A stretch of 64,000 bases of DNA. It comes from Kofleriaceae bacterium. Lineage in GTDB: Bacteria > Myxococcota_A > Polyangia > Haliangiales > Haliangiaceae. The stretch is from positions 1-64,000 of the forward strand of contig JAGPCO010000006.1 of NCBI GenBank assembly GCA_018058095.1, written 5' to 3'. Position 1 is the stretch's first letter. Each line of letters begins with the position of its first letter. A program made the translations under genes and the position numbers. The notes under the pieces were generated by a model. It saw nothing but the letters and a program-made list of their open reading frames with translations, ran no database searches and was not told where the DNA came from. This document shows, piece after piece, positions 1 through 64,000 of the stretch.

Positions 1-239
1 ACCGACTCCGCCTCACGTCGACCAGCATACCGGTCGCACCGGCCGGTCGAGTCGGCGTTTGCGCACCACCTGCAGGTGGGCGCATCAGGAGCGCTCGCTG
101 GTCTCCACCTGGGTCTGGCGAGGTGACCACGGGACCCGACAGGAAGCTCGATCCGCCGCCCCGCCCGGAAGTAATCCCCTGTAAACCCTTATGGTTGGGA
201 GGCCGTGTCCGTGGCTCGGACTTTGCTGAACGCGGCTGC

Positions 240-1574
240 ATGTGCACCTCCGCCTGGCGCCCCTCGCACCTCCTGGTCCCGGCCCTGGCCGCGGCCCTCG
301 CCGCCTGCGCGGCCGAGCCGGTCGATGCCGACAACCCGTTCACCGCCGACCTGTCTGACCCCGGCAAGGAGGACTCGGCGTACATGAACCCCGACGGCAT
401 CGAGGTCGAGGTCGATCTCGAGGGCGAGGTGGCGGGGCCGGCGTCGCGCCTGTCCGAGGCCCCGGTCGCCATCGGCCAGTTCGCGCTGACCTACCTGCGC
501 AAGAGCGAGACGATGTACCTCGAGTCGCTGGCCGAGGAGACCGGCTCCGACGAGCGGGTGGAGTGGCAGGTCGACGGCCGCTGGGTCGCCGCGCGCGACG
601 TGCCGGCCGGCGCGACCCGGACTCGCTGGCGCCTGCGTGGTCTCAACACCGTGCTGCTGCACGAGCACGCCACCGGCGTGCGCGTCGGCACCCGGTTCTC
701 CGCCCGGGTGCCGAAGAACCCGTTCACCGTGCTGGCCGACGCCGGCGACAAGTGCGCCGACGGCGACGACCACATCACGCTCGACAGCTCGGTGTACTGG
801 TACCGGTGGGAGCCCGATCAGGCTGGCTGCACCATCCCGCTGCAGGACCTGACGATCACGGTGTCGAAGAAGTTCCCGACGCTGACCTCGCAGCGCTACC
901 CGGAGTACGACCAGCTCGTCGCCGACCGCAAGGTGACCGCGGTCATCCTGTTCGGCCAGATCGACGACGGCGCCATCACCGCCAGCGAGACCGGCATGCG
1001 CAACTTCGCGCGCTACGGGACGTGGCTGCGCCAGGGCGGCTTCACCGAGGTGACCGCGGCGCCGGTCGGCAAGCGCTACCGCAAGACCCTCAGCAACGGC
1101 GTCGTCGCCGAGGTCGACCTGTACTCGCCGCGCGACTTCAGCGGGCTCGACGACTACGCCCACTTCGCCAACTTCCAGAAGGCCGTCGGCGAGCACGAGA
1201 TCGTCGCCTGGGACGGCCACTCGATGCTCGGCGCCAGCGACTTCTGGTCGCGCCCGACCTACCCGTCGAGCTACCAGATCTTCCTGTACGGCGGCTGCCT
1301 CGGCTACGAGTACTACGTCCAGCCCATCCTGCGCGGCAAGGGCGGGTCCTGGGCCAAGCTCGACATCCTGTCGAGCGTGATCGAGGTGACCGCCAGCGCC
1401 AACGAGTTCGCCGGCCCGGCCCTGGCCAAGATCCTGTGGGGCGTCGAGCGCAACGGTCGCGGCGCGTCGTGGCGCAGCGTGATCACCACCGTCCGCGACA
1501 ACGTCGGTGACTCGACCTTCGGCGTGTCGGGCGCGCGCGACAACTGCTTCACGCCGTCGGGCGGCCGCTGCTAG
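240..1574 (+). CDS. Exported lipoprotein with possible caspase-like His/Cys pair
   Basis: About 444 aa. The start at 240 is chosen because it places a lipoprotein signal directly at the N-terminus (hydrophobic run ending ALAAC, then AAEPVDAD), while the upstream extension is unconserved-looking. The mature part has a beta-rich N-terminal half. From about residue 260 an alpha/beta region contains VILFGQIDD, then AWDGHSMLG, then about 20 residues later FLYGGCLGYEYY. A Gly-His-Ser segment followed by a beta strand ending in Gly-Cys is the arrangement of clan CD cysteine peptidases (caspase/gingipain fold), but I cannot confirm the family. It should sit in the cell envelope. Its TAG stop lies inside a dispersed repeat that forms a hairpin. 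Treat the peptidase idea as inference; a non-catalytic secreted protein is equally possible. Confidence 0.75.
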   Translation: MCTSAWRPSHLLVPALAAALAACAAEPVDADNPFTADLSDPGKEDSAYMNPDGIEVEVDLEGEVAGPASRLSEAPVAIGQFALTYLRKSETMYLESLAEETGSDERVEWQVDGRWVAARDVPAGATRTRWRLRGLNTVLLHEHATGVRVGTRFSARVPKNPFTVLADAGDKCADGDDHITLDSSVYWYRWEPDQAGCTIPLQDLTITVSKKFPTLTSQRYPEYDQLVADRKVTAVILFGQIDDGAITASETGMRNFARYGTWLRQGGFTEVTAAPVGKRYRKTLSNGVVAEVDLYSPRDFSGLDDYAHFANFQKAVGEHEIVAWDGHSMLGASDFWSRPTYPSSYQIFLYGGCLGYEYYVQPILRGKGGSWAKLDILSSVIEVTASANEFAGPALAKILWGVERNGRGASWRSVITTVRDNVGDSTFGVSGARDNCFTPSGGRC

Positions 1575-1625
1575 CAGGCTGCTGAAAGACCCGTGCCGGC
1601 GGCATTCGCCGACGGGACGGGCTCC
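1571..1625 (+). repeat. Dispersed structured repeat, copy 1
   Basis: Begins CTAGCAGGCTGCTGAAA, then two arms (CCCGTGCCGGCGGC and GCCGACGGGACGGG) around a 4-nt loop, then GCTCC. The second copy lies at 56341-56393 on the minus strand, with identical arms, a different tetraloop and a 2-nt indel. Here the first four bases contain the TAG stop of the upstream gene. The arms pair at 12 of 14 positions, so the RNA can fold right after the stop. It could be a terminator, a REP-like element or an insertion-sequence end. Confidence 0.8.
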
Positions 1626-1754
1626 ATGCTCGACCGCGACGAACGCGCAGGAGGTGCGCCGGCCCGGCGCGGCCATCGGTGGTACCGTCGGGCCGCTCGC
1701 GGGGCGCGGGTTGAGGGAACAAGCGCCCACCGCCGAGCGTTCTCGGGGGTCGTG

Positions 1755-4700
1755 ATGCGCAATCGCTTGTCGTGGGTCGTCATCGTCGGGTCGCTGCTGG
1801 GTGGCGTCGCCGTCGGGTGTGGGTCGAGCCAGCCGCCGCGGGGCGAGCTGACCGTGGTCGGCACGCCGACCGGCGAGACCAAGGGGGCGGTCACCATCGA
1901 GCTCGGGTTCGACCGGCCGATGGTCGGCCCCGACCAGATCGGCCAGCCGGTGGCGGCCCCGCCGCTGGTGCTGTCGCCGGCGCTGGCCGGCTCCGCGACC
2001 TGGACCGACGACAAGACCCTGCGCTTCGTGCCGGCCGGGGCGCCGCCGCCGTCGACGCGGTTCGTGGCCACGGTGCCGGGCGCGACCCGTTCGCTCGACG
2101 GCAAGTCGCTCGGCGTCGCCGCCAGCTTCGAGTTCTCGACCACGCGGCTGGCCGGCACGCTCGAGGTGATCGGCTCGGAGCAGCGCAGCAAGCGCGACCA
2201 GCTGGTCAAGCTCGAGTTCGACCAGGACGTCGACTTCGCCCAGGTCGCCGCGCACTGCCGGTACCAGGGGCCGGCCGGCAAGATCGCCGTCAAGGCAGCG
2301 CCCACGGAGCCGGTCGGTGACCCTCCGGCGGCGACTCCGCCCGAGCCGGTGACCTCGGCGGGGACCCACACCCTGGCGCCGGCCAGCGCGCTGGCGCTGG
2401 CCACCGACTACAAGGTCGTGTGCAGCGCCGGCATCCGCGGCGTGGTCGGCAACCTGGGCACCGCCGAGGAGGTGGCGGTCAGCTTCCACACCTACGGCCC
2501 GCTGGCGTTCGAGGGCCTCGAGCCGGGCACGGTCGACATCGTGCCCGACGAGGAGCTGCGCCTGTCCCTGGCCTTCTCCAACCCGCTGGAGCCGCCGTAC
2601 CAGCTGACGTTCGACCCGCCGGTGCCGGGCCTGCCGCAACGCTGCTTCGACCTCGGCGATGACCCGGCCGGGCTGTCGTGCGCCGGCAGCGAGCTCGAGG
2701 CCCGCACCTCGTACACCCTGACCATCGGCAAGGGGCAGCGCGACGTGTTCGGCCAGGAGCTGGGTCAGGACAAGGTCGTCACCTTCCGCACGTCCGACGC
2801 CGACCCGACGGTCTCGCTGGAGTCGGGCTACTTCGTGGCCGAGCTGACCCGGCCGGTCATCCCGGTCTGGACCCGCAACGTCAGCAAGCTGCAGGTCGGG
2901 GTCATCGCCATCACCCCGGCCAACTTTCACCAGCTCAGCCCGCGCCTCGACTGGTGGGCGACCGAGCCGGTCAAGCTCGACGGCACCAAGCTGGTTCGCC
3001 GCGAGTTCGAGCTGGCCGTCCCCGCCGACAAGAACCAGTGGCGGCAGCAGGCGCTGGGTGCGGCCGAGCTGGCCGGCGCCGGGGCCGTGCCCGGGCCGGG
3101 CATGTACTACGTCGAGCTCGGCGCGCCCGAGGTCAAGGAGCACCCGTTCGAGGACGGCGGGCGGACCAAGGTGCTGGTCAACTTCACCGACATCGGCGTG
3201 GTCAGCAAGCTGTCGACCACGCGTGGCCTGGTCTGGGCCACCACCCTGTCGACCGGCAAGCCGCTCCCCGGCGCCACCGTCACGGTGCGCGATCGGGAGG
3301 GTCGCGTCCGCTTCACCGGCACCACCGACGCCGCCGGCCTGGTCGCGCTGCCCGGTCGCGGCGCGCTGATCGGCAAGGCCGCCAGCGCCGAGGGTGAGGA
3401 CGAGGGCGAGTTCGAGGGCGAGGGCGACGTGCTGCGCGTGTACGTCGCGCACGGCAAGGACTGGACCATGGTCAACCCGGTCCGCACCGGCGGCCTGGCG
3501 GCGTGGAACTACAACGTCGAGGTCGACTACGACGACGCGCCGACGCGGCTGCGCGGCTTCATGCACACCGACCGCGGCCTGTACCGGCCGGGTGACACCG
3601 TCCACGTCAAGGGGCTGGCTCGCCTGACCCGGCTGGCCTCGCCCCTGGCCACGCCGGGCACCGGCAAGCCGGTCGCGGTCACCGTCGAAGGGCCGCATGG
3701 CAAGACGGTGATCACCACCAAGGCCAAGCTGAGCGGGTTCGGCGGCTTCTGGTTCGACCTCGAGCTGCCCGGCGACGCCCGGCTGGGCGACTACACCATC
3801 CGCGCCGAGCTCGAGCACGGCACCTTCACCCGGGAGTTCTCGGTCGAGGAGTACCGCCCGGCCACGTTCGAGGTCAGCGGCAAGGTCGGCCAGGCCAGCC
3901 TGGTCCGGACCGGCCGGGTCGAGGCCGAGGTCACCGCCGCGTACCTGTACGGGGCGCCGCTGCGGTCCGGCCAGGTCAAGCTGGCGGTGCACAGCCGGCC
4001 GCGCCGGGTCGCGTTCACCGCCTTCCCCGACTACGAGTTCCTCGACGAGCGCCAGTACCAGCGCTGGTACGACGAGTCGGAGCACTCGCAGAGCCTGGTC
4101 ACCGAGGACGAGGTCGCCCTCACCACCACCGGCACCGCCGCCGTGACGTTCGCGGTCGGGCCCGACGACGTGTCGCGCGACGCCGACCTGCTCATCCGCG
4201 CCAGCGTGACCGCGCCGTCGGAGGAGGTCATCAGCAAGACCTTCACCGTGCCGTACTTCCGCTCGACCCGCTACTTCGGGGTCAAGTCGCCCGGGTACTT
4301 CCTCGAGGTGAAGAAGCCGCAGCGCTTCGCCATCGTCGGGGTCGGCCCCGACGGCAAGCCGGCCGACGGCCCGGCCAAGGTCAGCGTCAGCCGGCGCAAC
4401 TGGAACTGCGTGTGGGAGGACTGGGGCTATCGCGGCTCGTACCAGTGCCAGGACAAGTCGACCCCGGTGCTCGACACCACCGTGCAGCTCACCGGCGGGG
4501 CGCCCGGCACCATCGAGTTCACGCCGGCCGAGGGCGGCGAGTACCTGGTGATGGTCGAGGGTGTGGCCGACAAGGACAGCGCCTCGACCGCGGCGGTCAG
4601 CCTGTACGCCTGGGGCGACGGCGGCGGGTCGTGGCGCTCGAGCGACGCGATGTCGTTCGAGGTCGTGGCCGACAAGCGCGAGTACCAGGCTGGCGACACC

Positions 4701-7325
4701 GCCACCCTGCTGCTCAAGACCGACCTGTCGTCCGCGTCGGGGCTGGTCACGATCGAGCGCGACGGCGTCATCGAGTCGCGGCCGATCACCGTCGACGCCG
4801 GCCACAAGCACGTGACCGTGCCCATCAGCGCGGCCTACGCGCCCAACGTGTACGTCTCGGTCGCGCTGGTGCAGGGCCGGATGGGCGACGGCCCGCGTGG
4901 CAAGCCGCGCATGCGCATGGGCGTGGTCAACCTGCCGGTCCGCCCGGCCGACAACCGCCTGAGCGTGGCGGTCAGCACCGACGCCAAGGACTACCGGCCA
5001 GGCGCCCCGGTCACGGCCACCGTCCGCGTCACCGACGCCGCCGGCAAGCCGGTCAGCGCCGAGGTGGCGATCACCGCCGCCGACGAGGGGGTGCTGTCGC
5101 TGATCGGCTACACCACGCCCGACCCGGTCCCGACCTTCTACGCCCCGTGGGGCCTGGGCGTGACCTCCTCGACCCAGCTCGAGTACCTGCGCGACATCCC
5201 GGGACCCAACGTGGCCCGGCCGGCCACCGGCGGTGACGCGGCCGGGACGATGCGCTCGCGCTTCGTCGCCTCGGCGGTGTGGGCGCCCGGCGCGGTGACC
5301 AACAGCAGCGGCGTGGCCACCGTGAAGTTCGCGGCGCCCGACAACCTCACCGCGTTCCGGGTCATGGCGGTCGCGGCCGATCGCGGCGAGCGGTTCGGCT
5401 CGGGCGACCAGCGGTTCACCGTGTCCAAGCCGCTCCAGCTGCTGGCGGCGCTGCCGCGCTTCGTCAACGTCGGCGACACCGTCAGCGCCGGCGTGGTGGT
5501 CCACAACGAGACCGGCGCGGCCGGGACCGCGACCGTGACCATGACCAGCGACGCCCGGCTGCAGGTGGCGGCGAGCGAGCGCACCGTCGCCGTCGCCGCC
5601 GGGGCGGCCGTGCCGGTGATGTTCGACCTGCGCGGGGCCGAGGTCGGCACCGCCAGCGTGACCTTCTCGGTCCAGCTGGGCCGCGAGCGCGACGGGCTGG
5701 CCGTCAGCCTGCCGGTGCAGCACCCGTCGCCGATCGAGACCACCCACCTGGCGACCGGCGCGACCCAGGGCCCGTTCCAGCTGCCGGTCGCCATGCCCGC
5801 CGGGGCCCTGCCCGGGACCATCGAGCTGGCCATCTCGGTCGATCCGGATGGCCTGGCCGGCGTCGAGGAGGGCCTGCGTGATCTCGTCGGCTACCCGTAC
5901 GGCTGCCTCGAGCAGACCACGTCGAAGGTGATCCCGATGCTGGCGGCGCGTGACCTGGCCGATTCGCTCGACCTCAGCGGGCTCCCGGGCGGAAGCCTCG
6001 ACGGGTTCGTGAAGGCCGGCGTGGCCAAGATCGGCCGGTTCCAGACCGCGTCGGGCGGCTACTCGCTGTGGGTCGGCGGCGAGGCGGACCCCTACTACAC
6101 CGCCTACGCGCTGTGGGGCCTGCACCTGGCCAAGCAGGCCGGCTATCGCGTCGACGCCGACCGCCTCGGCGACGGCCTGCGCTACCTGCGCGACGACGAC
6201 CGCAGCGAGCCTGACGGGGAGGTGCACAACCCGCACGGCGACGCCGGCTCGCGCGCCTTCGCGCTGTACGTCCGCGCGGTGCTCGGCGACCCGGACACCG
6301 CCGCCGCCACCAAGATGCTGGCGCAGGCCGACGCCCTGCCGATCTACGGCCAGGCCTTCCTGGCCCGGGCCCTGGCCGCCGGCCTCGGCCCGCGCGATCC
6401 GGCCGTGGCCGGCCTGGTCGCCAAGCTGGCCGCTCGCGCCACCGCCGCCACCGCCTCCGGGGGCCTCGTCGCCGAACCGCGTGAGGCCGACCTCGACTGG
6501 TACATGTCGAGCTCGATCCGCACGACGGCGGTGGTCCTGGCGGCGCTGGTCGAGCTCGATCCGAAGAACGCCGCGGTCGCGCCGCTGGTGGCCGCGCTGA
6601 TGAAGGCGCGCCGGGCCGAGCCCTACCTCGACACCCAGGAGAACCTGTACGGCCTCCTCGCCCTCACCAGCTACGCCCGTACCCTGGCCGGCACCCCGCC
6701 GTCGCTGACCGTCGCCGCCTTTGGCAAGGAGGTCTTCGCCGGCACGCTGGCCGGCAAGGGCCGGATCCGCACCTTCACCGTGCCGGTCGACGCGGCGGCG
6801 GCGGCGGCGGGTGCGGTCACCATCACGCCGCGCGGTCAGGTCCACTACGCGGTCGATCTGCGAGCGCGGCGCGAGGTGGCGGCGCTCAAGGGGGTGGCGC
6901 GCGGCGGCATGACGCTGCAGCGCGAGTACCTCGACGAGCGCGGCGTCGCCACCTCGACCTTCAAGGTCGGCGACGTGGTCGTGGTGCGGTTGAGCGCGAC
7001 CGTGCCCGACGACAGCCACCACCTGATGGTGTCGGACCCGCTGCCGGCCGGCTTCGAGCCGCTCAACACCCGCCTGGTCACCGTCGGCACCGCCGGGGTG
7101 ACCGAGACCGAGTCGCGGTCGTGGCGGTCGTTCCGGGAGATGCACGACGACCGCATCGACTTCGCGGCCGAGTACCCGAGCCGCGGCAAGACGGTCTACG
7201 AGTACTCGATGCGGGCCATCGCCGCCGGCACGTTCACCCGGCCGCCAGCGGTGGCCGAGCTGATGTACGAGCCCGCCGTCGGCGCGCAGACGCCGGCCGA
7301 CACGCTGGTGATCTCGCTCCGGTGA
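1755..7325 (+). CDS. yfhM: Bacterial alpha-2-macroglobulin family lipoprotein (YfhM-like)
   Basis: About 1856 aa. The start at 1755 gives a lipoprotein signal (MRNRLSWVVIVGS, lipobox VGC) and follows a GGGGG stretch. Bacterial alpha-2-macroglobulins are periplasmic thioester proteins that trap attacking proteases. Visible family marks are repeated beta-sandwich (MG) domains, a bait-region stretch, and the thioester motif YGCLEQTT with Cys near residue 1384 and Gln near 1387. An alpha-helical TED-like part follows (GGYSLWVGG, YTAYALWGL). The intact CLEQ suggests an active thioester. The stop overlaps the start of the next gene (TGATG), a PBP1C gene. This pairing is the known yfhM-pbpC arrangement, interpreted as protection of the envelope when cell-wall synthesis is breached. 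Confidence 0.95.
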   Translation: MRNRLSWVVIVGSLLGGVAVGCGSSQPPRGELTVVGTPTGETKGAVTIELGFDRPMVGPDQIGQPVAAPPLVLSPALAGSATWTDDKTLRFVPAGAPPPSTRFVATVPGATRSLDGKSLGVAASFEFSTTRLAGTLEVIGSEQRSKRDQLVKLEFDQDVDFAQVAAHCRYQGPAGKIAVKAAPTEPVGDPPAATPPEPVTSAGTHTLAPASALALATDYKVVCSAGIRGVVGNLGTAEEVAVSFHTYGPLAFEGLEPGTVDIVPDEELRLSLAFSNPLEPPYQLTFDPPVPGLPQRCFDLGDDPAGLSCAGSELEARTSYTLTIGKGQRDVFGQELGQDKVVTFRTSDADPTVSLESGYFVAELTRPVIPVWTRNVSKLQVGVIAITPANFHQLSPRLDWWATEPVKLDGTKLVRREFELAVPADKNQWRQQALGAAELAGAGAVPGPGMYYVELGAPEVKEHPFEDGGRTKVLVNFTDIGVVSKLSTTRGLVWATTLSTGKPLPGATVTVRDREGRVRFTGTTDAAGLVALPGRGALIGKAASAEGEDEGEFEGEGDVLRVYVAHGKDWTMVNPVRTGGLAAWNYNVEVDYDDAPTRLRGFMHTDRGLYRPGDTVHVKGLARLTRLASPLATPGTGKPVAVTVEGPHGKTVITTKAKLSGFGGFWFDLELPGDARLGDYTIRAELEHGTFTREFSVEEYRPATFEVSGKVGQASLVRTGRVEAEVTAAYLYGAPLRSGQVKLAVHSRPRRVAFTAFPDYEFLDERQYQRWYDESEHSQSLVTEDEVALTTTGTAAVTFAVGPDDVSRDADLLIRASVTAPSEEVISKTFTVPYFRSTRYFGVKSPGYFLEVKKPQRFAIVGVGPDGKPADGPAKVSVSRRNWNCVWEDWGYRGSYQCQDKSTPVLDTTVQLTGGAPGTIEFTPAEGGEYLVMVEGVADKDSASTAAVSLYAWGDGGGSWRSSDAMSFEVVADKREYQAGDTATLLLKTDLSSASGLVTIERDGVIESRPITVDAGHKHVTVPISAAYAPNVYVSVALVQGRMGDGPRGKPRMRMGVVNLPVRPADNRLSVAVSTDAKDYRPGAPVTATVRVTDAAGKPVSAEVAITAADEGVLSLIGYTTPDPVPTFYAPWGLGVTSSTQLEYLRDIPGPNVARPATGGDAAGTMRSRFVASAVWAPGAVTNSSGVATVKFAAPDNLTAFRVMAVAADRGERFGSGDQRFTVSKPLQLLAALPRFVNVGDTVSAGVVVHNETGAAGTATVTMTSDARLQVAASERTVAVAAGAAVPVMFDLRGAEVGTASVTFSVQLGRERDGLAVSLPVQHPSPIETTHLATGATQGPFQLPVAMPAGALPGTIELAISVDPDGLAGVEEGLRDLVGYPYGCLEQTTSKVIPMLAARDLADSLDLSGLPGGSLDGFVKAGVAKIGRFQTASGGYSLWVGGEADPYYTAYALWGLHLAKQAGYRVDADRLGDGLRYLRDDDRSEPDGEVHNPHGDAGSRAFALYVRAVLGDPDTAAATKMLAQADALPIYGQAFLARALAAGLGPRDPAVAGLVAKLAARATAATASGGLVAEPREADLDWYMSSSIRTTAVVLAALVELDPKNAAVAPLVAALMKARRAEPYLDTQENLYGLLALTSYARTLAGTPPSLTVAAFGKEVFAGTLAGKGRIRTFTVPVDAAAAAAGAVTITPRGQVHYAVDLRARREVAALKGVARGGMTLQREYLDERGVATSTFKVGDVVVVRLSATVPDDSHHLMVSDPLPAGFEPLNTRLVTVGTAGVTETESRSWRSFREMHDDRIDFAAEYPSRGKTVYEYSMRAIAAGTFTRPPAVAELMYEPAVGAQTPADTLVISLR

Positions 7326-9673
7326 TGGCGCGGCGGTGGGCCTCGGTGCGGCGCGGCTGGGCCCGGCTGCGCGCCAGCCCGGCGCTGACCAGCCGGCGGT
7401 GGCGCTGGCCGCGCCGCATGCTGATCGGCCTGGTCGGCGCGTGGCTGGTCGCCAGCGTCGGCTGGTGGGGGGCGGTGCGCGTCGGCGACTTCCCCATGCA
7501 CCTGCTCGACCGCACCGCCGCCACCTCGCTGGTGGTGGTCGACGCCGACGGCGGCGTGCTGCGGCAGGAGGCCACCTCGGCCGGCCTGCGCGAGCGCTGG
7601 GTCGCGCTCGAGGCCATCGCCCCGGCCCTGATCGACGCCACCCTGGCCAGCGAGGACAACGACTTCTTCGAGCACGCCGGGGTCGACTGGTCGGCGCTGG
7701 CCCGGGCCGGCTGGCTCAACCTGCGCGAGCGCGGCGTCGAGTTCGGCGGCTCGACCCTGACCATGCAGCTGGTCCGGCTGGTCGCGGGCACGTCCCGGAC
7801 CTGGACCGGCAAGGCGCGGCAGATGCTGCTGGCGGCGCGCCTCGAGCGGCAGCTCGGCAAGCGCGCCATCCTCGAGCAGTACCTGAATCGCGTGTACTAC
7901 GGCCACGGCGCCTGGGGCGCCGAGCAGGCCGCGCAGGTGTACTTCGGCAAGCCGGCCCGGGCGCTGTCGGTCGGTGAGGCGGCGCTGCTCGCGGTCGTGC
8001 CGCGCGGGCCGCGCTTCTACGACCCGTTCCTGCAGCCCGAGCGGGTCGAGCGGCGGCGCCGCCACATCCTCGGCCTGATGCAGCGGCACGGCTACCTCGA
8101 CGCCAGCACCCGGTCCCTGGCCGAGCGCACGCCGCTGGTGCTGGCCCGCACCAGGCCGGCGTTCCGGGCCCCGCACTTCGTCGACCTGGTGACCGAGCGC
8201 CTGCCGGCTGCGCTGCGTCGTGGCGCGACCGTGCGCACCACGCTCGACCCGGCGTTGCAGCGCCACCTCGAGGTCGCGCTGCGAGGCCACCTCGACCGCG
8301 TCGGCGGCCGGCACATCACCCAGGCCGGGCTGGTCGTGCTGCGCAACCACGACGGCGCCATCCTGGCCCTGGTCGGCTCGGCCGACTATGACGACCACGC
8401 CGCCAGCGGGGTGTGGAGCGCGGCCACCGCCCGGCTGCGCCCGGGCTCGACGCTCAAGCCGTTCATCTACGCGGCCGCGCTCGAGCGCGGCGACACCCCC
8501 GCCACCCTGGCGTCGGACGTGATCCTGGCCGAGGACGTCGGCCAGTTCTACAGCAAGGACGTGCGCAGCCATGGCTTCGCGCGTTACCGCGAGGCGCTGG
8601 CCGGCTCGTACAACCTGTCGGCGGTCCACACCCTGCAGCGGGTCGGCGTCGGGCCGGCGCTGGCGCGCATGCGCGCGGCCGGGCTCGGCACCCTCGATCG
8701 ACCGGACGCCGACTACGACTGGGGCCTGGCCATCGGCCACGCCGAGGTGCGGCTGCTCGACCTGACCGCGGCGTTCTCGCTGTTCGGCCGCGGCGGCCGC
8801 CCCATCACCCCGCGCGCGATCGAGCAGGCCCGCGCCGTCGACGGCACCACCTGGCGCGAGCCGGTGGTCGAGCGGCCGCCGGTGTTCTCCGAGGAGGTCT
8901 CGTACCTGCTGTTCGACATGCTGTCGGACCCCGACGCCCGCAAACCGATGTTCGGCGATCGGGTGCCGATGAACCTGCCGTTCCCGGTCGCGCTCAAGAC
9001 CGGCACGACCAAGGCCTACACCGACCTGTGGGCGATCGGCGTCACCCGCGAGTACACCGTCGGCGTGTGGGCCGGCAACTTCGACGGCTCGCCGACCCAT
9101 CAGGTGATGTCGAGCGAGGGCGCGACGCCGCTGCTGCGCGCGGCCTACAGCGCCATCGCCGCTCGCTTCGGTGATCCGACCGCGCCGCCGCGACCAGCAG
9201 CGATCGTCGGCGCCGAGGTGTGTGCGCTGTCGGGGCAGCGGCCCGGACCACACTGCCGCCACCACAAGCACGAGCTGTTCGTGGCCGGCCACGTGCCGAC
9301 CGCGACGTGCGACTGGCACCAGGTCGTGTGCGGGCAGCCGACGGTGGTGTATCCACCCGCGCTGGCCGGCTGGGCCCGGCACTACCGCCGTACCGATACC
9401 CGGGTGGCGGCGCGTTGTGGCGACGAGGCCGGCGCGGACGCCGGTGCGCCGCTGACCCTCGTCGTCCCGCTCGAGGGCGCCCGCTTCCAGCTCGAGCCGC
9501 ACCGCCCGGCACGCGACCAGCGCCCGCCGCTGCTGGCGCAGCCCGCCGGCCCCGATCTGCGCTGGTCCATCGACGGTCAGCCGGCCGACCGCTGGGTCCC
9601 GACGCTGGGCCCGCATCGCGTCGAGGTCGCTCGTGGCCAGGAGCGGCGTGCGGTCACGATCCTGTACGAATGA
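7325..9673 (+). CDS. pbpC: Penicillin-binding protein 1C, bifunctional GT51/transpeptidase
   Basis: About 782 aa; start at 7325, overlapping the previous stop by one base. Peptidoglycan glycosyltransferase plus transpeptidase, anchored in the inner membrane by one N-terminal segment (about residues 24-45, LIGLVGAWLVASVGWWG). GT51 motifs are present: ASEDNDFFEHAGVDW with catalytic Glu near 110, and GGSTLTMQLVRL. The transpeptidase half has SxxK (GSTLKPF, Ser near 375, Lys near 378), the SYN motif (GSYNLSAVH) and KTG (LKTGTTKAY, Lys near 558). A C-terminal beta domain (from about 690) resembles the BiPBP_C region typical of PBP1C. Translational coupling to the macroglobulin implies they are made together. 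Confidence 0.96.
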   Translation: MARRWASVRRGWARLRASPALTSRRWRWPRRMLIGLVGAWLVASVGWWGAVRVGDFPMHLLDRTAATSLVVVDADGGVLRQEATSAGLRERWVALEAIAPALIDATLASEDNDFFEHAGVDWSALARAGWLNLRERGVEFGGSTLTMQLVRLVAGTSRTWTGKARQMLLAARLERQLGKRAILEQYLNRVYYGHGAWGAEQAAQVYFGKPARALSVGEAALLAVVPRGPRFYDPFLQPERVERRRRHILGLMQRHGYLDASTRSLAERTPLVLARTRPAFRAPHFVDLVTERLPAALRRGATVRTTLDPALQRHLEVALRGHLDRVGGRHITQAGLVVLRNHDGAILALVGSADYDDHAASGVWSAATARLRPGSTLKPFIYAAALERGDTPATLASDVILAEDVGQFYSKDVRSHGFARYREALAGSYNLSAVHTLQRVGVGPALARMRAAGLGTLDRPDADYDWGLAIGHAEVRLLDLTAAFSLFGRGGRPITPRAIEQARAVDGTTWREPVVERPPVFSEEVSYLLFDMLSDPDARKPMFGDRVPMNLPFPVALKTGTTKAYTDLWAIGVTREYTVGVWAGNFDGSPTHQVMSSEGATPLLRAAYSAIAARFGDPTAPPRPAAIVGAEVCALSGQRPGPHCRHHKHELFVAGHVPTATCDWHQVVCGQPTVVYPPALAGWARHYRRTDTRVAARCGDEAGADAGAPLTLVVPLEGARFQLEPHRPARDQRPPLLAQPAGPDLRWSIDGQPADRWVPTLGPHRVEVARGQERRAVTILYE

Positions 9674-9829
9674 TGCGCAGTGCGACGAGCGTTGCCCTGC
9701 GACAGTGAGGCGGGCCGCGATCTGAGTGGGACCGTCCTCCCCAGGGCGCGGCTTGGTGACCGTAACTCGTCGGAACCATGCGGGCGGCGCCGGCTGCGTG
9801 TCGGCGCCGGGGTTGCATGAAGTGATCGG

Positions 9830-10438
9830 ATGAGGAACGCCCTGCTGCTCGCCGTCATGTTCTCCGCCAGCACCCTGGCCAGTTGTACGGTCGGCGAGGT
9901 CGGTCCGCTCGAGCCAGGGAACTCGGACGCCGGTGGTGGTGGTGGTGGAAACCCGGCCGATGCCGCACCGGCCGGGACGCCGGATGCCCCGGGTGGTGGG
10001 GGCACCGCGCGCCTGCAGATCACCGCGACCTCCACGCCGAGTGGTGGTCAGTACGCCCCGGCTCACGTGGTGGCGGTGTGGGTCGAGTCCAACGGCGCCA
10101 TCGTCCGCACAATCCAGCGCTGGTCGGGGGCGCGGACCCGGCACCTGGTCGCGTGGAACCTGATGGCGGGCGCGGGCGACACCGACGCCGTCTCGGGCGC
10201 GACTCGCAACAACCACAACACGCCGCTCACCATCACCTGGGACCTGCGCGATCGCGCCGGCCAGATCGTCCCCGACGGCACCTACACCGTGCGGATGGAG
10301 TCGACCGATCGGAACTCGAACACCGCGGCCCAGAACAACCAGGGCACGTTCACCTTCGTCAAGGGCCCGGCCCCGCAGCAGCAGACCGCGCTGACCAACG
10401 GCGGCTTCACCAACGTCTCGATCGACTTCGCGCCGTAA
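9830..10438 (+). CDS. DUF2271 family lipoprotein
   Basis: 202 aa. Lipoprotein signal (MRNALLLAVMFSAST, lipobox LASC), then a Gly/Asp/Ala linker to about residue 60. The mature domain shows the DUF2271 pattern: an early strand VVAVWVESNG, a Trp-containing strand, DAVSGATRNN, then TITWDLRDRAGQIVPDGTYTVRMESTDRN. DUF2271 proteins are periplasmic or surface beta-domain proteins, often near FMN or thiol-redox genes; the biochemical role is not established. It stands alone, convergent with the next gene. The segment 9674-9829 before it holds nothing I recognise. Confidence 0.8.
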   Translation: MRNALLLAVMFSASTLASCTVGEVGPLEPGNSDAGGGGGGNPADAAPAGTPDAPGGGGTARLQITATSTPSGGQYAPAHVVAVWVESNGAIVRTIQRWSGARTRHLVAWNLMAGAGDTDAVSGATRNNHNTPLTITWDLRDRAGQIVPDGTYTVRMESTDRNSNTAAQNNQGTFTFVKGPAPQQQTALTNGGFTNVSIDFAP

Positions 10439-10460
10439 GCGGGGAGGGGTCGAGCGGAGC

Positions 10461-11687
10461 TCAGGGCAGGCTCACCATGATGGGCGTCGTCAACGGGGCC
10501 AAGGTGCACTCGAACGAGGGTTCACCAGGCGTCTGAGTCCACATCATGCAGCCCGTCGGAGGCGCGATGCCGAGCATCGTGGTTCCGACGATGGTGAGCG
10601 TCATGCCGGCCGGGAAGGCCGCCGTCCTCGATTGGTTTTCGATCAGCCCCAGCTCGGCCGGCGCGGAGACCTGGCTGCTCGGACCGGTGACGACCTGTAC
10701 GTCGACAACCCTGGTCAGCTCGGCGGTGACGGTGGCGTCCTCGGTACCCAGCTCGATCGTGACCCGATCCCCGTCGGTCATGCACACAACGCCGGCGCAG
10801 GACCACCGGTCGAGGCGGACCTGCTGCCCCGCCCCCACCGTGAAGGTGGTGCGGGTGCCGGCGTCGAAGTGGTCGACGCACAGCGACGCCTGGGTGCATG
10901 CCAACGGCCGTGGAGCCCCACGGTCGATGGTGTAGGCCGCGTTGGGGTCGTTGCTGAGGACCACGGCCAGCGCGAGCTGCGGCGTGCGCACGAACTTGTA
11001 CGCGACCTGGCCGGCGTCGCCCGGGCCCACGGTGCAGGTGCCGTCGCCGTTGGGCGTGCAGCCATTCCAGCTCGCGGGCTCCTCGCGCCAGCGCTGGTCG
11101 CCGATGAGCTGCGGCCTGAGCACGATCGGCCGGGTCGGCAGAAAGCTGCTGACGCAGGCGGGCGGGCAGGCGAGGCCGCTCGGGTCCGACTCGACGATGG
11201 CGCTGCCCTGCTCTCCACCGGTGAGGGTCAGGTTGACGACCCGGTTGCCCGCGGGCCCGAACGCCACTCCGACCATGGTGTCAGCGCCGACGGTGAGGGT
11301 GCAGCCAGGCAGGGTCCCACCACAGGGCGCGGTCCAGGCCAGCACCGTGTTGCCGGCGGCCGGCTGCGCGATCAGCTCGACGATGGCGCCGTCGGCCACG
11401 TCGAACACGCAGGTTCGGTCTCCGCCGCGGGCGTCGCAGGTCGCGTTGCCGTCGACCTGGACCACGCCGGGGCCGCTGACGCCGAGGCTCAGCCGGTGGA
11501 TGGCCCCTCCGCTGCAGCTCGCGCCGCCGTTGCTGCACAGGCCGTCGACGTTGCACGACTGGCCATCGGGACAGGTGGAGGTGACGTCACAGGTGACCGC
11601 ACACGGGGCGGCCGAGCCCGCCTGGTAGCACGCTGGCAGCGGAACCACCCCGACGGCGAGGGCCACGACCAGGCAGGGACGGAGCAT
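10461..11687 (-). CDS. Cys-rich repeat-bearing lipoprotein
   Basis: About 408 aa. The start at 11687 is preferred: it leads directly into a lipoprotein signal (MLRPCLVVALAVGVVPLPAC) and sits 8 nt after a -10-like TAACCT. The N-terminal mature part carries a Cys-rich motif typical of Myxococcota surface proteins (VTCDVTSTCPDGQSCNVDGLCSNG). The rest is a series of beta-repeat units of about 75 residues (PAAGNTVLAWTAPCGGTLPGC and similar) that resemble InlB B-type repeats with paired cysteines. Probably outer-membrane or surface anchored. No enzymatic motif is visible and I assign no function. Confidence 0.78.
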   Translation of the reverse strand: MLRPCLVVALAVGVVPLPACYQAGSAAPCAVTCDVTSTCPDGQSCNVDGLCSNGGASCSGGAIHRLSLGVSGPGVVQVDGNATCDARGGDRTCVFDVADGAIVELIAQPAAGNTVLAWTAPCGGTLPGCTLTVGADTMVGVAFGPAGNRVVNLTLTGGEQGSAIVESDPSGLACPPACVSSFLPTRPIVLRPQLIGDQRWREEPASWNGCTPNGDGTCTVGPGDAGQVAYKFVRTPQLALAVVLSNDPNAAYTIDRGAPRPLACTQASLCVDHFDAGTRTTFTVGAGQQVRLDRWSCAGVVCMTDGDRVTIELGTEDATVTAELTRVVDVQVVTGPSSQVSAPAELGLIENQSRTAAFPAGMTLTIVGTTMLGIAPPTGCMMWTQTPGEPSFECTLAPLTTPIMVSLP

Positions 11688-11695
11688 ACCCAGGC

Positions 11696-11701
11696 AGGTT
11701 A
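11696..11701 (-). promoter_or_regulatory. Candidate -10 box TAACCT for the Cys-rich lipoprotein
   Basis: TAACCT on the minus strand, 8 nt before the ATG at 11687, with no Shine-Dalgarno sequence between. Fits the leaderless pattern repeated through the window. Confidence 0.4.
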
Positions 11702-11743
11702 TCACGGCGCCCACGGCGCTGGCCGAGCAGGTCGTGGCCGGGC

Positions 11744-11749
11744 TACCGT
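11744..11749 (+). promoter_or_regulatory. Candidate -10 box TACCGT, leaderless start
   Basis: TACCGT lies 6 nt before the ATG at 11756. The same GCTACCGTC string precedes the ATG at 30469 with identical spacing. No ribosome binding site is seen, which suggests transcription starts at or next to the ATG. Confidence 0.45.
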
Positions 11750-11755
11750 CGGGCC

Positions 11756-12313
11756 ATGTCGACCTGGATGTGGATCGCCATCGGCGGAGGTGCGGCCATC
11801 GCCGCCGGCGCGGCCTGGCTGTTCTGGCCGGTCAACTCGGCGCGCGACCGCGAGCTGGCCGACCCGTCGACCCGGTTCCACTGGGTGGTGATCACCAGCT
11901 ATCGCGGCCTGGCCAACCCGACCATGCTCAGCCCGAGCCAGGCTCGCGACATCCTCCAGGGCGGCTGGAGCTGTGACGATCGTGCCGCCCTGGTGGCGAA
12001 GATCGACGCCTATCGCGGCGGCGGCGAGATCAACCCGGCGTTCGACGTCGCGCGCATCCTGTGGCTGAGCGAGCTGGCGCGGTCCGCGCAGTGGCTCGAC
12101 CAGGGCGCGGTCCGGGCCTACAGCCAGGAAGGCGTGGCCCGCCTGCGCGCCAGCTATCGCGACTGGGCCAGCTTCGCCGACGCGCTGGTCGAGGGCCGGC
12201 AGCGCTGGTACCTCGAGATCGCCGGGCAGCCGAACATGCCGGCCGATCAGCACGCCGACGCCGCCGCGTCCCGCCAGGCGGCGCAGCCGCTGTGGGCCAG
12301 CACGCCCTGGTAG
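11756..12313 (+). CDS. DUF1266 family protein, membrane-anchored
   Basis: 185 aa. One N-terminal membrane segment (about residues 4-24, MWIAIGGGAAIAAGAAWLFW) is followed by a soluble helical domain. The order WSCDDRAALVAKID, then ARILWLSELARSAQWLDQGAVRAYSQ, then SFADALVEGRQRW matches DUF1266, a family of small helical domains of unknown activity in bacterial envelope or polymorphic-toxin contexts. The start follows a -10-like TACCGT. The kinase gene begins about 30 nt downstream on the same strand, so co-expression is possible. Function unknown. Confidence 0.78.
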   Translation: MSTWMWIAIGGGAAIAAGAAWLFWPVNSARDRELADPSTRFHWVVITSYRGLANPTMLSPSQARDILQGGWSCDDRAALVAKIDAYRGGGEINPAFDVARILWLSELARSAQWLDQGAVRAYSQEGVARLRASYRDWASFADALVEGRQRWYLEIAGQPNMPADQHADAAASRQAAQPLWASTPW

Positions 12314-12342
12314 CGCGCGTTGCGGGAAGCCATGGTGCCGCG

Positions 12343-15060
12343 TTGACCCCGAAGGACGAGCCGACCGGCGGCGACGACGCGTACGCGCCGACGCTGATGA
12401 CGCCGTCGGGCGGACCCGGTCACGACGGGGGTGGCGCCGCGGCGGCGACGGCGCGGCCCGAGCCGCTGTTCCACATCGATCGCTTCGCGATCGAGCGTCA
12501 GCTCGGCGCGGGTGGCATGGGGGTGGTGTACGCCGGGTTCGACCCCGAGCTGGCGCGCCCCGTCGCCATCAAGGTGGTCCGTGGCCGCCAGGCCGACACC
12601 GCGGCCGGGCGCCTGCTTCGCCGCGAGGCCCAGGCCATGGCCCGGCTGGCGCACCCCAACGTCGTCACGGTGTACGAGGTCGGGCTGTTCGAGGAGCAGG
12701 TCTACCTGGTCATGGAGCTGGTCGATGGCCAGGACCTGGGCGCCTGGCTGCGGGCGCAGCCGCGGCGCTGGCGCGACATCGTCGGCTTGTTCGTGGCGGC
12801 CGGCGATGGGCTGGCCGCCGCCCACGACGCCGGCATCATCCACCGCGACTTCAAGCCGGCCAACGTGCTGGTCGACGGTGGCGGCCGGGTCCGCGTCGGC
12901 GACTTCGGCCTGGCCCGGGTCGGCCCGAGCGCCGACGAGCTGGCGGCGATGACCCCCGGCCCGACGCCGCCGGCGTCACCATCGTCGCCGCCCTCGTCGT
13001 CGTCGTCACCATCGTCGCCGCCCTCGTCGTCGTCGTCGGCGCGCACCACCATCGGCGTGGCTGGGACCCCGGCGTACATGGCGCCCGAGCAGTGGGATGG
13101 GGTGCCCGATGCGCGCAGTGACCAGTTCGCCTTCGCGGTCACCCTGCACGAGGCGCTGTTCGGCCACCGACCTGACGACAGCCCGGCCAGCCGGCGTGGC
13201 GGTGCCGACGACCGCGACCAGGTCCCGCGGCTGGTGGTGCGGACCCTGGCGCGGGCGAGCGCCCGTCAGGCGAGCGACCGCTACCCGTCGATGCACCTGG
13301 TGTTGCGTCAGCTTCGGCAGGCGCTGGCGCGTCGGCGTCAGCTGGTCGTGGCCGCGGCCATCGGCGCGGCCATGGTCGCCAGCGCCGTCGGCGCCGTGGC
13401 CCTCACGCGTGGTGGCGGGACCGACGGCCAGGGCCCGTGCGCCGGGCCGTCGCCCGTCGTCGCCGTCTGGCCCGCCACTGCGCAGGCCACGCTGGCGGCG
13501 TCCGCCTCGGCCAGCGCGCGTACCGCCGGTGCGCTGGCGACGTCGTGGTCCCAGACCTGGCACACCACGCGGCAGGTCGCGTGCCGGGGCCCGGTCGCCG
13601 CGCGCGCCGCGCAGCTCGAGTGCCTCGACCGCGCCCTGATCGCGTTCCAGGCGCTGGTGGCGCCCTGGCGCGCCGACGCGACCCTGGCCGCGGACGCGGT
13701 CGAGCTCGCGCGTGACCAACCCGCGCCGGCCGAGTGCCTGACCCCACCAGCCCGCGACGCGCCCCTGTCGCCGACGCAGCGCCTCACGCTGTCCCGCCTC
13801 GAGGCCATCCACGCCACGGTCCGCGTCGGCCACCTCGAGCACGCCCGGGCGGCGCTGGCCAAGGTGGCCCCGGGTGACGTCGAGGCGCATCCTCACCTCG
13901 GCGAGCTGGCCGCGGCCATCGAGTCCCACCTGGCGCACGACGCCGGTGAGCTGCGGCGGGCCGCCGATCTGGCCCGGACGCGGGCGACGCTGGCCGCCCG
14001 ACGAGGCGCGCCGCGCCGGGTGGTCGAGGCGCTGCTGGCGCGCGCCAACGCCCTGAGCGACCTCGGCGTGCCGGCCGAGGCGCTCGAGGTGCTGGCAGCG
14101 GCCGAGGCCATGGTGGTGCTCGAGCAGCTCGAGCGCGACGACACCCTGGCCAGCTACGTCACCATGGCCCAGGCCCGGGCCAGCTACGCCGCGCGCGACC
14201 TCCCTCGGGTGGAGGCGGTGCTGGCGCCGGCGGTCGAGCGCCTCAGCGCCTCCCGCGACCCCGACCATCGGATCGAGCTGGCCGGCCTGCTCCAGCTCGT
14301 CAACGAGGTCGAGGTGGAGCGCGGCACGCCGGACGCGGTCGCCCGCGGCATCGCCGCGCTCGAGCGCGCCCGCGCCATCTACCTCGAGCTGCTGGGGCCA
14401 GACTTCCATCGGCTGCCGCTCATCGAGGCCGGCCTGGCCCAGGCCTACCTCGAGCTCGGCCGCCCGGCCGAGGCCGAGCCGGTGCTGGCGAGCGCGCTGC
14501 GGCGGGTGGTGGAGATCTACGGGCCCGTGCACGTGCTGGTCGGCAAGCTGACGACCGTGCAGGCGCGGATCCGGTTCGAGCTGGGGGACCGGGCGGGCGC
14601 GTCGCGCCTGCTGGCGGAAGGCCGCGAGATCCTCGCGCGCCACCTCGATCCGGCCAACCACGACTTCGCCGCGGCGGCCGAGCTGGCCGGTGAGCTCGCG
14701 CTGGTCGCCGGGGACTGGGCCCAGGCCCGGGCCGAGTTCGCCGCCGCGGTCGTGGTCTATGGCCAGACCGGCGTGCCGCGAGGGACGCCGTCGCACACCG
14801 GCCTGGCCCTGGCGCTGGTGGAGCTGGGCCGGCTGGCCGAGGCCACGCCGCTGGCCGAGGGCGAGGCCGCCGACCCTTCGCCGCTCGATCTGGTCGTGCA
14901 GGCACGCCTGGCGCTGGCTCGAGGGGACCGCGACCAGGCCCGGAGCCTGGGCGCCGCCGCCCGCGCCGGTGCGGCCGAACACGCCCTCGTCGGCCAGGAC
15001 GCGCACCAGCTGCGGCAGGCGCTGGACCTGCTCGATCGCCGCCTGCTCGCCGCGCGCTGA
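12343..15060 (+). CDS. Hanks-type Ser/Thr protein kinase with TPR-like C-terminal domain
   Basis: About 905 aa from a TTG at 12343; an ATG at 12397 is the alternative. The kinase domain has GAGGMGVVY, VAIKVV, HRDFKPANVL (catalytic Asp near 169), DFGLA (Asp near 187) and MAPEQW (Glu near 249). DFG and APE are separated by about 62 residues because of a low-complexity Ser/Pro stretch encoded by two 30-bp DNA repeats. One membrane span (about residues 335-357) follows, then about 540 residues of Ala/Leu/Glu-rich helical TPR-like repeats, predicted to face the periplasm. HRD, DFG and APE are intact, so it should be active. This is a common myxobacterial receptor-kinase layout; ligand and substrates are unknown. 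Confidence 0.93.
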   Translation: MTPKDEPTGGDDAYAPTLMTPSGGPGHDGGGAAAATARPEPLFHIDRFAIERQLGAGGMGVVYAGFDPELARPVAIKVVRGRQADTAAGRLLRREAQAMARLAHPNVVTVYEVGLFEEQVYLVMELVDGQDLGAWLRAQPRRWRDIVGLFVAAGDGLAAAHDAGIIHRDFKPANVLVDGGGRVRVGDFGLARVGPSADELAAMTPGPTPPASPSSPPSSSSSPSSPPSSSSSARTTIGVAGTPAYMAPEQWDGVPDARSDQFAFAVTLHEALFGHRPDDSPASRRGGADDRDQVPRLVVRTLARASARQASDRYPSMHLVLRQLRQALARRRQLVVAAAIGAAMVASAVGAVALTRGGGTDGQGPCAGPSPVVAVWPATAQATLAASASASARTAGALATSWSQTWHTTRQVACRGPVAARAAQLECLDRALIAFQALVAPWRADATLAADAVELARDQPAPAECLTPPARDAPLSPTQRLTLSRLEAIHATVRVGHLEHARAALAKVAPGDVEAHPHLGELAAAIESHLAHDAGELRRAADLARTRATLAARRGAPRRVVEALLARANALSDLGVPAEALEVLAAAEAMVVLEQLERDDTLASYVTMAQARASYAARDLPRVEAVLAPAVERLSASRDPDHRIELAGLLQLVNEVEVERGTPDAVARGIAALERARAIYLELLGPDFHRLPLIEAGLAQAYLELGRPAEAEPVLASALRRVVEIYGPVHVLVGKLTTVQARIRFELGDRAGASRLLAEGREILARHLDPANHDFAAAAELAGELALVAGDWAQARAEFAAAVVVYGQTGVPRGTPSHTGLALALVELGRLAEATPLAEGEAADPSPLDLVVQARLALARGDRDQARSLGAAARAGAAEHALVGQDAHQLRQALDLLDRRLLAAR
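12976..13035 (+). repeat. Two tandem 30-bp repeats inside the kinase activation loop
   Basis: Perfect 30-nt units at 12976-13005 and 13006-13035, built on TCG and CGC triplets. They encode alternating Ser-rich and Pro-containing blocks between the DFG and APE motifs. The unit is a multiple of three, so slippage keeps the frame. Confidence 0.9.
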
Positions 15061-15066
15061 GGAGGA

Positions 15067-15124
15067 CGATCGTCGTTGCCGGTGCCGGCGCAGCAGCGTA
15101 CGGTGCCGGCAAGCAACGTGATCG
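15067..15124 (+). terminator. Long imperfect hairpin after the kinase gene
   Basis: Starts 7 nt after the kinase stop. A 12-bp stem (15076-15087 with 15101-15112, core TTGCCGG/CCGGCAA) is extended by weaker pairing of CGATCG at both outer ends. No U-run follows, so it may be a non-canonical terminator or an attenuator before the glycosyltransferase gene. Confidence 0.4.
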
Positions 15125-15169
15125 TCGACGAGCCTCGTCGAGGGCGCGGTGGTCGGGAAGGTCGGGCGG

Positions 15170-17563
15170 ATGTCGTACGGTCAAGCGGGTGGAGTGCGTT
15201 CGAGTGATTCGGAGTCCCGGGGCGGGCACGTGCCAGGCTGGGCCACCGAGCCGCTGCATCGGGTCGCCATCCTCGGCAATCACCTGCCGCGGCAGTGTGG
15301 CATCGCCACGTTCACCACCGATCTGGCCGAGGCCATCGTCGCGGTCCGGCCCGCGCTCGATTGCTTCGTGCTGGCCGTCAACGACGAGGGCCGCCGCCAC
15401 GCCTACCCGCCGCGGGTGCAGTTCGAGATCACCGAGCCGGATCTGGTCTCGTACCGGCGCGCGGCCGACTACCTCAACGTCCGCCGGGTCGACGTGGTCT
15501 CGGTCCAGCACGAGTACGGCATCTTCGGCGGCAAGGCCGGCAGCCACGTCTTGACCCTGCTGCGCGAGCTGCGGATGCCGATCGTCACGACGCTGCACAC
15601 CGTGCTCGAACAGCCCGACGAGCGGCAGCGCCAGGTGATGGACGAGCTGGCCGCGCTGTCGACCCGCCTGGTCGTGATGTCGGACGCCGGCGCCGACCTG
15701 CTGCACCGGGTGCATCAGGTGCCGCGCGACAAGATCGACCACGTCGCGCACGGCATCCCGGCCCTGCCGGCGGGCGAGCACAAGGACCCGCTCGGGCTGT
15801 CGGGCAAGACCGTGCTCCTCACCTTCGGCCTGCTGTCACCCGACAAGGGCGTCGAGTACGTCATCGACGCCTTGCCGGCCATCCTGGCCCGCCATCCCGA
15901 CGTGGTCTACGTCGTGCTCGGCGCGACGCATCCGCACGTCAAGGCCCGCGCCGGTGAGGCGTACCGCCTCGGCCTGGTCGCGCGCGCGGTCCGGCTCGGC
16001 GTCAGCGACCACGTGGTCTTCCACGACCGCTTCGTCAGCACCGACGAGCTGACCACGTTCCTGGCCGCGGCCGACGTGTACCTCACGCCGTACCTCAACA
16101 TGGAGCAGAGCACCTCGGGCACGCTGGCCTACGCCGTCGGCGGCGGTCGCGCCGTCATCTCCACGCCGTACCGCCACGCCCGCGAGCTGCTGGCCGAGGG
16201 CCGCGGCCTGCTGGTGCCCCGGGCCGACGCTGGCGCCATCGCCCGCGAGGTCGATGGGCTCCTGTCCGATCCGGCCGAGCGTGCCGCGCTGTGCGCTCGT
16301 GCCGCCGCCTACGGCGTCGACAAGCGCTGGCCGGTGGTGGCCGAGGCGTACCTGGCGACCTTCACGCGGGCGCGCCACGAGCACGCCGCGCAAGGTCGTG
16401 CCCGCTACAGCGCACCGCCGGTGAGCGCGCGCCGTGACGAGCTGCCGGAGGTCAACTTCGAGCACCTGCGCGCCCTGACCGACCAGACCGGCATCCTCCA
16501 GCACGCCGCCTTCAACGTGCCGAGCTACGCCGAGGGCTACTGCGTCGATGACAACGCCCGGGCCCTGCTGCTGATGGCGCTGGCCGAGGACTCCGGCACC
16601 AACGACCCAGCCCTGGTCCGGGCCCTGGCCACCCGCTACCTGGCCTTCGTCAACCATGCGTTCGAGCCGCGCACCGGCCGCTTCCGCAACTTCATGTCGT
16701 ACGCGCACCGGTGGGACGACCGGGCCAGCTCGGAGGACAGCCACGGCCGGGCCATGTGGGCGCTCGGCACCGTGGTCGGCCGCTCGCGCGACCCGGGCCG
16801 GCACAGCCTGGCCGGGCGGTTGTTCCACCTCGGTATGCCGGTGGTGAGCGAGTTCACCAGCCCACGCGCCTGGGCCTACGTGCTCCTCGGCCTGGCCGAG
16901 TACCTGCGCGCGTTCTGGGGCGACAGCCAGGCCGAGGCGACCCAGCGCCTGCTCGCGACCCGCCTGCGCGACCTGTTCCGCCGCACCAGCCAGCGGGACT
17001 GGCCGTGGTTCGAGGATCGCCTGACCTACTGCAACCCGCGCCTGCCCCAGGCCCTCATCGTCACCGCGCGCTGGCTGCACGACGAGGAGCTGCTGGCCGT
17101 CGGCTTGCGCTCGCTCGGCTGGCTGCTCGAGCAGCAGACCACCGCCGACGGGGTGTTCGCGCCGATCGGCAGCGACGGGTTCTACCCGCGCGGGCAGGCG
17201 CGCGCGCGCTACGACCAGCAGCCGGTCGAGGCCGGGGCGATGGTGTCGGCCTGCCTCGACGCCCGTCGCCTGACCGGCGACGCACGCTGGAGCGAGGGCG
17301 CTCACCGCGCGTTCGACTGGTTCCTCGGCCACAACGAGCTGCAGCGCCCGCTGTACGACGCGGCCACCGGCGCCTGTCACGACGGCCTGCACGCCGATCG
17401 CGTCAACGCCAACCAGGGCGCCGAGTCGACCCTGTCGTTCCTCCTGGCGCTATTCGAGCTCCGGGCCACCGATCGTCCGGATCTGACGCCGCGTCCGCCA
17501 CGTCCGGACCGTGCGCCGACGCCGACGCCGACGCCGTGGCCGAGCCCGAGCGTGCCGGCGTGA
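15170..17563 (+). CDS. GT4 glycosyltransferase fused to an alpha/alpha-toroid domain
   Basis: About 797 aa; start uncertain (15149, 15170 or a GTG near 15194), since the first 40 residues are low complexity. Residues about 35-395 form a GT-B retaining glycosyltransferase (GT4): GNHLPRQCGIATF, SVQHEYGIFGG, TFGLLSPDKGVEYVI, and the donor-site region PYLNMEQSTSGTLAYAVGGG. Residues about 425-770 are a helical domain with SYAEGYCVDDNARAL and EDSHGRAMWALG, resembling glycoside-processing toroids. The last residues are Pro/Thr-rich. The stop overlaps the GH130 start by 4 nt. GT4 enzymes of this type are paired with GH130 enzymes in mannoside metabolism, so a mannosyl-glycan role is a reasonable inference. 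Cytoplasmic; no signal peptide. Confidence 0.88.
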   Translation: MSYGQAGGVRSSDSESRGGHVPGWATEPLHRVAILGNHLPRQCGIATFTTDLAEAIVAVRPALDCFVLAVNDEGRRHAYPPRVQFEITEPDLVSYRRAADYLNVRRVDVVSVQHEYGIFGGKAGSHVLTLLRELRMPIVTTLHTVLEQPDERQRQVMDELAALSTRLVVMSDAGADLLHRVHQVPRDKIDHVAHGIPALPAGEHKDPLGLSGKTVLLTFGLLSPDKGVEYVIDALPAILARHPDVVYVVLGATHPHVKARAGEAYRLGLVARAVRLGVSDHVVFHDRFVSTDELTTFLAAADVYLTPYLNMEQSTSGTLAYAVGGGRAVISTPYRHARELLAEGRGLLVPRADAGAIAREVDGLLSDPAERAALCARAAAYGVDKRWPVVAEAYLATFTRARHEHAAQGRARYSAPPVSARRDELPEVNFEHLRALTDQTGILQHAAFNVPSYAEGYCVDDNARALLLMALAEDSGTNDPALVRALATRYLAFVNHAFEPRTGRFRNFMSYAHRWDDRASSEDSHGRAMWALGTVVGRSRDPGRHSLAGRLFHLGMPVVSEFTSPRAWAYVLLGLAEYLRAFWGDSQAEATQRLLATRLRDLFRRTSQRDWPWFEDRLTYCNPRLPQALIVTARWLHDEELLAVGLRSLGWLLEQQTTADGVFAPIGSDGFYPRGQARARYDQQPVEAGAMVSACLDARRLTGDARWSEGAHRAFDWFLGHNELQRPLYDAATGACHDGLHADRVNANQGAESTLSFLLALFELRATDRPDLTPRPPRPDRAPTPTPTPWPSPSVPA

Positions 17564-18543
17564 GCGCGGCCCGGCGTGACCGTGTGCTGCTGCGGCGCCA
17601 CCCGTCCAACCCCATCCTGTCGGCGGCCGATTGGCCGTACCCGGCCCACGTGGTGTTCAACCCCGGGGCGACCCGCCTGCGCGACGGCACCACGCTGCTG
17701 CTGTGCCGCGTCGAGGACCGGACCGGGCACTCGCACCTGTGCGCGGCGCGGTCGCGCAACGGCATCGATGGCTGGGTGATCGACCCGGAGCCGACGCTCA
17801 GCGCCAACCCCGAGCAGTTCCCCGAGGAGACCTGGGGCATCGAGGATCCCCGCATCACCTGGGTCGAGGAGCTCGGTCGCTACGTCATCGCCTACACCGC
17901 GTACAGCAAGGGCGGCCCCGGCGTGGCGCTGGCCTTGACCGAGGACTTCCGCACGTTCGAGCGGACCGGCCTGGTCATGCAGCCGGACGACAAGGACGCC
18001 GCGTTGCTGCCGCGTCGGGTCGATGGGCAGTTCGCGCTGATCCACCGGCCGATGCACGAGTCCGGTGCACACGTGTGGATCTCGTACTCCCCCGATCTGC
18101 GCAACTGGGGTGGGCACAAGCTGCTGCTGCCAGCGCGGCGGGGCGCCTGGTGGGACGCCAACAAGGTCGGCCTGTCGCCGCCGCTGATCGAGACCCCGGC
18201 CGGCTGGTTGATGCTCTACCACGGGGTGCGTCACACCGCGGCCGGGTGCCTGTACCGGCTCGGGCTGGCCCTGCTCGACCGCGATCACCCCGAGCGGGTG
18301 CTGGCCCGCGGCGACGCCTGGATGTTCGGTCCGGAGGCGCCGTACGAGCGTGCTGGCGACGTCGGCAACGTCGTGTTCCCGTGCGGGACGACCGTGGCCG
18401 ACGACGGCGACACGCTGCACGTCTACTACGGCGCGGCCGACACCTGCATCGGCCTGGCCACCGGCTCGATCGCCGAGATGCTGCGCTGGCTCGAGGACAG
18501 CCCGACCACGGCGCGCGAGCCGATGCCGCCGCTGGCGCCGTAG
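17560..18543 (+). CDS. GH130 family glycoside phosphorylase/hydrolase
   Basis: 327 aa from the GTG at 17560, sharing GTGA with the preceding stop, hence translationally coupled. GH130 enzymes are five-bladed propellers acting on beta-mannosides, often as inverting phosphorylases. Family marks: LLRRHPSNPIL at the N-terminus, FNPGATRL, LLCRVEDRTGHSHLCAARS, the catalytic segment WGIEDPRITW, SPPLIETPAGWLMLYHG and HVYYGAADTCIGLAT near the end. No signal peptide. Together with the GT4 protein it probably makes or recycles a mannose-containing oligosaccharide; the exact linkage cannot be read from sequence. Convergent with cutA, 13 nt apart. Confidence 0.92.
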   Translation: MSAARRDRVLLRRHPSNPILSAADWPYPAHVVFNPGATRLRDGTTLLLCRVEDRTGHSHLCAARSRNGIDGWVIDPEPTLSANPEQFPEETWGIEDPRITWVEELGRYVIAYTAYSKGGPGVALALTEDFRTFERTGLVMQPDDKDAALLPRRVDGQFALIHRPMHESGAHVWISYSPDLRNWGGHKLLLPARRGAWWDANKVGLSPPLIETPAGWLMLYHGVRHTAAGCLYRLGLALLDRDHPERVLARGDAWMFGPEAPYERAGDVGNVVFPCGTTVADDGDTLHVYYGAADTCIGLATGSIAEMLRWLEDSPTTAREPMPPLAP

Positions 18544-18556
18544 CGGGCGCGGCGGC

Positions 18557-18880
18557 TCAGGTGCGGGCCGCGACCTCGGCCTCGACCCACGCCAGGTACG
18601 GCGCGTGACCGGCGCTGATCGGGACGACCAGGATCTCCGGGACCTGATAGGGGTGAAGCCCACGCAGGCACTCGATCAGCGCGGCCGCGCCGGCCGCGGT
18701 GGTCTTGCACGTGGCCTGCACCTCGTCGGCCCGCTCGAGCGCGCCCTGCCAGCGGTAGACCGACCGGACCGGGCTCAGGCTGACGCAGGCGGCCAGCCGC
18801 GCCTCGACCACGGCGGTGGCGATCCGGTCGGCGTCGGCCGCGGGGAGGTTGGACAGCACCAGGACGAGGTCGGTCGTCAT
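18557..18880 (-). CDS. cutA: CutA family divalent-cation tolerance protein
   Basis: 107 aa, full length for the trimeric ferredoxin-like CutA family. Recognisable blocks are LVLVLSNLPAADADRIA, VEARLAACVSLSPVRSVYRWQG, EVQATCKTT and HPYQVPEILVVPISAGHAPYLAWV. CutA was named for copper tolerance in E. coli, but its mechanism is unsettled. A TACCCA -10-like box lies 6 nt before the ATG, divergent from the box of the next gene. Confidence 0.95.
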   Translation of the reverse strand: MTTDLVLVLSNLPAADADRIATAVVEARLAACVSLSPVRSVYRWQGALERADEVQATCKTTAAGAAALIECLRGLHPYQVPEILVVPISAGHAPYLAWVEAEVAART

Positions 18881-18886
18881 GGCCGG

Positions 18887-18892
18887 TGGGTA
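18887..18892 (-). promoter_or_regulatory. Candidate -10 box for cutA
   Basis: TACCCA on the minus strand, 6 nt upstream of the cutA ATG; no Shine-Dalgarno sequence is visible. Confidence 0.35.
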
Positions 18893-18947
18893 ACACGCCG
18901 GGGCGGGCCGTGAGATCGACGCGAGCGGGTCGCGTCGGCCGACCTGC

Positions 18948-18953
18948 TACGAT
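18948..18953 (+). promoter_or_regulatory. Candidate -10 box TACGAT, leaderless start
   Basis: GCTACGATC with TACGAT ending 6 nt before the ATG at 18960, the same layout as at 11744 and 30457. Confidence 0.45.
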
Positions 18954-18959
18954 CGGGTC

Positions 18960-19607
18960 ATGTCCACCCACGTGCTGCGGGCCTTGCTCGTCATCGCCGC
19001 CCTCGGGGCCGGCCTGCTCGGGGCAAGCGGCCAGGCTCGGGCCGGGTCGTGTGAAGAGCCCGACACCAGCAACACCGTGCGCGCCTTCGAGCGCCGCGCC
19101 AAGGCGGCCGGCGCCCAGGTCGAGGCCGACCCCATCTGCCTCGAGTCCCTCACGCCCAGGCAGGTGGCTCGTGTCGTCAAGGCGTGCGGCGCCATCCTGA
19201 CCCGCGAGGCGACCTTCGCGCCTTGCATCGAGTGGGGCGTGCGCTTCGATCAGAAGGTGCTGGGCGGGGTCGATCTGTTCGCGGCGGTCGGCCAGGCCTT
19301 CCCGCTCGACGTGTTCCAGTACGGCAACCTGACGTTCGACCTGTACGCCTTGCTCGGCGACGCGCGCGCCACCCCGATCGCGCTCACGGCCTGGCGCGCG
19401 GCCGCGGCCGATGCTCGCGCCGGGCACAAGCGCCACGCTCACGTGTGGGGCGTGTGGCGACGGACCGTGGTCGACCTGCTGGCCCGGGTCGGAGGCGGCC
19501 CCGAGCGCACGTTCCTCATCGAGCAGCAGGCCGCGACCAAGGCGCCGGGCCTGCGCCGGGCCATCACCCGCGCCATCGCCGCCATCGACAAACGCGTCCC
19601 GCGCTGA
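18960..19607 (+). CDS. Secreted protein of unknown function
   Basis: 215 aa. A classical Sec signal peptide (about residues 1-28, cleavage after SGQARA) precedes a mainly helical mature domain with four cysteines (SCEEP, PICLES, VKACG, APCIEW), likely disulfide bonded in the periplasm. Central text includes GVDLFAAVGQAFPLDVFQYGNLTFDLYALLG cut by no obvious motif. I do not recognise the family. It is divergent from cutA and followed by darP 66 nt downstream. Confidence 0.7.
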   Translation: MSTHVLRALLVIAALGAGLLGASGQARAGSCEEPDTSNTVRAFERRAKAAGAQVEADPICLESLTPRQVARVVKACGAILTREATFAPCIEWGVRFDQKVLGGVDLFAAVGQAFPLDVFQYGNLTFDLYALLGDARATPIALTAWRAAAADARAGHKRHAHVWGVWRRTVVDLLARVGGGPERTFLIEQQAATKAPGLRRAITRAIAAIDKRVPR

Positions 19608-19673
19608 GGCGCGGCGCCGTCGAATCCGGCCCGGGCGCTGGTCGGCGCGGCCCGGCCGGGTGAGGATGCGGCG

Positions 19674-20261
19674 ATGGCCGGCCAAGACGACGACGGACCC
19701 AGCCGGCGCCAGCTGGCGCGGGCGCAGACGCGGAAGGCCGGCGATCGCTCGGCCCGGGTCGCCCACACGCTGATGGCGGTGCACGCCTCGGTCCTCGGCA
19801 AGCTCGATCTCGACGAGGATCTGCGCCGGGTCCTCGACCGCGCCCGCGCCGTGACCTCCCACATCGCGCGCCGGCGCGAGGAGCGGACCCTGGCCGGGGC
19901 GCTGCGGCGCATCGACCTGGCCGCGCTCGAAGGGCGCCTGGCCCGGGTCCAGGCCACCGGCGTCGCCGACCAGCGTCAGGTCCGCCTGGCCGAGACCTGG
20001 CGGGCCCGCCTCCTCGACGACGGCCCGACCGCGCTGACCGAGTTCTACGCCGCGGTTCCCGACGCCCGCTCGATCCCGCTGCCCCAGCTCATCGCCGACG
20101 CGCTGCGCGAGCGCGCCAGCGGCCGGCCGCCGGGGGCAGGGCGGGCGCTGTTTCGCCAGCTGTTCGCCCTGATGAAGGCGCCCCCTGACGACGGCGACGC
20201 GGATGGAGAGGACGAGGCCGACGCGGGCGGCGAGGCCGACGTGGGCGACGACGACACCTGA
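19674..20261 (+). CDS. darP: DarP/YjgA family 50S ribosome-associated protein
   Basis: 195 aa. DarP (YjgA, formerly DUF615) binds late 50S precursors and helps 23S rRNA maturation. The family order is visible: a basic N-terminus (SRRQLARAQTRKAG), a helix LDEDLRRVLDRARAVTSHIARRREERTLAGALR, which matches the usual AxxISxxARRRQ-type core, and a C-terminal helical domain (AETWRARLLDD, ALTEFYAA, GRALFRQLFALM). The last 25 residues are an acidic Asp/Glu/Gly tail not typical of E. coli DarP. A GAGGA ribosome binding site lies just upstream of the ATG. Confidence 0.82.
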   Translation: MAGQDDDGPSRRQLARAQTRKAGDRSARVAHTLMAVHASVLGKLDLDEDLRRVLDRARAVTSHIARRREERTLAGALRRIDLAALEGRLARVQATGVADQRQVRLAETWRARLLDDGPTALTEFYAAVPDARSIPLPQLIADALRERASGRPPGAGRALFRQLFALMKAPPDDGDADGEDEADAGGEADVGDDDT

Positions 20262-20264
20262 CGA

Positions 20265-20590
20265 TCACGGCAGGCAGGTCACCCGCAAGAGCCAGCCCGG
20301 GTTGACCCGCTCGATCACCGCGTGCCCGGGCCTCGCCCTGGCACAGGGCGCTGGCGGTGAGGGCGATCGAACCACAGGTGACGCGGTACTCGCGCAGCAC
20401 CGGGCAGGTCGTGCAGGCATCGACCGCGGCGTCGACCGCGGCGTCGGTCGAACCGGCGTCAACCGGCGGCGGCCCATCTGGCCCCGGCACCTGGCAGGTC
20501 AAGCTCGCGGGCACACACGCCAGGCCGGCCGGGCAGACACCGTCCGGGCAAGCCCGGCCGACGTCCCACGCCTCCCACCACGCCGTCGAG
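20265..20590 (-). pseudogene. Remnant of a Cys-rich lipoprotein-type gene
   Basis: Between darP and the methyltransferase there is no complete gene. The minus strand can be read as a Cys-rich segment (ACPDGVCPAGLACVPAS, then VDAGSTDAAVDAAVDAC, then CTTCPVLREYRVTCGS) of the type found after the lipobox in this genome's surface proteins. It has no start codon, no signal peptide and only GTG as an internal start, and its upstream end runs into the 3' end of the methyltransferase gene. Near the end, a neighbouring frame gives a more plausible ending (VIERVNPGWLLRVTCLP). I read it as a truncated, probably frameshifted remnant. Confidence 0.4.
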
Positions 20591-20593
20591 GTG

Positions 20594-21502
20594 TCACAGC
20601 CGGGTCGCCAGGGCCAGGCCGGCCCCCCCGGTCGCGGTTACCAGCGCGGCATAGTCGGCCCGGGCAGCGGCGCGGTCGACGGCGGCGTCGCGCTCGCCGC
20701 GGATCAGGGTGTTCTTGCGGCTGTGTTCGGCCGGCACGAACTCCTGGCTGGTGACGCGGTAGCCGGCGCTGGCCAGCAGCAGGCCACGCATGGCGTCGGT
20801 GACGTGGGCGCCCAGCTCGCGCCGCAGGTGCGGGGTGCGCCAGACCGGGGCGAAGCCACCTCCCGCGCCTGCCTGGTCGGTGCTGGCCGCGGCCCAGGCC
20901 TGGGCCAGCTCGGCCTGGCAACACGGCGCGACCGCGACGAGCGTGGCCTCGGCCCGCACCGCCAGCGCCAGCGCGTCGCAGGTGGCGCGGTCACACGCGT
21001 GTAAGGCGAGCACGACGTCGAACTGGCCCGGCGCCGGCGTCAGCTCGTCGAGGTGACCGGCCGCGAACGTCATGACGTGGGCCAGCTCGGCCAGTTCGGC
21101 CCGGCGCCGGCACTCCTCGATCACGGCCGGGTTGCGGTCGACCCCGACCACCTCCAGCTGCAGGCCCCAGCGCGCCTGCGCACACCAGGCCAGGACCAGG
21201 CTGAGGTACGACCGCCCGCAGCCAGCGTCGAGCACACGCAGCGGCCGGTCGGCGCCGTGCCGGACCAGGTCCTGTCGGAGCAGGCCGACCATGTGATTGA
21301 CCTGGAGGTACTTCCGCACCGCGGCCGGCGCCATCGCCCCGTCGCCGCGCAGAAGGCCCATCGCCCGCAGCAGCACGGCGCCCTCGACCGGCGGCACCGA
21401 CAGCGCCTTGGGGCCAAACGTGGCGCGCTGGCGCTCCTCGGTCCAGTGCGCCGCCGCGCGGGCCCGGATCACCTCGGCCCAGTGTGTTCGCCTGCCGTCC
21501 AC
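20594..21502 (-). CDS. Class I SAM-dependent methyltransferase (Methyltransf_32-like)
   Basis: 302 aa from a GTG at 21502 that follows a -10-like TACAAC by 6 nt. The Rossmann motif I is VLDAGCGRSYLSLVLA, the acidic end of beta 2 is VVGVDRNP, and downstream are VVLALHACDRATCDAL and VAVAPCCQAEL. The LHACD and PCC pair, plus EFVPAEHSRKNTLIR near the C-terminus, match the Methyltransf_32 family that includes METTL25/RRNAD1-like proteins. The substrate (RNA, protein or small molecule) is not known. Cytoplasmic, monocistronic, divergent from the histidine kinase gene. Confidence 0.85.
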   Translation of the reverse strand: MDGRRTHWAEVIRARAAAHWTEERQRATFGPKALSVPPVEGAVLLRAMGLLRGDGAMAPAAVRKYLQVNHMVGLLRQDLVRHGADRPLRVLDAGCGRSYLSLVLAWCAQARWGLQLEVVGVDRNPAVIEECRRRAELAELAHVMTFAAGHLDELTPAPGQFDVVLALHACDRATCDALALAVRAEATLVAVAPCCQAELAQAWAAASTDQAGAGGGFAPVWRTPHLRRELGAHVTDAMRGLLLASAGYRVTSQEFVPAEHSRKNTLIRGERDAAVDRAAARADYAALVTATGGAGLALATRL

Positions 21503-21508
21503 CGGGCG

Positions 21509-21514
21509 GTTGTA
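21509..21514 (-). promoter_or_regulatory. Candidate -10 box for the methyltransferase
   Basis: TACAAC on the minus strand, 6 nt before the GTG at 21502. An almost identical string precedes the VIT-family gene at 38076-38081. Confidence 0.4.
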
Positions 21515-21589
21515 CCGCGACCATCGACCGAGTCACCGGTTCCCCATCGGCCGGGACGTGTGTTATGCGGATCCGGGGGGAGGGTGGAG

Positions 21590-23104
21590 ATGAGCAAGGC
21601 CAAGGAGTTTCTCGATTCGCTCACGCACGAGCAGCTGGCCGATCGGCTGAGCCTGGCGCTGGCCGGCGGAGGGCTCGGCATCTGGGACTGGGACCTGCGC
21701 GACGACAGCGTGCAGTTCGACCGGCGCTGGTGCGAGATGCTGGGCCTGGTCCACGACGACACGGCGATGGCCCTCGACACCTGGAAGAGCCGGGTCCACC
21801 CCGACGACCTGGCGGCCTGCTATCGCGACATCGGCGCCCACCTCGAGGGCAAGGTCGACCGCTACGAGAACATCCACCGCATGCGTCACGCCGACGGGCG
21901 GTGGATCTACATCCTCGACCGCGGCCGGGTGTCGGGCCGCGACGAGCACGGCCGACCGATCCGCTTCACCGGGACCCACCTCGACGTCACCGTGACCGAA
22001 CACGCCAACCGCGTGCTGGCCGACCACGGGCGCCAGCTCGAGGCCCTGGTGGCCAACCTGCCGTCGAAGGTCGCCATGCTCGACCGCGAGCTGCGGCTGA
22101 CCGCGGCCAGCGCGCGCTGGCTGAGCGAGCACCACCTCGGCGCCGAGGTGATCGGGCGGCCGCTGGCCGAGGTGGCGCCGGCGGTGGCGACCCGCTGGGC
22201 CGCCCCGCTGGCGGCGGCGATCGACGGCCACGGCGACCGGTCCGACGAGGATCTGGGCGAGGACGGGCGCTGGCGGCGCTGGGACATCCGGCCGTGGCGA
22301 AGCGGCGGCGGCGACATCGGCGGCGCGCTGCTGACCAGCGAGGACATCACCGTGACCGTCGAGCGCCGGCGCGCGCTCGAGCGCGAGCGCGAGGCGCGCC
22401 TGGCCGCGCTGGCGGTCTTCGCGGGGGGGCTGGCCCACGAGCTCAACTCACCGCTGCAGACCATCAGCCTGGAGGCCTCGCTGCTGCGGCGCCGGCTGGC
22501 CAGCCCCGAGCTCGATCGGACTGCCCTGGAGGAGGGGGTCGCGGCCATCTCCACCACGGTCGGCCAGGCCGCGGCCATCACCCGGGCGCTGCGCACGATG
22601 TCGCGCGACGCGCGCCACGACCCGCCGGCGCCGATCGCCATCGAGGCCCTGCTGGTCGACGCCGAGGCGCTGTGCCGGCGCCGGTACGAGAGTCGAGGCG
22701 TCAGCCTGACGGTCGACGATCGCAGCGGCGGCGCCTACGCCTCGGGCCGCGCCGCCGAGCTGCTCAGCGCGCTGCTCAACCTGCTCGACAACGCGGCCGA
22801 CGCCGCTCGCGACGGCGCGCCGTGGATTCGCCTCGAGGTCGAGGTGGTCGGCGCGGCCCTGGTCTTCCGGGTGATCGACGGCGGACCGGGCATCGCGGCC
22901 GAGCACCGCGGCCGCCTGACCGAGGCGTTCTTCACCACCAAGGAGGCCGGCCGCGGCACCGGCCTGGGCCTGACCATCGCCACCACGCTGGCCGAGCGCA
23001 ACGCCGGGTACCTGGTGCACCGGGCCGAGGCCGCGGCCACGACGTTCGAGCTCGGCGTGCCCCTGGTCGGCGGCATCTCGCCGGTGCGGGCGGGGCCGGT
23101 GTGA
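21590..23104 (+). CDS. PAS-domain sensor histidine kinase
   Basis: About 504 aa. Start at 21590 follows a purine-rich GGGGGGAGGGTGGAG ribosome binding site; a GTG one codon upstream is possible. No membrane span, so it is a cytoplasmic sensor. Residues about 20-140 form a PAS/PAC unit (GLGIWDWDLRDD, VHPDDLAACYRDI, RMRHADGRWIYILDRG), and a second weaker PAS follows (about 150-260). The H-box is FAGGLAHELNSPLQTI with His near 283; the N, G1 and G2 boxes (LLNLLDNAADA, VIDGGPGI, GRGTGLGL) are intact. The signal is unknown. The stop overlaps the response regulator start, so they form a coupled two-component pair. Confidence 0.95.
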   Translation: MSKAKEFLDSLTHEQLADRLSLALAGGGLGIWDWDLRDDSVQFDRRWCEMLGLVHDDTAMALDTWKSRVHPDDLAACYRDIGAHLEGKVDRYENIHRMRHADGRWIYILDRGRVSGRDEHGRPIRFTGTHLDVTVTEHANRVLADHGRQLEALVANLPSKVAMLDRELRLTAASARWLSEHHLGAEVIGRPLAEVAPAVATRWAAPLAAAIDGHGDRSDEDLGEDGRWRRWDIRPWRSGGGDIGGALLTSEDITVTVERRRALEREREARLAALAVFAGGLAHELNSPLQTISLEASLLRRRLASPELDRTALEEGVAAISTTVGQAAAITRALRTMSRDARHDPPAPIAIEALLVDAEALCRRRYESRGVSLTVDDRSGGAYASGRAAELLSALLNLLDNAADAARDGAPWIRLEVEVVGAALVFRVIDGGPGIAAEHRGRLTEAFFTTKEAGRGTGLGLTIATTLAERNAGYLVHRAEAAATTFELGVPLVGGISPVRAGPV

Positions 23105-23475
23105 AGGCGGCGCTGGTGGTCCTCATCGTCGACGACGAGCCGTTGCTCCTGCGGGCGCTGGTGCGCATGTTGCGGTCCGACGGGATCGAGGCCATCGGCG
23201 TGGCCAACGGCGCGCTCGCCCTCGAGGCGCTGGCCGATGCCAGCTTCGACCTGGTGCTGTCCGACGTGCGCATGCCGGTGATGGACGGGCCGACCCTCCT
23301 GCGCCACCTGCGCGCGCGTGGTGACGCCGCGCCGCCGCTGGTCTTCCTGACCGGCTACGCCGACGACAGCGACGGCACCCTGCTCGCGGCCGGCGCCAAG
23401 GCGGTGTGCGGCAAGCCGACCGATCCGGACGAGCTGGTGACGATCGTGCGTCGGCACGCCCGCACTCCTGGCTGA
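23101..23475 (+). CDS. Single-domain response regulator (receiver only)
   Basis: 124 aa from a GTG sharing GTGA with the kinase stop. A complete receiver domain with all key residues: the acidic pair in LIVDDEP, phospho-acceptor Asp near 55 in VLSDVRMP, Thr in FLTGYA and Lys near 105 in CGKPTDP. There is no output domain, so it works like CheY or Spo0F, by protein interaction or phosphorelay. It ends immediately next to the convergent tgt gene with no spacer. Confidence 0.95.
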   Translation: MKAALVVLIVDDEPLLLRALVRMLRSDGIEAIGVANGALALEALADASFDLVLSDVRMPVMDGPTLLRHLRARGDAAPPLVFLTGYADDSDGTLLAAGAKAVCGKPTDPDELVTIVRRHARTPG

Positions 23476-24642
23476 TCAGGCTGGCGGGGTGCGGCCGCGA
23501 TCGAGGCGGTGGCCGCTGTGTTCGAGCTGGTCGATCGCGTCCAGGGTGGCGCGGGCCCACGCCGCGTAGGTGCCGGCGCCGATGTGCCGCCGCGCCTCGG
23601 CCATGAGCGCGAGGTAGTGATGCAGGTTGTGCACGCTGAGCAGGCGCGGACCGAGCGGTTCGCTCGCCTTGAACAGGTGGTGCAGGTAGGCCCGCGAGAA
23701 GCGCGCGCAGGTCGAGCAGCCACAGTGGGCGTCGAGCGCCGCGTCGGCGCTGGCGGCGGCGCCGCGGGTGACCCGAACCCGGCCGGTGCTGGTGAAGGCG
23801 ATGCCCTGCCAGGCCAGGCGCGTCGGCAGGATGCAGTCGAACATGTCGACGCCGGCGCCGATGGCCACCAGCAGGTCGGCCGGCGTGCCCACGCCCATCA
23901 GGTAGCGCGGCCGCTCGGCCGGGAGCAGCGCCGCGGTGAGCGCGGTGACGTCCTCGCGCTCGGCCCGCGACTCGCCGACCGCGAGCCCGCCGATGGCAAA
24001 ACCATCGAAGCCACGGCCATCGACGACGAGGTCGGTCAGCGCCGCGGCCGACTCGCGCCGGAGGGCCGGCACCACGCCGCCCTGGACGATCGCGAACAGC
24101 TGCTGGCTCGGATCGACCCGCGCGCGCAGGCAACGCGCGGCCCAGCGGTGGGTTCGGGCCATCGCCGCCGCGGTGGTGGCGGCGTCGGCGCGCGCGTCCA
24201 GGCACTGGTCGAGCACCATCATGATGTCGCTGCCGATGGCGTGCTGGACCTCGATCGCCCGTTCGGGCGTGAGCCGTTGCGGCTGGTGGTCGACGAAGCC
24301 GCGGAAGGTCGCGCCGTCGTCGTCGATCGTGCGGTCGGCCGCGAGCGAGAAGATCTGGAAGCCGCCCGAGTCGGTCAGGATCGGCCCGGGCCAGGCCATG
24401 AAGCGGTGCGCGCCGCCGACCCGGCGCAAGGCGTCGACGCCGGGCCGCAGCATCAGGTGGTAGGTGTTGGCCAGGATGATCTCGGCGCCGAGCCCGGCCA
24501 CCTCGGTCGGATCGAGCCCGGTCACCGACGCCCGCGTGCCGACCGGCATGAACGCCGGGGTGGTCACCACCCCGCGCCGGGTCACCAGCGCGCCGATCCG
24601 GGCCCGGCTGCCTGCATCGGTCGCGTGGACGGTGAAGCTCAC
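23476..24642 (-). CDS. tgt: Queuine/preQ1 tRNA-guanine transglycosylase
   Basis: 388 aa, normal length for bacterial Tgt, which exchanges G34 for preQ1 in Asp, Asn, His and Tyr tRNAs. Motifs: ILTDSGGFQIFSL (base-binding Asp), AIVQGG, the nucleophile Asp in DMFDCILPTR, and a C-terminal zinc site CGCSTC with a downstream His. One deviation is notable: the usual DECTPYP segment reads DQCLDARA here, so Glu, Pro and Tyr are replaced. The nucleophile and zinc site remain, so activity is likely but substrate preference could differ. Start is a GTG. Confidence 0.95.
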   Translation of the reverse strand: MSFTVHATDAGSRARIGALVTRRGVVTTPAFMPVGTRASVTGLDPTEVAGLGAEIILANTYHLMLRPGVDALRRVGGAHRFMAWPGPILTDSGGFQIFSLAADRTIDDDGATFRGFVDHQPQRLTPERAIEVQHAIGSDIMMVLDQCLDARADAATTAAAMARTHRWAARCLRARVDPSQQLFAIVQGGVVPALRRESAAALTDLVVDGRGFDGFAIGGLAVGESRAEREDVTALTAALLPAERPRYLMGVGTPADLLVAIGAGVDMFDCILPTRLAWQGIAFTSTGRVRVTRGAAASADAALDAHCGCSTCARFSRAYLHHLFKASEPLGPRLLSVHNLHHYLALMAEARRHIGAGTYAAWARATLDAIDQLEHSGHRLDRGRTPPA

Positions 24643-24700
24643 GCCCGCACTGTGCCACGCCGCCCACCATCACACCGCCCGCACGCGCCCGCGCCGCCGT

Positions 24701-25771
24701 TCAGTCGTCGGCGGTCGACGCCCGGTCGAGCGGCGACACCGGCACGTACAGCAGCAGCGTGACGCCGGCCCACGGGACCCGGACCTGATCCCAGCCGCGC
24801 ACGCGCTGACCGGTCCGGACCACGCTGGCGCCAGCCACGCCCACCCAGGGGCCGCCCGGTGCGGCGTACAGGCACACGCCAGGCGAAACCTGGTCGGACC
24901 GAACCTCTCCCTCGAGGTCGTACTCGGAGAAGTGGTACGTGCCACCGCTCCGCGTCGGGGGCGTGAAGGGCCGCGGCCAGCCGGTCATCCAGCTCCCGCC
25001 GTCGTCGAGCGCGGTGACGCGTCCATCGCGGCCGACCCAGGCCTGGACCCGGCTCGACCGCACCACGCCGATCACGCCGCCGGCGGCGTCGAGCAGGTCG
25101 AACGGCCGCGCCGCGTAGGCCGCGCCATCGGCCGCGCGCGTCGGCGTCGGCCGCCAGCGCGCGACGCGGTCGTCGCGGACCCAGCCGCGCGCGTGCAGGT
25201 CGTCGCTGCTGACGGGGATCCATCCGTCGACCGCGGGCCCGGCCGCCAGCGTGCCGGCCGCGACCCACGCCCCGGTCAGCATCGCGCCATCCGGACCGGC
25301 CGAGCCTGGCACCTGGCCAGGCGAGGCCGGCGGGGCCGCGACCAGCGCCGCCGGTCGGGCCAGCGCTGGCACCACGGCGCCCGGCTCGACCCAGAGGTGC
25401 AGGCGCGAGGAGCCGGCGCGGGCGACGATCTCGAGGAGGCCCTCGGCGGGTGCGGGCTGCCCCAGCACCACGACCCGCGCCGGCGCTGGCTCCAGGTCCT
25501 CCTCCTCGGCCTGGATCGACAGCTCGACGGCCCCGGCCCCGACTCCAGTCCCGATCCAGAGGCGACGCGGCGCGACCCAGGCGTGGTCCGCCGCGTCGGC
25601 GAACGCCGCGTCGAGGCTGGCCCGATCACACGGCGCGAGGACGGCGCGCGCCGGCGTGGCCCCGGGCCGGGCCCGGGCTGGGCCGAGCGGGCCTGCCCGG
25701 CCGCGATCGTGGCCGGCGCTGCAGCCGAGGAGACCGACCAGCACCACGCAGGCCCTGGCCCTTCGGCTCAC
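24701..25771 (-). CDS. Lipoprotein of unknown function, third gene of the CXXCH operon
   Basis: 356 aa from a GTG at 25771 sharing GTGA with the stop of the preceding gene. Signal peptide ends in lipobox LLGC. The mature protein starts with a Pro/Ala-rich region, then beta-rich modules. Two SH3-like stretches can be suspected (GWIPVSSDDLHARGWVRDD and TLLLYVPVSPLD), with a GGTYHFSEYDLEGEVRSD strand between. No catalytic motif. Coupling to two cytochrome c-like lipoproteins suggests all three act together in the envelope. Confidence 0.75.
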   Translation of the reverse strand: MSRRARACVVLVGLLGCSAGHDRGRAGPLGPARARPGATPARAVLAPCDRASLDAAFADAADHAWVAPRRLWIGTGVGAGAVELSIQAEEEDLEPAPARVVVLGQPAPAEGLLEIVARAGSSRLHLWVEPGAVVPALARPAALVAAPPASPGQVPGSAGPDGAMLTGAWVAAGTLAAGPAVDGWIPVSSDDLHARGWVRDDRVARWRPTPTRAADGAAYAARPFDLLDAAGGVIGVVRSSRVQAWVGRDGRVTALDDGGSWMTGWPRPFTPPTRSGGTYHFSEYDLEGEVRSDQVSPGVCLYAAPGGPWVGVAGASVVRTGQRVRGWDQVRVPWAGVTLLLYVPVSPLDRASTADD

Positions 25772-27453
25772 CGCGACTGGCTCCAGTAGCTGAGCTCGTC
25801 GACGAAGGTCTGGCCCAGGCCGCCGTGGCTGGTCTGCCAGCTGTAGTCGGCCGGGAAGTTGTTGCGGACCTGCAGGCGGCCGTTGCCGGGATACGTCACC
25901 TCGTCGCCGAGGATGCTCGGGTTGGTCACGGTCGTGCCGCCGTGCTGGTGGCAGCCGATGCAGTTGGTGCGGGCGTTGCCCTCGCCCTGCTCGAGGTACG
26001 GGTTGGAGCAGTAGCTCGGGCCGGCCTGCTGGTGCACCTGGGCCAGCGCCGCCGCCAGCGACGCCGCCGTGCCGCCGGGCACCACGGCGTCCTCGGTGAA
26101 GGCGGTGACCACGCACATCTTGTAGTTGCGCCACGGTCCCGGCAGCGCGGCGATGGCGGCCGGGCGATCGGCGCCGAAATCCTCGTCGGGCCGATCCGAC
26201 CACCAGAGCGTCACCCACAGCCAGTGGTCGAGCTCCTTGGTCATCACGTGCAGGCCGGTCAGCCGGTAGCGCGCGCCACCCTCAGGCAGGCCCAGGGTGT
26301 AGATGGTGTCGGCGCCGGGGTCGGCCATCGGCGTCGTCGTCGGCCAGGTGTCGTCGACCAGCGCGGCCAGGCCGGGCCCGCTGGTGTCGTGTACGGCGAC
26401 CTCGATCTCCAGCTCGGCCCGGCGCCACTCGGCCTTGACGATGGCGGCGTCGAGCGGGAACGGCGCCGCCAGGCACGGCGCCCAGCTCGGGTTGGCCTCG
26501 AGGTAGTCGACGGTGACGGCGACGTCGCCGGCGCGGGTGCCGATGGCCTCGAGCCACACCGCGGCCGGGCCGGTCACCTCGCAGCGCGTGGCCTGGCAGG
26601 CCGGCGCCGCGCCGGGCTGGCCGAGGTGGGTCGCGACCGCGGCCACGCCCTGGCCGTCGCCGGCGGGCGCGGCCTCGGCGATCAGCGTCTCGTCGGCGCC
26701 GACGAAGTACGGCCCGAGCTGGCGCCGCTGGCAGCTGGCCAGCGTCATCACCTCGCGCACCACCCGGCGCGGGCCGGGCGTGGGCGCGTCGGTCACGGCC
26801 GGCGGCGCCGGCTGGCCGTGGCAGGCCACGATCTCGGGGTAGCTGGCCAGGAGGTGGCGCGCCGCGGCCGGCGAGTAGCCGACCCGGGGCAGCCCACCGA
26901 CCCCGTGCACCGCGCTGGCGTCGGTCAGGCTGGCCAGCAGGGCCGACCAGCGCTCGGCCGGCCAGGTCGGCAGCTCGTCGACGGCGGTCGGGCTCCACGC
27001 CAGCGCGCCGTCGAGCTCGCCGTCGGTGAACGGCGCCCGCGTGCGCAGCTGCTCGGCCGTGCGCGTCCGCACCAGGTGGTCGAACAGGCGACGGACCTCG
27101 TCGCCGTCGTACCAGGTGTGCCAGGTCGGTAACATCGCCGGCGCCCCGGCGCCCGGCTCGATCGCGAACGGCGCCGGCGCCAGCAGCCGCGCCACCGCGG
27201 CCCACGCCACCTCTCGCCGGCTGGTGAGCGAGCCGGCCAGCTCGTCGGTGCGGGCCCGGAGCAGGCCGTCGGCCGGGTAGGGCGCGGCGGCGCCGAGCAG
27301 CTTGCGCTCGGCCGGCCCGACCGCGCCGACCGCGGTGCCGAGCTGGTCACAGCTGGCCGGGTCGACGATCGCGCCGGGTGGAGCCTCGAGCGGCCCCAGG
27401 CAGGCGGTCGCCAGCAGCGCGACCAGCCCCAGCCGTGACGCCGCGCCGACCAT
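25768..27453 (-). CDS. Cytochrome c-like lipoprotein (one CXXCH)
   Basis: 561 aa. Lipoprotein signal ending ATAC. Most of the protein is not a known family to me. Near the C-terminus it has a heme c motif NCIGCHQHGG (Cys 498, Cys 501, His 502), preceded by YCSNPYLEQGEGNART. The N-terminal half contains Cys pairs such as ASCDQ, VACHG and CQATRC. It lies 11 nt after the preceding gene and is coupled to the next one. Likely a periplasmic or outer-membrane redox lipoprotein; partner and substrate are unknown. Confidence 0.78.
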   Translation of the reverse strand: MVGAASRLGLVALLATACLGPLEAPPGAIVDPASCDQLGTAVGAVGPAERKLLGAAAPYPADGLLRARTDELAGSLTSRREVAWAAVARLLAPAPFAIEPGAGAPAMLPTWHTWYDGDEVRRLFDHLVRTRTAEQLRTRAPFTDGELDGALAWSPTAVDELPTWPAERWSALLASLTDASAVHGVGGLPRVGYSPAAARHLLASYPEIVACHGQPAPPAVTDAPTPGPRRVVREVMTLASCQRRQLGPYFVGADETLIAEAAPAGDGQGVAAVATHLGQPGAAPACQATRCEVTGPAAVWLEAIGTRAGDVAVTVDYLEANPSWAPCLAAPFPLDAAIVKAEWRRAELEIEVAVHDTSGPGLAALVDDTWPTTTPMADPGADTIYTLGLPEGGARYRLTGLHVMTKELDHWLWVTLWWSDRPDEDFGADRPAAIAALPGPWRNYKMCVVTAFTEDAVVPGGTAASLAAALAQVHQQAGPSYCSNPYLEQGEGNARTNCIGCHQHGGTTVTNPSILGDEVTYPGNGRLQVRNNFPADYSWQTSHGGLGQTFVDELSYWSQSR

Positions 27454-27464
27454 CGATGGTCCCC

Positions 27465-29318
27465 TCAGGGCTCCAGCGCCAGCGCGGCGTCGCTGGCGAC
27501 GATGTTCTCGACGCCACGGTTGTTGTCGCGGACGATGAAGTAGATCCAGCCGTCGCTGCGGAAGTGCGGGTACAGCGCGTACTGGCCGGGGTTCATCGTC
27601 GTCACCCGCATCCGGGTCCCGATGCGGAGGTCGACCAGGTAGATGTTGGCGGCGCCGCTGGCGCGCAGGGCGACGAAGCCGGGGTCGTCGGCGCTGGCGT
27701 AGCCCAGCTCGGCCCAGTCACCGGCCTCGACGTAGTGGTGATAGGTCATCCACCGGTCGTCGAACGACAGGCCCGGCTTGCCGCCGCGCAGGCAGTAGCG
27801 GGCGATCTCCGGCACGTCGATCAGGTAGCTGCCGCCGCTCGGGGTGGCCACCACCTTGCGCAGCACGAAGCTGCCATTGACCCGGCTGACCAGCAGCTTG
27901 GCGGTCGGCGACAGCACCACGTCGCCCTCGCGCGGCAGCATCTTGCGGATGGCGGCCTGCGGCACGAACTGGCTGCCGGTGTGCACCAGCGGCACCAGGT
28001 CGATGCTGGCGGTCGAGCCGAAACCCGACGACGGATCCGAGGACGTGACGTTGTGGCCGCCGTTGTCGTTGGTGAACTGCCCGTCGACGGTCCAGTAGTC
28101 CCCGCCCCGGGCGGCGCCGAGGTGCTGGTACAGGCCGACGGCGTTGGTGGTGCGGCACTGCGGCTCGGTGAAGGACACCATGGTCGGCAGGCCGAGCAGC
28201 AGGCTCTGCTCGCAGAACTTGGCGCTGCCGCCCTGAAGGGCGAAGCCGGAGTTGTCGGGGAAGAAGCCCGGGTCGTACAGCGCCGCGGCCGGGACCTCGC
28301 GGCTCCAGGCCAGGTCGATGATGGTCGAGCGGTAGGTCGAGCTGGCGGTGCGCGCGCCGCCGTGCGAGACGAAGCGGCCATCGGCCGAGCTGCGGGTCCA
28401 GTAGCTCGACGAGTAGTCGTACTCGTACAGCAGCCGCAGCACGGTGTCGGGCATGGTCGCGGTCCAGCCCATCGACCACGGGTTCACCGCCGACTCGTTG
28501 TAGCCGGTCAGGCAGGCCCGGCCGGAGGCGGCGCCGCAGCCGTGCATCAGGATGCCGGCCTCGAGGTTGCCGGCGCGCCAGCCCTGGGTCGCCATGGCGG
28601 TGACGTGGCTGGCGACGTCGGGCGTGATGTTGGTCTGGCAGGTGGTCACCGGCGGATCGGCCGGGATCACCGCGTCGAGCTGGGGCAGGCCGCGCGCGAA
28701 CCACTCGGCGACCACGTCGAACTCGCCCTGGGTCAGCCGGCCGGTGTCGCTGCGCGGCATGGCGACCTGGTCCTGGAACGCCGCCAGCTCGGCCGCGCCG
28801 GTGGTGGGGTACGCGGTGGTGAACACGTACTCGAACCACGGCAGGTAGGCGGCGGTGGCGTAGACCCCGAGCGCCTGCGGGTGCCAGGCCGAGGTCGGCT
28901 CGGCCGGCACGTCGCGGAAGCAGTCGACGATGGTCTGCGCCGCCGGCTGGGTCGTCGGCATGGTGTCGCCGAGGCACCGGGTCACCGCCGCGTTCGACAG
29001 CGTGCCCCAGCTGCGCAGGCGATCGCGGCTGATGGCGTGGCAGCGGTCGCAGTTCTTGCTGCCGCCCTCGCCGAGGAGCGCCGCGGCCTGGGCCGCCAGC
29101 TCGGCGTCGGTCAGGGTGACCGGGTAGCGCAGCAGGGGCGGGCCCGCTGGCACGGCATCGATGCCGGCGTCGATGCCAGCGTCGACCGTGGCGCCTGGAC
29201 CGTCGATGACCACCGGGCCGTCATTGAAGATGGGTGCGTCGTTGCCGCCGCCGCCGCCGCCGCCACACGCCATCAGCACGACCAGGGTCGACACGATCAG
29301 GGGCTGCAGCCGGTTCAT
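27465..29318 (-). CDS. Cytochrome c-like lipoprotein with propeller-like C-terminus
   Basis: About 617 aa; the ATG at 29318 is chosen over a TTG three codons upstream because it begins a standard lipoprotein signal (MNRLQPLIVSTL, lipobox LMAC) followed by a poly-Gly linker. A heme c motif NCDRCHAISRDRL (Cys 90, Cys 93, His 94) follows. The C-terminal 200 residues include beta strands with propeller-like repeats (KLLVSRVNGSFVLRKV, IYLVDLRIGTRMRV, WIYFIVRDNNRG). It is the first gene of a three-gene operon. Not a named family to me; an extracytoplasmic redox or sensing role is inferred from the heme motif only. Confidence 0.78.
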   Translation of the reverse strand: MNRLQPLIVSTLVVLMACGGGGGGGNDAPIFNDGPVVIDGPGATVDAGIDAGIDAVPAGPPLLRYPVTLTDAELAAQAAALLGEGGSKNCDRCHAISRDRLRSWGTLSNAAVTRCLGDTMPTTQPAAQTIVDCFRDVPAEPTSAWHPQALGVYATAAYLPWFEYVFTTAYPTTGAAELAAFQDQVAMPRSDTGRLTQGEFDVVAEWFARGLPQLDAVIPADPPVTTCQTNITPDVASHVTAMATQGWRAGNLEAGILMHGCGAASGRACLTGYNESAVNPWSMGWTATMPDTVLRLLYEYDYSSSYWTRSSADGRFVSHGGARTASSTYRSTIIDLAWSREVPAAALYDPGFFPDNSGFALQGGSAKFCEQSLLLGLPTMVSFTEPQCRTTNAVGLYQHLGAARGGDYWTVDGQFTNDNGGHNVTSSDPSSGFGSTASIDLVPLVHTGSQFVPQAAIRKMLPREGDVVLSPTAKLLVSRVNGSFVLRKVVATPSGGSYLIDVPEIARYCLRGGKPGLSFDDRWMTYHHYVEAGDWAELGYASADDPGFVALRASGAANIYLVDLRIGTRMRVTTMNPGQYALYPHFRSDGWIYFIVRDNNRGVENIVASDAALALEP

Positions 29319-29486
29319 CGCCGGCAAGCGTGCGCCGAGGCGGGCAGGCTGTCATCTGCGAACGCGGCTCAACCCGCCAACCCACCCTGACAGGTTGCCG
29401 CTGACGCACCGCGCCGTGTGGTTCGATGTGAGTGCAGCGGCGCCACCATGTTAGCGTCGCGCCACCACGTGACCCGGGAGGGCCTC

Positions 29487-30452
29487 ATGCGTCGCCTCAC
29501 GCCTCGCCTCATCCAGCTGTCGACCTCCGCCACCCTGCTGGCGCTCACCGGCTGCGGCCCGACCGCCGGCAGCGGTGACGATGGCGGCGGCGGCGGCGAC
29601 CAGGTCGACGCCGATCCAGCGTCGCCCGACGCCGGGCTGTTCACCCCGCCGCCCGACGGCGCGCAGTGCCAGAAGATGGACGTCCTGTTCGTCATCGACA
29701 ACTCCGGCTCGATGGCCCAGGAGCAGACCAACCTGGCCGCCAACTTCCCGGGCTTCATCTCGGTGCTCGACGCGTCCGGTCTCGACTACCGGGTCGCGGT
29801 CACCACCAGCGGGCGCGACTACAGCTACACCATGACCACGCCGATCGGGCCCCTGCCCGAGAGCCAGGACGGCGGCGACAACGGCCGCATGCTGCAGCCG
29901 GCCAGCTGCGGCATGAGCCGGCGCTGGATCGAGAAGACCGACCCCGACCCGGCCGGCACCTTCGCCTGCGTGGCCGCGGTCGGCACCGGCGGGCCGAGCG
30001 ACGAGATGCCGCTGGCGGCGACCCGCGACGCGTTCGAGGACCGCATCAGCGACGGCCACAACGCCGGGTTCCGGCGCGCCGACGCCCTGCTGGCCATCGT
30101 CATCCTCACCGACGAGAACGACTGCTCGTACGAGCAGTCGGTCAGCCTGCCGTTCGGGCAGTTCCTGTGCGAGTCGATGATGGAGCCGGTCAGCAACTAC
30201 GTCGCCTTCCTCGACGGCTACACCGGCAGCCGGCAGCGCTGGGCCACCGCGGTCATCGCCGGGGCCGGGCCGGGCGACTGCACGTCGGCGCTGGGCGACG
30301 CCGACGAGGCGACCCGCCTCATCGACTTCGTGAACCAGACCGGGCCCAACGCGGTCATCTCGTCGATCTGCGAAGGTGACCTGTCGGTCGGCCTGGCCGC
30401 GGCGCTCGACACCTTCAGCTCGGCCTGCGCCACGTTTCCGCCCATCGAGTAG
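29487..30452 (+). CDS. vWA-domain lipoprotein
   Basis: About 321 aa; start at 29487 has a GGGAGG ribosome binding site and leads into a lipoprotein signal (lipobox LTGC), then a Gly/Asp linker. From about residue 65 the protein is a von Willebrand factor A-like domain: MDVLFVIDNSGSMAQEQ is the MIDAS DxSxS motif, with LLAIVILTDENDCSYE as a later core strand. Cysteines (PASCGM, FACVAA, FLCES, DCTSAL, SICEGD) suggest disulfides. vWA lipoproteins bind other proteins through a divalent cation and are abundant in Myxococcota. The target is unknown. Confidence 0.85.
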   Translation: MRRLTPRLIQLSTSATLLALTGCGPTAGSGDDGGGGGDQVDADPASPDAGLFTPPPDGAQCQKMDVLFVIDNSGSMAQEQTNLAANFPGFISVLDASGLDYRVAVTTSGRDYSYTMTTPIGPLPESQDGGDNGRMLQPASCGMSRRWIEKTDPDPAGTFACVAAVGTGGPSDEMPLAATRDAFEDRISDGHNAGFRRADALLAIVILTDENDCSYEQSVSLPFGQFLCESMMEPVSNYVAFLDGYTGSRQRWATAVIAGAGPGDCTSALGDADEATRLIDFVNQTGPNAVISSICEGDLSVGLAAALDTFSSACATFPPIE

Positions 30453-30456
30453 GTGC

Positions 30457-30462
30457 TACCGT
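30457..30462 (+). promoter_or_regulatory. Candidate -10 box TACCGT, leaderless start
   Basis: TACCGT 6 nt before the ATG at 30469, directly after the vWA stop, so the small lipoprotein may have its own leaderless transcript. Confidence 0.4.
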
Positions 30463-30468
30463 CCCGGC

Positions 30469-31044
30469 ATGAAGGCGACCTCGTGCTTGCTCCTCGCCGG
30501 ATGGCTCGCCGCCTGCGGGGGCCGTGGCGCTCAGGTCGAGACCGCGCCGTTCCTCCCCGGTGAGGCCGCCCCGGTCGAGCCCGCCGGTGGTGTGGCCGGG
30601 GCGGGAGGTGATGGCGCCGGCAGCCTCGGCGGCGGCCTCGAGCCGGAGGACGAACGGGTGTTCCCGGCCGAGGGCCCGCCGTGTATGCCGGCCGGCGCCT
30701 ACACCGTGGCCGTCGACCTCGGCCCGGCCCAGCTCGACATCGTCGGCCAGCCGCCCGAGTACTGCCGGTCGATGCTGACCGCCGTGCCGATGCAGCAGCG
30801 CAGCCAGCTCGAGCTGTCCTACCCCGACGGCAAGCTGGTCGTGCGCTGGCCCGAGTACACGATCGTCCGTGTCCTCGGCGAGTGCCGGTTCCAGGTCATG
30901 ACCCCGCCGCTGCCGGTCATCCTCACCTTCGAGGCCGGGCGCGGCACCGGCCGCACCGACTATTCGGTCGGCAGCTCGAACCACACCGACGAGCGCTGCG
31001 CCGCCCGTGGCGCCGTGCTGCAGGTCGAGCCAGTCGGGTCGTGA
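30469..31044 (+). CDS. Small lipoprotein of unknown function
   Basis: 191 aa from the ATG at 30469. Lipoprotein signal with lipobox LAAC, then a Gly/Ala/Pro/Glu-rich linker to about residue 70. The mature domain is a compact beta fold (GAYTVAVDLGPAQLDI, YCRSMLTAVPM, LELSYPDGKLVVRWPEYTI, ILTFEAGRG) with a few cysteines. No family recognised. Convergent with the small membrane protein that ends at 31070. Confidence 0.72.
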   Translation: MKATSCLLLAGWLAACGGRGAQVETAPFLPGEAAPVEPAGGVAGAGGDGAGSLGGGLEPEDERVFPAEGPPCMPAGAYTVAVDLGPAQLDIVGQPPEYCRSMLTAVPMQQRSQLELSYPDGKLVVRWPEYTIVRVLGECRFQVMTPPLPVILTFEAGRGTGRTDYSVGSSNHTDERCAARGAVLQVEPVGS

Positions 31045-31069
31045 GCCGAGCGCGCTGAGCTCCTGGTGG

Positions 31070-31387
31070 TCACGCCGCCTCGCGCGCCCTCTCGCGTCGG
31101 GCCCGACGCGCCAGGCCCAGGGTGCCGAGCGGGAGCAGCAGTAGGGCGAGCAGGCTGACGCCACCGAGGCGGGATGGCCCGTACCCCACCACCAGCACGG
31201 CCATGGCGATGGCGGCGAGGATCGCCAGCAGGAAGGTCTGCGCCACGATCATGTGCGGCACCCCATCCGGCTCGGCCCGCGCGGCCTCGTCGATGGGTGC
31301 CGCCTGTGCAGGCGCGCTCGCCTGTGCAGGCGCGCTCGCCTGTGCAGGCGCGCTCGATCCGCTTCCCGGTCCTTGAACGATCGCCAT
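31070..31387 (-). CDS. Small two-span membrane protein with Ser-Ala-Pro-Ala-Gln repeats
   Basis: 105 aa. The ATG at 31387 has a strong GGAGGAA ribosome binding site 3 nt upstream. The N-terminus carries repeated SAPAQA units from three perfect 18-bp DNA repeats, then two hydrophobic segments (about residues 47-68, TFLLAILAAIAMAVLVVGYG, and 73-92, GVSLLALLLLPLGTLGLA), and a basic tail RRARRERAREAA. Probably an inner-membrane protein with both ends on the same side. No family recognised; the strong ribosome site supports that it is real. Confidence 0.7.
   Translation of the reverse strand: MAIVQGPGSGSSAPAQASAPAQASAPAQAAPIDEAARAEPDGVPHMIVAQTFLLAILAAIAMAVLVVGYGPSRLGGVSLLALLLLPLGTLGLARRARRERAREAA
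31303..31356. repeat. Three perfect 18-bp tandem repeats
   Basis: Unit CCTGTGCAGGCGCGCTCG at 31303-31320, 31321-31338 and 31339-31356, inside the small membrane protein gene, encoding six residues each in frame. Confidence 0.95.
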
Positions 31388-31501
31388 GGTTTCCTCCAGT
31401 CGTGTCGCCGCGCTCGGACGCCCGGCCGTGGGTGATCCAGATGCACCTGCCGGGCCATCCCGTCGACGCCGCAGCCCCCGGCCCCCGGCGGTGTCGTGTG
31501 A

Positions 31502-31756
31502 TCCACCCTGGTCATCCTCGACAGCCAGGGCCGGCCCGGCGTCGGCATGGCCTCGCTGCGCGGGATCCGCGGCGACGCCTGGACGCCCCCGGCGCTCCTG
31601 TTGACCGCGCCCGGCGAGGAGGACCTGGCCGAGGCGGCGCGCCGGGCCGGGGCGACCCTGCTGGTCCGCCCGTTCAGCCTCGACCGCCTGTGCGACGAGG
31701 TGGCCGAGACCCTGGCCCAGCGCGGCGGCGCCGGACCGGGGACCGTCCCGACCTGA
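31502..31756 (+). pseudogene. Truncated response-regulator receiver domain
   Basis: Right after an in-frame TGA (31499-31501) the frame reads STLVILDSQGRPG, then ALLLTAPGEEDLAEAARRAGA, then LLVRPFSLDRLCDEVAETL. This is the second half of a receiver domain: phospho-acceptor Asp (VILDS), the Thr strand (LLLTAP) and the last strand, where the expected Lys before Pro is Arg (LVRPF). The first strand with its acidic pair is missing and no start codon precedes the LD motif. I read it as a decayed gene. The flanking 31388-31501 holds nothing recognisable. Confidence 0.55.
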
Positions 31757-31785
31757 CCTGGGCCCCGGCTTGCGGCGCGGTCTCG

Positions 31786-31806
31786 ATGGTGTAATATTGA
31801 CACCAT
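31786..31806 (+). promoter_or_regulatory. Promoter and dyad overlapping the ADP-ribosylglycohydrolase start
   Basis: Arms ATGGTGT and ACACCAT flank a 7-nt centre, and the right arm enters the ATG at 31805. The AT-rich centre holds a -10-like TAATAT (31792-31797), with TTGCGG (31770-31775) 16 nt upstream as a possible -35. This fits a leaderless promoter under a repressor site. Confidence 0.5.
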
Positions 31807-32728
31807 GCCGAATAGCCCGATGCCGGCGCAGCGCCTGGCCCGTGCCCACCGCTCGCTCCGGGGCCTGGCCGTGGGGGACGCGTTCGGCGAGACCATGTTC
31901 GGCGAGCCGGCCGAGTCGGCACGCCGCGCCTCTCTCCGGCTCATCTCGACGCGCCGGCCGTGGCGGTGGACCGACGACACGGCGATGGCGCTGTCGGTCG
32001 TCGAGGTGCTGGCGCTGCACCAGCGCATCGATCCCGACGCGCTGGCGGCGGCGTTCGTGCGGCGCTGGGCGGCCGAACCCGATCGTGGCTACGGCCGGGG
32101 CGCCTACCAGCTGCTCGGGCAGCTCCGGGCCGGGGCGCCATGGCGACAGGCCGCGCCGGCGCTGTTCGCCGGGCAGGGCTCGTTCGGCAACGGCGCGGCC
32201 ATGCGGGCGGCGCCGATCGGCGCCTACTTCGCTGGCGACCTCGATCGGGTGGTGGCGGAGGCGACCCGGTCGGCCGAGCCGACCCACACCCACGCCGACG
32301 GCATCGCCGGCGCGGTGGCGGTGGCCGTCGCCGCCGCGCTGGTGTGCGACGGCGCGACCGGGGCCGGCCTGCTCGAGGTGGTGGCCGCCCGCACGCCGCC
32401 CGGGCACACCCGCCGCCGCTTGCTCCGCGCGGCCGAGATCCCGCTCGACGCGCTGCCGGCCCAGGTCGGCGACGAGCTCGGCACCGGCCTCGACGTGGCC
32501 GCGCACGACACCGTCCCGTTCGCGTTGTGGGTGGCGGCGCGCCACCTCGGCTCGTACGAGGACGCGCTGTGGACCGGCACCGGGCTGCTGGGTGACCGCG
32601 ACACCGTCGGCGCCATCGTCGGCGGCGTCGTGATCCTGGCCAGCGATCCGGCCGGGCCCGACCCCATCCCGGTGTTGTGGCAGGCCGCGTGTGAGCCGCT
32701 ACCCGACCTGCCGGAGGGCGGCGGCTAG
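31805..32728 (+). CDS. ADP-ribosylglycohydrolase (DraG/ARH family)
   Basis: 307 aa. ARH/DraG enzymes remove ADP-ribose from modified proteins or nucleic acids using a two-metal site in an all-helical fold. The ligand motifs are visible: GLAVGDAFGE, WTDDTAMAL (N-terminal metal ligands), GNGAAMRAAPIGA, THTHADGIAGAVA, and GDRDTVGAIVGG (C-terminal ligands). Length and motif order fit a catalytically complete enzyme. No signal peptide, so cytoplasmic. No ADP-ribosyltransferase gene is adjacent; a macrodomain protein 7 kb away is another possible ADP-ribose eraser. Confidence 0.92.
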   Translation: MPNSPMPAQRLARAHRSLRGLAVGDAFGETMFGEPAESARRASLRLISTRRPWRWTDDTAMALSVVEVLALHQRIDPDALAAAFVRRWAAEPDRGYGRGAYQLLGQLRAGAPWRQAAPALFAGQGSFGNGAAMRAAPIGAYFAGDLDRVVAEATRSAEPTHTHADGIAGAVAVAVAAALVCDGATGAGLLEVVAARTPPGHTRRRLLRAAEIPLDALPAQVGDELGTGLDVAAHDTVPFALWVAARHLGSYEDALWTGTGLLGDRDTVGAIVGGVVILASDPAGPDPIPVLWQAACEPLPDLPEGGG

Positions 32729-32794
32729 GACCCGATGGCGACGGTTGAAGGACACGGCGGCGTCACCCGTGAGCCTCCGTGTTACGCCTCCGGC

Positions 32795-33967
32795 ATGTCG
32801 ACGCTCCGAGCCGTGACCCGGGCCGCGCTCATCGCCTCGATCGCCACCGTCACGCTGGCGTGCCGGCGCGACGCGCCGCGGCCCGATCCCGTCACGCCGG
32901 CGACGGCCGCCGAGGCCGAGGCCTTCGGTCAGGCCATGGCCAAGGCGCTGGCGCCGTGTGATCCGGCCGCGGTGGCAGCGCTGATCGACGGCAACAACCT
33001 GGCGCGTCGCGCCGCCCATGGCCGCAAGGCCCCGCCGTCGGCGGTCAAGGGCATGCTCAAGACCGCGACCAGCGAGACCATGGGCGCCAATCTGTGCCGC
33101 GACTTCGACGGCCACGCCGTCCACGCCACCTACCTGCGCACCCGCACCACCTCGGGCCGCTCGCGCCCGCTGGTGCGGCTCCTCGTCGGCGTCGACCTCA
33201 ACTACTTCGAGTTCGAGATCGGCCGCATCAAGGGCGCTGGCGAGGTGCGCGCGGTCGACTTCCTCTCCTTCCTGTCCGGGGAGCTCCGCAGCGAGACCAT
33301 CGGCCGCATGCTCGAGGTCATCCCCGCCGCCGACACCCCGACCCAGGCGGTCGCCGACCTGCGGGCGCTCAAGCAGGCCGACGCCCTGGCGTCCCACGAC
33401 CCTGCCGCCGCACGCGCTAGCTTCGACAAGGTGTCGGCCGAGGTGCGGACCAGCAAGTTCGCCCTCCGGCTCGACGCCGCCATCGCGTACGGCGAGAGCG
33501 AGGCGGCCTACCTGGCGGCGGTGGACCGCTTCGCCCGCGCCTTTCCCGACGATCCCGCGCTGCTGCTATTTTCGCTCGACAGCTTCTTCCTGACCGAGCA
33601 GTACGACCGGGCCCTGGCAGCGCTCGACGAGCTCGATCGCCAGGTCGGTGGTGACCCCTACCTCGAGACGCGGCGAGCTGCCGCGCTCCGCGCGCTCGGT
33701 CGACACGCCGACGCGGTCGCCGCCGCCCGCCGCTGCGCCAAGGCCGAGCCGACCCTCGAGGACTGCTGGTCTGCGCTGCTCGAGGCTCAGGATGCGGCCG
33801 GTGACCACGCCGGCGTGATCACCACCATGGGGGAGCTGCAGACCCGGTTCGCGATCGAGTTCGCGCCCGAGGCCATGGCCGCCGATCCGGCCTGGGCCGC
33901 CTTCCTGGCCAGCCCCGAGGGCCAGGCCTGGGCTGACGCCGCCAAGAAGGTCGCGCCCGTCGACTAG
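32795..33967 (+). CDS. Lipoprotein with TPR-like C-terminus, paralog A
   Basis: About 390 aa; start at 32795 gives a lipoprotein signal (MSTLRAVTRAALIAS, lipobox TLAC). A conserved N-terminal half (DPAAVAALIDGNNLARRAAHGRK, FEFEIGRIKGAGEVRAVDFLSF) is followed by TPR-like helices (YLAAVDRFARAFPDDPALLL, ALDELDRQVGGDPYLETRRAAALRALGRH in sections). It is followed 54 nt later by a close paralog in the same orientation. Family not recognised. Probably periplasmic, membrane anchored. Confidence 0.78.
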   Translation: MSTLRAVTRAALIASIATVTLACRRDAPRPDPVTPATAAEAEAFGQAMAKALAPCDPAAVAALIDGNNLARRAAHGRKAPPSAVKGMLKTATSETMGANLCRDFDGHAVHATYLRTRTTSGRSRPLVRLLVGVDLNYFEFEIGRIKGAGEVRAVDFLSFLSGELRSETIGRMLEVIPAADTPTQAVADLRALKQADALASHDPAAARASFDKVSAEVRTSKFALRLDAAIAYGESEAAYLAAVDRFARAFPDDPALLLFSLDSFFLTEQYDRALAALDELDRQVGGDPYLETRRAAALRALGRHADAVAAARRCAKAEPTLEDCWSALLEAQDAAGDHAGVITTMGELQTRFAIEFAPEAMAADPAWAAFLASPEGQAWADAAKKVAPVD

Positions 33968-34021
33968 TCCGGATCGAGCGGCGCCGACGTGGGTCGCCGC
34001 CTTCGTGATACGCCTCGGGTC

Positions 34022-35179
34022 ATGTCGATCCGAGCCGTGACCCGGGCCGCGCTCCTCGCCTCGATCGCCACCGCCGCGCTGGCGTGCCGACGCGCCGCGC
34101 CGCCGCCCGATCCGGTCACGCCGGCGACCGAGGCCGAGGCCGAGGCGTTCGGGCAGGCCATGGCCAAGGCGCTGGCGCCGTGTGATCCGGCCGCGGTGGC
34201 GGCGATGATCGACGCCAGCAACCTGGCCCGGCGGGCGGCCCGCGGTCGCAAGGTCCCGCCCTCGGCCGTCGACGGCATGCTCAAGGGCGCCACCGGCTCG
34301 GCCCTGGGCGCCAACCTGTGCCGCGAGCTCGGCGCCGACGGCACCCTCGCCACCTACCTGCGCACCCGCACCACCTCGGGCCAGCCGCGCCCGCTGGTGC
34401 GGATCCTCGTCGGTGGCGGGGTCAACTACCTCGAGTTCGAGATCGGCCGCATCAAGGGCGCCGGCGAGGTGCGCGCGGTCGACTTCCTCAGCTTCGCGTC
34501 GGGCGAGACCAGCAGCGAGTCGCTCGGGCGCATGCTCGAGAGCATGGTCGCCACCGGCAGCCCGACCCAGGCGCTGGCCGACGTCGAGGCGCTCAAGCAG
34601 GCCACCGGCCGGCTGGCCAGCCAGGACATCGCCGGCGCCCGCGCCGCCTTCGACACCGTGTCGGCCAAGGTTCGGGCCAGCAAGATCGCGCTGGTGCTCG
34701 ACGTCCAGATCGCCTCCGACGAGAGCGAGCCGGCCTACGTGGCAGCGATGGAGCGCTTCGCCCGCGCGTTCCCCGACGATCCGGCGCTGCTCCTGCTGTC
34801 GATCGACCGCGTCTTCCTGGCCAAGAAGTTCGAGGAGACAGTGGCGCTGGTCGACAAGCTCGACCGCCAGGTTGGCGGTGACCCGTACCTGGAGACGCTG
34901 CGGGCGACCGCCCTCGGCGAGCTCGGGCGGCACGCCGACGCGGTGGCGGCCGCCGGCCGGTGCACCAAGGCCGAGCCGACCCTCAAGATGTGCTGGTTCG
35001 GGCTCATCGGCGCCCAGCTCGGCGCGCGGGACCACGCCGGCGTGATCACCACGATGGGGGAGGTGCGGACCCGGTTCGAGATCGAGTTCACGCCCGACAG
35101 CATCAGCGCCGAGCCGGCCTGGGCCGGCTTCGTGGCCAGCCCCGAGGGCCAGGCCTGGGCCGCGCGCCCGGCCGAGTAA
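34022..35179 (+). CDS. Lipoprotein with TPR-like C-terminus, paralog B
   Basis: About 385 aa from the ATG at 34022. It aligns over its whole length with paralog A, including the start (MSIRAVTRAALLAS), lipobox region (ALACRRAA), RIKGAGEVRAVDFLSF block and C-terminal HAGVITTMGE. This is a recent tandem duplication. A GATACGCC box precedes both starts at similar spacing, so the promoter was duplicated as well. The divergence is highest in the middle (residues about 175-220). Function unknown. Confidence 0.78.
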   Translation: MSIRAVTRAALLASIATAALACRRAAPPPDPVTPATEAEAEAFGQAMAKALAPCDPAAVAAMIDASNLARRAARGRKVPPSAVDGMLKGATGSALGANLCRELGADGTLATYLRTRTTSGQPRPLVRILVGGGVNYLEFEIGRIKGAGEVRAVDFLSFASGETSSESLGRMLESMVATGSPTQALADVEALKQATGRLASQDIAGARAAFDTVSAKVRASKIALVLDVQIASDESEPAYVAAMERFARAFPDDPALLLLSIDRVFLAKKFEETVALVDKLDRQVGGDPYLETLRATALGELGRHADAVAAAGRCTKAEPTLKMCWFGLIGAQLGARDHAGVITTMGEVRTRFEIEFTPDSISAEPAWAGFVASPEGQAWAARPAE

Positions 35180-35209
35180 CACTCAGGGCCTTGCCCCTTC
35201 GCGCGGCCC

Positions 35210-35686
35210 TCACGACCCGGCGCGCAGGCGGGTGATGGCGGCGCGGGCGCCGTCGACGTGTTTGCTGGCGCTCAGCTCGCCGCGGAACACGGCGGCGATG
35301 GTGCCGGCCTTGTCGATCACGTAGGTGACGCGCGCGGTCTTGCCGAGCAGGCCGTGCAACAGACCGCCGGCGGCGTCGTAGCGGCGGGCCAGGGTGCGAT
35401 CGGGGTCGCTCACCAGCGGGAACGTGACCTGGTACTTGTCGGCGAACTTGCGATGCGAACCGTCGTCGTCGACCGAGATGCCGACCACCTCGGTGTCCTG
35501 GCCGGCCAGCTCGGCGTAGGCATCGCGAAAGCCACAGGTCTCGCGGGTACACACGGCGGTGAAGTCGGCCGGGTAGAAGTACAGGACCACGTTCTTCTGG
35601 CCGCGCAGGTCGGCCAGGCGCAGGTGGCGGCCGTCGGCGGCGACCACGTCGAAGTCGGGGGCGGGCTGACCGGCGGCGAGGGACAT
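35210..35686 (-). CDS. bcp: Bcp/PrxQ-type thioredoxin-dependent peroxiredoxin
   Basis: 158 aa. Reduces hydrogen peroxide and organic hydroperoxides with thioredoxin. The active site is [18 protein letters not shown]: peroxidatic Cys and, five residues on, the resolving Cys that defines PrxQ. Also present are [25 protein letters not shown] and [12 protein letters not shown]. The ATG at 35686 is favoured over 35698 because TATGGT lies 7 nt upstream. Divergent from arsM, sharing a 103-nt promoter region. Confidence 0.93.
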
Positions 35687-35693
35687 GAACGCC

Positions 35694-35699
35694 ACCATA
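35694..35699 (-). promoter_or_regulatory. Candidate -10 box TATGGT for the peroxiredoxin
   Basis: TATGGT on the minus strand ends 7 nt before the ATG at 35686; no ribosome binding site lies between. Confidence 0.4.
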
Positions 35700-35789
35700 A
35701 CCCGACCGCCGTCCCTGGCCAGGGCCGGCCGGTGTCCCCCAGCCTGCGTCCTTTTCCCACCAGCCCCGTCTCTGGTGCAGGAGGAACCG

Positions 35790-36743
35790 ATGAACCAGCC
35801 AGCCGGACCGGATCAGGTCAAGATGAACCCAGCCATGCCGAGCCCGACCCAGGACGCCGCCAGCCCGCCCCCGGACGCCGCGGCCCGCGCCGACGAGGTG
35901 CGGGCGATCGTGCGCGACCACTACGGCGAGGTCGCCCGGCGCGGCGCGGCCGCCGGCTGCGCCCCGGCCTCGGCCTGTGCGCCCGGCTGCTGCGTCCCGG
36001 GCGCGCCCACCAGCAGCGGCCACCTCGGCTACGACGCCGCTGAGGCCGCGCTCGCGCCCGACGGCGCCGACCTCGGCCTGGGCTGCGGCAACCCGACGGC
36101 GATGGCGTCGATCCGGACCGGCGAGACGGTGCTCGACCTCGGCTCCGGCGCCGGCTTCGACTGCTTCATCGCCAGCCACCAGGTCGGGCCGACCGGCCAG
36201 GTCATCGGCGTCGACATGACCCCCGACATGGTGAGCCGCGCCCGCGCCAACGCGCGCAAGGTCGGCGCCGGCAACGTCGACTTCCGGCTGGGCGAGATCG
36301 AGCACCTGCCGGTGGCCGACGCCACCGTCGACGTGATCCTGTCGAACTGCGTGATCAACCTGGTGCCCGACAAGGCCGCGGTGTTCGCCGAGGCGATGCG
36401 GGTGCTGCGCCCGGGTGGGCGCCTGGCCATCAGCGACGTGGTCGCCACCGCCGCCATCCCGGCCGCGCTGCAGGACCAGGCCGCGGCCCTGGCCGGCTGC
36501 GTGGCCGGGGCGGCGCCGCTCGACGAGGTGCGGGCCATGCTCGCGGCGGCCGGCTTCGTCGATGTCAGCGTCGTGGTGAACCCGCGCAGCGCCGAGATCG
36601 TCGGCGCCTGGCTGCCCGGGGTCGAGCAGTTCGTGGCCTCGGCCAGCATCGAGGCGCGTAAGCCTGGCGGGGCGGCGGCACGGTCGGACGCGTCGGCGGC
36701 GCCGGCGGCGCGGTCGTGCTGCGGCCCGGAGTGCTGCCCGTGA
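35790..36743 (+). CDS. arsM: Arsenite S-adenosylmethyltransferase
   Basis: 317 aa; the ATG at 35790 has a GGAGGAA ribosome binding site. ArsM methylates As(III) to volatile or less toxic forms in the cytoplasm. Features: SAM motif [22 protein letters not shown], and the family cysteines in [12 protein letters not shown] and LAGCVAGA. Upstream of the SAM domain is [11 protein letters not shown] with the usual ArsM spacing. Two extra Cys clusters are unusual: an N-terminal one ([13 protein letters not shown], about residues 56-68) and a C-terminal tail SCCGPECCP. Both could bind arsenite or another soft metal. The stop overlaps the ECF sigma factor start. Confidence 0.94.
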
Positions 36744-37348
36744 CGGTCGGCGCGCCGTGGCAGGAGGTCGCGGCCCGGCTGCGGCCGTTCATCGCCAGCC
36801 GGGTCGCGCCGACCGAGGTCGAGGACGTGCTGCAGGACGTGTTCGTGCGCATGCAGCGCGGCCTGGCCGGGCTGCGCGAGGAAGAGCGCTTCACCTCGTG
36901 GCTGTTCCAGATCGCGCGCAGCGCGGTCGCCGAGCACCACCGCGCCCAGGCCCGCGCCCCGCGCCCGGTCGGGGTGATCGACGACGTGGCGGCGCCGCTC
37001 GCGCTGGCCCCGGCCGCGCCGGCCGCGGCGGAGCCACTTGGCCCCGGGGCCGACCCGGACGACGATCGCGCCACCGCCCGCCTGCTGGCCGGCTGCCTGG
37101 CTGGGTTCGTCGCGCGTCTGCCGTCGCCGTACCGCGAGGCGGTCACCCTGGTCGAGCTCGACGGCCTGACCACCCGCGAGGCGGCCGAGCTGGCCGGCGT
37201 GTCGCTGTCGGGCATGAAGTCGCGGGTCCAGCGCGGCCGGGCCCAGCTGCGCCAGATGCTGGAGGCGTGCTGCGACATCGCCGTCGACGCGCGCGGCAAG
37301 GTCACCGACTTCGTCCCGCGCCCGCAGCCGTGCCGCGGCTGCGACTGA
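36740..37348 (+). CDS. sigZ: ECF RNA polymerase sigma factor, SigZ-like
   Basis: 202 aa from a GTG sharing GTGA with the arsM stop. Region 2 is visible ([39 protein letters not shown]) and region 4 as well ([41 protein letters not shown] in parts). The linker is Ala/Pro-rich. The C-terminus has [14 protein letters not shown] and ends PCRGCD, the Cys-containing tail seen in SigZ proteins. No anti-sigma gene follows, so the tail itself may act as the sensor. Coupling to arsM suggests control of arsenic or thiol stress genes (inference). Confidence 0.88.
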
Positions 37349-37379
37349 GCAGTCCCGGCCCAGGCCCTGTCCCTGTCGA

Positions 37380-38069
37380 CTACACCAGCGTGCCGAACAG
37401 CGCGCCGACGGCGTAGGTCAACCCCATCGCCAGCGCGCCCCACAGCGCGACCCGGGTGGCGCCGCGCACGGTCGACGCGCCGCCGACCCCGGCGGCCAGG
37501 CCGCCCAGCCCCGCCAGCAGGACCAGCGCGGCAGCGCTCACCACCACCGGCGCCAGCCGGATCGGCGTCACCAGCGCGACCAGCAGCGGGACCAGCGCGC
37601 CGACGGCGAAGGTGCCAGCCGAGGTCAACGCCGCCAGCACCGGGCGGGCCCGCTGGGTGTCGACGATGCCCAGCTCGTCGCGGGCGTGGGCGCCGAGCGC
37701 GTCGTGCGCCATGAGCTGCACGGCGACCTGCCGGGCCAGCACCGGATCGAGGCCACGCCCGACGTAGATGCCGGTCAGCTCGTCGTGTTCGGCCTCGACG
37801 TCGGTCGCCAGCTCGCGCCGCTCGCGCGCCAGGTCGGCCTCCTCGGTGTCGGCCTGCGAGCGCACCGACACGTACTCGCCGGCGGCCATCGACATCGCGC
37901 CGGCGACCAGGCCGGCCACACCGGCGGTCAGCACCGCGCCGCGGTCCGCGCTGGCGGCGGCGACGCCGACGACCAGGCTGGCAGTGGAGACGATGCCGTC
38001 GTTGGCGCCGAGCACGGCGGCGCGCAGCCAGCCGATCCGCTCGGCCCGGTGTCGCTCGAGGTGGCGCAT
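37380..38069 (-). CDS. VIT1/CCC1 family iron or manganese transporter
   Basis: 229 aa. VIT family proteins move Fe(II)/Mn(II) with a five-helix membrane core. Visible: an N-terminal LRAAVLGANDGIVSTASLVVG, the conserved SMAAGEYVSVRSQ segment, an acidic metal-binding stretch (DTEEADLARERRELATDVEAEHDELTG in parts), then three hydrophobic helices to the end. The start follows TACAAC by 6 nt, nearly the same promoter string as the methyltransferase at 21502. Monocistronic. Confidence 0.92.
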   Translation of the reverse strand: MRHLERHRAERIGWLRAAVLGANDGIVSTASLVVGVAAASADRGAVLTAGVAGLVAGAMSMAAGEYVSVRSQADTEEADLARERRELATDVEAEHDELTGIYVGRGLDPVLARQVAVQLMAHDALGAHARDELGIVDTQRARPVLAALTSAGTFAVGALVPLLVALVTPIRLAPVVVSAAALVLLAGLGGLAAGVGGASTVRGATRVALWGALAMGLTYAVGALFGTLV

Positions 38070-38075
38070 GGGCCG

Positions 38076-38081
38076 GTTGTA
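38076..38081 (-). promoter_or_regulatory. Candidate -10 box for the VIT-family transporter
   Basis: TACAAC on the minus strand, 6 nt before the ATG at 38069. Confidence 0.35.
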
Positions 38082-38099
38082 GCACCCCGCGCCGGCGGG

Positions 38100-39338
38100 T
38101 CATGGCGCGGTCGGGTCGAGCGTGAGCACGTAGCTGTCACAGCCGCCCGGGCCGCGGTCGCCGCCGAGGCGGCCGGTCAGCGGGCAGGCGGCGTCGCGCT
38201 CGTCGGTGCGGAGCACGGTGGCGCCGACCGCGCGCAGCGCCGCCAGCACCTCGGCGTCGGGCAGGACCACGGTCTTGTAGGCCTTGGGCCCGGCGCTGAC
38301 CAGGGCGTAGCGGGGCGCGACCGCGCGCAGGAACGCCATCCGGCTCGAGGTCTTCGAGCCGTGGTGGCCGACCTGCAGCACGTCGGCCGCCAGCGCCGGC
38401 AGGTGGTGGTCGAGCAGGTGCTCCTCGATGTCGCCGACCGGCGCCGACGGGTCGGCCCGCGGCCCCGACTCGGCGTCGCCGACCAGGAGGACCCGGGCCC
38501 GGCCCAGGCGGAGCGCGATGACCACCGAGTTCTGGTTGGGGTCGGATCGCTTCTTGCCGTCGGCGTGCAGGATCTGGAAGCTGGCGTCGACGCCGAGCTC
38601 GACCACGTCGCCCTCGCTGAAGCTGTCCCACGCGACCGCGGCCGGCACGACGATCGCGCCTTTCTTGAAGGCGACGGTGCGATCGGGCGGCGGGGCCGCC
38701 GCGGTGTGCAGCGCCAGCGCCGGCGAGCGGGCGATGACCTCGTAGGTCTCGCGCAGGAACGCGGTGTCGTTGATCGCGCCCGAGTCCCACAGGTGATCGA
38801 CCGCGAAGCAGTGCAGCACCTCGTCGAGGGCCGAGGCGTGGTCGAGGTGCGGGTGGCTGAGCACGACGTGGTGCAGGCGCTGGCGCTGGCCCGGGGCCGG
38901 CTCGCCCTTGCCGACGCACAGGTCGTCGCCCGACGGGCCGAGCACCCGGGCCAGGTAGGCCAGGATCCGGAGCGGGCGCTCGACCGGATCGCCGGTGCCG
39001 GCGTCGTACAGCAGCGCGAAGTCATGGCCCTGCACCAGCACCGCCAGGCCGGTGCCGACGTCGATGAGGTGCAGGCGGAAGGTGCCGGCCGCTGGCGGCG
39101 TGGCCGGCACGTCGGCGGCCGACTCGACGCGGCGCACGTCGATCGCCACCGGCGGCTCGTCGCCGGCCGGGCCCGCGCCGCCGTCGCCGTCGGGTGGAGG
39201 TGGAGGAGGGGGCCGTTCGGGGTCGACGCCCTGGCCCTGTCCCGGGCCCGGGTACACCGGCCCGACCGGCCGGGCCGAGCCCGGGCAGCCGGCCAGCACC
39301 AGCGCCGCGGTCCACCACACCAGCACCCGCGTCGTCAT
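38100..39338 (-). CDS. ComEC/Rec2-related MBL-fold lipoprotein
   Basis: 412 aa. Lipoprotein signal (lipobox LAGC), a Pro-rich linker, then a metallo-beta-lactamase fold from about residue 85 (LHLIDVGTGLAVLVQ, FALLYDAGTG). The metal motif HxHxDH is present as VVLSHPHLDHASALDE; further ligands lie in the later strands (LLVGDAESG, DVLQVGHHGSKTSS), the pattern of competence ComEC C-terminal domains. Exported and anchored, so it may act on extracellular nucleic acid or phosphate esters; the substrate is not known. One conserved His follows in GHHGSK. Confidence 0.85.
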   Translation of the reverse strand: MTTRVLVWWTAALVLAGCPGSARPVGPVYPGPGQGQGVDPERPPPPPPPDGDGGAGPAGDEPPVAIDVRRVESAADVPATPPAAGTFRLHLIDVGTGLAVLVQGHDFALLYDAGTGDPVERPLRILAYLARVLGPSGDDLCVGKGEPAPGQRQRLHHVVLSHPHLDHASALDEVLHCFAVDHLWDSGAINDTAFLRETYEVIARSPALALHTAAAPPPDRTVAFKKGAIVVPAAVAWDSFSEGDVVELGVDASFQILHADGKKRSDPNQNSVVIALRLGRARVLLVGDAESGPRADPSAPVGDIEEHLLDHHLPALAADVLQVGHHGSKTSSRMAFLRAVAPRYALVSAGPKAYKTVVLPDAEVLAALRAVGATVLRTDERDAACPLTGRLGGDRGPGGCDSYVLTLDPTAP

Positions 39339-39375
39339 GGTGGCAGCATCGCACCGGTCGCCGCCGGCCGGGCGC

Positions 39376-39381
39376 TACCAT
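39376..39381 (+). promoter_or_regulatory. Candidate -10 box TACCAT for the GNAT gene
   Basis: GCTACCAT with the box ending 7 nt before the ATG at 39389. It overlaps an upstream ATG at 39380, which is why I favour 39389 as the start. Confidence 0.4.
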
Positions 39382-39388
39382 GGCGCCC

Positions 39389-39922
39389 ATGCAGGTCAGC
39401 GTGCATCCGCTCGAGGCCGATCAGGTCCCGGTCCTGCGTAACCTCTGCCAGTTCTACGCCTACGACTTCGCCGAGCTGGCCGGCTGGGACCTGCCGGCCA
39501 GCGGCCGGTTCGACGACGACATCGTCGAGGGCTGCGAGCCCGGCGGGGCGCGCCACGCCTTCCTGCTCCGCGTCGACGGAGCGCTGGCCGGCTTCGCCAT
39601 CGTCGACCCGCGCAGCTGCCTCGACGGCGATCCGGCCGTGTTCGACATGGCCGAGTTCTTCGTGGCGCGGCGCTACCGCCGGCGCGGCGTCGGCGCGGCG
39701 GCGGCGGCGGCGGTGCTCGCCCGCTTCCCGGGACGGTGGGAGATCCGGCAGACCACCAGCAACCCGGGCGCCACCGCGTTCTGGCGCGAGGTGGCCCGGC
39801 GGGTTGCCACGGCCGGGTTCGACGAGGTCGTCGTCGACAGCCCGGCCTGGCGCGGCCCGGTCCAGCGCTTCTTGGTCGGGCCCTCGGCCACGCCGCCGGC
39901 GGTGCTCACTCCTTCGCGGTGA
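39389..39922 (+). CDS. GNAT family N-acetyltransferase
   Basis: About 177 aa; 39380 is an alternative start three codons upstream. Acetyl-CoA binding motif A is clear (FFVARRYRRRGVGAAAAAAVL), preceded by the strand FDMAEFF and followed by RQTTSNPGATAFWREVA, the motif B region. N-terminal residues LRNLCQFYAYDFAELAGWDL resemble a group of small-molecule GNATs. Substrate unknown. Its 3' end overlaps the convergent macrodomain gene by 17 nt. Confidence 0.85.
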   Translation: MQVSVHPLEADQVPVLRNLCQFYAYDFAELAGWDLPASGRFDDDIVEGCEPGGARHAFLLRVDGALAGFAIVDPRSCLDGDPAVFDMAEFFVARRYRRRGVGAAAAAAVLARFPGRWEIRQTTSNPGATAFWREVARRVATAGFDEVVVDSPAWRGPVQRFLVGPSATPPAVLTPSR

Positions 39923-40388
39923 CGCCGGGCTGGAAGGTCGCGTAGACGTAGACCGGGATGCCGAGGCTGCCGAGGTGCTTGTCGATGAGCGGCCGCACGT
40001 CGGCCCAGTCGAGGCCGCCGACGCCGGTGGCCAGGCGGGGCAGGGCCACGCTGTCGATCTTCTCGCGCTCGATCTCCTTGCGCAGCTCGCGCAGCGCGTG
40101 GTTGACGTGCTCGAGCTGGGCCTTGCCGGGGCGGCCCTTGTCGCCCAGCGCCGGCTCCTGGGTCAGCAGGTTGACGATACGGCGACCGTCGGGCGTGGCC
40201 CAGGTCCATGCACCACCCGGCTCGGCCTTGTGGGTGTGCGACCAGTGCCGGAAGTCCTTGGCCAGGGCCGGCCACATCTCGCGCAGCTGCAGGGCCAGGC
40301 CGCGGTCGAAGTGATCGTTGGGGGCGATGCCGTGGCAGATGGCCCGGGCAGTGGTCTTGCTGATGTCTCCGGAGACTTCTTTGATCAT
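39906..40388 (-). CDS. Macrodomain protein (TARG1/DarG-like ADP-ribose hydrolase)
   Basis: 160 aa, a stand-alone macrodomain. Recognisable: MIKEVSGDISKTTARAICHG at the N-terminus, a central ligand-binding stretch (GGAWTWATPDGRRIVNLLTQE) and the C-terminal VALPRLATGVGGLDWADVRPLIDKHL, whose GVGGLDW loop matches the TARG1/DarG group that removes ADP-ribose from glutamate or from DNA. No signal peptide. No DarT-like transferase is adjacent, so it is probably a housekeeping ADP-ribose eraser, not an antitoxin. The 195 nt before its start (40389-40583) hold no gene I can support. Confidence 0.88.
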   Translation of the reverse strand: MIKEVSGDISKTTARAICHGIAPNDHFDRGLALQLREMWPALAKDFRHWSHTHKAEPGGAWTWATPDGRRIVNLLTQEPALGDKGRPGKAQLEHVNHALRELRKEIEREKIDSVALPRLATGVGGLDWADVRPLIDKHLGSLGIPVYVYATFQPGVTAKE

Positions 40389-40572
40389 CAGCCTGGACCA
40401 GAGCAACCGGCGAGCCAGCGCAAGCTGGCGACCCGTCGATGGCTGGCGCGCAGAAACCGGGGTCGTGCGCGCAAGCGGGCCGTCGCCCGCGCACAGCGTG
40501 CGTGGCAGGACCGATGAGCCGGCCTCAGTCTTGCGTGGGCCCTGCCGCGGCACAGGGGCGGCCCGGCCCTGG

Positions 40573-40578
40573 TAGCGT
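40573..40578 (+). promoter_or_regulatory. Candidate -10 box TAGCGT for the HEAT-like gene
   Basis: TAGCGT ends 5 nt before the ATG at 40584; leaderless pattern. Confidence 0.35.
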
Positions 40579-40583
40579 CGGCC

Positions 40584-41549
40584 ATGGCCACGCGCCAGGG
40601 CGGCAAGCGACGCGATCTGGACGCCGAGCTGGCCGCGCTGCGGGCGCTCGACCCGACCGGCCCTGGCGCCGAGGTCACGCTGCGAGCGGCGCTGCGGAGC
40701 AAGGTCGGGCTCGAGGTCGGCGTCGCCGCCGGGATCGTCGCCGCGGCCGGCCTGGCCGCGCTGGTCGACGAGCTGGTGCCGGCGTTCACCCGCCTGCTCG
40801 CCGCCGGCAGCAAGGGTGACCCGGGATGCCGCGGCAAGATCGCCATCGTGCACGCGCTGCACGCGCTCGGTCGGTGGGCCGACGAGGTGTTCGTCGCCGG
40901 CCTGCAGCACGTCCAGGTCGAGGGCTACTCGCCGGAGGACACCGCGGCCGAGCTGCGTGGCCTGTGCGGTCTGGCGCACGCGCAGCACGGCCGCGACGAC
41001 GCCCCGATCGTGCTGGCGCACCTCCTGGCCGACCCCGAGCGGGTCACCCGAGCCGCGGCGGCGCGTGGCGTGGCCGACGCCGGGCGCGAAGGCGGTGTGC
41101 CGCTCCTGCACTTCAAGCTGCTCACCGGCGACGACCACGCCGAGGTGCTGGCGGCGTGCGCCGAGGCGCTGCTGCACCTGACGCCCGACGGCGCCGCCAC
41201 GTTCCTGCAAGGGCTCCTGAGCGAGCACGACGAGCGCAGCGAGGTGGTGGCGCTGGCGCTCGGCGGGGCCCGGGTGGTCGGCGCCGTCGACACGCTGCAG
41301 GCGTGGTGTGTCGGCGCCAGCCCCGAGCAGCGCCACCGCGTCGGCTACCTGGCCCTGGCGCTGACCCGGGCCGAGCCGGCGCTGGGGTACCTGCTCGACG
41401 CGGTGGCCAGCCACGGCGAGGCCAGCGCGCTGGCGGCGACGCGGGCGCTGGTCACGTTTCGCGACGACCCCGGCCTGCTGGCACGCCTGCGCGCGGCCAT
41501 CACCGAGCAACCCGCGCCGCTGCGCCGGCGGCTCGGCGAGCTGCTGTAG
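40584..41549 (+). CDS. HEAT/PBS-lyase-like repeat protein
   Basis: 321 aa. Almost entirely helical with repeated 30-40 residue units (AAARGVADAGREGGVPLLHFKL, HAEVLAACAEALLHLTPDGAA, SEVVALALGGARVVGAVDTL). These resemble HEAT or PBS-lyase repeats, which act as protein-binding scaffolds. N-terminus is basic (ATRQGGKRRD). No membrane segment or catalytic motif. Partner unknown; function not assigned. Confidence 0.75.
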   Translation: MATRQGGKRRDLDAELAALRALDPTGPGAEVTLRAALRSKVGLEVGVAAGIVAAAGLAALVDELVPAFTRLLAAGSKGDPGCRGKIAIVHALHALGRWADEVFVAGLQHVQVEGYSPEDTAAELRGLCGLAHAQHGRDDAPIVLAHLLADPERVTRAAAARGVADAGREGGVPLLHFKLLTGDDHAEVLAACAEALLHLTPDGAATFLQGLLSEHDERSEVVALALGGARVVGAVDTLQAWCVGASPEQRHRVGYLALALTRAEPALGYLLDAVASHGEASALAATRALVTFRDDPGLLARLRAAITEQPAPLRRRLGELL

Positions 41550-41721
41550 CCAAGCGGTCGTGACCACGCGCACGATTTGCGGCGCGCCCGCCTCAGGTCG
41601 AGCGGCCCCGGGCACCCGATGTCATCGACGGCGCCGGTCGGCGCCCGCGGGGACCGTGGCGCGTCGTGCCAGCCTCGACCCAGGCCCGCCCCCTCGCGGC
41701 CGCTCGCCCTGGAGGTCCAAC

Positions 41722-42819
41722 GTGGTTCCCTTGCGGTACATCCTGCCTGCGGTCATGGTCGCCGCTGCCTGTGGCGACGACAGCGCCGGCAGCCCCGACG
41801 CGGTCGACGCGCCCGCCCCGGCCGACGCCAGCGTCGACAGCCGGCCCGACGCCGACGCCTGCACCAACCGCCGGCCGCTGCCGGTCGAGGTGACCACGCT
41901 GACCGGCTTCGCGAGCGCCGAGGACTTCGCCTTCGACACCGACGGCAACTACGTCGGCATCAACAGCAGCGGCGACCTGGTGCGCATCAGCGCCGCCGGC
42001 CAGACCACGCTGTGGGTGCCCGGGCTGGGTGGTGGCGGCAACGAGGGCACCTCGGGCGTGCGCTTCCTGCCCGGCGGCGACCTCGTCCTCGCCGACATCT
42101 TCGCCGGCACCCTGGTCCGGGTCACGCCGGGCGGCAGCACCAGCGTCTACACCTCCGGCCTGACCTACCCCAACGGCGTCGACGTCGCGCTCGACGGCAC
42201 GGTGTACGTGGCCGACAACGCCACGTTCCAGCTGCACCGGGTCGACGCCACGACGCAGGCGCGGACGACGGTGGCCGGAGACCTGTTCAGCAGCAACGGC
42301 GTGGCCATCGGCCCCGACGGCAAGATCTACGTCGGCAGCTTCGGCGCCGGCACGGTCTGGGAGATCCCGGCCGGCGGCGGCGCGGCCCGGGTGTTTGGCA
42401 CCACACCTCACTCGGCCATGCCGAGCACGGCGCCGTGTGTCGGCCTCGGCGACGAGGACCCGTGCTCGCTGATGGACGAGGGCGGGCAGGCGCTGGTCGG
42501 CGTGTGTACGCCCGGGTTCAGCCTGGGCAGCGACCTCATGTGTTTCCCGACCGAGAACGGCGGGCTCGACGGCATCGCTGTCGACGCGTGTGGCTACGTC
42601 TACGTCAGCGAGTACGTGCAGGGCAACGTCTACCGCTTCCCACCGACCGGCGGCACGCCCGAGCTGGTGGTGCAGCTGCCGTCGACGTGGATCCCCAACA
42701 TGCACTTCGGCGCTGGCGGCGGGTTCGCGCCCGACGTGTTGTACGTGGCCGACCGCGACCAGGGCCGCCTGTTCGGCCTGCAGCTCGGGGTGACCGGCGC
42801 GCCCGAGGCGTTCCCGTGA
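41722..42819 (+). CDS. Beta-propeller (SMP-30/NHL-like) lipoprotein
   Basis: 365 aa from a GTG at 41722 with a GGAGGT ribosome binding site 5 nt upstream, which decides the start. Lipoprotein signal (VPLRYILPAVMVAAAC), Ala/Asp-rich linker, then a six-bladed propeller: repeats such as DGNYVGINSSGDLVRIS, PNGVDVALDGTVYVAD, SNGVAIGPDGKIYVGSF, LDGIAVDACGYVYVSEY and APDVLYVADRDQGRL. This is the SMP-30/gluconolactonase or NHL type. Metal-binding residues of the lactonases are not clear, so it may be a binding protein. The stop overlaps the next lipoprotein gene. Confidence 0.85.
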   Translation: MVPLRYILPAVMVAAACGDDSAGSPDAVDAPAPADASVDSRPDADACTNRRPLPVEVTTLTGFASAEDFAFDTDGNYVGINSSGDLVRISAAGQTTLWVPGLGGGGNEGTSGVRFLPGGDLVLADIFAGTLVRVTPGGSTSVYTSGLTYPNGVDVALDGTVYVADNATFQLHRVDATTQARTTVAGDLFSSNGVAIGPDGKIYVGSFGAGTVWEIPAGGGAARVFGTTPHSAMPSTAPCVGLGDEDPCSLMDEGGQALVGVCTPGFSLGSDLMCFPTENGGLDGIAVDACGYVYVSEYVQGNVYRFPPTGGTPELVVQLPSTWIPNMHFGAGGGFAPDVLYVADRDQGRLFGLQLGVTGAPEAFP

Positions 42820-43718
42820 CGCGCCGGGCGGCGCCGGCGTTGCTGCTGGCGGCCCTGGCCAGCTGCGGCGGCGACGATGGCGGCGGTGGCGACGAGGTCG
42901 ACGCCGCGCCGGCCTGCGCGATCACCAGCACCGAGCCGGCCGCGACCGTGCCGCTGGCCGGGGCCTGCCCGCTGGCGCAGCGCCTGGGCGGGTTCACCGT
43001 CGCTGACTCCGGGACCTACTCGTCGATCCAGGGCCTGGTCGCCGACGCGGTGATCGACGCCACCGTGCCCGAGGTGCTGATGACCGAGGGCGACTGCGCG
43101 CTGCACCGCCGGGCCAACCCGTTCTGCGATCCGGCCTGCAGCGGCGAAGAGACCTGCAGCAGCGGCGGCGTGTGTGTGCCGTTCCCGGGCAACGTCGACC
43201 TCGGCCCGGTCGAGGTGCGCGCCGCGGCCGGGTGCACGACGATGGCGGCCCGTCCGCCCGGCAACAACTACTTCGCGACCGACGTCGCCCACCCGTACGC
43301 CGCCGCCGGCGTGCTGCTCGAGCTGGCCGCCGGCGCCGGGCCACTCGGGCCGGTGCTGCTGCACGGCGTCGGCGTCGACTCGCTCCCGGCGGGAGATCCG
43401 GCGTGGACCGTGACCCGTGGCCAGGTGTTGCCGATCACCTGGCCGGCGGCGACGGCGGGCGCGCGCTCGCGCGTCGTCGTGCGGGTGCAGATCGACCAGC
43501 ACGGCCTGGCCCCGGCCTCGATCGTGTGTGACACGGCGGACGACGGCAGCCTCGACATCCCGGCCACCCTGGTCGACGCGCTGTTCGCGGCTGGGGTGTC
43601 GGGCTTCCCCAACGGCGGCATGGTCCGGCGCACCGTCGACTCGGTCAGCGCCGGCGCCGGCTGTGTCGAGTTCGTGGTGGCATCGGAGCGCAGCGCCGAC
43701 ATCACCGTCGCGCCGTGA
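42816..43718 (+). CDS. Cys-rich lipoprotein coupled to the propeller gene
   Basis: 300 aa from a GTG sharing GTGA with the previous stop. Lipoprotein signal (lipobox LASC) with a Gly/Asp linker. A Cys cluster (FCDPACSGEETCSSGGVCVPF, about residues 103-123, just at motif length) resembles the Cys-rich modules of other surface proteins here. The rest is beta-rich (DLGPVEVRAAAGCTTM, GVLLELAAGAGPLGPVLL, RVVVRVQIDQHGLAPASI). It probably forms an envelope pair with the propeller lipoprotein. No family recognised. Confidence 0.75.
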   Translation: MTRRAAPALLLAALASCGGDDGGGGDEVDAAPACAITSTEPAATVPLAGACPLAQRLGGFTVADSGTYSSIQGLVADAVIDATVPEVLMTEGDCALHRRANPFCDPACSGEETCSSGGVCVPFPGNVDLGPVEVRAAAGCTTMAARPPGNNYFATDVAHPYAAAGVLLELAAGAGPLGPVLLHGVGVDSLPAGDPAWTVTRGQVLPITWPAATAGARSRVVVRVQIDQHGLAPASIVCDTADDGSLDIPATLVDALFAAGVSGFPNGGMVRRTVDSVSAGAGCVEFVVASERSADITVAP

Positions 43719-43719
43719 G

Positions 43720-44390
43720 TTACTCCTTCACGACCAGCTCGACCTGCGCCCCGTCGGGCAGCTCGGCCAGCTGCGGCCCGATCTCCATGGCCAGGCTCCA
43801 CAGCTCGGTCATCGGCACCGCGCGGTAGCTGCGGGCGCCGGTGGCGCCGGCCCACAGCGGTGGCATCACGGACAGGCCGCGGTCGCCGCCGACCGGCGCG
43901 ATGTCCTGCTGCCAGGTCGGCCAGCGCAGGTCCTGGTAGAACGCGGCCAGGCCGTCGCCGAGGCAGCCGGCCAGCCAGTCGCCGTAGCCGAGCTCGAGGT
44001 CCTCCCACTGCAACGTGTCGGGCGCCAGGTAGTGGATGGTGCGGGTGGTCTCGGCCCACACGAAGCACCCTCCCAGCACGTCGTCGGCGACGAGCAACCC
44101 GAGGTCGCAGCGCCGGCCGCCCTCGACCTGGTTCCAGCGGTCGAGCGCGCGCGGCAGGGCGGCGCTGCCGGCGCCGAGCACGCGCAGCCAGCCGCCGTCG
44201 ACGAGCAGGCCGCCGGTGTGCAGCGCGACCGCGCCCAGCGGCGAGCGCGTCGTCACCTGCAGCCAGCCCAGCACACGCTGGCCGTCGGTGGGTTCGGCCG
44301 GCAGGATCTGAGCCCCGCTGGCCTCACACCACTCACGCAGCTGGTCGATGGCGTCGTCATCGGCGCTGACCAGCTCGGTCCACGGCTTGC

Positions 44391-44394
<4 letters not shown>
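43720..44394 (-). CDS. DUF2625 family protein
   Basis: 224 aa; ATG at 44394 overlaps the pepA stop (ATGA), so it is coupled to pepA. The DUF2625 pattern is clear: WLQVTTRSPLGAVALHTGGLLVDGGWLRVLGAGS in sections, LGLLVADDVLGGCFVW, IHYLAPDTLQWEDLELGYGDWL in sections, and LAAFYQDLRWPTWQQD. DUF2625 proteins are soluble and of unknown function; some lie in immunity or peptidase contexts. No membrane span. Confidence 0.85.
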
Positions 44395-45920
<1,526 letters not shown>

Positions 45921-46026
45921 GGCCGCAGCGTGCGCCGGCGCCGGCGCCGATGCAACCGAGGCAGGGCGCGGCCGTTCGCCCCTACCGCGCGCCGCCGTAC
46001 GGCCACGGGCTGGCCTCGATCAGGTC

Positions 46027-46059
46027 GGGCACGGGCACGGGCACGGGCACGGGCACGGG
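46027..46059 (+). repeat. Five GGGCAC hexanucleotide repeats, G-quadruplex-prone
   Basis: Five perfect GGGCAC units and a further GGG at 46057-46059, then more interrupted GGG runs to about 46099. Regular GGG runs spaced by 3 nt fit a G-quadruplex motif on the plus strand, about 45-90 nt before the SDR start. Confidence 0.9.
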
Positions 46060-46102
46060 TTGGGCACGGGCATGGGCTGGGCACGGGCATGGGATGGGGT
46101 GT

Positions 46103-46108
46103 TAGGGT
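46103..46108 (+). promoter_or_regulatory. Candidate -10 box TAGGGT for the SDR gene
   Basis: TAGGGT ends 8 nt before the GTG at 46117; leaderless layout. The G-rich repeat lies directly upstream, at the position of the -35 and beyond. Confidence 0.4.
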
Positions 46109-46116
46109 GCGGCGGC

Positions 46117-46941
46117 GTGAACATCCTCGTCACAGGCGGGACGGGAGGCATCGGCCGCGAGCTGGTGCGGGCGCTGGCCGAGACCGGCGCCGACGTGATC
46201 GTCGGCGCGCGCGACCAGGCCCGGGCCGGCGCCGCGCTGGCCGGGCTGGGCGCCAAGGTGCGGGCGCGGGTGCGGGTGCAGCCGCTCGACCTGGCCAGCG
46301 TGGCCTCGGTGCGGGCGCTGGTGGCGTGGGCCGGGTCCGAGGTGCGGCAGCTCGATGCGCTCGTCAACGCCGCGGCGGTGTGGCCGCGCCAGCGCCGCAC
46401 CAGCGTCGACGGCTTCGACCTGACGTTCGCGGTCAACCACGTCGCCCACCACGCGCTCACCGTCGGCCTGTTGCCGGCCCTGCGTCGGGCCCGGGCCGGC
46501 CGCGTGGTCACGGTGTCGTCGGGCCTGCACGCCCGTGGCCGCCTGGCCTGGGACGACCTGATGCAGACCGCCGGCGGCTACAACGGCACCCGGGCCTACG
46601 AGCAGAGCAAGCTGGCCAACGTGATGTTCGCGCTGGCGCTGGCCCGCCGCGCCGGCCGCAGCATCACCAGCAACGCCATTCACCCCGGCGTGGTCCGGAC
46701 CGAGCTGACCCGGGACTACCCCGAGATCTTCCGCGACACGCCGGCGCGTTCGCTGTCGACCGCGCGCGCCGCCGCCGGCTGTATCGCCCGCCTCGTCCTC
46801 GACGCCAGCGTGGCCCGCACCACCGGCGCCTACTTCGATCGCGACCGCGCCGTCGCCCCGAGTAAACAGGCCAGCGTCGTCGCCGACCAGGACCGGCTGT
46901 GGCAGGTCACCGACGACCTGCTGGCGCGCGTCGGCACCTGA
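46117..46941 (+). CDS. Short-chain dehydrogenase/reductase
   Basis: 274 aa from a GTG at 46117, chosen because the nucleotide-binding motif begins seven residues on. Classical SDR: TGGTGGIGRE (cofactor loop), LDALVNAAAVW, VSSG with the catalytic Ser, and YEQSK with the Tyr-Lys pair. The later part (NAIHPGVVRTEL) resembles retinol-dehydrogenase-like SDRs. NADP preference is possible from the Arg in GARDQARAG. Substrate unknown. The convergent RND gene ends 4 nt downstream. Confidence 0.92.
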   Translation: MNILVTGGTGGIGRELVRALAETGADVIVGARDQARAGAALAGLGAKVRARVRVQPLDLASVASVRALVAWAGSEVRQLDALVNAAAVWPRQRRTSVDGFDLTFAVNHVAHHALTVGLLPALRRARAGRVVTVSSGLHARGRLAWDDLMQTAGGYNGTRAYEQSKLANVMFALALARRAGRSITSNAIHPGVVRTELTRDYPEIFRDTPARSLSTARAAAGCIARLVLDASVARTTGAYFDRDRAVAPSKQASVVADQDRLWQVTDDLLARVGT

Positions 46942-46945
46942 CGGG

Positions 46946-49900
46946 TCACGGCGCGGTCGGCCCCGGGCGCGGCCGGCCGAAGCGGGCGTACAGCGCCGGC
47001 ACCACCAGCATGTTGAGCGCGGTCGCCGACAGCAGGCCGCCGAGGATGACGATGCCCATCGGCGCCTGCAGCTCGTTGCCGGGCTCGGCCCCGGCCAGCA
47101 CCAGCGGCACCAGGGCCAGGCCGGCGCACAGCGCGGTCATCAGCACCGGCGCCAGCCGCTCCATCGAGCCGCGGGTGACGGCCTCGTCGAAGCCGGCGCC
47201 CTCGACCCGGCGCAGGTGCTCGTAGTGCGACACCATCATGATGCCGTTGCGGGTGGCGATGCCGAACAGGGTGATGAACCCGACCAGCGAGGCGATGCTG
47301 AGCACGCCGTCGGCCAGGTACACCGCGACCACGCCGCCGATCAGCGCCAGCGGCAGGTTGATCATGATGAGCAGCGCGTTGCCCAGGGCCCGGAACGACA
47401 GCAGCAGCAGCCCGAAGATGCCGGCGACCACGGCGGCGCCGAGCAGGAGCAGGGTCCGGCTGGCCGCGCGTTCGCTCTCGAACTGGCCGCCGTAGGCGAC
47501 GTGGTAGCCGGCCGGCATCGGCACGTCGCGCTCGATCCGGGTCCGGATGTCCCTGACGATGCTGCCAAGGTCACGGCCGCTGGTGTTGGCCGACACCACG
47601 ATGCGGCGCTGCACGTTCTCGCGCATGATGAGGTTGGGGCCGATGTCGTCGCGGATCTGCGCCAGCATGCGCAGCGGGACCCGGGCCCCGACCGGCGTGT
47701 CGATGACCGTGTTGCGGATGGCCTCGACGTCGGCGCGCTGGTCGGCCTGGTAGCGCACCACCAGGTCGTGGCTGCGCTGGCCATCGAGGACCCGGGTCAC
47801 CTTGGTGCCGGCGTACGCGGTCTCGATCAGCTCGGCCAGCTCGCCGGTGCGCAGGCCGTAGCGGGCGATGGCGACGCGGTCGAACATGACGGCCAGCTGC
47901 GGCACGTCGACCTGCTGCTCGATGGCCAGGTCGACCACACCCTCGACCCGGCGCATGGCTGCCTCGGTCCGCTGCGCCAGCGCCCGCAGCGTGGCCAGGT
48001 CGTCGCCGAACAGCTTGATGGCGATGCTGGCCCGGGTGCCCGACAGCATGTGGTCGATGCGGTGGGCGATGGGCCCGCCGATGGTGGTGGCCACGCCCGG
48101 CACCGTCGACAGCTGCTGGCGCAGGGCGTCGAGGAAGGCGGCGCGGGAGCGCTTGCCCGGGCGCAGCCGCACGTCGATCTCGGCGGCGTACACGTCCTGC
48201 GCGTGTTCGTCGAGCTCGGCCCGCCCGGTCCGGCGCGCGGTCGACACCACCTCGGGGAACGCGAGCAGGATCTGCTCGACCCGGCGCCCCAGCTTGTCCG
48301 ACTCCGCCAGCGACGTGCCGGGCAGGGTCACCGCGCCGATGGTGAGCGCACCCTCGTTGAACTCGGGCAGGAACGTGCGGCCCAGCCGTGGCACCAGCAC
48401 CACCGTACCGGCCAGGGCGACGGCGACCGCCAGCACGACCGCGCCGGGTCGGCGCACGGCCAGGGCCAGGGCCGGGCGATAGGCCCGCTTGAGCAGGCGC
48501 AGCACCAGCGGATCGGCGTGGCTGGCCGGCGCCGCGGGCGGCAGGAGGTAGGCGCACAGCGCCGGCGTCAGGGTCAGCGCCACCACCAGCGAGGCGAAGA
48601 TCGCGACCAGGTAGGCCACGCCGAGCGGCCGCAGCAGCCGGCCCTCGACCCCGGTCAGGAAGAACAGCGGGATGAACACCAGCATGACGATCAGCGTCGC
48701 GAACACGATCGAGCCGCGCACCTCGCGCGAGGCGTCGAAGATGACGTCGTCGTCGGCCCGGCGCGCCGCCGTGCCGAGGCCGGCGTTCTCGCGCAGGCGC
48801 CGGACCACGTTCTCGACGTCGATGATGGCGTCGTCGACCAGCGCGCCGATGGCGATGGTCAGACCGCCGAGCGACATCGTGTTGATGGTGATGCCGAGCG
48901 CGTCCATCGCCAGCAGCGCCACCACCAGGGCCAGCGGCAGGGTCGCCAGCGAGATGAGGGTGGCGCGCACGTTCCACAGGAACAGCAGCAGCACCACGGC
49001 CACCAGGATCGCGCCGTCGCGTAGCGCGGTCGACACGTTGCGCACCGCGGTGTCGATGAAGTCGGCCTGGCGCACCTTGTCGCGCTCGATCACCATGCCG
49101 TCGGGCAGGCCGCGCTGGATCGCGGTCAGCTCGGCGTCGACCCGGGCGGTCAGCTCGAGCGTGTTGGCGGTCGGCTGCTTCTGGATGCCGAGGATCACCG
49201 CCGGGCGGGCGTTGGACGAACCCTCGCCGCGCTTGACCGCGGCGCCGAGGTCGACGTCGCCGACCTGCCCGACCAGGATGGGCACGCCGTCGCGCACCGC
49301 CACCACCACCTGGGCGATGTCGTCGACCGAGGTGATCCGGCCGACGCCGCGGATGAGCTGCTCCTGGCCGCCGCGCGTGAAGAAGCCGCCGGTCGAGTTG
49401 CCGTTCGACCCGCGCAGCGCCTCGGCCACCTGCTCGAGGGTGACGTCGAAGGCGCGCAGGCGATCGGGGTTGACGTCGACCTGGTACTGCCGGACCTCAC
49501 CGCCGATCGGGACCACCTGGGCCACGCCCGGGATGGCGAGCAGGCGGCGCCGCACCGTCCAGTCGGCGACGTCGCGGACGTCGCGCGGCTCGTGCACGTC
49601 GCTGCGGACGGCGACGAACAGGATCTCGCCCATGATCGACGAGATGGGCGCCAGCGACGGTGGGGTCAGGTCGGGCGGGAGCTGACCGGCGATGGTCTGC
49701 AGCTTCTCGGTGACGATCTGCCGGGCCACGTACTTGTCGGTGCCCCACGCGAACTCGACCCAGACGATGGAGATGCCGATGGCCGAGGCCGAGCGAACCC
49801 GGCGCACCCCGGTCGCGCCGTTGACGGCGGTCTCGATCGGGAAGGTGACCAGCGGCTCGACCTCCTGGGGGGCCAGGCCGTGTGCCTCGGTGACGATGGT

Positions 49901-50101
49901 GACGGTCGGCGCGGTCAGGTCGGGGAACACGTCGACCGGCATGCGCAGGCTGGCGACCACGCCGTAGACGAGCACCGCGACCGAGGCCAGCACGACGATG
50001 AGGCGGTGCGTGATCGACCAGCGGATGAGGCGGTCCATGGCGCCGAGCGCGGCTGGCGCCGGCGCGGGCGCGGAGGTTGGCCCAGGTGGAGTGTGGTCCA
50101 T
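46946..50101 (-). CDS. HME-type RND efflux permease (CzcA/CusA family)
   Basis: About 1051 aa. Proton-driven inner-membrane pump of a tripartite efflux complex, of the heavy-metal type. The ATG at 50101 is chosen because GAGGA lies just before it; 50119 is the alternative. RND topology is clear: an N-terminal helix (WSITHRLIVVLASVAVLVYG), porter domains and clustered helices at residues about 340-530 and 870-1040. The TM4 motif LTIAIGALVDDAIIDVEN has the acidic pair of the HME group. Repeated motifs NGATGVRRVRSAS and FDRVAIARYGL support this. Typical CusA methionine clusters are not evident, so the metal (or another substrate) is uncertain. Adaptor and outer-membrane genes lie upstream in the same operon. 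Confidence 0.94.
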   Translation of the reverse strand: MDHTPPGPTSAPAPAPAALGAMDRLIRWSITHRLIVVLASVAVLVYGVVASLRMPVDVFPDLTAPTVTIVTEAHGLAPQEVEPLVTFPIETAVNGATGVRRVRSASAIGISIVWVEFAWGTDKYVARQIVTEKLQTIAGQLPPDLTPPSLAPISSIMGEILFVAVRSDVHEPRDVRDVADWTVRRRLLAIPGVAQVVPIGGEVRQYQVDVNPDRLRAFDVTLEQVAEALRGSNGNSTGGFFTRGGQEQLIRGVGRITSVDDIAQVVVAVRDGVPILVGQVGDVDLGAAVKRGEGSSNARPAVILGIQKQPTANTLELTARVDAELTAIQRGLPDGMVIERDKVRQADFIDTAVRNVSTALRDGAILVAVVLLLFLWNVRATLISLATLPLALVVALLAMDALGITINTMSLGGLTIAIGALVDDAIIDVENVVRRLRENAGLGTAARRADDDVIFDASREVRGSIVFATLIVMLVFIPLFFLTGVEGRLLRPLGVAYLVAIFASLVVALTLTPALCAYLLPPAAPASHADPLVLRLLKRAYRPALALAVRRPGAVVLAVAVALAGTVVLVPRLGRTFLPEFNEGALTIGAVTLPGTSLAESDKLGRRVEQILLAFPEVVSTARRTGRAELDEHAQDVYAAEIDVRLRPGKRSRAAFLDALRQQLSTVPGVATTIGGPIAHRIDHMLSGTRASIAIKLFGDDLATLRALAQRTEAAMRRVEGVVDLAIEQQVDVPQLAVMFDRVAIARYGLRTGELAELIETAYAGTKVTRVLDGQRSHDLVVRYQADQRADVEAIRNTVIDTPVGARVPLRMLAQIRDDIGPNLIMRENVQRRIVVSANTSGRDLGSIVRDIRTRIERDVPMPAGYHVAYGGQFESERAASRTLLLLGAAVVAGIFGLLLLSFRALGNALLIMINLPLALIGGVVAVYLADGVLSIASLVGFITLFGIATRNGIMMVSHYEHLRRVEGAGFDEAVTRGSMERLAPVLMTALCAGLALVPLVLAGAEPGNELQAPMGIVILGGLLSATALNMLVVPALYARFGRPRPGPTAP

Positions 50102-50108
50102 GGGGTCC

Positions 50109-51682
<1,574 letters not shown>

Positions 51683-51686
<4 letters not shown>

Positions 51687-52951
51687 GGACGTCTCCCCAG
51701 CGTGGTCCACAGGTCGAGCTCGGCCAGCCCGGCGTCGCGCCGCAGCGCGAGCTCGCGCAGGCGGGTGTCGCGAGAGATGGCGAAGGCGTCGAGCAAGGCG
51801 ACCAGATCGTCCCCGCCGGCACCATCGCGGTAGGCAGCCTCGGCCGATCGGCGCAGCTGATCGAGCCGGGCCACCTGGTCGCGGCCGATGGTGTCGACGC
51901 GCGCCAGCAGCTGGCGCAGCGCCAGGTGGCGGGCGCGCAGCTCGAGCGGAACCCGGCGCGCCAGCGTCGCCTGGTCGGCCTCTGCCGCCTGGCGCAGCGC
52001 GCGGGCGCGGGCGGCCTCGGCCCGGCCGCGGTCGAACACCGGCAACGACAGCGCCAGGCCGGCGACGTAGCCCAGCGCGAGGTCGGCGTCGGCGGCCTGC
52101 TGGGTCATGATCCCGGCTGCGAGCGAGAGGTCTGGGACCCAGGCCCGGTCGGCGGCGCGGGCCAGGGCCCTGGCGCTGTCGCGACGGGCCGCGACGGCGC
52201 GGGTCTCGGCGCGATCGGTCAACGCCGACGTCAGCAGCTGCTCGAGCGGAGGTGGTGGCGCGGGCACCACGACCGCGGCGTCGGCGTCGACCCCGGTGTC
52301 GGCGCCGACGAGCGTTCCCAGCTCGAGGCGGGTGGCGGCGAGCTCGCCCTCGGCCTCGGCCAGGTGGTCGTCGTAGCTGGCCAGCTCGAGCTGGACGCGC
52401 TGCAGGTCGTAGCCTGCGGCCGCGCCGGCGGCGCTGCGCCGGGCCACGATCTCGACGGCGCCAGCCAGCGCGGCGCGTTCGGTGCGCAGCAGGTCGACCC
52501 GGGCCCGCGCGTAGGCGGCGAGACGGAACACCCGCAGCGCCTGCATCTGCAGCACGAACCCGGACGCGTCCTCGTCGGCGCTCACCGCACGGGCCTCGGC
52601 GCGGGCCGCCTCGACGCGCGCGCCGCGCCGGCCCGACAGCTCGAGCGGCACGGTCGCTCGCAGGTAGTTGCTGGTGCCGCCGCCGGCGCCGAAGGCCTGC
52701 TCGCGATCGAGCGCCAGCCCGGGGTTGGGGCGGACGGCGGCGGCGCCAATCTCGGCTCGGGCCAGCGTGGTGCGGGCGGCGAGCTGGGCCCGGCGTGGGT
52801 CGGACGCCAGGCGGGCCAGGAACTCGGCCTCGGTGATCATCGGCGGGACGGTCGGCGCTGCGGTCAGGTCCGCACCCTGGCCTCGCGCCGGCGCGGCGAG
52901 CAGCAGCGACGGAACCGAGACAACTATCAATGGTAGTAGCAGGGCGCGCAT
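51683..52951 (-). CDS. TolC-type outer-membrane channel (CzcC/CusC-like)
   Basis: 422 aa. Sec signal peptide ([19 protein letters not shown], cut near ARGQ). Two repeats of long amphipathic helices ([40 protein letters not shown]) with beta segments typical of the TolC family; [30 protein letters not shown] and [23 protein letters not shown] carry the SAGxxx-like turn. First gene of the structural tripartite set. A 19-bp dyad overlaps codons 5-11. The M56 protease gene ends 28 nt upstream. Confidence 0.92.
52921..52939. promoter_or_regulatory. Candidate BlaI-type dyad, site A
   Basis: CAACTATCAATGGTAGTAG: arms related by dyad symmetry (CxACTAyCA / TGrTAGTxG) around a central base. It lies within the first codons of the TolC-type gene and shares CWACKATC and TAGTAG with site B at 54337-54355. 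BlaI-family operators typically contain ACTAC/GTAGT half-sites. Its position inside a coding region weakens the case. Confidence 0.4.
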
Positions 52952-52979
52952 GACGTGACGGTCCTCCTGGCGGGGGCGA

Positions 52980-53927
52980 CTACCCGAGCAGCGACTCGAG
53001 GGCGTGGTGGAGCGGGCCAGCGAAGGAGATGGTCAGGCCCACCACCACCAGCCCGGCCAGGCCGACCTGGCGAGCCAGCCGGCGGGCGCTGGCGACGCCG
53101 GTCGGCGCCTCGTCGAGCATCGCGTGGACTCGCTCGGCCAGCAGCGGCGGCGGCGGCGCGAAGGCTGCGATCATGCCCACCGGCACGGGTCCTCGCTGGG
53201 CCCGCGCCATGCGCACCAGGGCGCGGGCGACCGCGTCGGCGCTGGTGGCGGCCGCCGCGTCGACGTCACGAAGGCGCTCCGTCGCCGCGTCCCAGCGGGC
53301 CCGCAGCGAACCGGCCAGGCCGGGCGCGGCCAGCAGCAGCGCCAGCTCGAGGCGCAGGCGCCGGCCGAGGTCGCGCTCGGTGACGTGGCCACGCTCGTGC
53401 GCCAGCATCGCCGCCCACTCGTCGTCGGCCAGGGCCGCACGGGCCGCGGTCGAGGCGTACACCGCCGGGTGGCGCAGGCCAGCGACGAAGCAGAACACGC
53501 GCGGGCTCTCGACCAGGTGCACGCCGGAGGCCGGCAGCGCGGCGCGCAGCCGGGCCACCGCATGCCAGCCGCGCAGCAGGGTCGTCATCAGCGCCGCGCC
53601 CCGGGTCAGGACCAGCACGCCGGCGCCGAGCAACAAGGCGAGGGCCCACGGCCGCTCGGCCCAGGCCAGGCCGTGGCGCAGGCACAGGTGGGCGTGGTCG
53701 CCATGGTTGTCGCAGTGGTCGAGGCCGACCAGCGACTCGATCAGCAGCACCAGGACCACGGCCCCGGCGAGGATCACCGGCACCACGGCGGCCAGTTCGA
53801 CCAGGCGGCGCTCCGTCGCTGGCCCGCGCCGGCGCAGGCGCGGCGCCAGCGCGGCCAGCGCCGCCGAGGTGACGCCGGCGACGAGCACGAACACCACGGC
53901 GAAGCCGACCAGGCTGACCGCGCTCAC
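52980..53927 (-). CDS. M56 (BlaR1-like) membrane metalloprotease with His/Cys-rich loop
   Basis: 315 aa from a GTG sharing GTGA with the repressor stop. M56 proteins are zinc metalloproteases in the membrane that cleave BlaI-type repressors. Three N-terminal spans are visible (about residues 3-27, 45-68 and 90-110), the zinc motif HERGH (His 177, Glu 178, His 181) lies in a cytoplasmic domain, and one span is near the end. There is no penicillin-binding sensor domain as in BlaR1. Instead the loop at residues 70-85 (DHCDNHGDHAHLCLRH) has six His and two Cys, a likely metal site on the outer face. Gene order with BlaI and the RND set suggests it senses metal and relieves repression. Confidence 0.9.
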   Translation of the reverse strand: MSAVSLVGFAVVFVLVAGVTSAALAALAPRLRRRGPATERRLVELAAVVPVILAGAVVLVLLIESLVGLDHCDNHGDHAHLCLRHGLAWAERPWALALLLGAGVLVLTRGAALMTTLLRGWHAVARLRAALPASGVHLVESPRVFCFVAGLRHPAVYASTAARAALADDEWAAMLAHERGHVTERDLGRRLRLELALLLAAPGLAGSLRARWDAATERLRDVDAAAATSADAVARALVRMARAQRGPVPVGMIAAFAPPPPLLAERVHAMLDEAPTGVASARRLARQVGLAGLVVVGLTISFAGPLHHALESLLG

Positions 53928-54313
53928 CGCCGCCTCCGCCGCGCCGCGATCAGCTCCTCGAGCTGGCGCAGGTGGGCCTCGCTCAGATCGGCGGCGACGT
54001 CGACGAACGCCGCCAGCACCGGGCCCGAGCCACGCTCGAGCAGCGGCCCCAGCGCGGCCTCGACCACCCGCCGCTGGTACTCGGCGCGATCGAGCGCCGG
54101 CCGGTACACGAACGCCAGCCCGGCCTTGGTCCGGGCGAGTAGCCCCTTCTTGAACAGCCGATCGAGCGTGGTCATCACCGTCGTGTAGGCCAGCCCGCCT
54201 CCGATCCGCCGCTGCACCTGCCTCACCGCCAGCGGCCCGACATCCCACAGCAGCTCCATCACCCGCTGTTCGAGCTCACCCAGCACGCGGGCGGCATCGT
54301 CGAACGTACGCAT
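53924..54313 (-). CDS. BlaI/MecI/CopY family transcriptional repressor
   Basis: 129 aa. The ATG at 54313 is favoured: TACCCA lies 7 nt upstream, and 129 aa is normal for the family, whereas 54370 would add an atypical 19-residue leader. Winged helix: LGELEQRVMELLWDVGPLAVRQVQRRIGGGLAYTTVMTTLDRLFKKGLLARTK (in sections), with AYTTVMTTLDRL as the recognition helix. C-terminal helices mediate dimerisation. Probably represses itself, the coupled protease and the efflux genes; a 19-bp dyad lies over its promoter. First gene of the regulatory pair. Confidence 0.93.
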   Translation of the reverse strand: MRTFDDAARVLGELEQRVMELLWDVGPLAVRQVQRRIGGGLAYTTVMTTLDRLFKKGLLARTKAGLAFVYRPALDRAEYQRRVVEAALGPLLERGSGPVLAAFVDVAADLSEAHLRQLEELIAARRRRR

Positions 54314-54320
54314 CTGATCA

Positions 54321-54326
54321 TGGGTA
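54321..54326 (-). promoter_or_regulatory. Candidate -10 box TACCCA for the BlaI gene
   Basis: TACCCA on the minus strand ends 7 nt before the ATG at 54313. Site B lies just upstream, covering the expected -35 region. Confidence 0.4.
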
Positions 54327-54336
54327 CACCACTGGC

Positions 54337-54355
54337 CTACGATCGGCAATAGTAG
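54337..54355. promoter_or_regulatory. Candidate BlaI-type dyad, site B
   Basis: CTACGATCGGCAATAGTAG: arms CTACxATxG / CxATxGTAG. It lies in the divergent region between the repressor and the EamA gene, 23 nt from the repressor ATG and about 30 nt from the EamA ATG, so it could control both directions. It shares 12 of 19 positions with site A. Confidence 0.5.
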
Positions 54356-54384
54356 GATGGGCCGCCGCATGGCAGGATGGCGCC

Positions 54385-55431
54385 ATGAGCGCGTCGTCGT
54401 CGCTCCGCGCCGGCGTGGTGCTCGCTGCGATCGCCGCCGTGGCGTTCGGCCTCACCACGCCGATCGTGGCCTGGGCCGGCCAGGGCCTGGGCCCGCTGGC
54501 GACCGCGTCCTTGCTCTACCTCGGCGCAGCGGTCGCTGCTGCCGTCTTGCGGATCGTTCGCGGCCACGCCGAGGCGCCCTTGCGTCGGGCCGACCTCGGC
54601 CGGGTCGTTGCGGTCGCGCTCGTCGGTGGCGCGCTGGCTCCGACTTTGCTGGCGTGGGGGTTGCAGCGGGCCGGCGCCACCGTCGGGTCCCTGCTGCTCA
54701 ACCTCGAGGCGGTGTTCACGGTGCTGCTGGCCTGGGTGTGGTTCCGAGAGCCAATCGGCCCGCGTGTGGCCCTGGCGCTGCTGGCCATGCTCGGTGGCGG
54801 CGCCGCGCTCACCGCCGAAGCGTGGGGCGCGACGCGATGGGGCCTGGCCGGAATCCTCGCCGTCGCCGGCGCGACCGCGGCGTGGGCCGTCGACAACACC
54901 CTGACCCGGCCGCTGGCCGAGCGCGATCCGCTCGAGGTGGTGGCGAGCAAGGGCGGGCTCGGCGCGCTCGTCACCGCGATCACCGCCGTGCTCGCCGGGG
55001 AGGCCTGGCCGAGCCCGACCGCGGCCACCGTCCTGCTGCTGTGTGGCGCCACCGGCTATGGCCTCAGCCTGCGTCTGTACCTGCTGGCACAGCGGCGCAT
55101 CGGCGCCGGGCGGACCGGCTCGGTGTTCGCGCTGGCGCCGTTCATTGGCGCCGCCGTGGCCACCGCCCTGGGCAACCGCACCGGCGGAGAGTGGACCGCG
55201 GTGGCGGCGGTGCTCTTCGCGCTCGGTGTGTACCTCCACCTGACCGAGCGGCACGCGCACCCGCACCAGCACCCCGCCCTCGCACACGATCACCTCCACC
55301 GGCACCTCGATCCCCACCACGCGCACACGCATGACCCACCGTTCGTCGGGGAACACGCCCATCCGCATCAGCACGATGCGCTGGCGCACGATCACGAACA
55401 CGCGCCGGATGTCCACCACGACCACCATTGA
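54385..55431 (+). CDS. EamA/DMT permease with a His-rich cytoplasmic tail
   Basis: 348 aa. Ten hydrophobic segments in two EamA repeats (VVLAAIAAVAFGLTTPIV, GATVGSLLLNLEAVFTVLLAW, GLAGILAVAGATAAWAVDNT, LSLRLYLLAQRRIGAGRTGS) to about residue 285. EamA proteins export metabolites or drugs. The last 60 residues are exceptional: repeated HAHPHQH and AHDHEH blocks, 23 histidines in all, like the metal-binding loops of CDF and ZIP transporters. Being divergent from the BlaI/M56/RND set and near site B, it may be part of a metal response. Metal transport is inference; the tail could be a buffer or sensor. Confidence 0.88.
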   Translation: MSASSSLRAGVVLAAIAAVAFGLTTPIVAWAGQGLGPLATASLLYLGAAVAAAVLRIVRGHAEAPLRRADLGRVVAVALVGGALAPTLLAWGLQRAGATVGSLLLNLEAVFTVLLAWVWFREPIGPRVALALLAMLGGGAALTAEAWGATRWGLAGILAVAGATAAWAVDNTLTRPLAERDPLEVVASKGGLGALVTAITAVLAGEAWPSPTAATVLLLCGATGYGLSLRLYLLAQRRIGAGRTGSVFALAPFIGAAVATALGNRTGGEWTAVAAVLFALGVYLHLTERHAHPHQHPALAHDHLHRHLDPHHAHTHDPPFVGEHAHPHQHDALAHDHEHAPDVHHDHH

Positions 55432-55492
55432 CCTCTGAAGCCCCCGAAGCGCGGCCGGACCGGCCTTGTGTGTTTCGCCGCGGTCCCGGATC

Positions 55493-56233
55493 ATGCGGCG
55501 CATGAATCGACGAGAAGTCCTCGGCGCGGTGACAGGCGCCGCGCTGGTCACGACGACGATCGGCCACGCCGCGCCGCGCAAGGCCACGCCTCCGCCCCCG
55601 CTGCGGCCGGTCGCGCCAGGCAGCAACGCGCTCGCCCCGCTGCGGTTCGACCCGGCCAAGCTGCCTGGGCTGTCCGAGCGCCTGCTGGTGTCGCACCACC
55701 ACAACAACTACGGCGGCGCGATCAAGAACCTCAACGCGGTCGAGCTCGAGCTCGCCAAGGTCACCGGCACGACGCCCGGCTTCCAGGTGGCGGCGCTGCG
55801 TGAGCGCGAGCTGACCTTCGCCAACTCGGTCTTCCTGCACGAGGCGTATTTCGACAACCTGGGCGACAACCTGGGCGGCCGCGGCCGAGCCGAGGGCGTG
55901 TTCGCCCGGGCGCTGGTCCAGCAGTTCGGATCGGCCGCTCGCTGGGAGGAGCTGGTCCGGGCGACGGCGATGTCGCTCGGCGGCGGCTCCGGCTGGGTCG
56001 TGGTCGCGGTCTCGGCCCGGACTCACGATCTGCGCATCGTCGGGTCGGGCGGGCACGCCCCCGCGCTCGCGGCCGGCGCGCCGGTGCTCGTGCTCGACAT
56101 GTTCGAGCACGCCTACGCGCTCGATCACGGCAGCGCCCACGCCCGCTACGTCGACGCCTTCTTCGCGAACCTCGACTGGTCTGCGCTCGACCGCCGCTTC
56201 GCGCGCGCGCGGGCCGCGACGACTACTGGATGA
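55493..56233 (+). CDS. Exported Fe/Mn superoxide dismutase
   Basis: About 246 aa; 55502 is an alternative start. A twin-arginine-like leader (NRREVLGAVTGAALV) suggests export, unusual for Fe/Mn SODs. The mature domain has the family order: the first metal His in LVSHHHNNYGGAIKNLN, the second in VFLHEAYFDNL, and the Asp/His pair in DMFEHAYALDHG. Conserved strands include GSGWVVVAV and LRIVGSGGH. The usual Trp in the DxWEHAYY motif is Phe here. Metal preference cannot be read. In the context of nitric oxide genes it may limit peroxynitrite formation in the periplasm. Confidence 0.88.
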   Translation: MRRMNRREVLGAVTGAALVTTTIGHAAPRKATPPPPLRPVAPGSNALAPLRFDPAKLPGLSERLLVSHHHNNYGGAIKNLNAVELELAKVTGTTPGFQVAALRERELTFANSVFLHEAYFDNLGDNLGGRGRAEGVFARALVQQFGSAARWEELVRATAMSLGGGSGWVVVAVSARTHDLRIVGSGGHAPALAAGAPVLVLDMFEHAYALDHGSAHARYVDAFFANLDWSALDRRFARARAATTTG

Positions 56234-56280
56234 TCGAAAGGGGGCGGCCCTCGACGGCTCAGGCCGGACCGTCCCCGCTG

Positions 56281-56305
56281 GCAGGATGCTGAAGAAGCAT
56301 CCTGC
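56281..56305. terminator. Perfect hairpin between the SOD and ytfE genes
   Basis: GCAGGATGCT and AGCATCCTGC around a short GAAGA loop, 47 nt after the SOD stop. It can terminate from either side but has no U-run. Its outer bases resemble the ends of the dispersed repeat nearby (GCAGGnTGCTGAA). Confidence 0.5.
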
Positions 56306-56340
56306 TAGACATTTCTGATCTCGCAGCTTGCTGAAAACAC

Positions 56341-56393
56341 GGAGCCCGTCCCGTCGGCTGGAGCCGCCGGCACGGGTTTCAGCAGCCTGCTAG
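56341..56393 (-). repeat. Dispersed structured repeat, copy 2
   Basis: Minus-strand copy of the element at 1571-1625: same CTAGCAGGCTGCTGAAA start, same stem arms, different tetraloop. It provides the TAG stop of the ytfE gene in the same phase as in copy 1. A mirrored end (GCAGCTTGCTGAAAA, 56323-56337, plus strand) makes the region inverted-repeat bounded, and CCTGCTAG occurs as a direct repeat at 56301-56308 and 56386-56393. Confidence 0.8.
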
Positions 56394-57055
56394 CGCCCGA
56401 GCGCGCGCGGGAACAACACGTGATTCTCGAGGTGGATGTGCTCCATCAGCTCGCGTTCGAGGCGGGCCAGCCCGGCGTACAGCGCTCGCCAGGTCGCGCA
56501 AGCATGAGGTGGTGGCACGTGGTCGCCGGTCAGGGCCCGAAGGCCGCGCAGGTTCACCGCGTGTTCATCGTGCTCGTGCCGCATCACCTGCACGGGCGCG
56601 TGGGCCATGGCGCCCTGGCCCTGGCGGATCATCGGGAACAGGACTCGCTCCTCCTTCATCATGTGCGACTGCAGCTCGTTCCACATGTGCTGCAGGCCGG
56701 CACCGAGACCGGTCGGCACCGCCGGCTTACCGGCGTGGACGCGTTCGACCTTGTGGGCGGCGGCGATCAACGGCGGCACGTCGTCTCGCAGGGTCTGGTG
56801 GTATCGAGCCTCGATGTGATCGCACAGCTCGACCAGGGGCATCTGCGCCCAGGCCGGGGGCGGCTCGGTGCTGCGTCGCGACGCCGCGTCCAGCTCGGCC
56901 GCGATCACGGCCGCGTCCAGGCCGGCGCTGGCGCAGGCCGCGCCCAGGGTGCGCTCACCGCCGCAGCAGAAATCGAGCCGGTGCCGCAGCAGCACGGTCG
57001 TCGCGTCTGGCAGGTCTCGCGCCAGCGCGCCCAGGGTCTCTTGCGTCAGGTCCAT
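56390..57055 (-). CDS. ytfE: YtfE/RIC/ScdA di-iron repair of iron centres protein
   Basis: 221 aa; ATG at 57055 is preceded by AGGA and matches the family start. RIC proteins repair Fe-S clusters damaged by nitric oxide. The ScdA_N domain has DFCCGG (residues about 28-33). The hemerythrin-like domain carries the di-iron ligands: CDHIEARYH, HMMKEERVLFP, MRHEHDEH and HIHLENHVLFP. All are intact. A -10-like TACGAC lies about 25 nt upstream. Gene context (nirK, norCB, Crp/Fnr regulator) fits a nitric oxide stress role. Confidence 0.95.
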   Translation of the reverse strand: MDLTQETLGALARDLPDATTVLLRHRLDFCCGGERTLGAACASAGLDAAVIAAELDAASRRSTEPPPAWAQMPLVELCDHIEARYHQTLRDDVPPLIAAAHKVERVHAGKPAVPTGLGAGLQHMWNELQSHMMKEERVLFPMIRQGQGAMAHAPVQVMRHEHDEHAVNLRGLRALTGDHVPPPHACATWRALYAGLARLERELMEHIHLENHVLFPRALGR

Positions 57056-57115
57056 CGGAGGTTCCTTGGTTGGGGCGGTCGTAGCCACCGAACAGGGTCG
57101 CAGCAGGTCAGCCGT

Positions 57116-57889
57116 TCACCGGCTGAACGAGAACCACAGGTGTGCAGCTCGGTAGTCGACCCCGGTGGCGTCAGCGCCGCCGAGGATCTTGCCGAAGGTC
57201 CACGACGCGCCGACGTTCATCGCCGGGCTCAGCGTCAACACGCCGGAGGCCCCGAACGAGACCTCCCACCGGTCGGCCAGCCCGTCGAGCGGGCCCTTGA
57301 AGCCGGTGCCGAGCCCGAGCGCGACGGCGGGCGCGACCTTGTATTGCGCGAGCACGGGGATCCAGAGCGACTCCTTGTTGGTGTCGCGCTCGGTCAGCCC
57401 GACGAACATGCTGGGTGAGGTGGCGATCGAGACCGCGCCCACCACGTGCCGGAGCTTGGCCCCGACCTTGGCCGCGATGGCGCCGCCATCCAGGTCGAGC
57501 GCGTGCAGGCCGACGTTGGCCGCGAACGACGTTGGGCCCGTGGCCAACGCATAGAGCCCCTCGATCCCAGCGTTGTCGTAGACCCCGGCACATCCACCGT
57601 CGGTCCCATTCAGGCACAGGCCACGCCCGGCACCGCCACGAAAGCCGGTGAGGGCGAAGGTCGAGCTGAGCAGCGACACGGTCAGCGCGTCGGTGACCCC
57701 GTAGCTCAGGTCGGGCGCGAGCGAGGTGGGCTTGCCGGCCACGCCGGCGGAGAGGTTCATCTCGACCGTCGCGGTCACGCTGGCTCGGCCGCGTGGCAGG
57801 GTCAGCCCAGGGCCGGCATGGGCGCGCTGGGCGGAACCAGCAAAGAGCAACGTGGTGAGGAGCAGCGAGGACGCGGTGCGCAAGTGCAT
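57116..57889 (-). CDS. Outer-membrane beta-barrel-like protein
   Basis: 257 aa. Sec signal peptide (about residues 1-25, cleavage after RAHAG). The mature part is a series of amphipathic strands with Gly turns (RASVTATVEMNLSAGV, APDLSYGVTDALTVSLLSS, KLRHVVGAVSIATSPSMFVGL, MNVGASWTFGKILGG) and ends with an aromatic residue pattern, AHLWFSFSR, typical of outer-membrane insertion. Length fits a 10- to 12-stranded barrel. Two cysteines (GLCLNGTDGGCAG) could form a loop disulfide. Substrate unknown; the position between ytfE and the regulator suggests expression with denitrification. Confidence 0.75.
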   Translation of the reverse strand: MHLRTASSLLLTTLLFAGSAQRAHAGPGLTLPRGRASVTATVEMNLSAGVAGKPTSLAPDLSYGVTDALTVSLLSSTFALTGFRGGAGRGLCLNGTDGGCAGVYDNAGIEGLYALATGPTSFAANVGLHALDLDGGAIAAKVGAKLRHVVGAVSIATSPSMFVGLTERDTNKESLWIPVLAQYKVAPAVALGLGTGFKGPLDGLADRWEVSFGASGVLTLSPAMNVGASWTFGKILGGADATGVDYRAAHLWFSFSR

Positions 57890-58043
57890 GGCGCCGCGTC
57901 AAGCAAGACAGGTGCCACGACCCGTGAAGCGACCCTGGGTCCCCCGGACCTGCCGAGGCCAGCTCGCAATTCGCGCAAAGCCTGCCCCAAGGCCCCCTGA
58001 CAGGCGAACCACGCGCGTTGCCCACGGTGGTGATCCTTGCAGG

Positions 58044-58049
58044 TACACT
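58044..58049 (+). promoter_or_regulatory. Candidate -10 box TACACT for the Crp/Fnr regulator
   Basis: TACACT ends 8 nt before the ATG at 58058, supporting that ATG over the TTG at 58037. Confidence 0.4.
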
Positions 58050-58057
58050 GTCTCCAC

Positions 58058-58792
58058 ATGCCTCAGGTGCCGCTCACGCCTCAGCTGGCCGTCGAACAGC
58101 AGGCCCTCACCGAGCGCCTGCGCCGGGCCCGCCACTTCCGCACGCTGCCGCCGGTGGCGATGCGGACCCTGGTCGACGTCGCCCGTGTTCGTTCGATGCG
58201 GGCCGGGGAGGTGTTGTGGCGAGCCGGCGACGCTGGTACGGGTTTCACGTTCGTCGACCGTGGCCTGGTGATGATCTCGACACCGCGATCGAATGGAGGC
58301 GCGGCCGTGCTGGGGGTGTTCGGACCCGACGACTGTGTCGGTATCTCGGCGGTGCTGGCGCGGGCGCCATACCCCGCCGATGCGGTGGCGCTGGCGCCTG
58401 ACACCCGCGTGCTGGTGTTTCCTGCCGCCGCCGTGCTGGCGGCCGTGGAGGGCCACCGGGCCTGCGCAGACCTGGTCCAGGCCGCCGTCACCGATCACAC
58501 CGCGGCGCTGCGCATGAAGATCGAGATCCTGTCGGCCGGCACCGTGCCTGCCAGGGTCGCCGCGTTCCTGCTGTACCTCGGCAGCCGCTTCGGTCATCCC
58601 CATGCGATGGGCAGCGTGAGCATCCCGGTCATGGTGACCCGCGCTCAGATCGCCCAGATCGTCGCGGCCCGCCCCGAGACCGTGATCCGAGCCTTCGCGG
58701 CGTGGCGACGACAGCGCATCGTCGCGACCGGCCCCGAAGGCTTCGAGCTGAAGGCGGTCGGGCGCTTGCACGCGATCGCCGCTGGGGAATGA
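58058..58792 (+). CDS. Crp/Fnr family regulator, DNR/NnrR-like
   Basis: 244 aa. N-terminal cyclic-nucleotide-like sensor domain (VLWRAGDAGTGFTFVDRGLVMIS, VLGVFGPDDCVGISAVLA), a dimer helix, and a C-terminal winged helix (VTRAQIAQIVAARPETVIRAFAAWRRQRIV). FNR's N-terminal Cys cluster is absent, so it does not hold an Fe-S cluster; this and the position before nirK suggest a nitric oxide sensor of the DNR/NnrR type. A FNR-like box lies upstream of the next gene. Only the sensor type is inferred; family is firm. Confidence 0.92.
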   Translation: MPQVPLTPQLAVEQQALTERLRRARHFRTLPPVAMRTLVDVARVRSMRAGEVLWRAGDAGTGFTFVDRGLVMISTPRSNGGAAVLGVFGPDDCVGISAVLARAPYPADAVALAPDTRVLVFPAAAVLAAVEGHRACADLVQAAVTDHTAALRMKIEILSAGTVPARVAAFLLYLGSRFGHPHAMGSVSIPVMVTRAQIAQIVAARPETVIRAFAAWRRQRIVATGPEGFELKAVGRLHAIAAGE

Positions 58793-58831
58793 TCGGGTCG
58801 CAGTAGATCCGCAAACATTGCGCCCTGCGTC

Positions 58832-58845
58832 ATGACATCGATCAT
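58832..58845. promoter_or_regulatory. FNR/DNR-like box upstream of nirK
   Basis: ATGACATCGATCAT compared with consensus TTGAT-N4-ATCAA: TGA and ATCA core matches with correct 5-4-5 spacing. Its centre is about 40 nt before the likely start given by a TCTAGG -10-like string at 58866-58871, which fits class II activation. Confidence 0.6.
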
Positions 58846-58907
58846 GCAGGTGTCGCCGGTCGCTCTCTAGGGTGGGCCCCAACTCCCAACCAACGAGTGA
58901 ACCGGAC

Positions 58908-60419
58908 ATGCGCTCCTTCAAGACGCCCTCTGCTCTCATCCTGGTCGCCGCACTCGGCGCGACGGTGGCCTGTAAGAACCGCACACGCACGGAGCCGGCT
59001 CCGACGCCAGCCCCCGCGACCCAGCCGGTCCACGACATCACCAGTCCACCGACCGGTGACCCCATCGTGGCCGAGCTGACCGACCCGCCCTTCGTGCCAG
59101 CACCGATCACCCGGACCAAGCCGGCCAAGGTCATCGTCAACCTCGAGGTTCGCGAGATCACCCGGCCGATCTCCGACGGCGTCGACTACACGTTCTGGAC
59201 GTTCGGCGGCGTGGTGCCGGGCAAGTTCATCCGGGTCCGGCAGGGCGATCAGGTCGAGTTCCACCTGCAGAACCACCCCGACTCGAAGATGCCGCACAAC
59301 ATCGACCTGCACGCCGTCACCGGTCCTGGTGGTGGCGCCGCGTCGAGCTTCACCGCGCCTGGTCACCAGTCGCAGTTCAGCTTCAAGGCGATCAACCCTG
59401 GCCTGTACATTTATCACTGTGCGACCGCGCCGGTGCCGATGCACGTCGCCAACGGCATGTACGGCCTGATCCTGGTCGAGCCGCCGGGTGGCCTGCCGCC
59501 GGTCGACCGCGAGTACTACGTGGTGCAGGGCGACTTCTACACCGTCGGCAAGTACCACCAGAAGGGCCTGCAGCCGTTCGACATGCAGAAGGGCATCGAC
59601 GAGCACCCGACCTACATCGTGTTCAACGGCTCGGAGGGAGCCCTGGTCGGCGACAACGCGCTCAAGGCCAAGGTCGGCGAGCGTGTCCGCCTGTACTTCG
59701 GCGTCGGTGGTCCCAACGTGACGTCGAGCTTCCACGTCATCGGCGAGATCTTCGACAAGGTCTACTACGAGGGTGGCTCGCATTTCCAGGAGAACGTCCA
59801 GACCACGATGGTGCCGGCCGGAGGCTCGACCATCGTCGAGTTCAAGGTCGAGGTGCCGGGCACCTACGTGCTGGTCGACCACTCGCTGTTCCGGGCCTTC
59901 AACAAGGGCGCGGTCGGCATGCTCAAGGTCGAGGGGCCCGAGGACAAGGCCACCTACTCCGGCAAGGAGGTCGACTCGATCTACCTGTCGGAGAAGGCCG
60001 GTTCGACCGCCGCGGTCGGGGTCGCGACCGCGGCCGCGGCCGGGGGCACGCTCACCCCGGAGATGCAGATCCAGGCCGGCGCGGCGCTCTTCGCCGGGAC
60101 CTGCTCGAGCTGCCACATGCCGGACGGCAAGGGTGTGCCGCCGGTGTTCCCGCCGCTGGCCGCCTCGGACTTCTTGACCGGCAAGAGCAAGGACGAGGTG
60201 ATCGGCGTGGTCCTCAACGGCCTGTCGGGCAAGGTCACGGTCAACGGCGCCGAGTACAACTCGGTGATGCCGCCGTGGAGTCACCTCAACGACGACGATA
60301 TCGCCAACATCCTGACGTACGTCTACAGCAGCTTCGGCAACAAGAAGAACACGGTCTCGGCCAAGGACGTCGAGCGTGTGCGCGCCACCACCAAGCGCCC
60401 GCCCGGCGCCGGCCACTGA
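58908..60419 (+). CDS. nirK: Copper nitrite reductase fused to cytochrome c
   Basis: 503 aa. Reduces nitrite to nitric oxide in the periplasm. N-terminal signal with a lipobox-like VACKN and a Pro/Thr linker. Two cupredoxin domains follow. Type 1 copper ligands: His 130 (PHNIDLH), Cys 171 (YHC), His 179 and Met 184 (PMHVANGM). Type 2 ligands: His 135, His 170 and His 276 (SSFHVIG). A C-terminal cytochrome c domain has CSSCHMPDG (Cys 399, Cys 402, His 403) and a later Met in NSVMPPW, as in the known three-domain NirK fusions. The tethered heme can pass electrons to type 1 copper. First gene of the denitrification operon; a FNR-like box precedes it. Confidence 0.96.
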
Positions 60420-60429
60420 GGAGCGCCCG

Positions 60430-61296
60430 ATGCGGGGCGGACGTGTCATGGCCGGGGTGGTCCACGCGCTGCTGGCCTTCGGGTTGCTGGCGGCGCCGGC
60501 GCACGGCGCGCCATCGGCGCGAGCCAGGCTGCGCCGGAGCGCGCCGATGGTCACGGTCGGCCCTGGCACCTACCGGCCGATGTTCCCGGCCGCTCCGGCC
60601 GAGGCCACCGTCGCGGTGCGGGCGTTTCGCCTCGACGTCTATCCGGTCACCAATCGCGACTTCCTCGCGTTCGTCCTCGCGGCCCCACGATGGCAACGCG
60701 GCGCGGCCTCGGGGTTGTTCGTCGACAGCAACTACCTGACCCACTGGGCCGGTCCACGCGAACTCGGCAGCGCCGGACCTGATCGCCCGGTGACCCGCGT
60801 CTCGTGGTTCGCGGCCAAGGCGTTCTGCGAGGCACATGGCCAGCGCCTGCCGACCGAGCGGGAATGGGAGCTCGCCGCGGCCGCCAGCCCGACCTCCGTC
60901 GACGGTGATCTCGACGAGGCGTGGCGGACCCAGGTGCTCGACTGGTACCACGCGCCGACGGCGGCGCTGGGGCCGGTGGGCCGGCGACCGGCCAATCTCT
61001 GGGGTGTCCACGACCTGCACGGCCTGGTCTGGGAGTGGGTCTACGACTACAACGCCGCGCTCGTGGCGATCGACTCGCGCGAGAAGAGCGACGGCGACAA
61101 GGGCCGCTTCTGCGGCGCCGGGGCCGCGTTCGCCGCCGACACCACCGACTTCGCCGAGTTCATGCGCCTGGCGTACCGCAGCTCCCTCGAGGGCGGCTAT
61201 GCGGCCAACAACCTCGGGTTCCGTTGCGCGCGCGACCTCGATGGCGCAGCCAAGCACTCGCCGCGCCGTGCGGCCGGGTCGGAGGGAGCGCGATGA
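60430..61296 (+). CDS. nirV: NirV-like formylglycine-generating-enzyme-fold protein
   Basis: 288 aa; ATG at 60430 follows GAGGAG. A signal peptide (residues about 7-29, cut near AHG) directs it to the periplasm. The SUMF1/FGE fold is clear: FRLDVYPVTNRDFLAFV, RPVTRVSWFAAKAFCEAHGQRLPTEREWELAAA (in parts), NLWGVHDLHGLVWEWVYDYN (in parts), and the end YAANNLGFRCAR. NirV genes accompany nirK in many denitrifiers; the role is not established, probably maturation. The stop overlaps the next gene start. Confidence 0.92.
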   Translation: MRGGRVMAGVVHALLAFGLLAAPAHGAPSARARLRRSAPMVTVGPGTYRPMFPAAPAEATVAVRAFRLDVYPVTNRDFLAFVLAAPRWQRGAASGLFVDSNYLTHWAGPRELGSAGPDRPVTRVSWFAAKAFCEAHGQRLPTEREWELAAAASPTSVDGDLDEAWRTQVLDWYHAPTAALGPVGRRPANLWGVHDLHGLVWEWVYDYNAALVAIDSREKSDGDKGRFCGAGAAFAADTTDFAEFMRLAYRSSLEGGYAANNLGFRCARDLDGAAKHSPRRAAGSEGAR

Positions 61297-62042
61297 GCCA
61301 AGTACCCTGCACTACAACCTCGCCAACGCGGCGATGGATACCGGTCGCCCGGGTGGCCACTGCCAGCGTGCTCGTCATGCTGGCGAGCTGCGACCGCAGC
61401 GGCGGTACCTCGACGCCGACGGCCACACGGCCGACCGCCCCGGCCACCGTTGCCGTGTTGGTCGACGCCCTGGGCCAGCCACCCTCCGGCCAGGGCGATC
61501 ACGTCGACCCCTCCGCGGCGGTCCGGCCCGAGGATCCCGAGCACCCACTGTCTCAACACCCGATCTACGACCTCGAGGTCGAGATGATCGACCTGCACGG
61601 GGCCACCATCGGGCTCGACGTCTGGCGCGGGCACCCGACGATCGTCGCGATGTTCTACGCCAGCTGCCCGGTGGCCTGCCCGCGGCTGATGAGGGAGATC
61701 CTCGAGATCGAGGCGTCGTTGCCGCACGAGCAGCGGGACTCGCTCCGGGTGTTGATGGTGTCGTTCGATGCCAGCAACGACACCCCCGCGGTGCTGACCG
61801 AGCTGGCCGCCACCCACAAGGTCGACCTGACTCGCTGGCAACTGGCCGCGGCGCCCGAGGCGCGCGCCCGTGAGCTCGCCGCCGTGCTGGGGGTGAAGTA
61901 CCGCACGCTCGATGACGGGCAGTTCTTCCACACCTCGGTCATCACCCTCATCGACGGCGCTGGCCGGCCGCTGGCCCGCGTCGAGGGTCTCGGTCGTTCG
62001 ACGGAACCGCTACGGCAAAGCCTGGCCAGCGCTCGCCCCTGA
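61293..62042 (+). CDS. SCO1/SenC family copper chaperone lipoprotein
   Basis: 249 aa; ATG shares ATGA with the nirV stop. Lipoprotein signal (VARVATASVLVMLASC). Thioredoxin fold with the copper motif YASCPVACP (CxxxC) and the distal His in GQFFHTSVITLID. SCO proteins deliver copper or act as thiol reductases; in this operon it probably loads the NirK copper sites (inference). Other family features: VSFDASNDTPAVL, ELAAVLGVKYRTL. Confidence 0.93.
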   Translation: MSQVPCTTTSPTRRWIPVARVATASVLVMLASCDRSGGTSTPTATRPTAPATVAVLVDALGQPPSGQGDHVDPSAAVRPEDPEHPLSQHPIYDLEVEMIDLHGATIGLDVWRGHPTIVAMFYASCPVACPRLMREILEIEASLPHEQRDSLRVLMVSFDASNDTPAVLTELAATHKVDLTRWQLAAAPEARARELAAVLGVKYRTLDDGQFFHTSVITLIDGAGRPLARVEGLGRSTEPLRQSLASARP

Positions 62043-62096
62043 TCCGCGCGCCACCCACGCAACCACGTTTCACGCCCCTCAACCTGGAGGTCTCCC

Positions 62097-62810
62097 TTGC
62101 TCTCGAAAAAACGAGCCCGCGCCTTCTTCCTCGTCGGGACCGGTCTGTGTTCGGTCGCCTTCATCGGCCTGACCGTCGATACCCTGGCCCGCGTTCCTGC
62201 CCAGACCCGCGCCGCCAGCATCACCCCGGCGGTCGAGCGCGGCAAGGACCTGTGGGACGAGTCCAACTGCATGGGCTGCCACACGCTGTTCGGCGAGGGC
62301 GCCTACTACGCCCCCGAGCTGACCAAGGTGTTCGACCGGCGTGGCCCAGTCTTCATCGACGCCATGCTGGCCAATCCCGAGAAGATGTACCCGGGCCAGC
62401 GCAAGATGTGGAACTACCACTTCACCCCGGCGCAGCGCGCCGACCTGGTGGCGTTCTTCGAGTGGGCCGGTAAGGTCGACCTCAACGGCTTCCCGGCGCG
62501 GCCCTCGCTCGGTGCCGTCGCCACCATCGGCGCGAGCGGCGCCGCCGGGACCGCCAACCGGGCCAGCCGGCCCGACGTGTTCAACCAGCTGTGCCTGGCC
62601 TGCCACAAGCTCGGTGGTGAAGGTGGCGCGGTCGGGCCGGCCCTCGATGGCGTCGGCCTCCGCTTGCCGCGCGAGCAGATCGTGACCTGGCTGCACGACC
62701 CGCCCGCGGTCAAGCCTGGCACCGCGATGCCCAAGCTGCCGCTGACCGAGGGCCAGATCCAGGAGCTGGCCGCGTTCCTGTCGACCCAGACCACCGGAGG
62801 TGCGCCGTGA
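62097..62810 (+). CDS. norC: Nitric oxide reductase subunit NorC with an extra cytochrome c domain
   Basis: 237 aa from a TTG at 62097, decided by a GGAGGT site 6 nt upstream. NorC passes electrons to NorB. One N-terminal membrane segment (AFFLVGTGLCSVAFIGLTVDTL in parts), then the NorC heme domain: DESNCMGCHTLFGEGAYYAPELTKV (Cys 58, Cys 61, His 62; in parts). Typical NorC is about 150 residues with one heme. Here a second domain continues with LCLACHKLGGEGG (Cys 166, Cys 169, His 170) and PGTAMPKL as a Met-ligand region, so it is a diheme fusion. Stop overlaps norB. Confidence 0.95.
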   Translation: MLSKKRARAFFLVGTGLCSVAFIGLTVDTLARVPAQTRAASITPAVERGKDLWDESNCMGCHTLFGEGAYYAPELTKVFDRRGPVFIDAMLANPEKMYPGQRKMWNYHFTPAQRADLVAFFEWAGKVDLNGFPARPSLGAVATIGASGAAGTANRASRPDVFNQLCLACHKLGGEGGAVGPALDGVGLRLPREQIVTWLHDPPAVKPGTAMPKLPLTEGQIQELAAFLSTQTTGGAP

Positions 62811-64000
62811 AGTTCGAATCGCAACGCGTCGCCTGGTGGTTCTTCGCCACCTGCATGCTGCTGCTCGCGCTGCAGCTCGTGTACGGCCTGATCATGGGCT
62901 TCGCCCACGCTGGGCACGACGGGCTGCATGACGTCATCCCGTTCCACGTCGCGCGCGCGGTCCACACCAACCTGCTGGTCATGTGGCTGCTGTCCGGCTT
63001 CATGGGCGCTGCCTACTTCATCATCCCCGAGGAGGCGAACCGGGAGCTGTACTGGCCCAAGCTGGCCTACATCCAGCTGGCGTCGTTCGTCGCCGTCGGC
63101 GTGACCGCGGTGATCGGCTTCCACTTCCAGTGGTGGGAGGGGCGCAAGTTCCTCGAGATCCCGCGACCGCTCGACTTCCTGGTCGTCGTCAACGTGCTGG
63201 CGTTCATCGCCAACATCGGCATGACGATCTGGAAGGGCCAGCGCATGACCACCACGTCGATGGTGCTGTTCTTCGGCCTGCTGATGGCGGCCTTGCTGTA
63301 CCTGCCGGGCATGATCCCCACCACCAACCAGACGATGGACTCGTACTGGCGCTGGTGGGTGGTGCACCTCTGGGTCGAGGGCGTGTGGGAGCTGATCATG
63401 GGCGCCATCCTGTCGTTCCTCCTGATCAAGCTCACCGGCGTCGATCGAGAGGTCATCGAGAAGTGGCTCTACGTCATCGTCGGCTTCACCTTCCTGTCCG
63501 GTATCCTCGGCACCGGCCACCACTACTACTACATCGGTACGCCGCGCTATTGGCTCATCATCGGAGGGGCGTTCTCGGCCCTCGAGCCGATCGCCTTTCT
63601 CGGCATGGCGATCTACGCGATCACCATGGCGCGTCGCGGCGGTCGCGCCCACCCCAACCGGGTCGCGCTGCAGTGGACGGTCGGCTGCGCGGTGATGTCG
63701 TTCGTCGGCGCCGGCTTCCTCGGCTTCGCGCACACCCTGCCGCAGGTCAACATGTACACGCACGGCACCCTGGTGACGGCGATGCACGGGCACATGGCCT
63801 TCTGGGGCGCCTACGCCATGCTGGTCCTCGGCATCATCAGCTACGCCATGCCGCAGCTGACCGGCCGCCGACGCCACGACGCGCCGAGCGCGAGCTTCGC
63901 GTTCTGGACCAGCAACATCGGCATGATCGCCATGACGCTGGCGTTCGCCGTGGCCGGCATCAGCCAGGTCGTGCTCGAGCGGAGGATGGGCCTGGACTTC
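62807..64000 (+). CDS. norB: Nitric oxide reductase subunit NorB (cut by the window end)
   Basis: 398 codons visible from a GTG sharing GTGA with the norC stop; the gene continues past 64000. NorB is the heme-copper-type membrane enzyme that reduces NO to N2O. Twelve helices are expected; about ten are visible. Ligands: heme b His in RAVHTNLLVMW, the FeB His with its Glu in VVHLWVEGVWELI, the His pair in GTGHHYYYIGTP, and MHGHMAFWGAYAM near the end. Other marks: LPGMIPTTNQT, FAHTLPQVNMYTHGT. No quinol-type N-terminal extension, so it belongs to the cytochrome c-dependent cNOR type, matching the norC partner. Confidence 0.96.
   Translation, partial: MKFESQRVAWWFFATCMLLLALQLVYGLIMGFAHAGHDGLHDVIPFHVARAVHTNLLVMWLLSGFMGAAYFIIPEEANRELYWPKLAYIQLASFVAVGVTAVIGFHFQWWEGRKFLEIPRPLDFLVVVNVLAFIANIGMTIWKGQRMTTTSMVLFFGLLMAALLYLPGMIPTTNQTMDSYWRWWVVHLWVEGVWELIMGAILSFLLIKLTGVDREVIEKWLYVIVGFTFLSGILGTGHHYYYIGTPRYWLIIGGAFSALEPIAFLGMAIYAITMARRGGRAHPNRVALQWTVGCAVMSFVGAGFLGFAHTLPQVNMYTHGTLVTAMHGHMAFWGAYAMLVLGIISYAMPQLTGRRRHDAPSASFAFWTSNIGMIAMTLAFAVAGISQVVLERRMGLDF

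Follow-up and report, generated by a model that had tools for sequence, protein, structure and literature searches.

The window, that is the whole 64,000-nucleotide stretch of DNA analysed, comes from a soil-type bacterium and carries on its minus strand a compact gene set (46946-54313) encoding a BlaI-like repressor, a short M56/BlaR1-like protease, a TolC protein, a His-rich adaptor and an HME-RND pump. The features of the locus are as follows.

46946..50119, minus strand: HME-RND pump (ACR_tran) with TM4 motif AIGALVDDAIIDVEN; TIGR00914, 837 bits against a cut-off of 701
about 50109..51686, minus strand: CusB/CzcB-like adaptor; PF16576 (HlyD_D23), TIGR01730
51683..52951, minus strand: TolC-family outer-membrane factor (OEP); PF02321
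52980..53927, minus strand: short M56/BlaR1-like membrane metalloprotease, putative sensor; 315 aa, GTG start
52995..53009, minus strand: C-terminal HHxxE of the protease, residues 307-311, predicted to be extracytoplasmic
53385..53399, minus strand: catalytic HExxH of the protease, residues 177-181
53673..53720, minus strand: His/Cys loop DHCDNHGDHAHLCLRH of the protease, residues 70-85, between two predicted helices (2 and 3), where BlaR1 has EL1
53924..54313, minus strand: BlaI/MecI/CopY-family repressor; 129 aa, no Cys; PF03965, 93.9 bits
54337..54355, minus strand: predicted operator palindrome CTACTATTGCCGATCGTAG, 19 bp, in the intergenic stretch that separates blaI from the divergent EamA gene; overlaps the blaI -35 box (TTGNNN)
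54385..55431, plus strand: EamA permease, divergent and accessory; PF00892; 24 His among its last 75 residues

The blaI, M56, tolC, adaptor and HME-RND genes lie on one strand and are joined by overlaps (4 bp between the M56 gene and blaI) or a 28-bp gap, and are thus read as one operon. The coordinates and the Pfam and TIGRFAM matches bear out this gene order, as proposed in an earlier note on this DNA. The adaptor has a His-rich N terminus (HGHDH...HGHG) and a C-terminal HGHAH. The divergent EamA gene of the earlier note is present as described, but its tail, credited there with 23 His, holds 24 in the last 75 residues; this tail is kept in homologues adjoining the BlaI-M56-pump system.

Assignment of the protease to a family relies on residues and fold. 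Among Pfam models it matches PF01435 (Peptidase_M48) alone and leaves PF05569 (M56) unmatched; a PF05569 search of the whole genome retrieved only the other BlaI-M56 copy, and plasmid homologues of the protease are annotated as M56 by NCBI. A sequence search of the PDB gave 0 matches. The relevant Foldseek matches are Ste24p (probability 0.99), BlaR1 8exs (probability 0.94) and HtpX, none with E < 0.001; for Ste24p and BlaR1, E exceeds 0.01. From its residues and these matches, the protease belongs in the BlaR1/Ste24 group. The AlphaFold model has a confident fold (pLDDT 91.6) with four long membrane helices, and the His/Cys loop is its least confident part (block pLDDT 66).

Conservation was read from an alignment of 34 homologues with 23-51% identity to the window protease. 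The gluzincin residues H177, E178, H181, E217 and D221 (HExxH, ExxxD) are found in 34/34, as is R266, the equivalent of Arg294 in BlaR1; D186, the equivalent of Asp210 located at H181+5, occurs in 32/34. Residues M1, P50, A224 and A234 are also invariant, and no invariant or near-invariant Tyr in these 34 sequences corresponds to BlaR1 Tyr261, which stabilises the His of HExxH. Cryo-EM of BlaR1 reveals an N-out/C-out protein in which EL1 lies between helices 2 and 3, helix 3 joins EL1 to the protease, the protein cleaves itself on the N-terminal side of Phe284, ten residues before Arg294, and the bond cut in BlaI is Asn101-Phe102 (PMC9834060). In the window protease, F256 precedes R266 by exactly 10 residues, and a Phe at 256 or 258 is present in 29/34 homologues. 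The same N-out/C-out topology, with a cytosolic protease, is predicted from the AlphaFold helices and the charge distribution, the TM1-TM2 loop having 21% Lys plus Arg, the His/Cys loop 2% and the tail 0%. A penicillin-binding sensor domain is absent, the 315-aa chain stopping 14 residues past the last TM helix, and the earlier note was right to describe an M56 protein devoid of a beta-lactam sensor.

The His/Cys loop, which that note had placed between two spans, does occupy residues 70-85 between predicted helices. Conservation in orthologues, on which its reading had been made to depend, is high: H71, C72, H80 and C82 are invariant (34/34), H78 and H85 occur in 33/34, and D70 and H75 in 31/34. 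The loop is thus constrained as strongly as the catalytic site. Its rare substitutions are ligand-like (D70 to C in three homologues, H85 to C in one), and residues 68-92 contain 24% His and 2% Lys plus Arg. At the other end of the protein, H307 and E311 of the HHxxE tail are found in 34/34 sequences and H308 in 33/34. This tail is not general to short M56 proteins, since actinobacterial M56 proteins lack it. Paralogues with a degenerate loop (the second copy at L053, L071, L150/L171 and L151/L180) have lost H308 in 4/4 cases against 1/34 in the alignment (Fisher p ~7e-5, uncorrected for kinship). Such joint loss would follow from a single site built by loop and tail, and from these sequence patterns the two together are probably one predicted metal site.

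When ~85,000 genomes were scanned with a degenerate DNA pattern of the loop, 65 stretches were recovered, AT-rich genomes being under-sampled because the pattern demands the Asp codon GAC. Fifty-eight lie in M56-type ORFs with HExxH, two belong to the same family but are truncated at sequence ends, and five are unrelated; with 58/65 and two more in the family, chance occurrence of the motif was rejected. Hosts include Myxococcota, Holophaga-type Acidobacteriota, one Riflebacteria MAG, one Krumholzibacteriota MAG and, among gammaproteobacteria, Pleionea, Cellvibrio, Marinimicrobium, Gilvimarinus, Thiocapsa and a tubeworm symbiont. Cultured carriers exist in Archangium lansinium, Corallococcus or Myxococcus relatives and Thiocapsa marina, and for the plasmid form in Shewanella sp. 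ANA-3. A class-level search found homologues in 45/290 genomes of the same class, with BlaI, M56, TolC, adaptor and RND neighbours in unchanged order. The loop (type I) is absent from the other M56 paralogues of 13 loop-bearing genomes and from the second BlaI-M56 pair of the window's own genome, on another contig; neither loop nor HHxxE tail occurs in the BlaI-M56 pairs of seven actinobacterial plasmid records. A single-sequence scan of genome contigs with the protease yielded no confirmed relatives, and the protease query against plasmids gave 0 matches; the BlaI query against plasmids led to a Shewanella-type plasmid form.

In the repressor, A102 and F103 are found in 51/55 and 48/55 BlaI homologues, respectively, and align with the N101-F102 scissile bond of MecI/BlaI; A102-F103 is thus the predicted cleavage bond of the window BlaI. 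Collectively, a loop between helices 2 and 3, the F256/R266 spacing, BlaI A102-F103 and the charge topology indicate that the loop replaces EL1 and that HHxxE stands where the sensor domain would start. No Cys column is conserved among the 55 BlaI homologues and 40/55 have no Cys at all, which makes a CopY-type mechanism unlikely.

The predicted operator is a palindrome centred on ATTGNC, of the form CTAC(T/G)ATTGNCNNT(A/C)GTAG in the window's clade and AACCGATTGACNATCGGTT outside it. Its core is common to Myxococcota, Gammaproteobacteria and Krumholzibacteriota and lies upstream of blaI at most loci; in the window the divergent EamA gene starts close by on its other side. Most true upstream regions score 14-19, and shuffled regions rarely exceed 13. 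TTGAC behaves as the -35 box: the best -10 is found at a 17-bp spacer, with A2 and T6 in 17/41 sites versus 0-8 at other spacer lengths. Allowing at most one mismatch, the operator is unique in the 7.57-Mb genome, and also in most other genomes, which fits a dedicated, autoregulated repressor. A second palindrome candidate at the tolC start (near 52925-52940) has more than three mismatches to the operator and was dropped.

Coupling of the protease to a pump was followed at 51 loop-bearing loci, 41 of them with at least 4.5 kb of downstream DNA. The earlier note had proposed looking for RND genes beside M56 homologues, and an HME-RND gene is indeed found downstream in 39/41 (38 on the same strand at ≥300 bits, one, L064, partial), counts that are not independent, since several loci are close relatives and many come from MAGs, some nearly identical. 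The two loci without a downstream HME-RND gene are L067, which has no adjacent RND gene, and that of Exilibacterium. In Exilibacterium the operator occurs at two places: at blaI, and 412 bp upstream of where an unlinked TolC-MFP-HME-RND operon begins. Thus, regulator and pump are tied by the operator even when apart on the map. Some homologues with a degenerate loop still adjoin an RND pump (L071). Conjugative plasmids of Shewanella and Salmonella and a Pseudoalteromonas plasmid have the same operon with a CzcA-type pump, an annotated HupE and DUF6488. These plasmid homologues keep the operator and HHxxE, and their loop is Cys-free, with HWHHxD; the exact loop motif is therefore not essential to the architecture.

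Given this operon structure, a loop, a tail, catalytic residues and a predicted cleavage site that are all conserved, the conserved and unique operator and the genomic coupling, the locus probably holds a complete proteolytic switch that responds to metal and governs a heavy-metal export operon. BlaI would sit on the palindrome over its own -35 box and repress blaI, M56, tolC, adaptor and HME-RND, and perhaps also the divergent EamA gene. The M56 protease would span the inner membrane, its two termini facing outward. A rise in periplasmic metal would be registered when metal binds the Cys/His loop that links helices 2 and 3, with the HHxxE tail past the last helix probably taking part, and bound metal would shift helix 3 and free the cytoplasmic zinc active site. 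The activated protease would then cut BlaI at A102-F103, releasing the operator, and the pump would be produced until the metal level drops. Proteolytic metal sensing was already the reading of the earlier note; the conserved loop, the RND neighbour and the operator support it, but the HHxxE tail and the operator itself had been overlooked.

The same loop could be read as a redox or thiol sensor, its Cys pair forming a disulfide that reports periplasmic oxidative or thiol stress, with the pump induced by that stress. The type I family keeps both Cys without exception, in an oxidising compartment, as such a sensor would have it; we nevertheless regard it as improbable, because four His and the Asp are conserved equally or nearly so, the swaps of D70 and H85 to C suit metal ligands, Shewanella-type homologues without loop Cys keep the operator, the metal pump and HHxxE, and the outputs are metal pumps and His-rich proteins. 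Loop and tail might otherwise bind metal in order to buffer it or to donate it to the pump, while the protease answers another envelope signal, for example a peptidoglycan fragment or misfolded protein. In favour of this, the adaptor, the tail of EamA and small neighbouring proteins are likewise His-rich, and BlaR systems are able to answer cell-wall fragments (PMC3305447); however, the loop lies exactly where EL1 carries the BlaR1 signal, and a donor has no need of fusion to a repressor-cleaving protease, so that this arrangement appears very improbable. That BlaI itself senses metal like CopY, with M56 merely degrading apo- or metal-BlaI constitutively, is scarcely credible despite its membership of the BlaI/MecI/CopY superfamily and a weak score against the CopY_TcrY model (41.9 bits for a cut-off of 122), since most of its homologues are Cys-free, the window BlaI has one His and no account is given of why loop and tail of the protease are invariant.

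For a metal-sensing protease, the identity of the metal was approached through pumps and neighbours. TM4 signatures of HME-RND pumps are tied to substrates (PMC7060636). The window pump has AIGALVDDAI in TM4. It is not of CusA type (HME4), as the AVGAMVDAAI motif is absent and the positions of the CusA Met triad align with non-Met residues; nor is it of CzcA type (HME1), the DFGxIVDGA motif being absent from its TM4. Among pumps of these operons, the DFG motif is restricted to L168, L071 and the plasmid form. Reading of ORFs by eye revealed metal-related neighbours: CDF, ZIP, His-rich secreted proteins, DUF411 and a P-type ATPase. The CDF and ZIP neighbours and the CzcA-type pumps of Cellvibrio and the plasmid forms, as annotated from sequence, point to Zn/Cd/Co/Ni, and the DUF411 gene and P-type ATPase near other loci point to Cu. 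On balance, the sensed metal is somewhat likelier to be a divalent ion of the Zn/Cd/Co/Ni type than not; Cu/Ag, at roughly one chance in three, is a lesser candidate.

Two further loop forms were noticed, HCHxxxCxxH opposite TonB receptors and EHC..HC..HIHLC beside very His-rich secreted proteins. It is tempting to propose, albeit tentatively and at somewhat less than even odds, that the extracytoplasmic loop is an interchangeable metal-recognition module in a cross-phylum class of BlaR1-like proteases, with the loop type predicting metal and output. Within such a class, DHCxxH..HxHLCxxH loops would drive VDDAI-type HME-RND pumps, Cys-free HWHHxD plasmid loops CzcA-type pumps and EHCxxHC..HIHLC loops His-rich secreted proteins, while HCHxxxCxxH loops would stand opposite TonB receptors; a C-terminal HxxxE would be common to all and the ATTG-centred operator to the pump-linked forms.

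If the switch operates as proposed, BlaR1-type transmembrane proteolytic signalling would extend, beyond antibiotics and a single cyanobacterial copper case, to the control of metal efflux in five or more phyla, with conjugative plasmids of Shewanella and Salmonella among the carriers. The merits of the system are a defined loop and tail, a cross-phylum operator and the link to efflux. In a compact 315-aa receptor devoid of a sensor domain, the ligand site may be reducible to a 16-residue loop and a five-residue tail; how binding of a ligand outside switches on a protease inside, a question long open, could then be approached directly with point mutants and metal titrations. Together, natural loop variants and the conserved operator make up a ready set toward metal-specific biosensors.

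Metal-responsive pairs of this kind have a precedent. Garcia-Canas et al. (2021) reportedly described PetP/PetR as a copper-responsive BlaR-like protease and BlaI/CopY-family regulator. This copper-responsive BlaR/BlaI pair is that of Synechocystis sp. PCC 6803, in which PetP degrades PetR with copper (PMC12292863, PMC7896320, PMC13421787). The earlier note had regarded a metal version of BlaR1-type signalling as inference; this copper case was already known, and the concept of a metal-responsive BlaR/BlaI pair is therefore not new. A survey of marine bacteria mentions BlaR homologues of unknown role in heterotrophs (PMC10141476), and no description of a BlaI-M56-HME-RND operon was found in the open-access literature searched. 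What is new seems to be the widespread efflux-linked arrangement across several phyla, seemingly undescribed.

Known systems resemble the window system in different respects. As in PetP/PetR, a BlaI-family regulator would be inactivated by a membrane BlaR1-like protease on metal; PetRP switches plastocyanin and cytochrome c6 in cyanobacteria, whereas the system of the window would control export by an HME-RND pump and occurs in Myxococcota, Gammaproteobacteria, Acidobacteriota and others. With BlaR1/BlaI and MecR1/MecI of Staphylococcus aureus it shares a gluzincin (N-out/C-out, here predicted) with HExxH/ExxxD and the D and R equivalents, a Phe before R in the autocleavage loop, the P1' Phe of BlaI and adjacent repressor and protease genes; unlike them, its protease has no penicillin-binding domain and its output is a metal pump. 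CopY/TcrY place the same DNA-binding superfamily over metal export, but CopY binds metal by its own Cys. In CusRS/CzcRS, periplasmic metal sensing drives HME-RND expression, as is proposed for the window system, with histidine kinase phosphorylation in place of the proposed repressor proteolysis.

The EamA-family permease of the window has a strongly conserved tail, with 23-25 His within the last 75 residues in this protein and its homologues (comparison loci L033, L034, L037, L050, L053, L056, L058-L060, L093, L097 and L103). The His-tailed permease repeatedly adjoins the BlaI-M56-RND system in these loci and the window, and is probably a metal transporter of an unstudied type.

Window 54385-55431: EamA-family permease
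Window 56390-62810: denitrification-like gene cluster adjoining the metal-pump operon
L053:16516-17903: second BlaI-M56 pair

The denitrification-like cluster encodes a ScdA/hemerythrin protein, SCO1, a NorC-like cytochrome c and a Crp/Fnr-like regulator, and includes a cytochrome c fused to a Cu nitrite-reductase-like protein. The second L053 pair directly follows the RND-EamA genes of that locus, on their downstream side. Its M56 loop (ACLLDHDTAELC) is degenerate, and the pair has a CTACTA-type palindrome of its own.

L205:2636-9707, L206:8995-16112, L207:8995-16066: BlaI-M56-TolC-MFP-RND cassettes, Cys-free His loop
L241:1899-3730, L242:6781-8988: BlaI-M56 pairs, loop EHCxxHC...HIHLC
L171:6638-10302, L234:4761-8352, L235:791-4361: BlaI-M56 pairs, third loop type

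The cassettes with the Cys-free loop (HWHHxD) combine a CzcA-type pump with HupE and DUF6488, and are carried by Shewanella conjugative plasmids, a Salmonella IncC plasmid and a Pseudoalteromonas plasmid. Where the loop is EHCxxHC...HIHLC, the genes after the pair encode small secreted proteins that are extremely rich in His, in place of a pump.

Actinobacterial plasmid pairs (L208, L210, L212 and L213) are devoid of the His loop; their M56 proteins have a Cys in the loop region and another near the C terminus, and copper genes (CopC, multicopper oxidase, P-type ATPase) are close to some of them. Possibly, these pairs sense a different metal or a thiol.

The third loop type (HCHxxVCxPH or similar, with an HxxLEW tail) is found in pairs adjoined by a conserved TonB-dependent receptor in divergent orientation, a placement suggesting that the receptor gene is metal-controlled.
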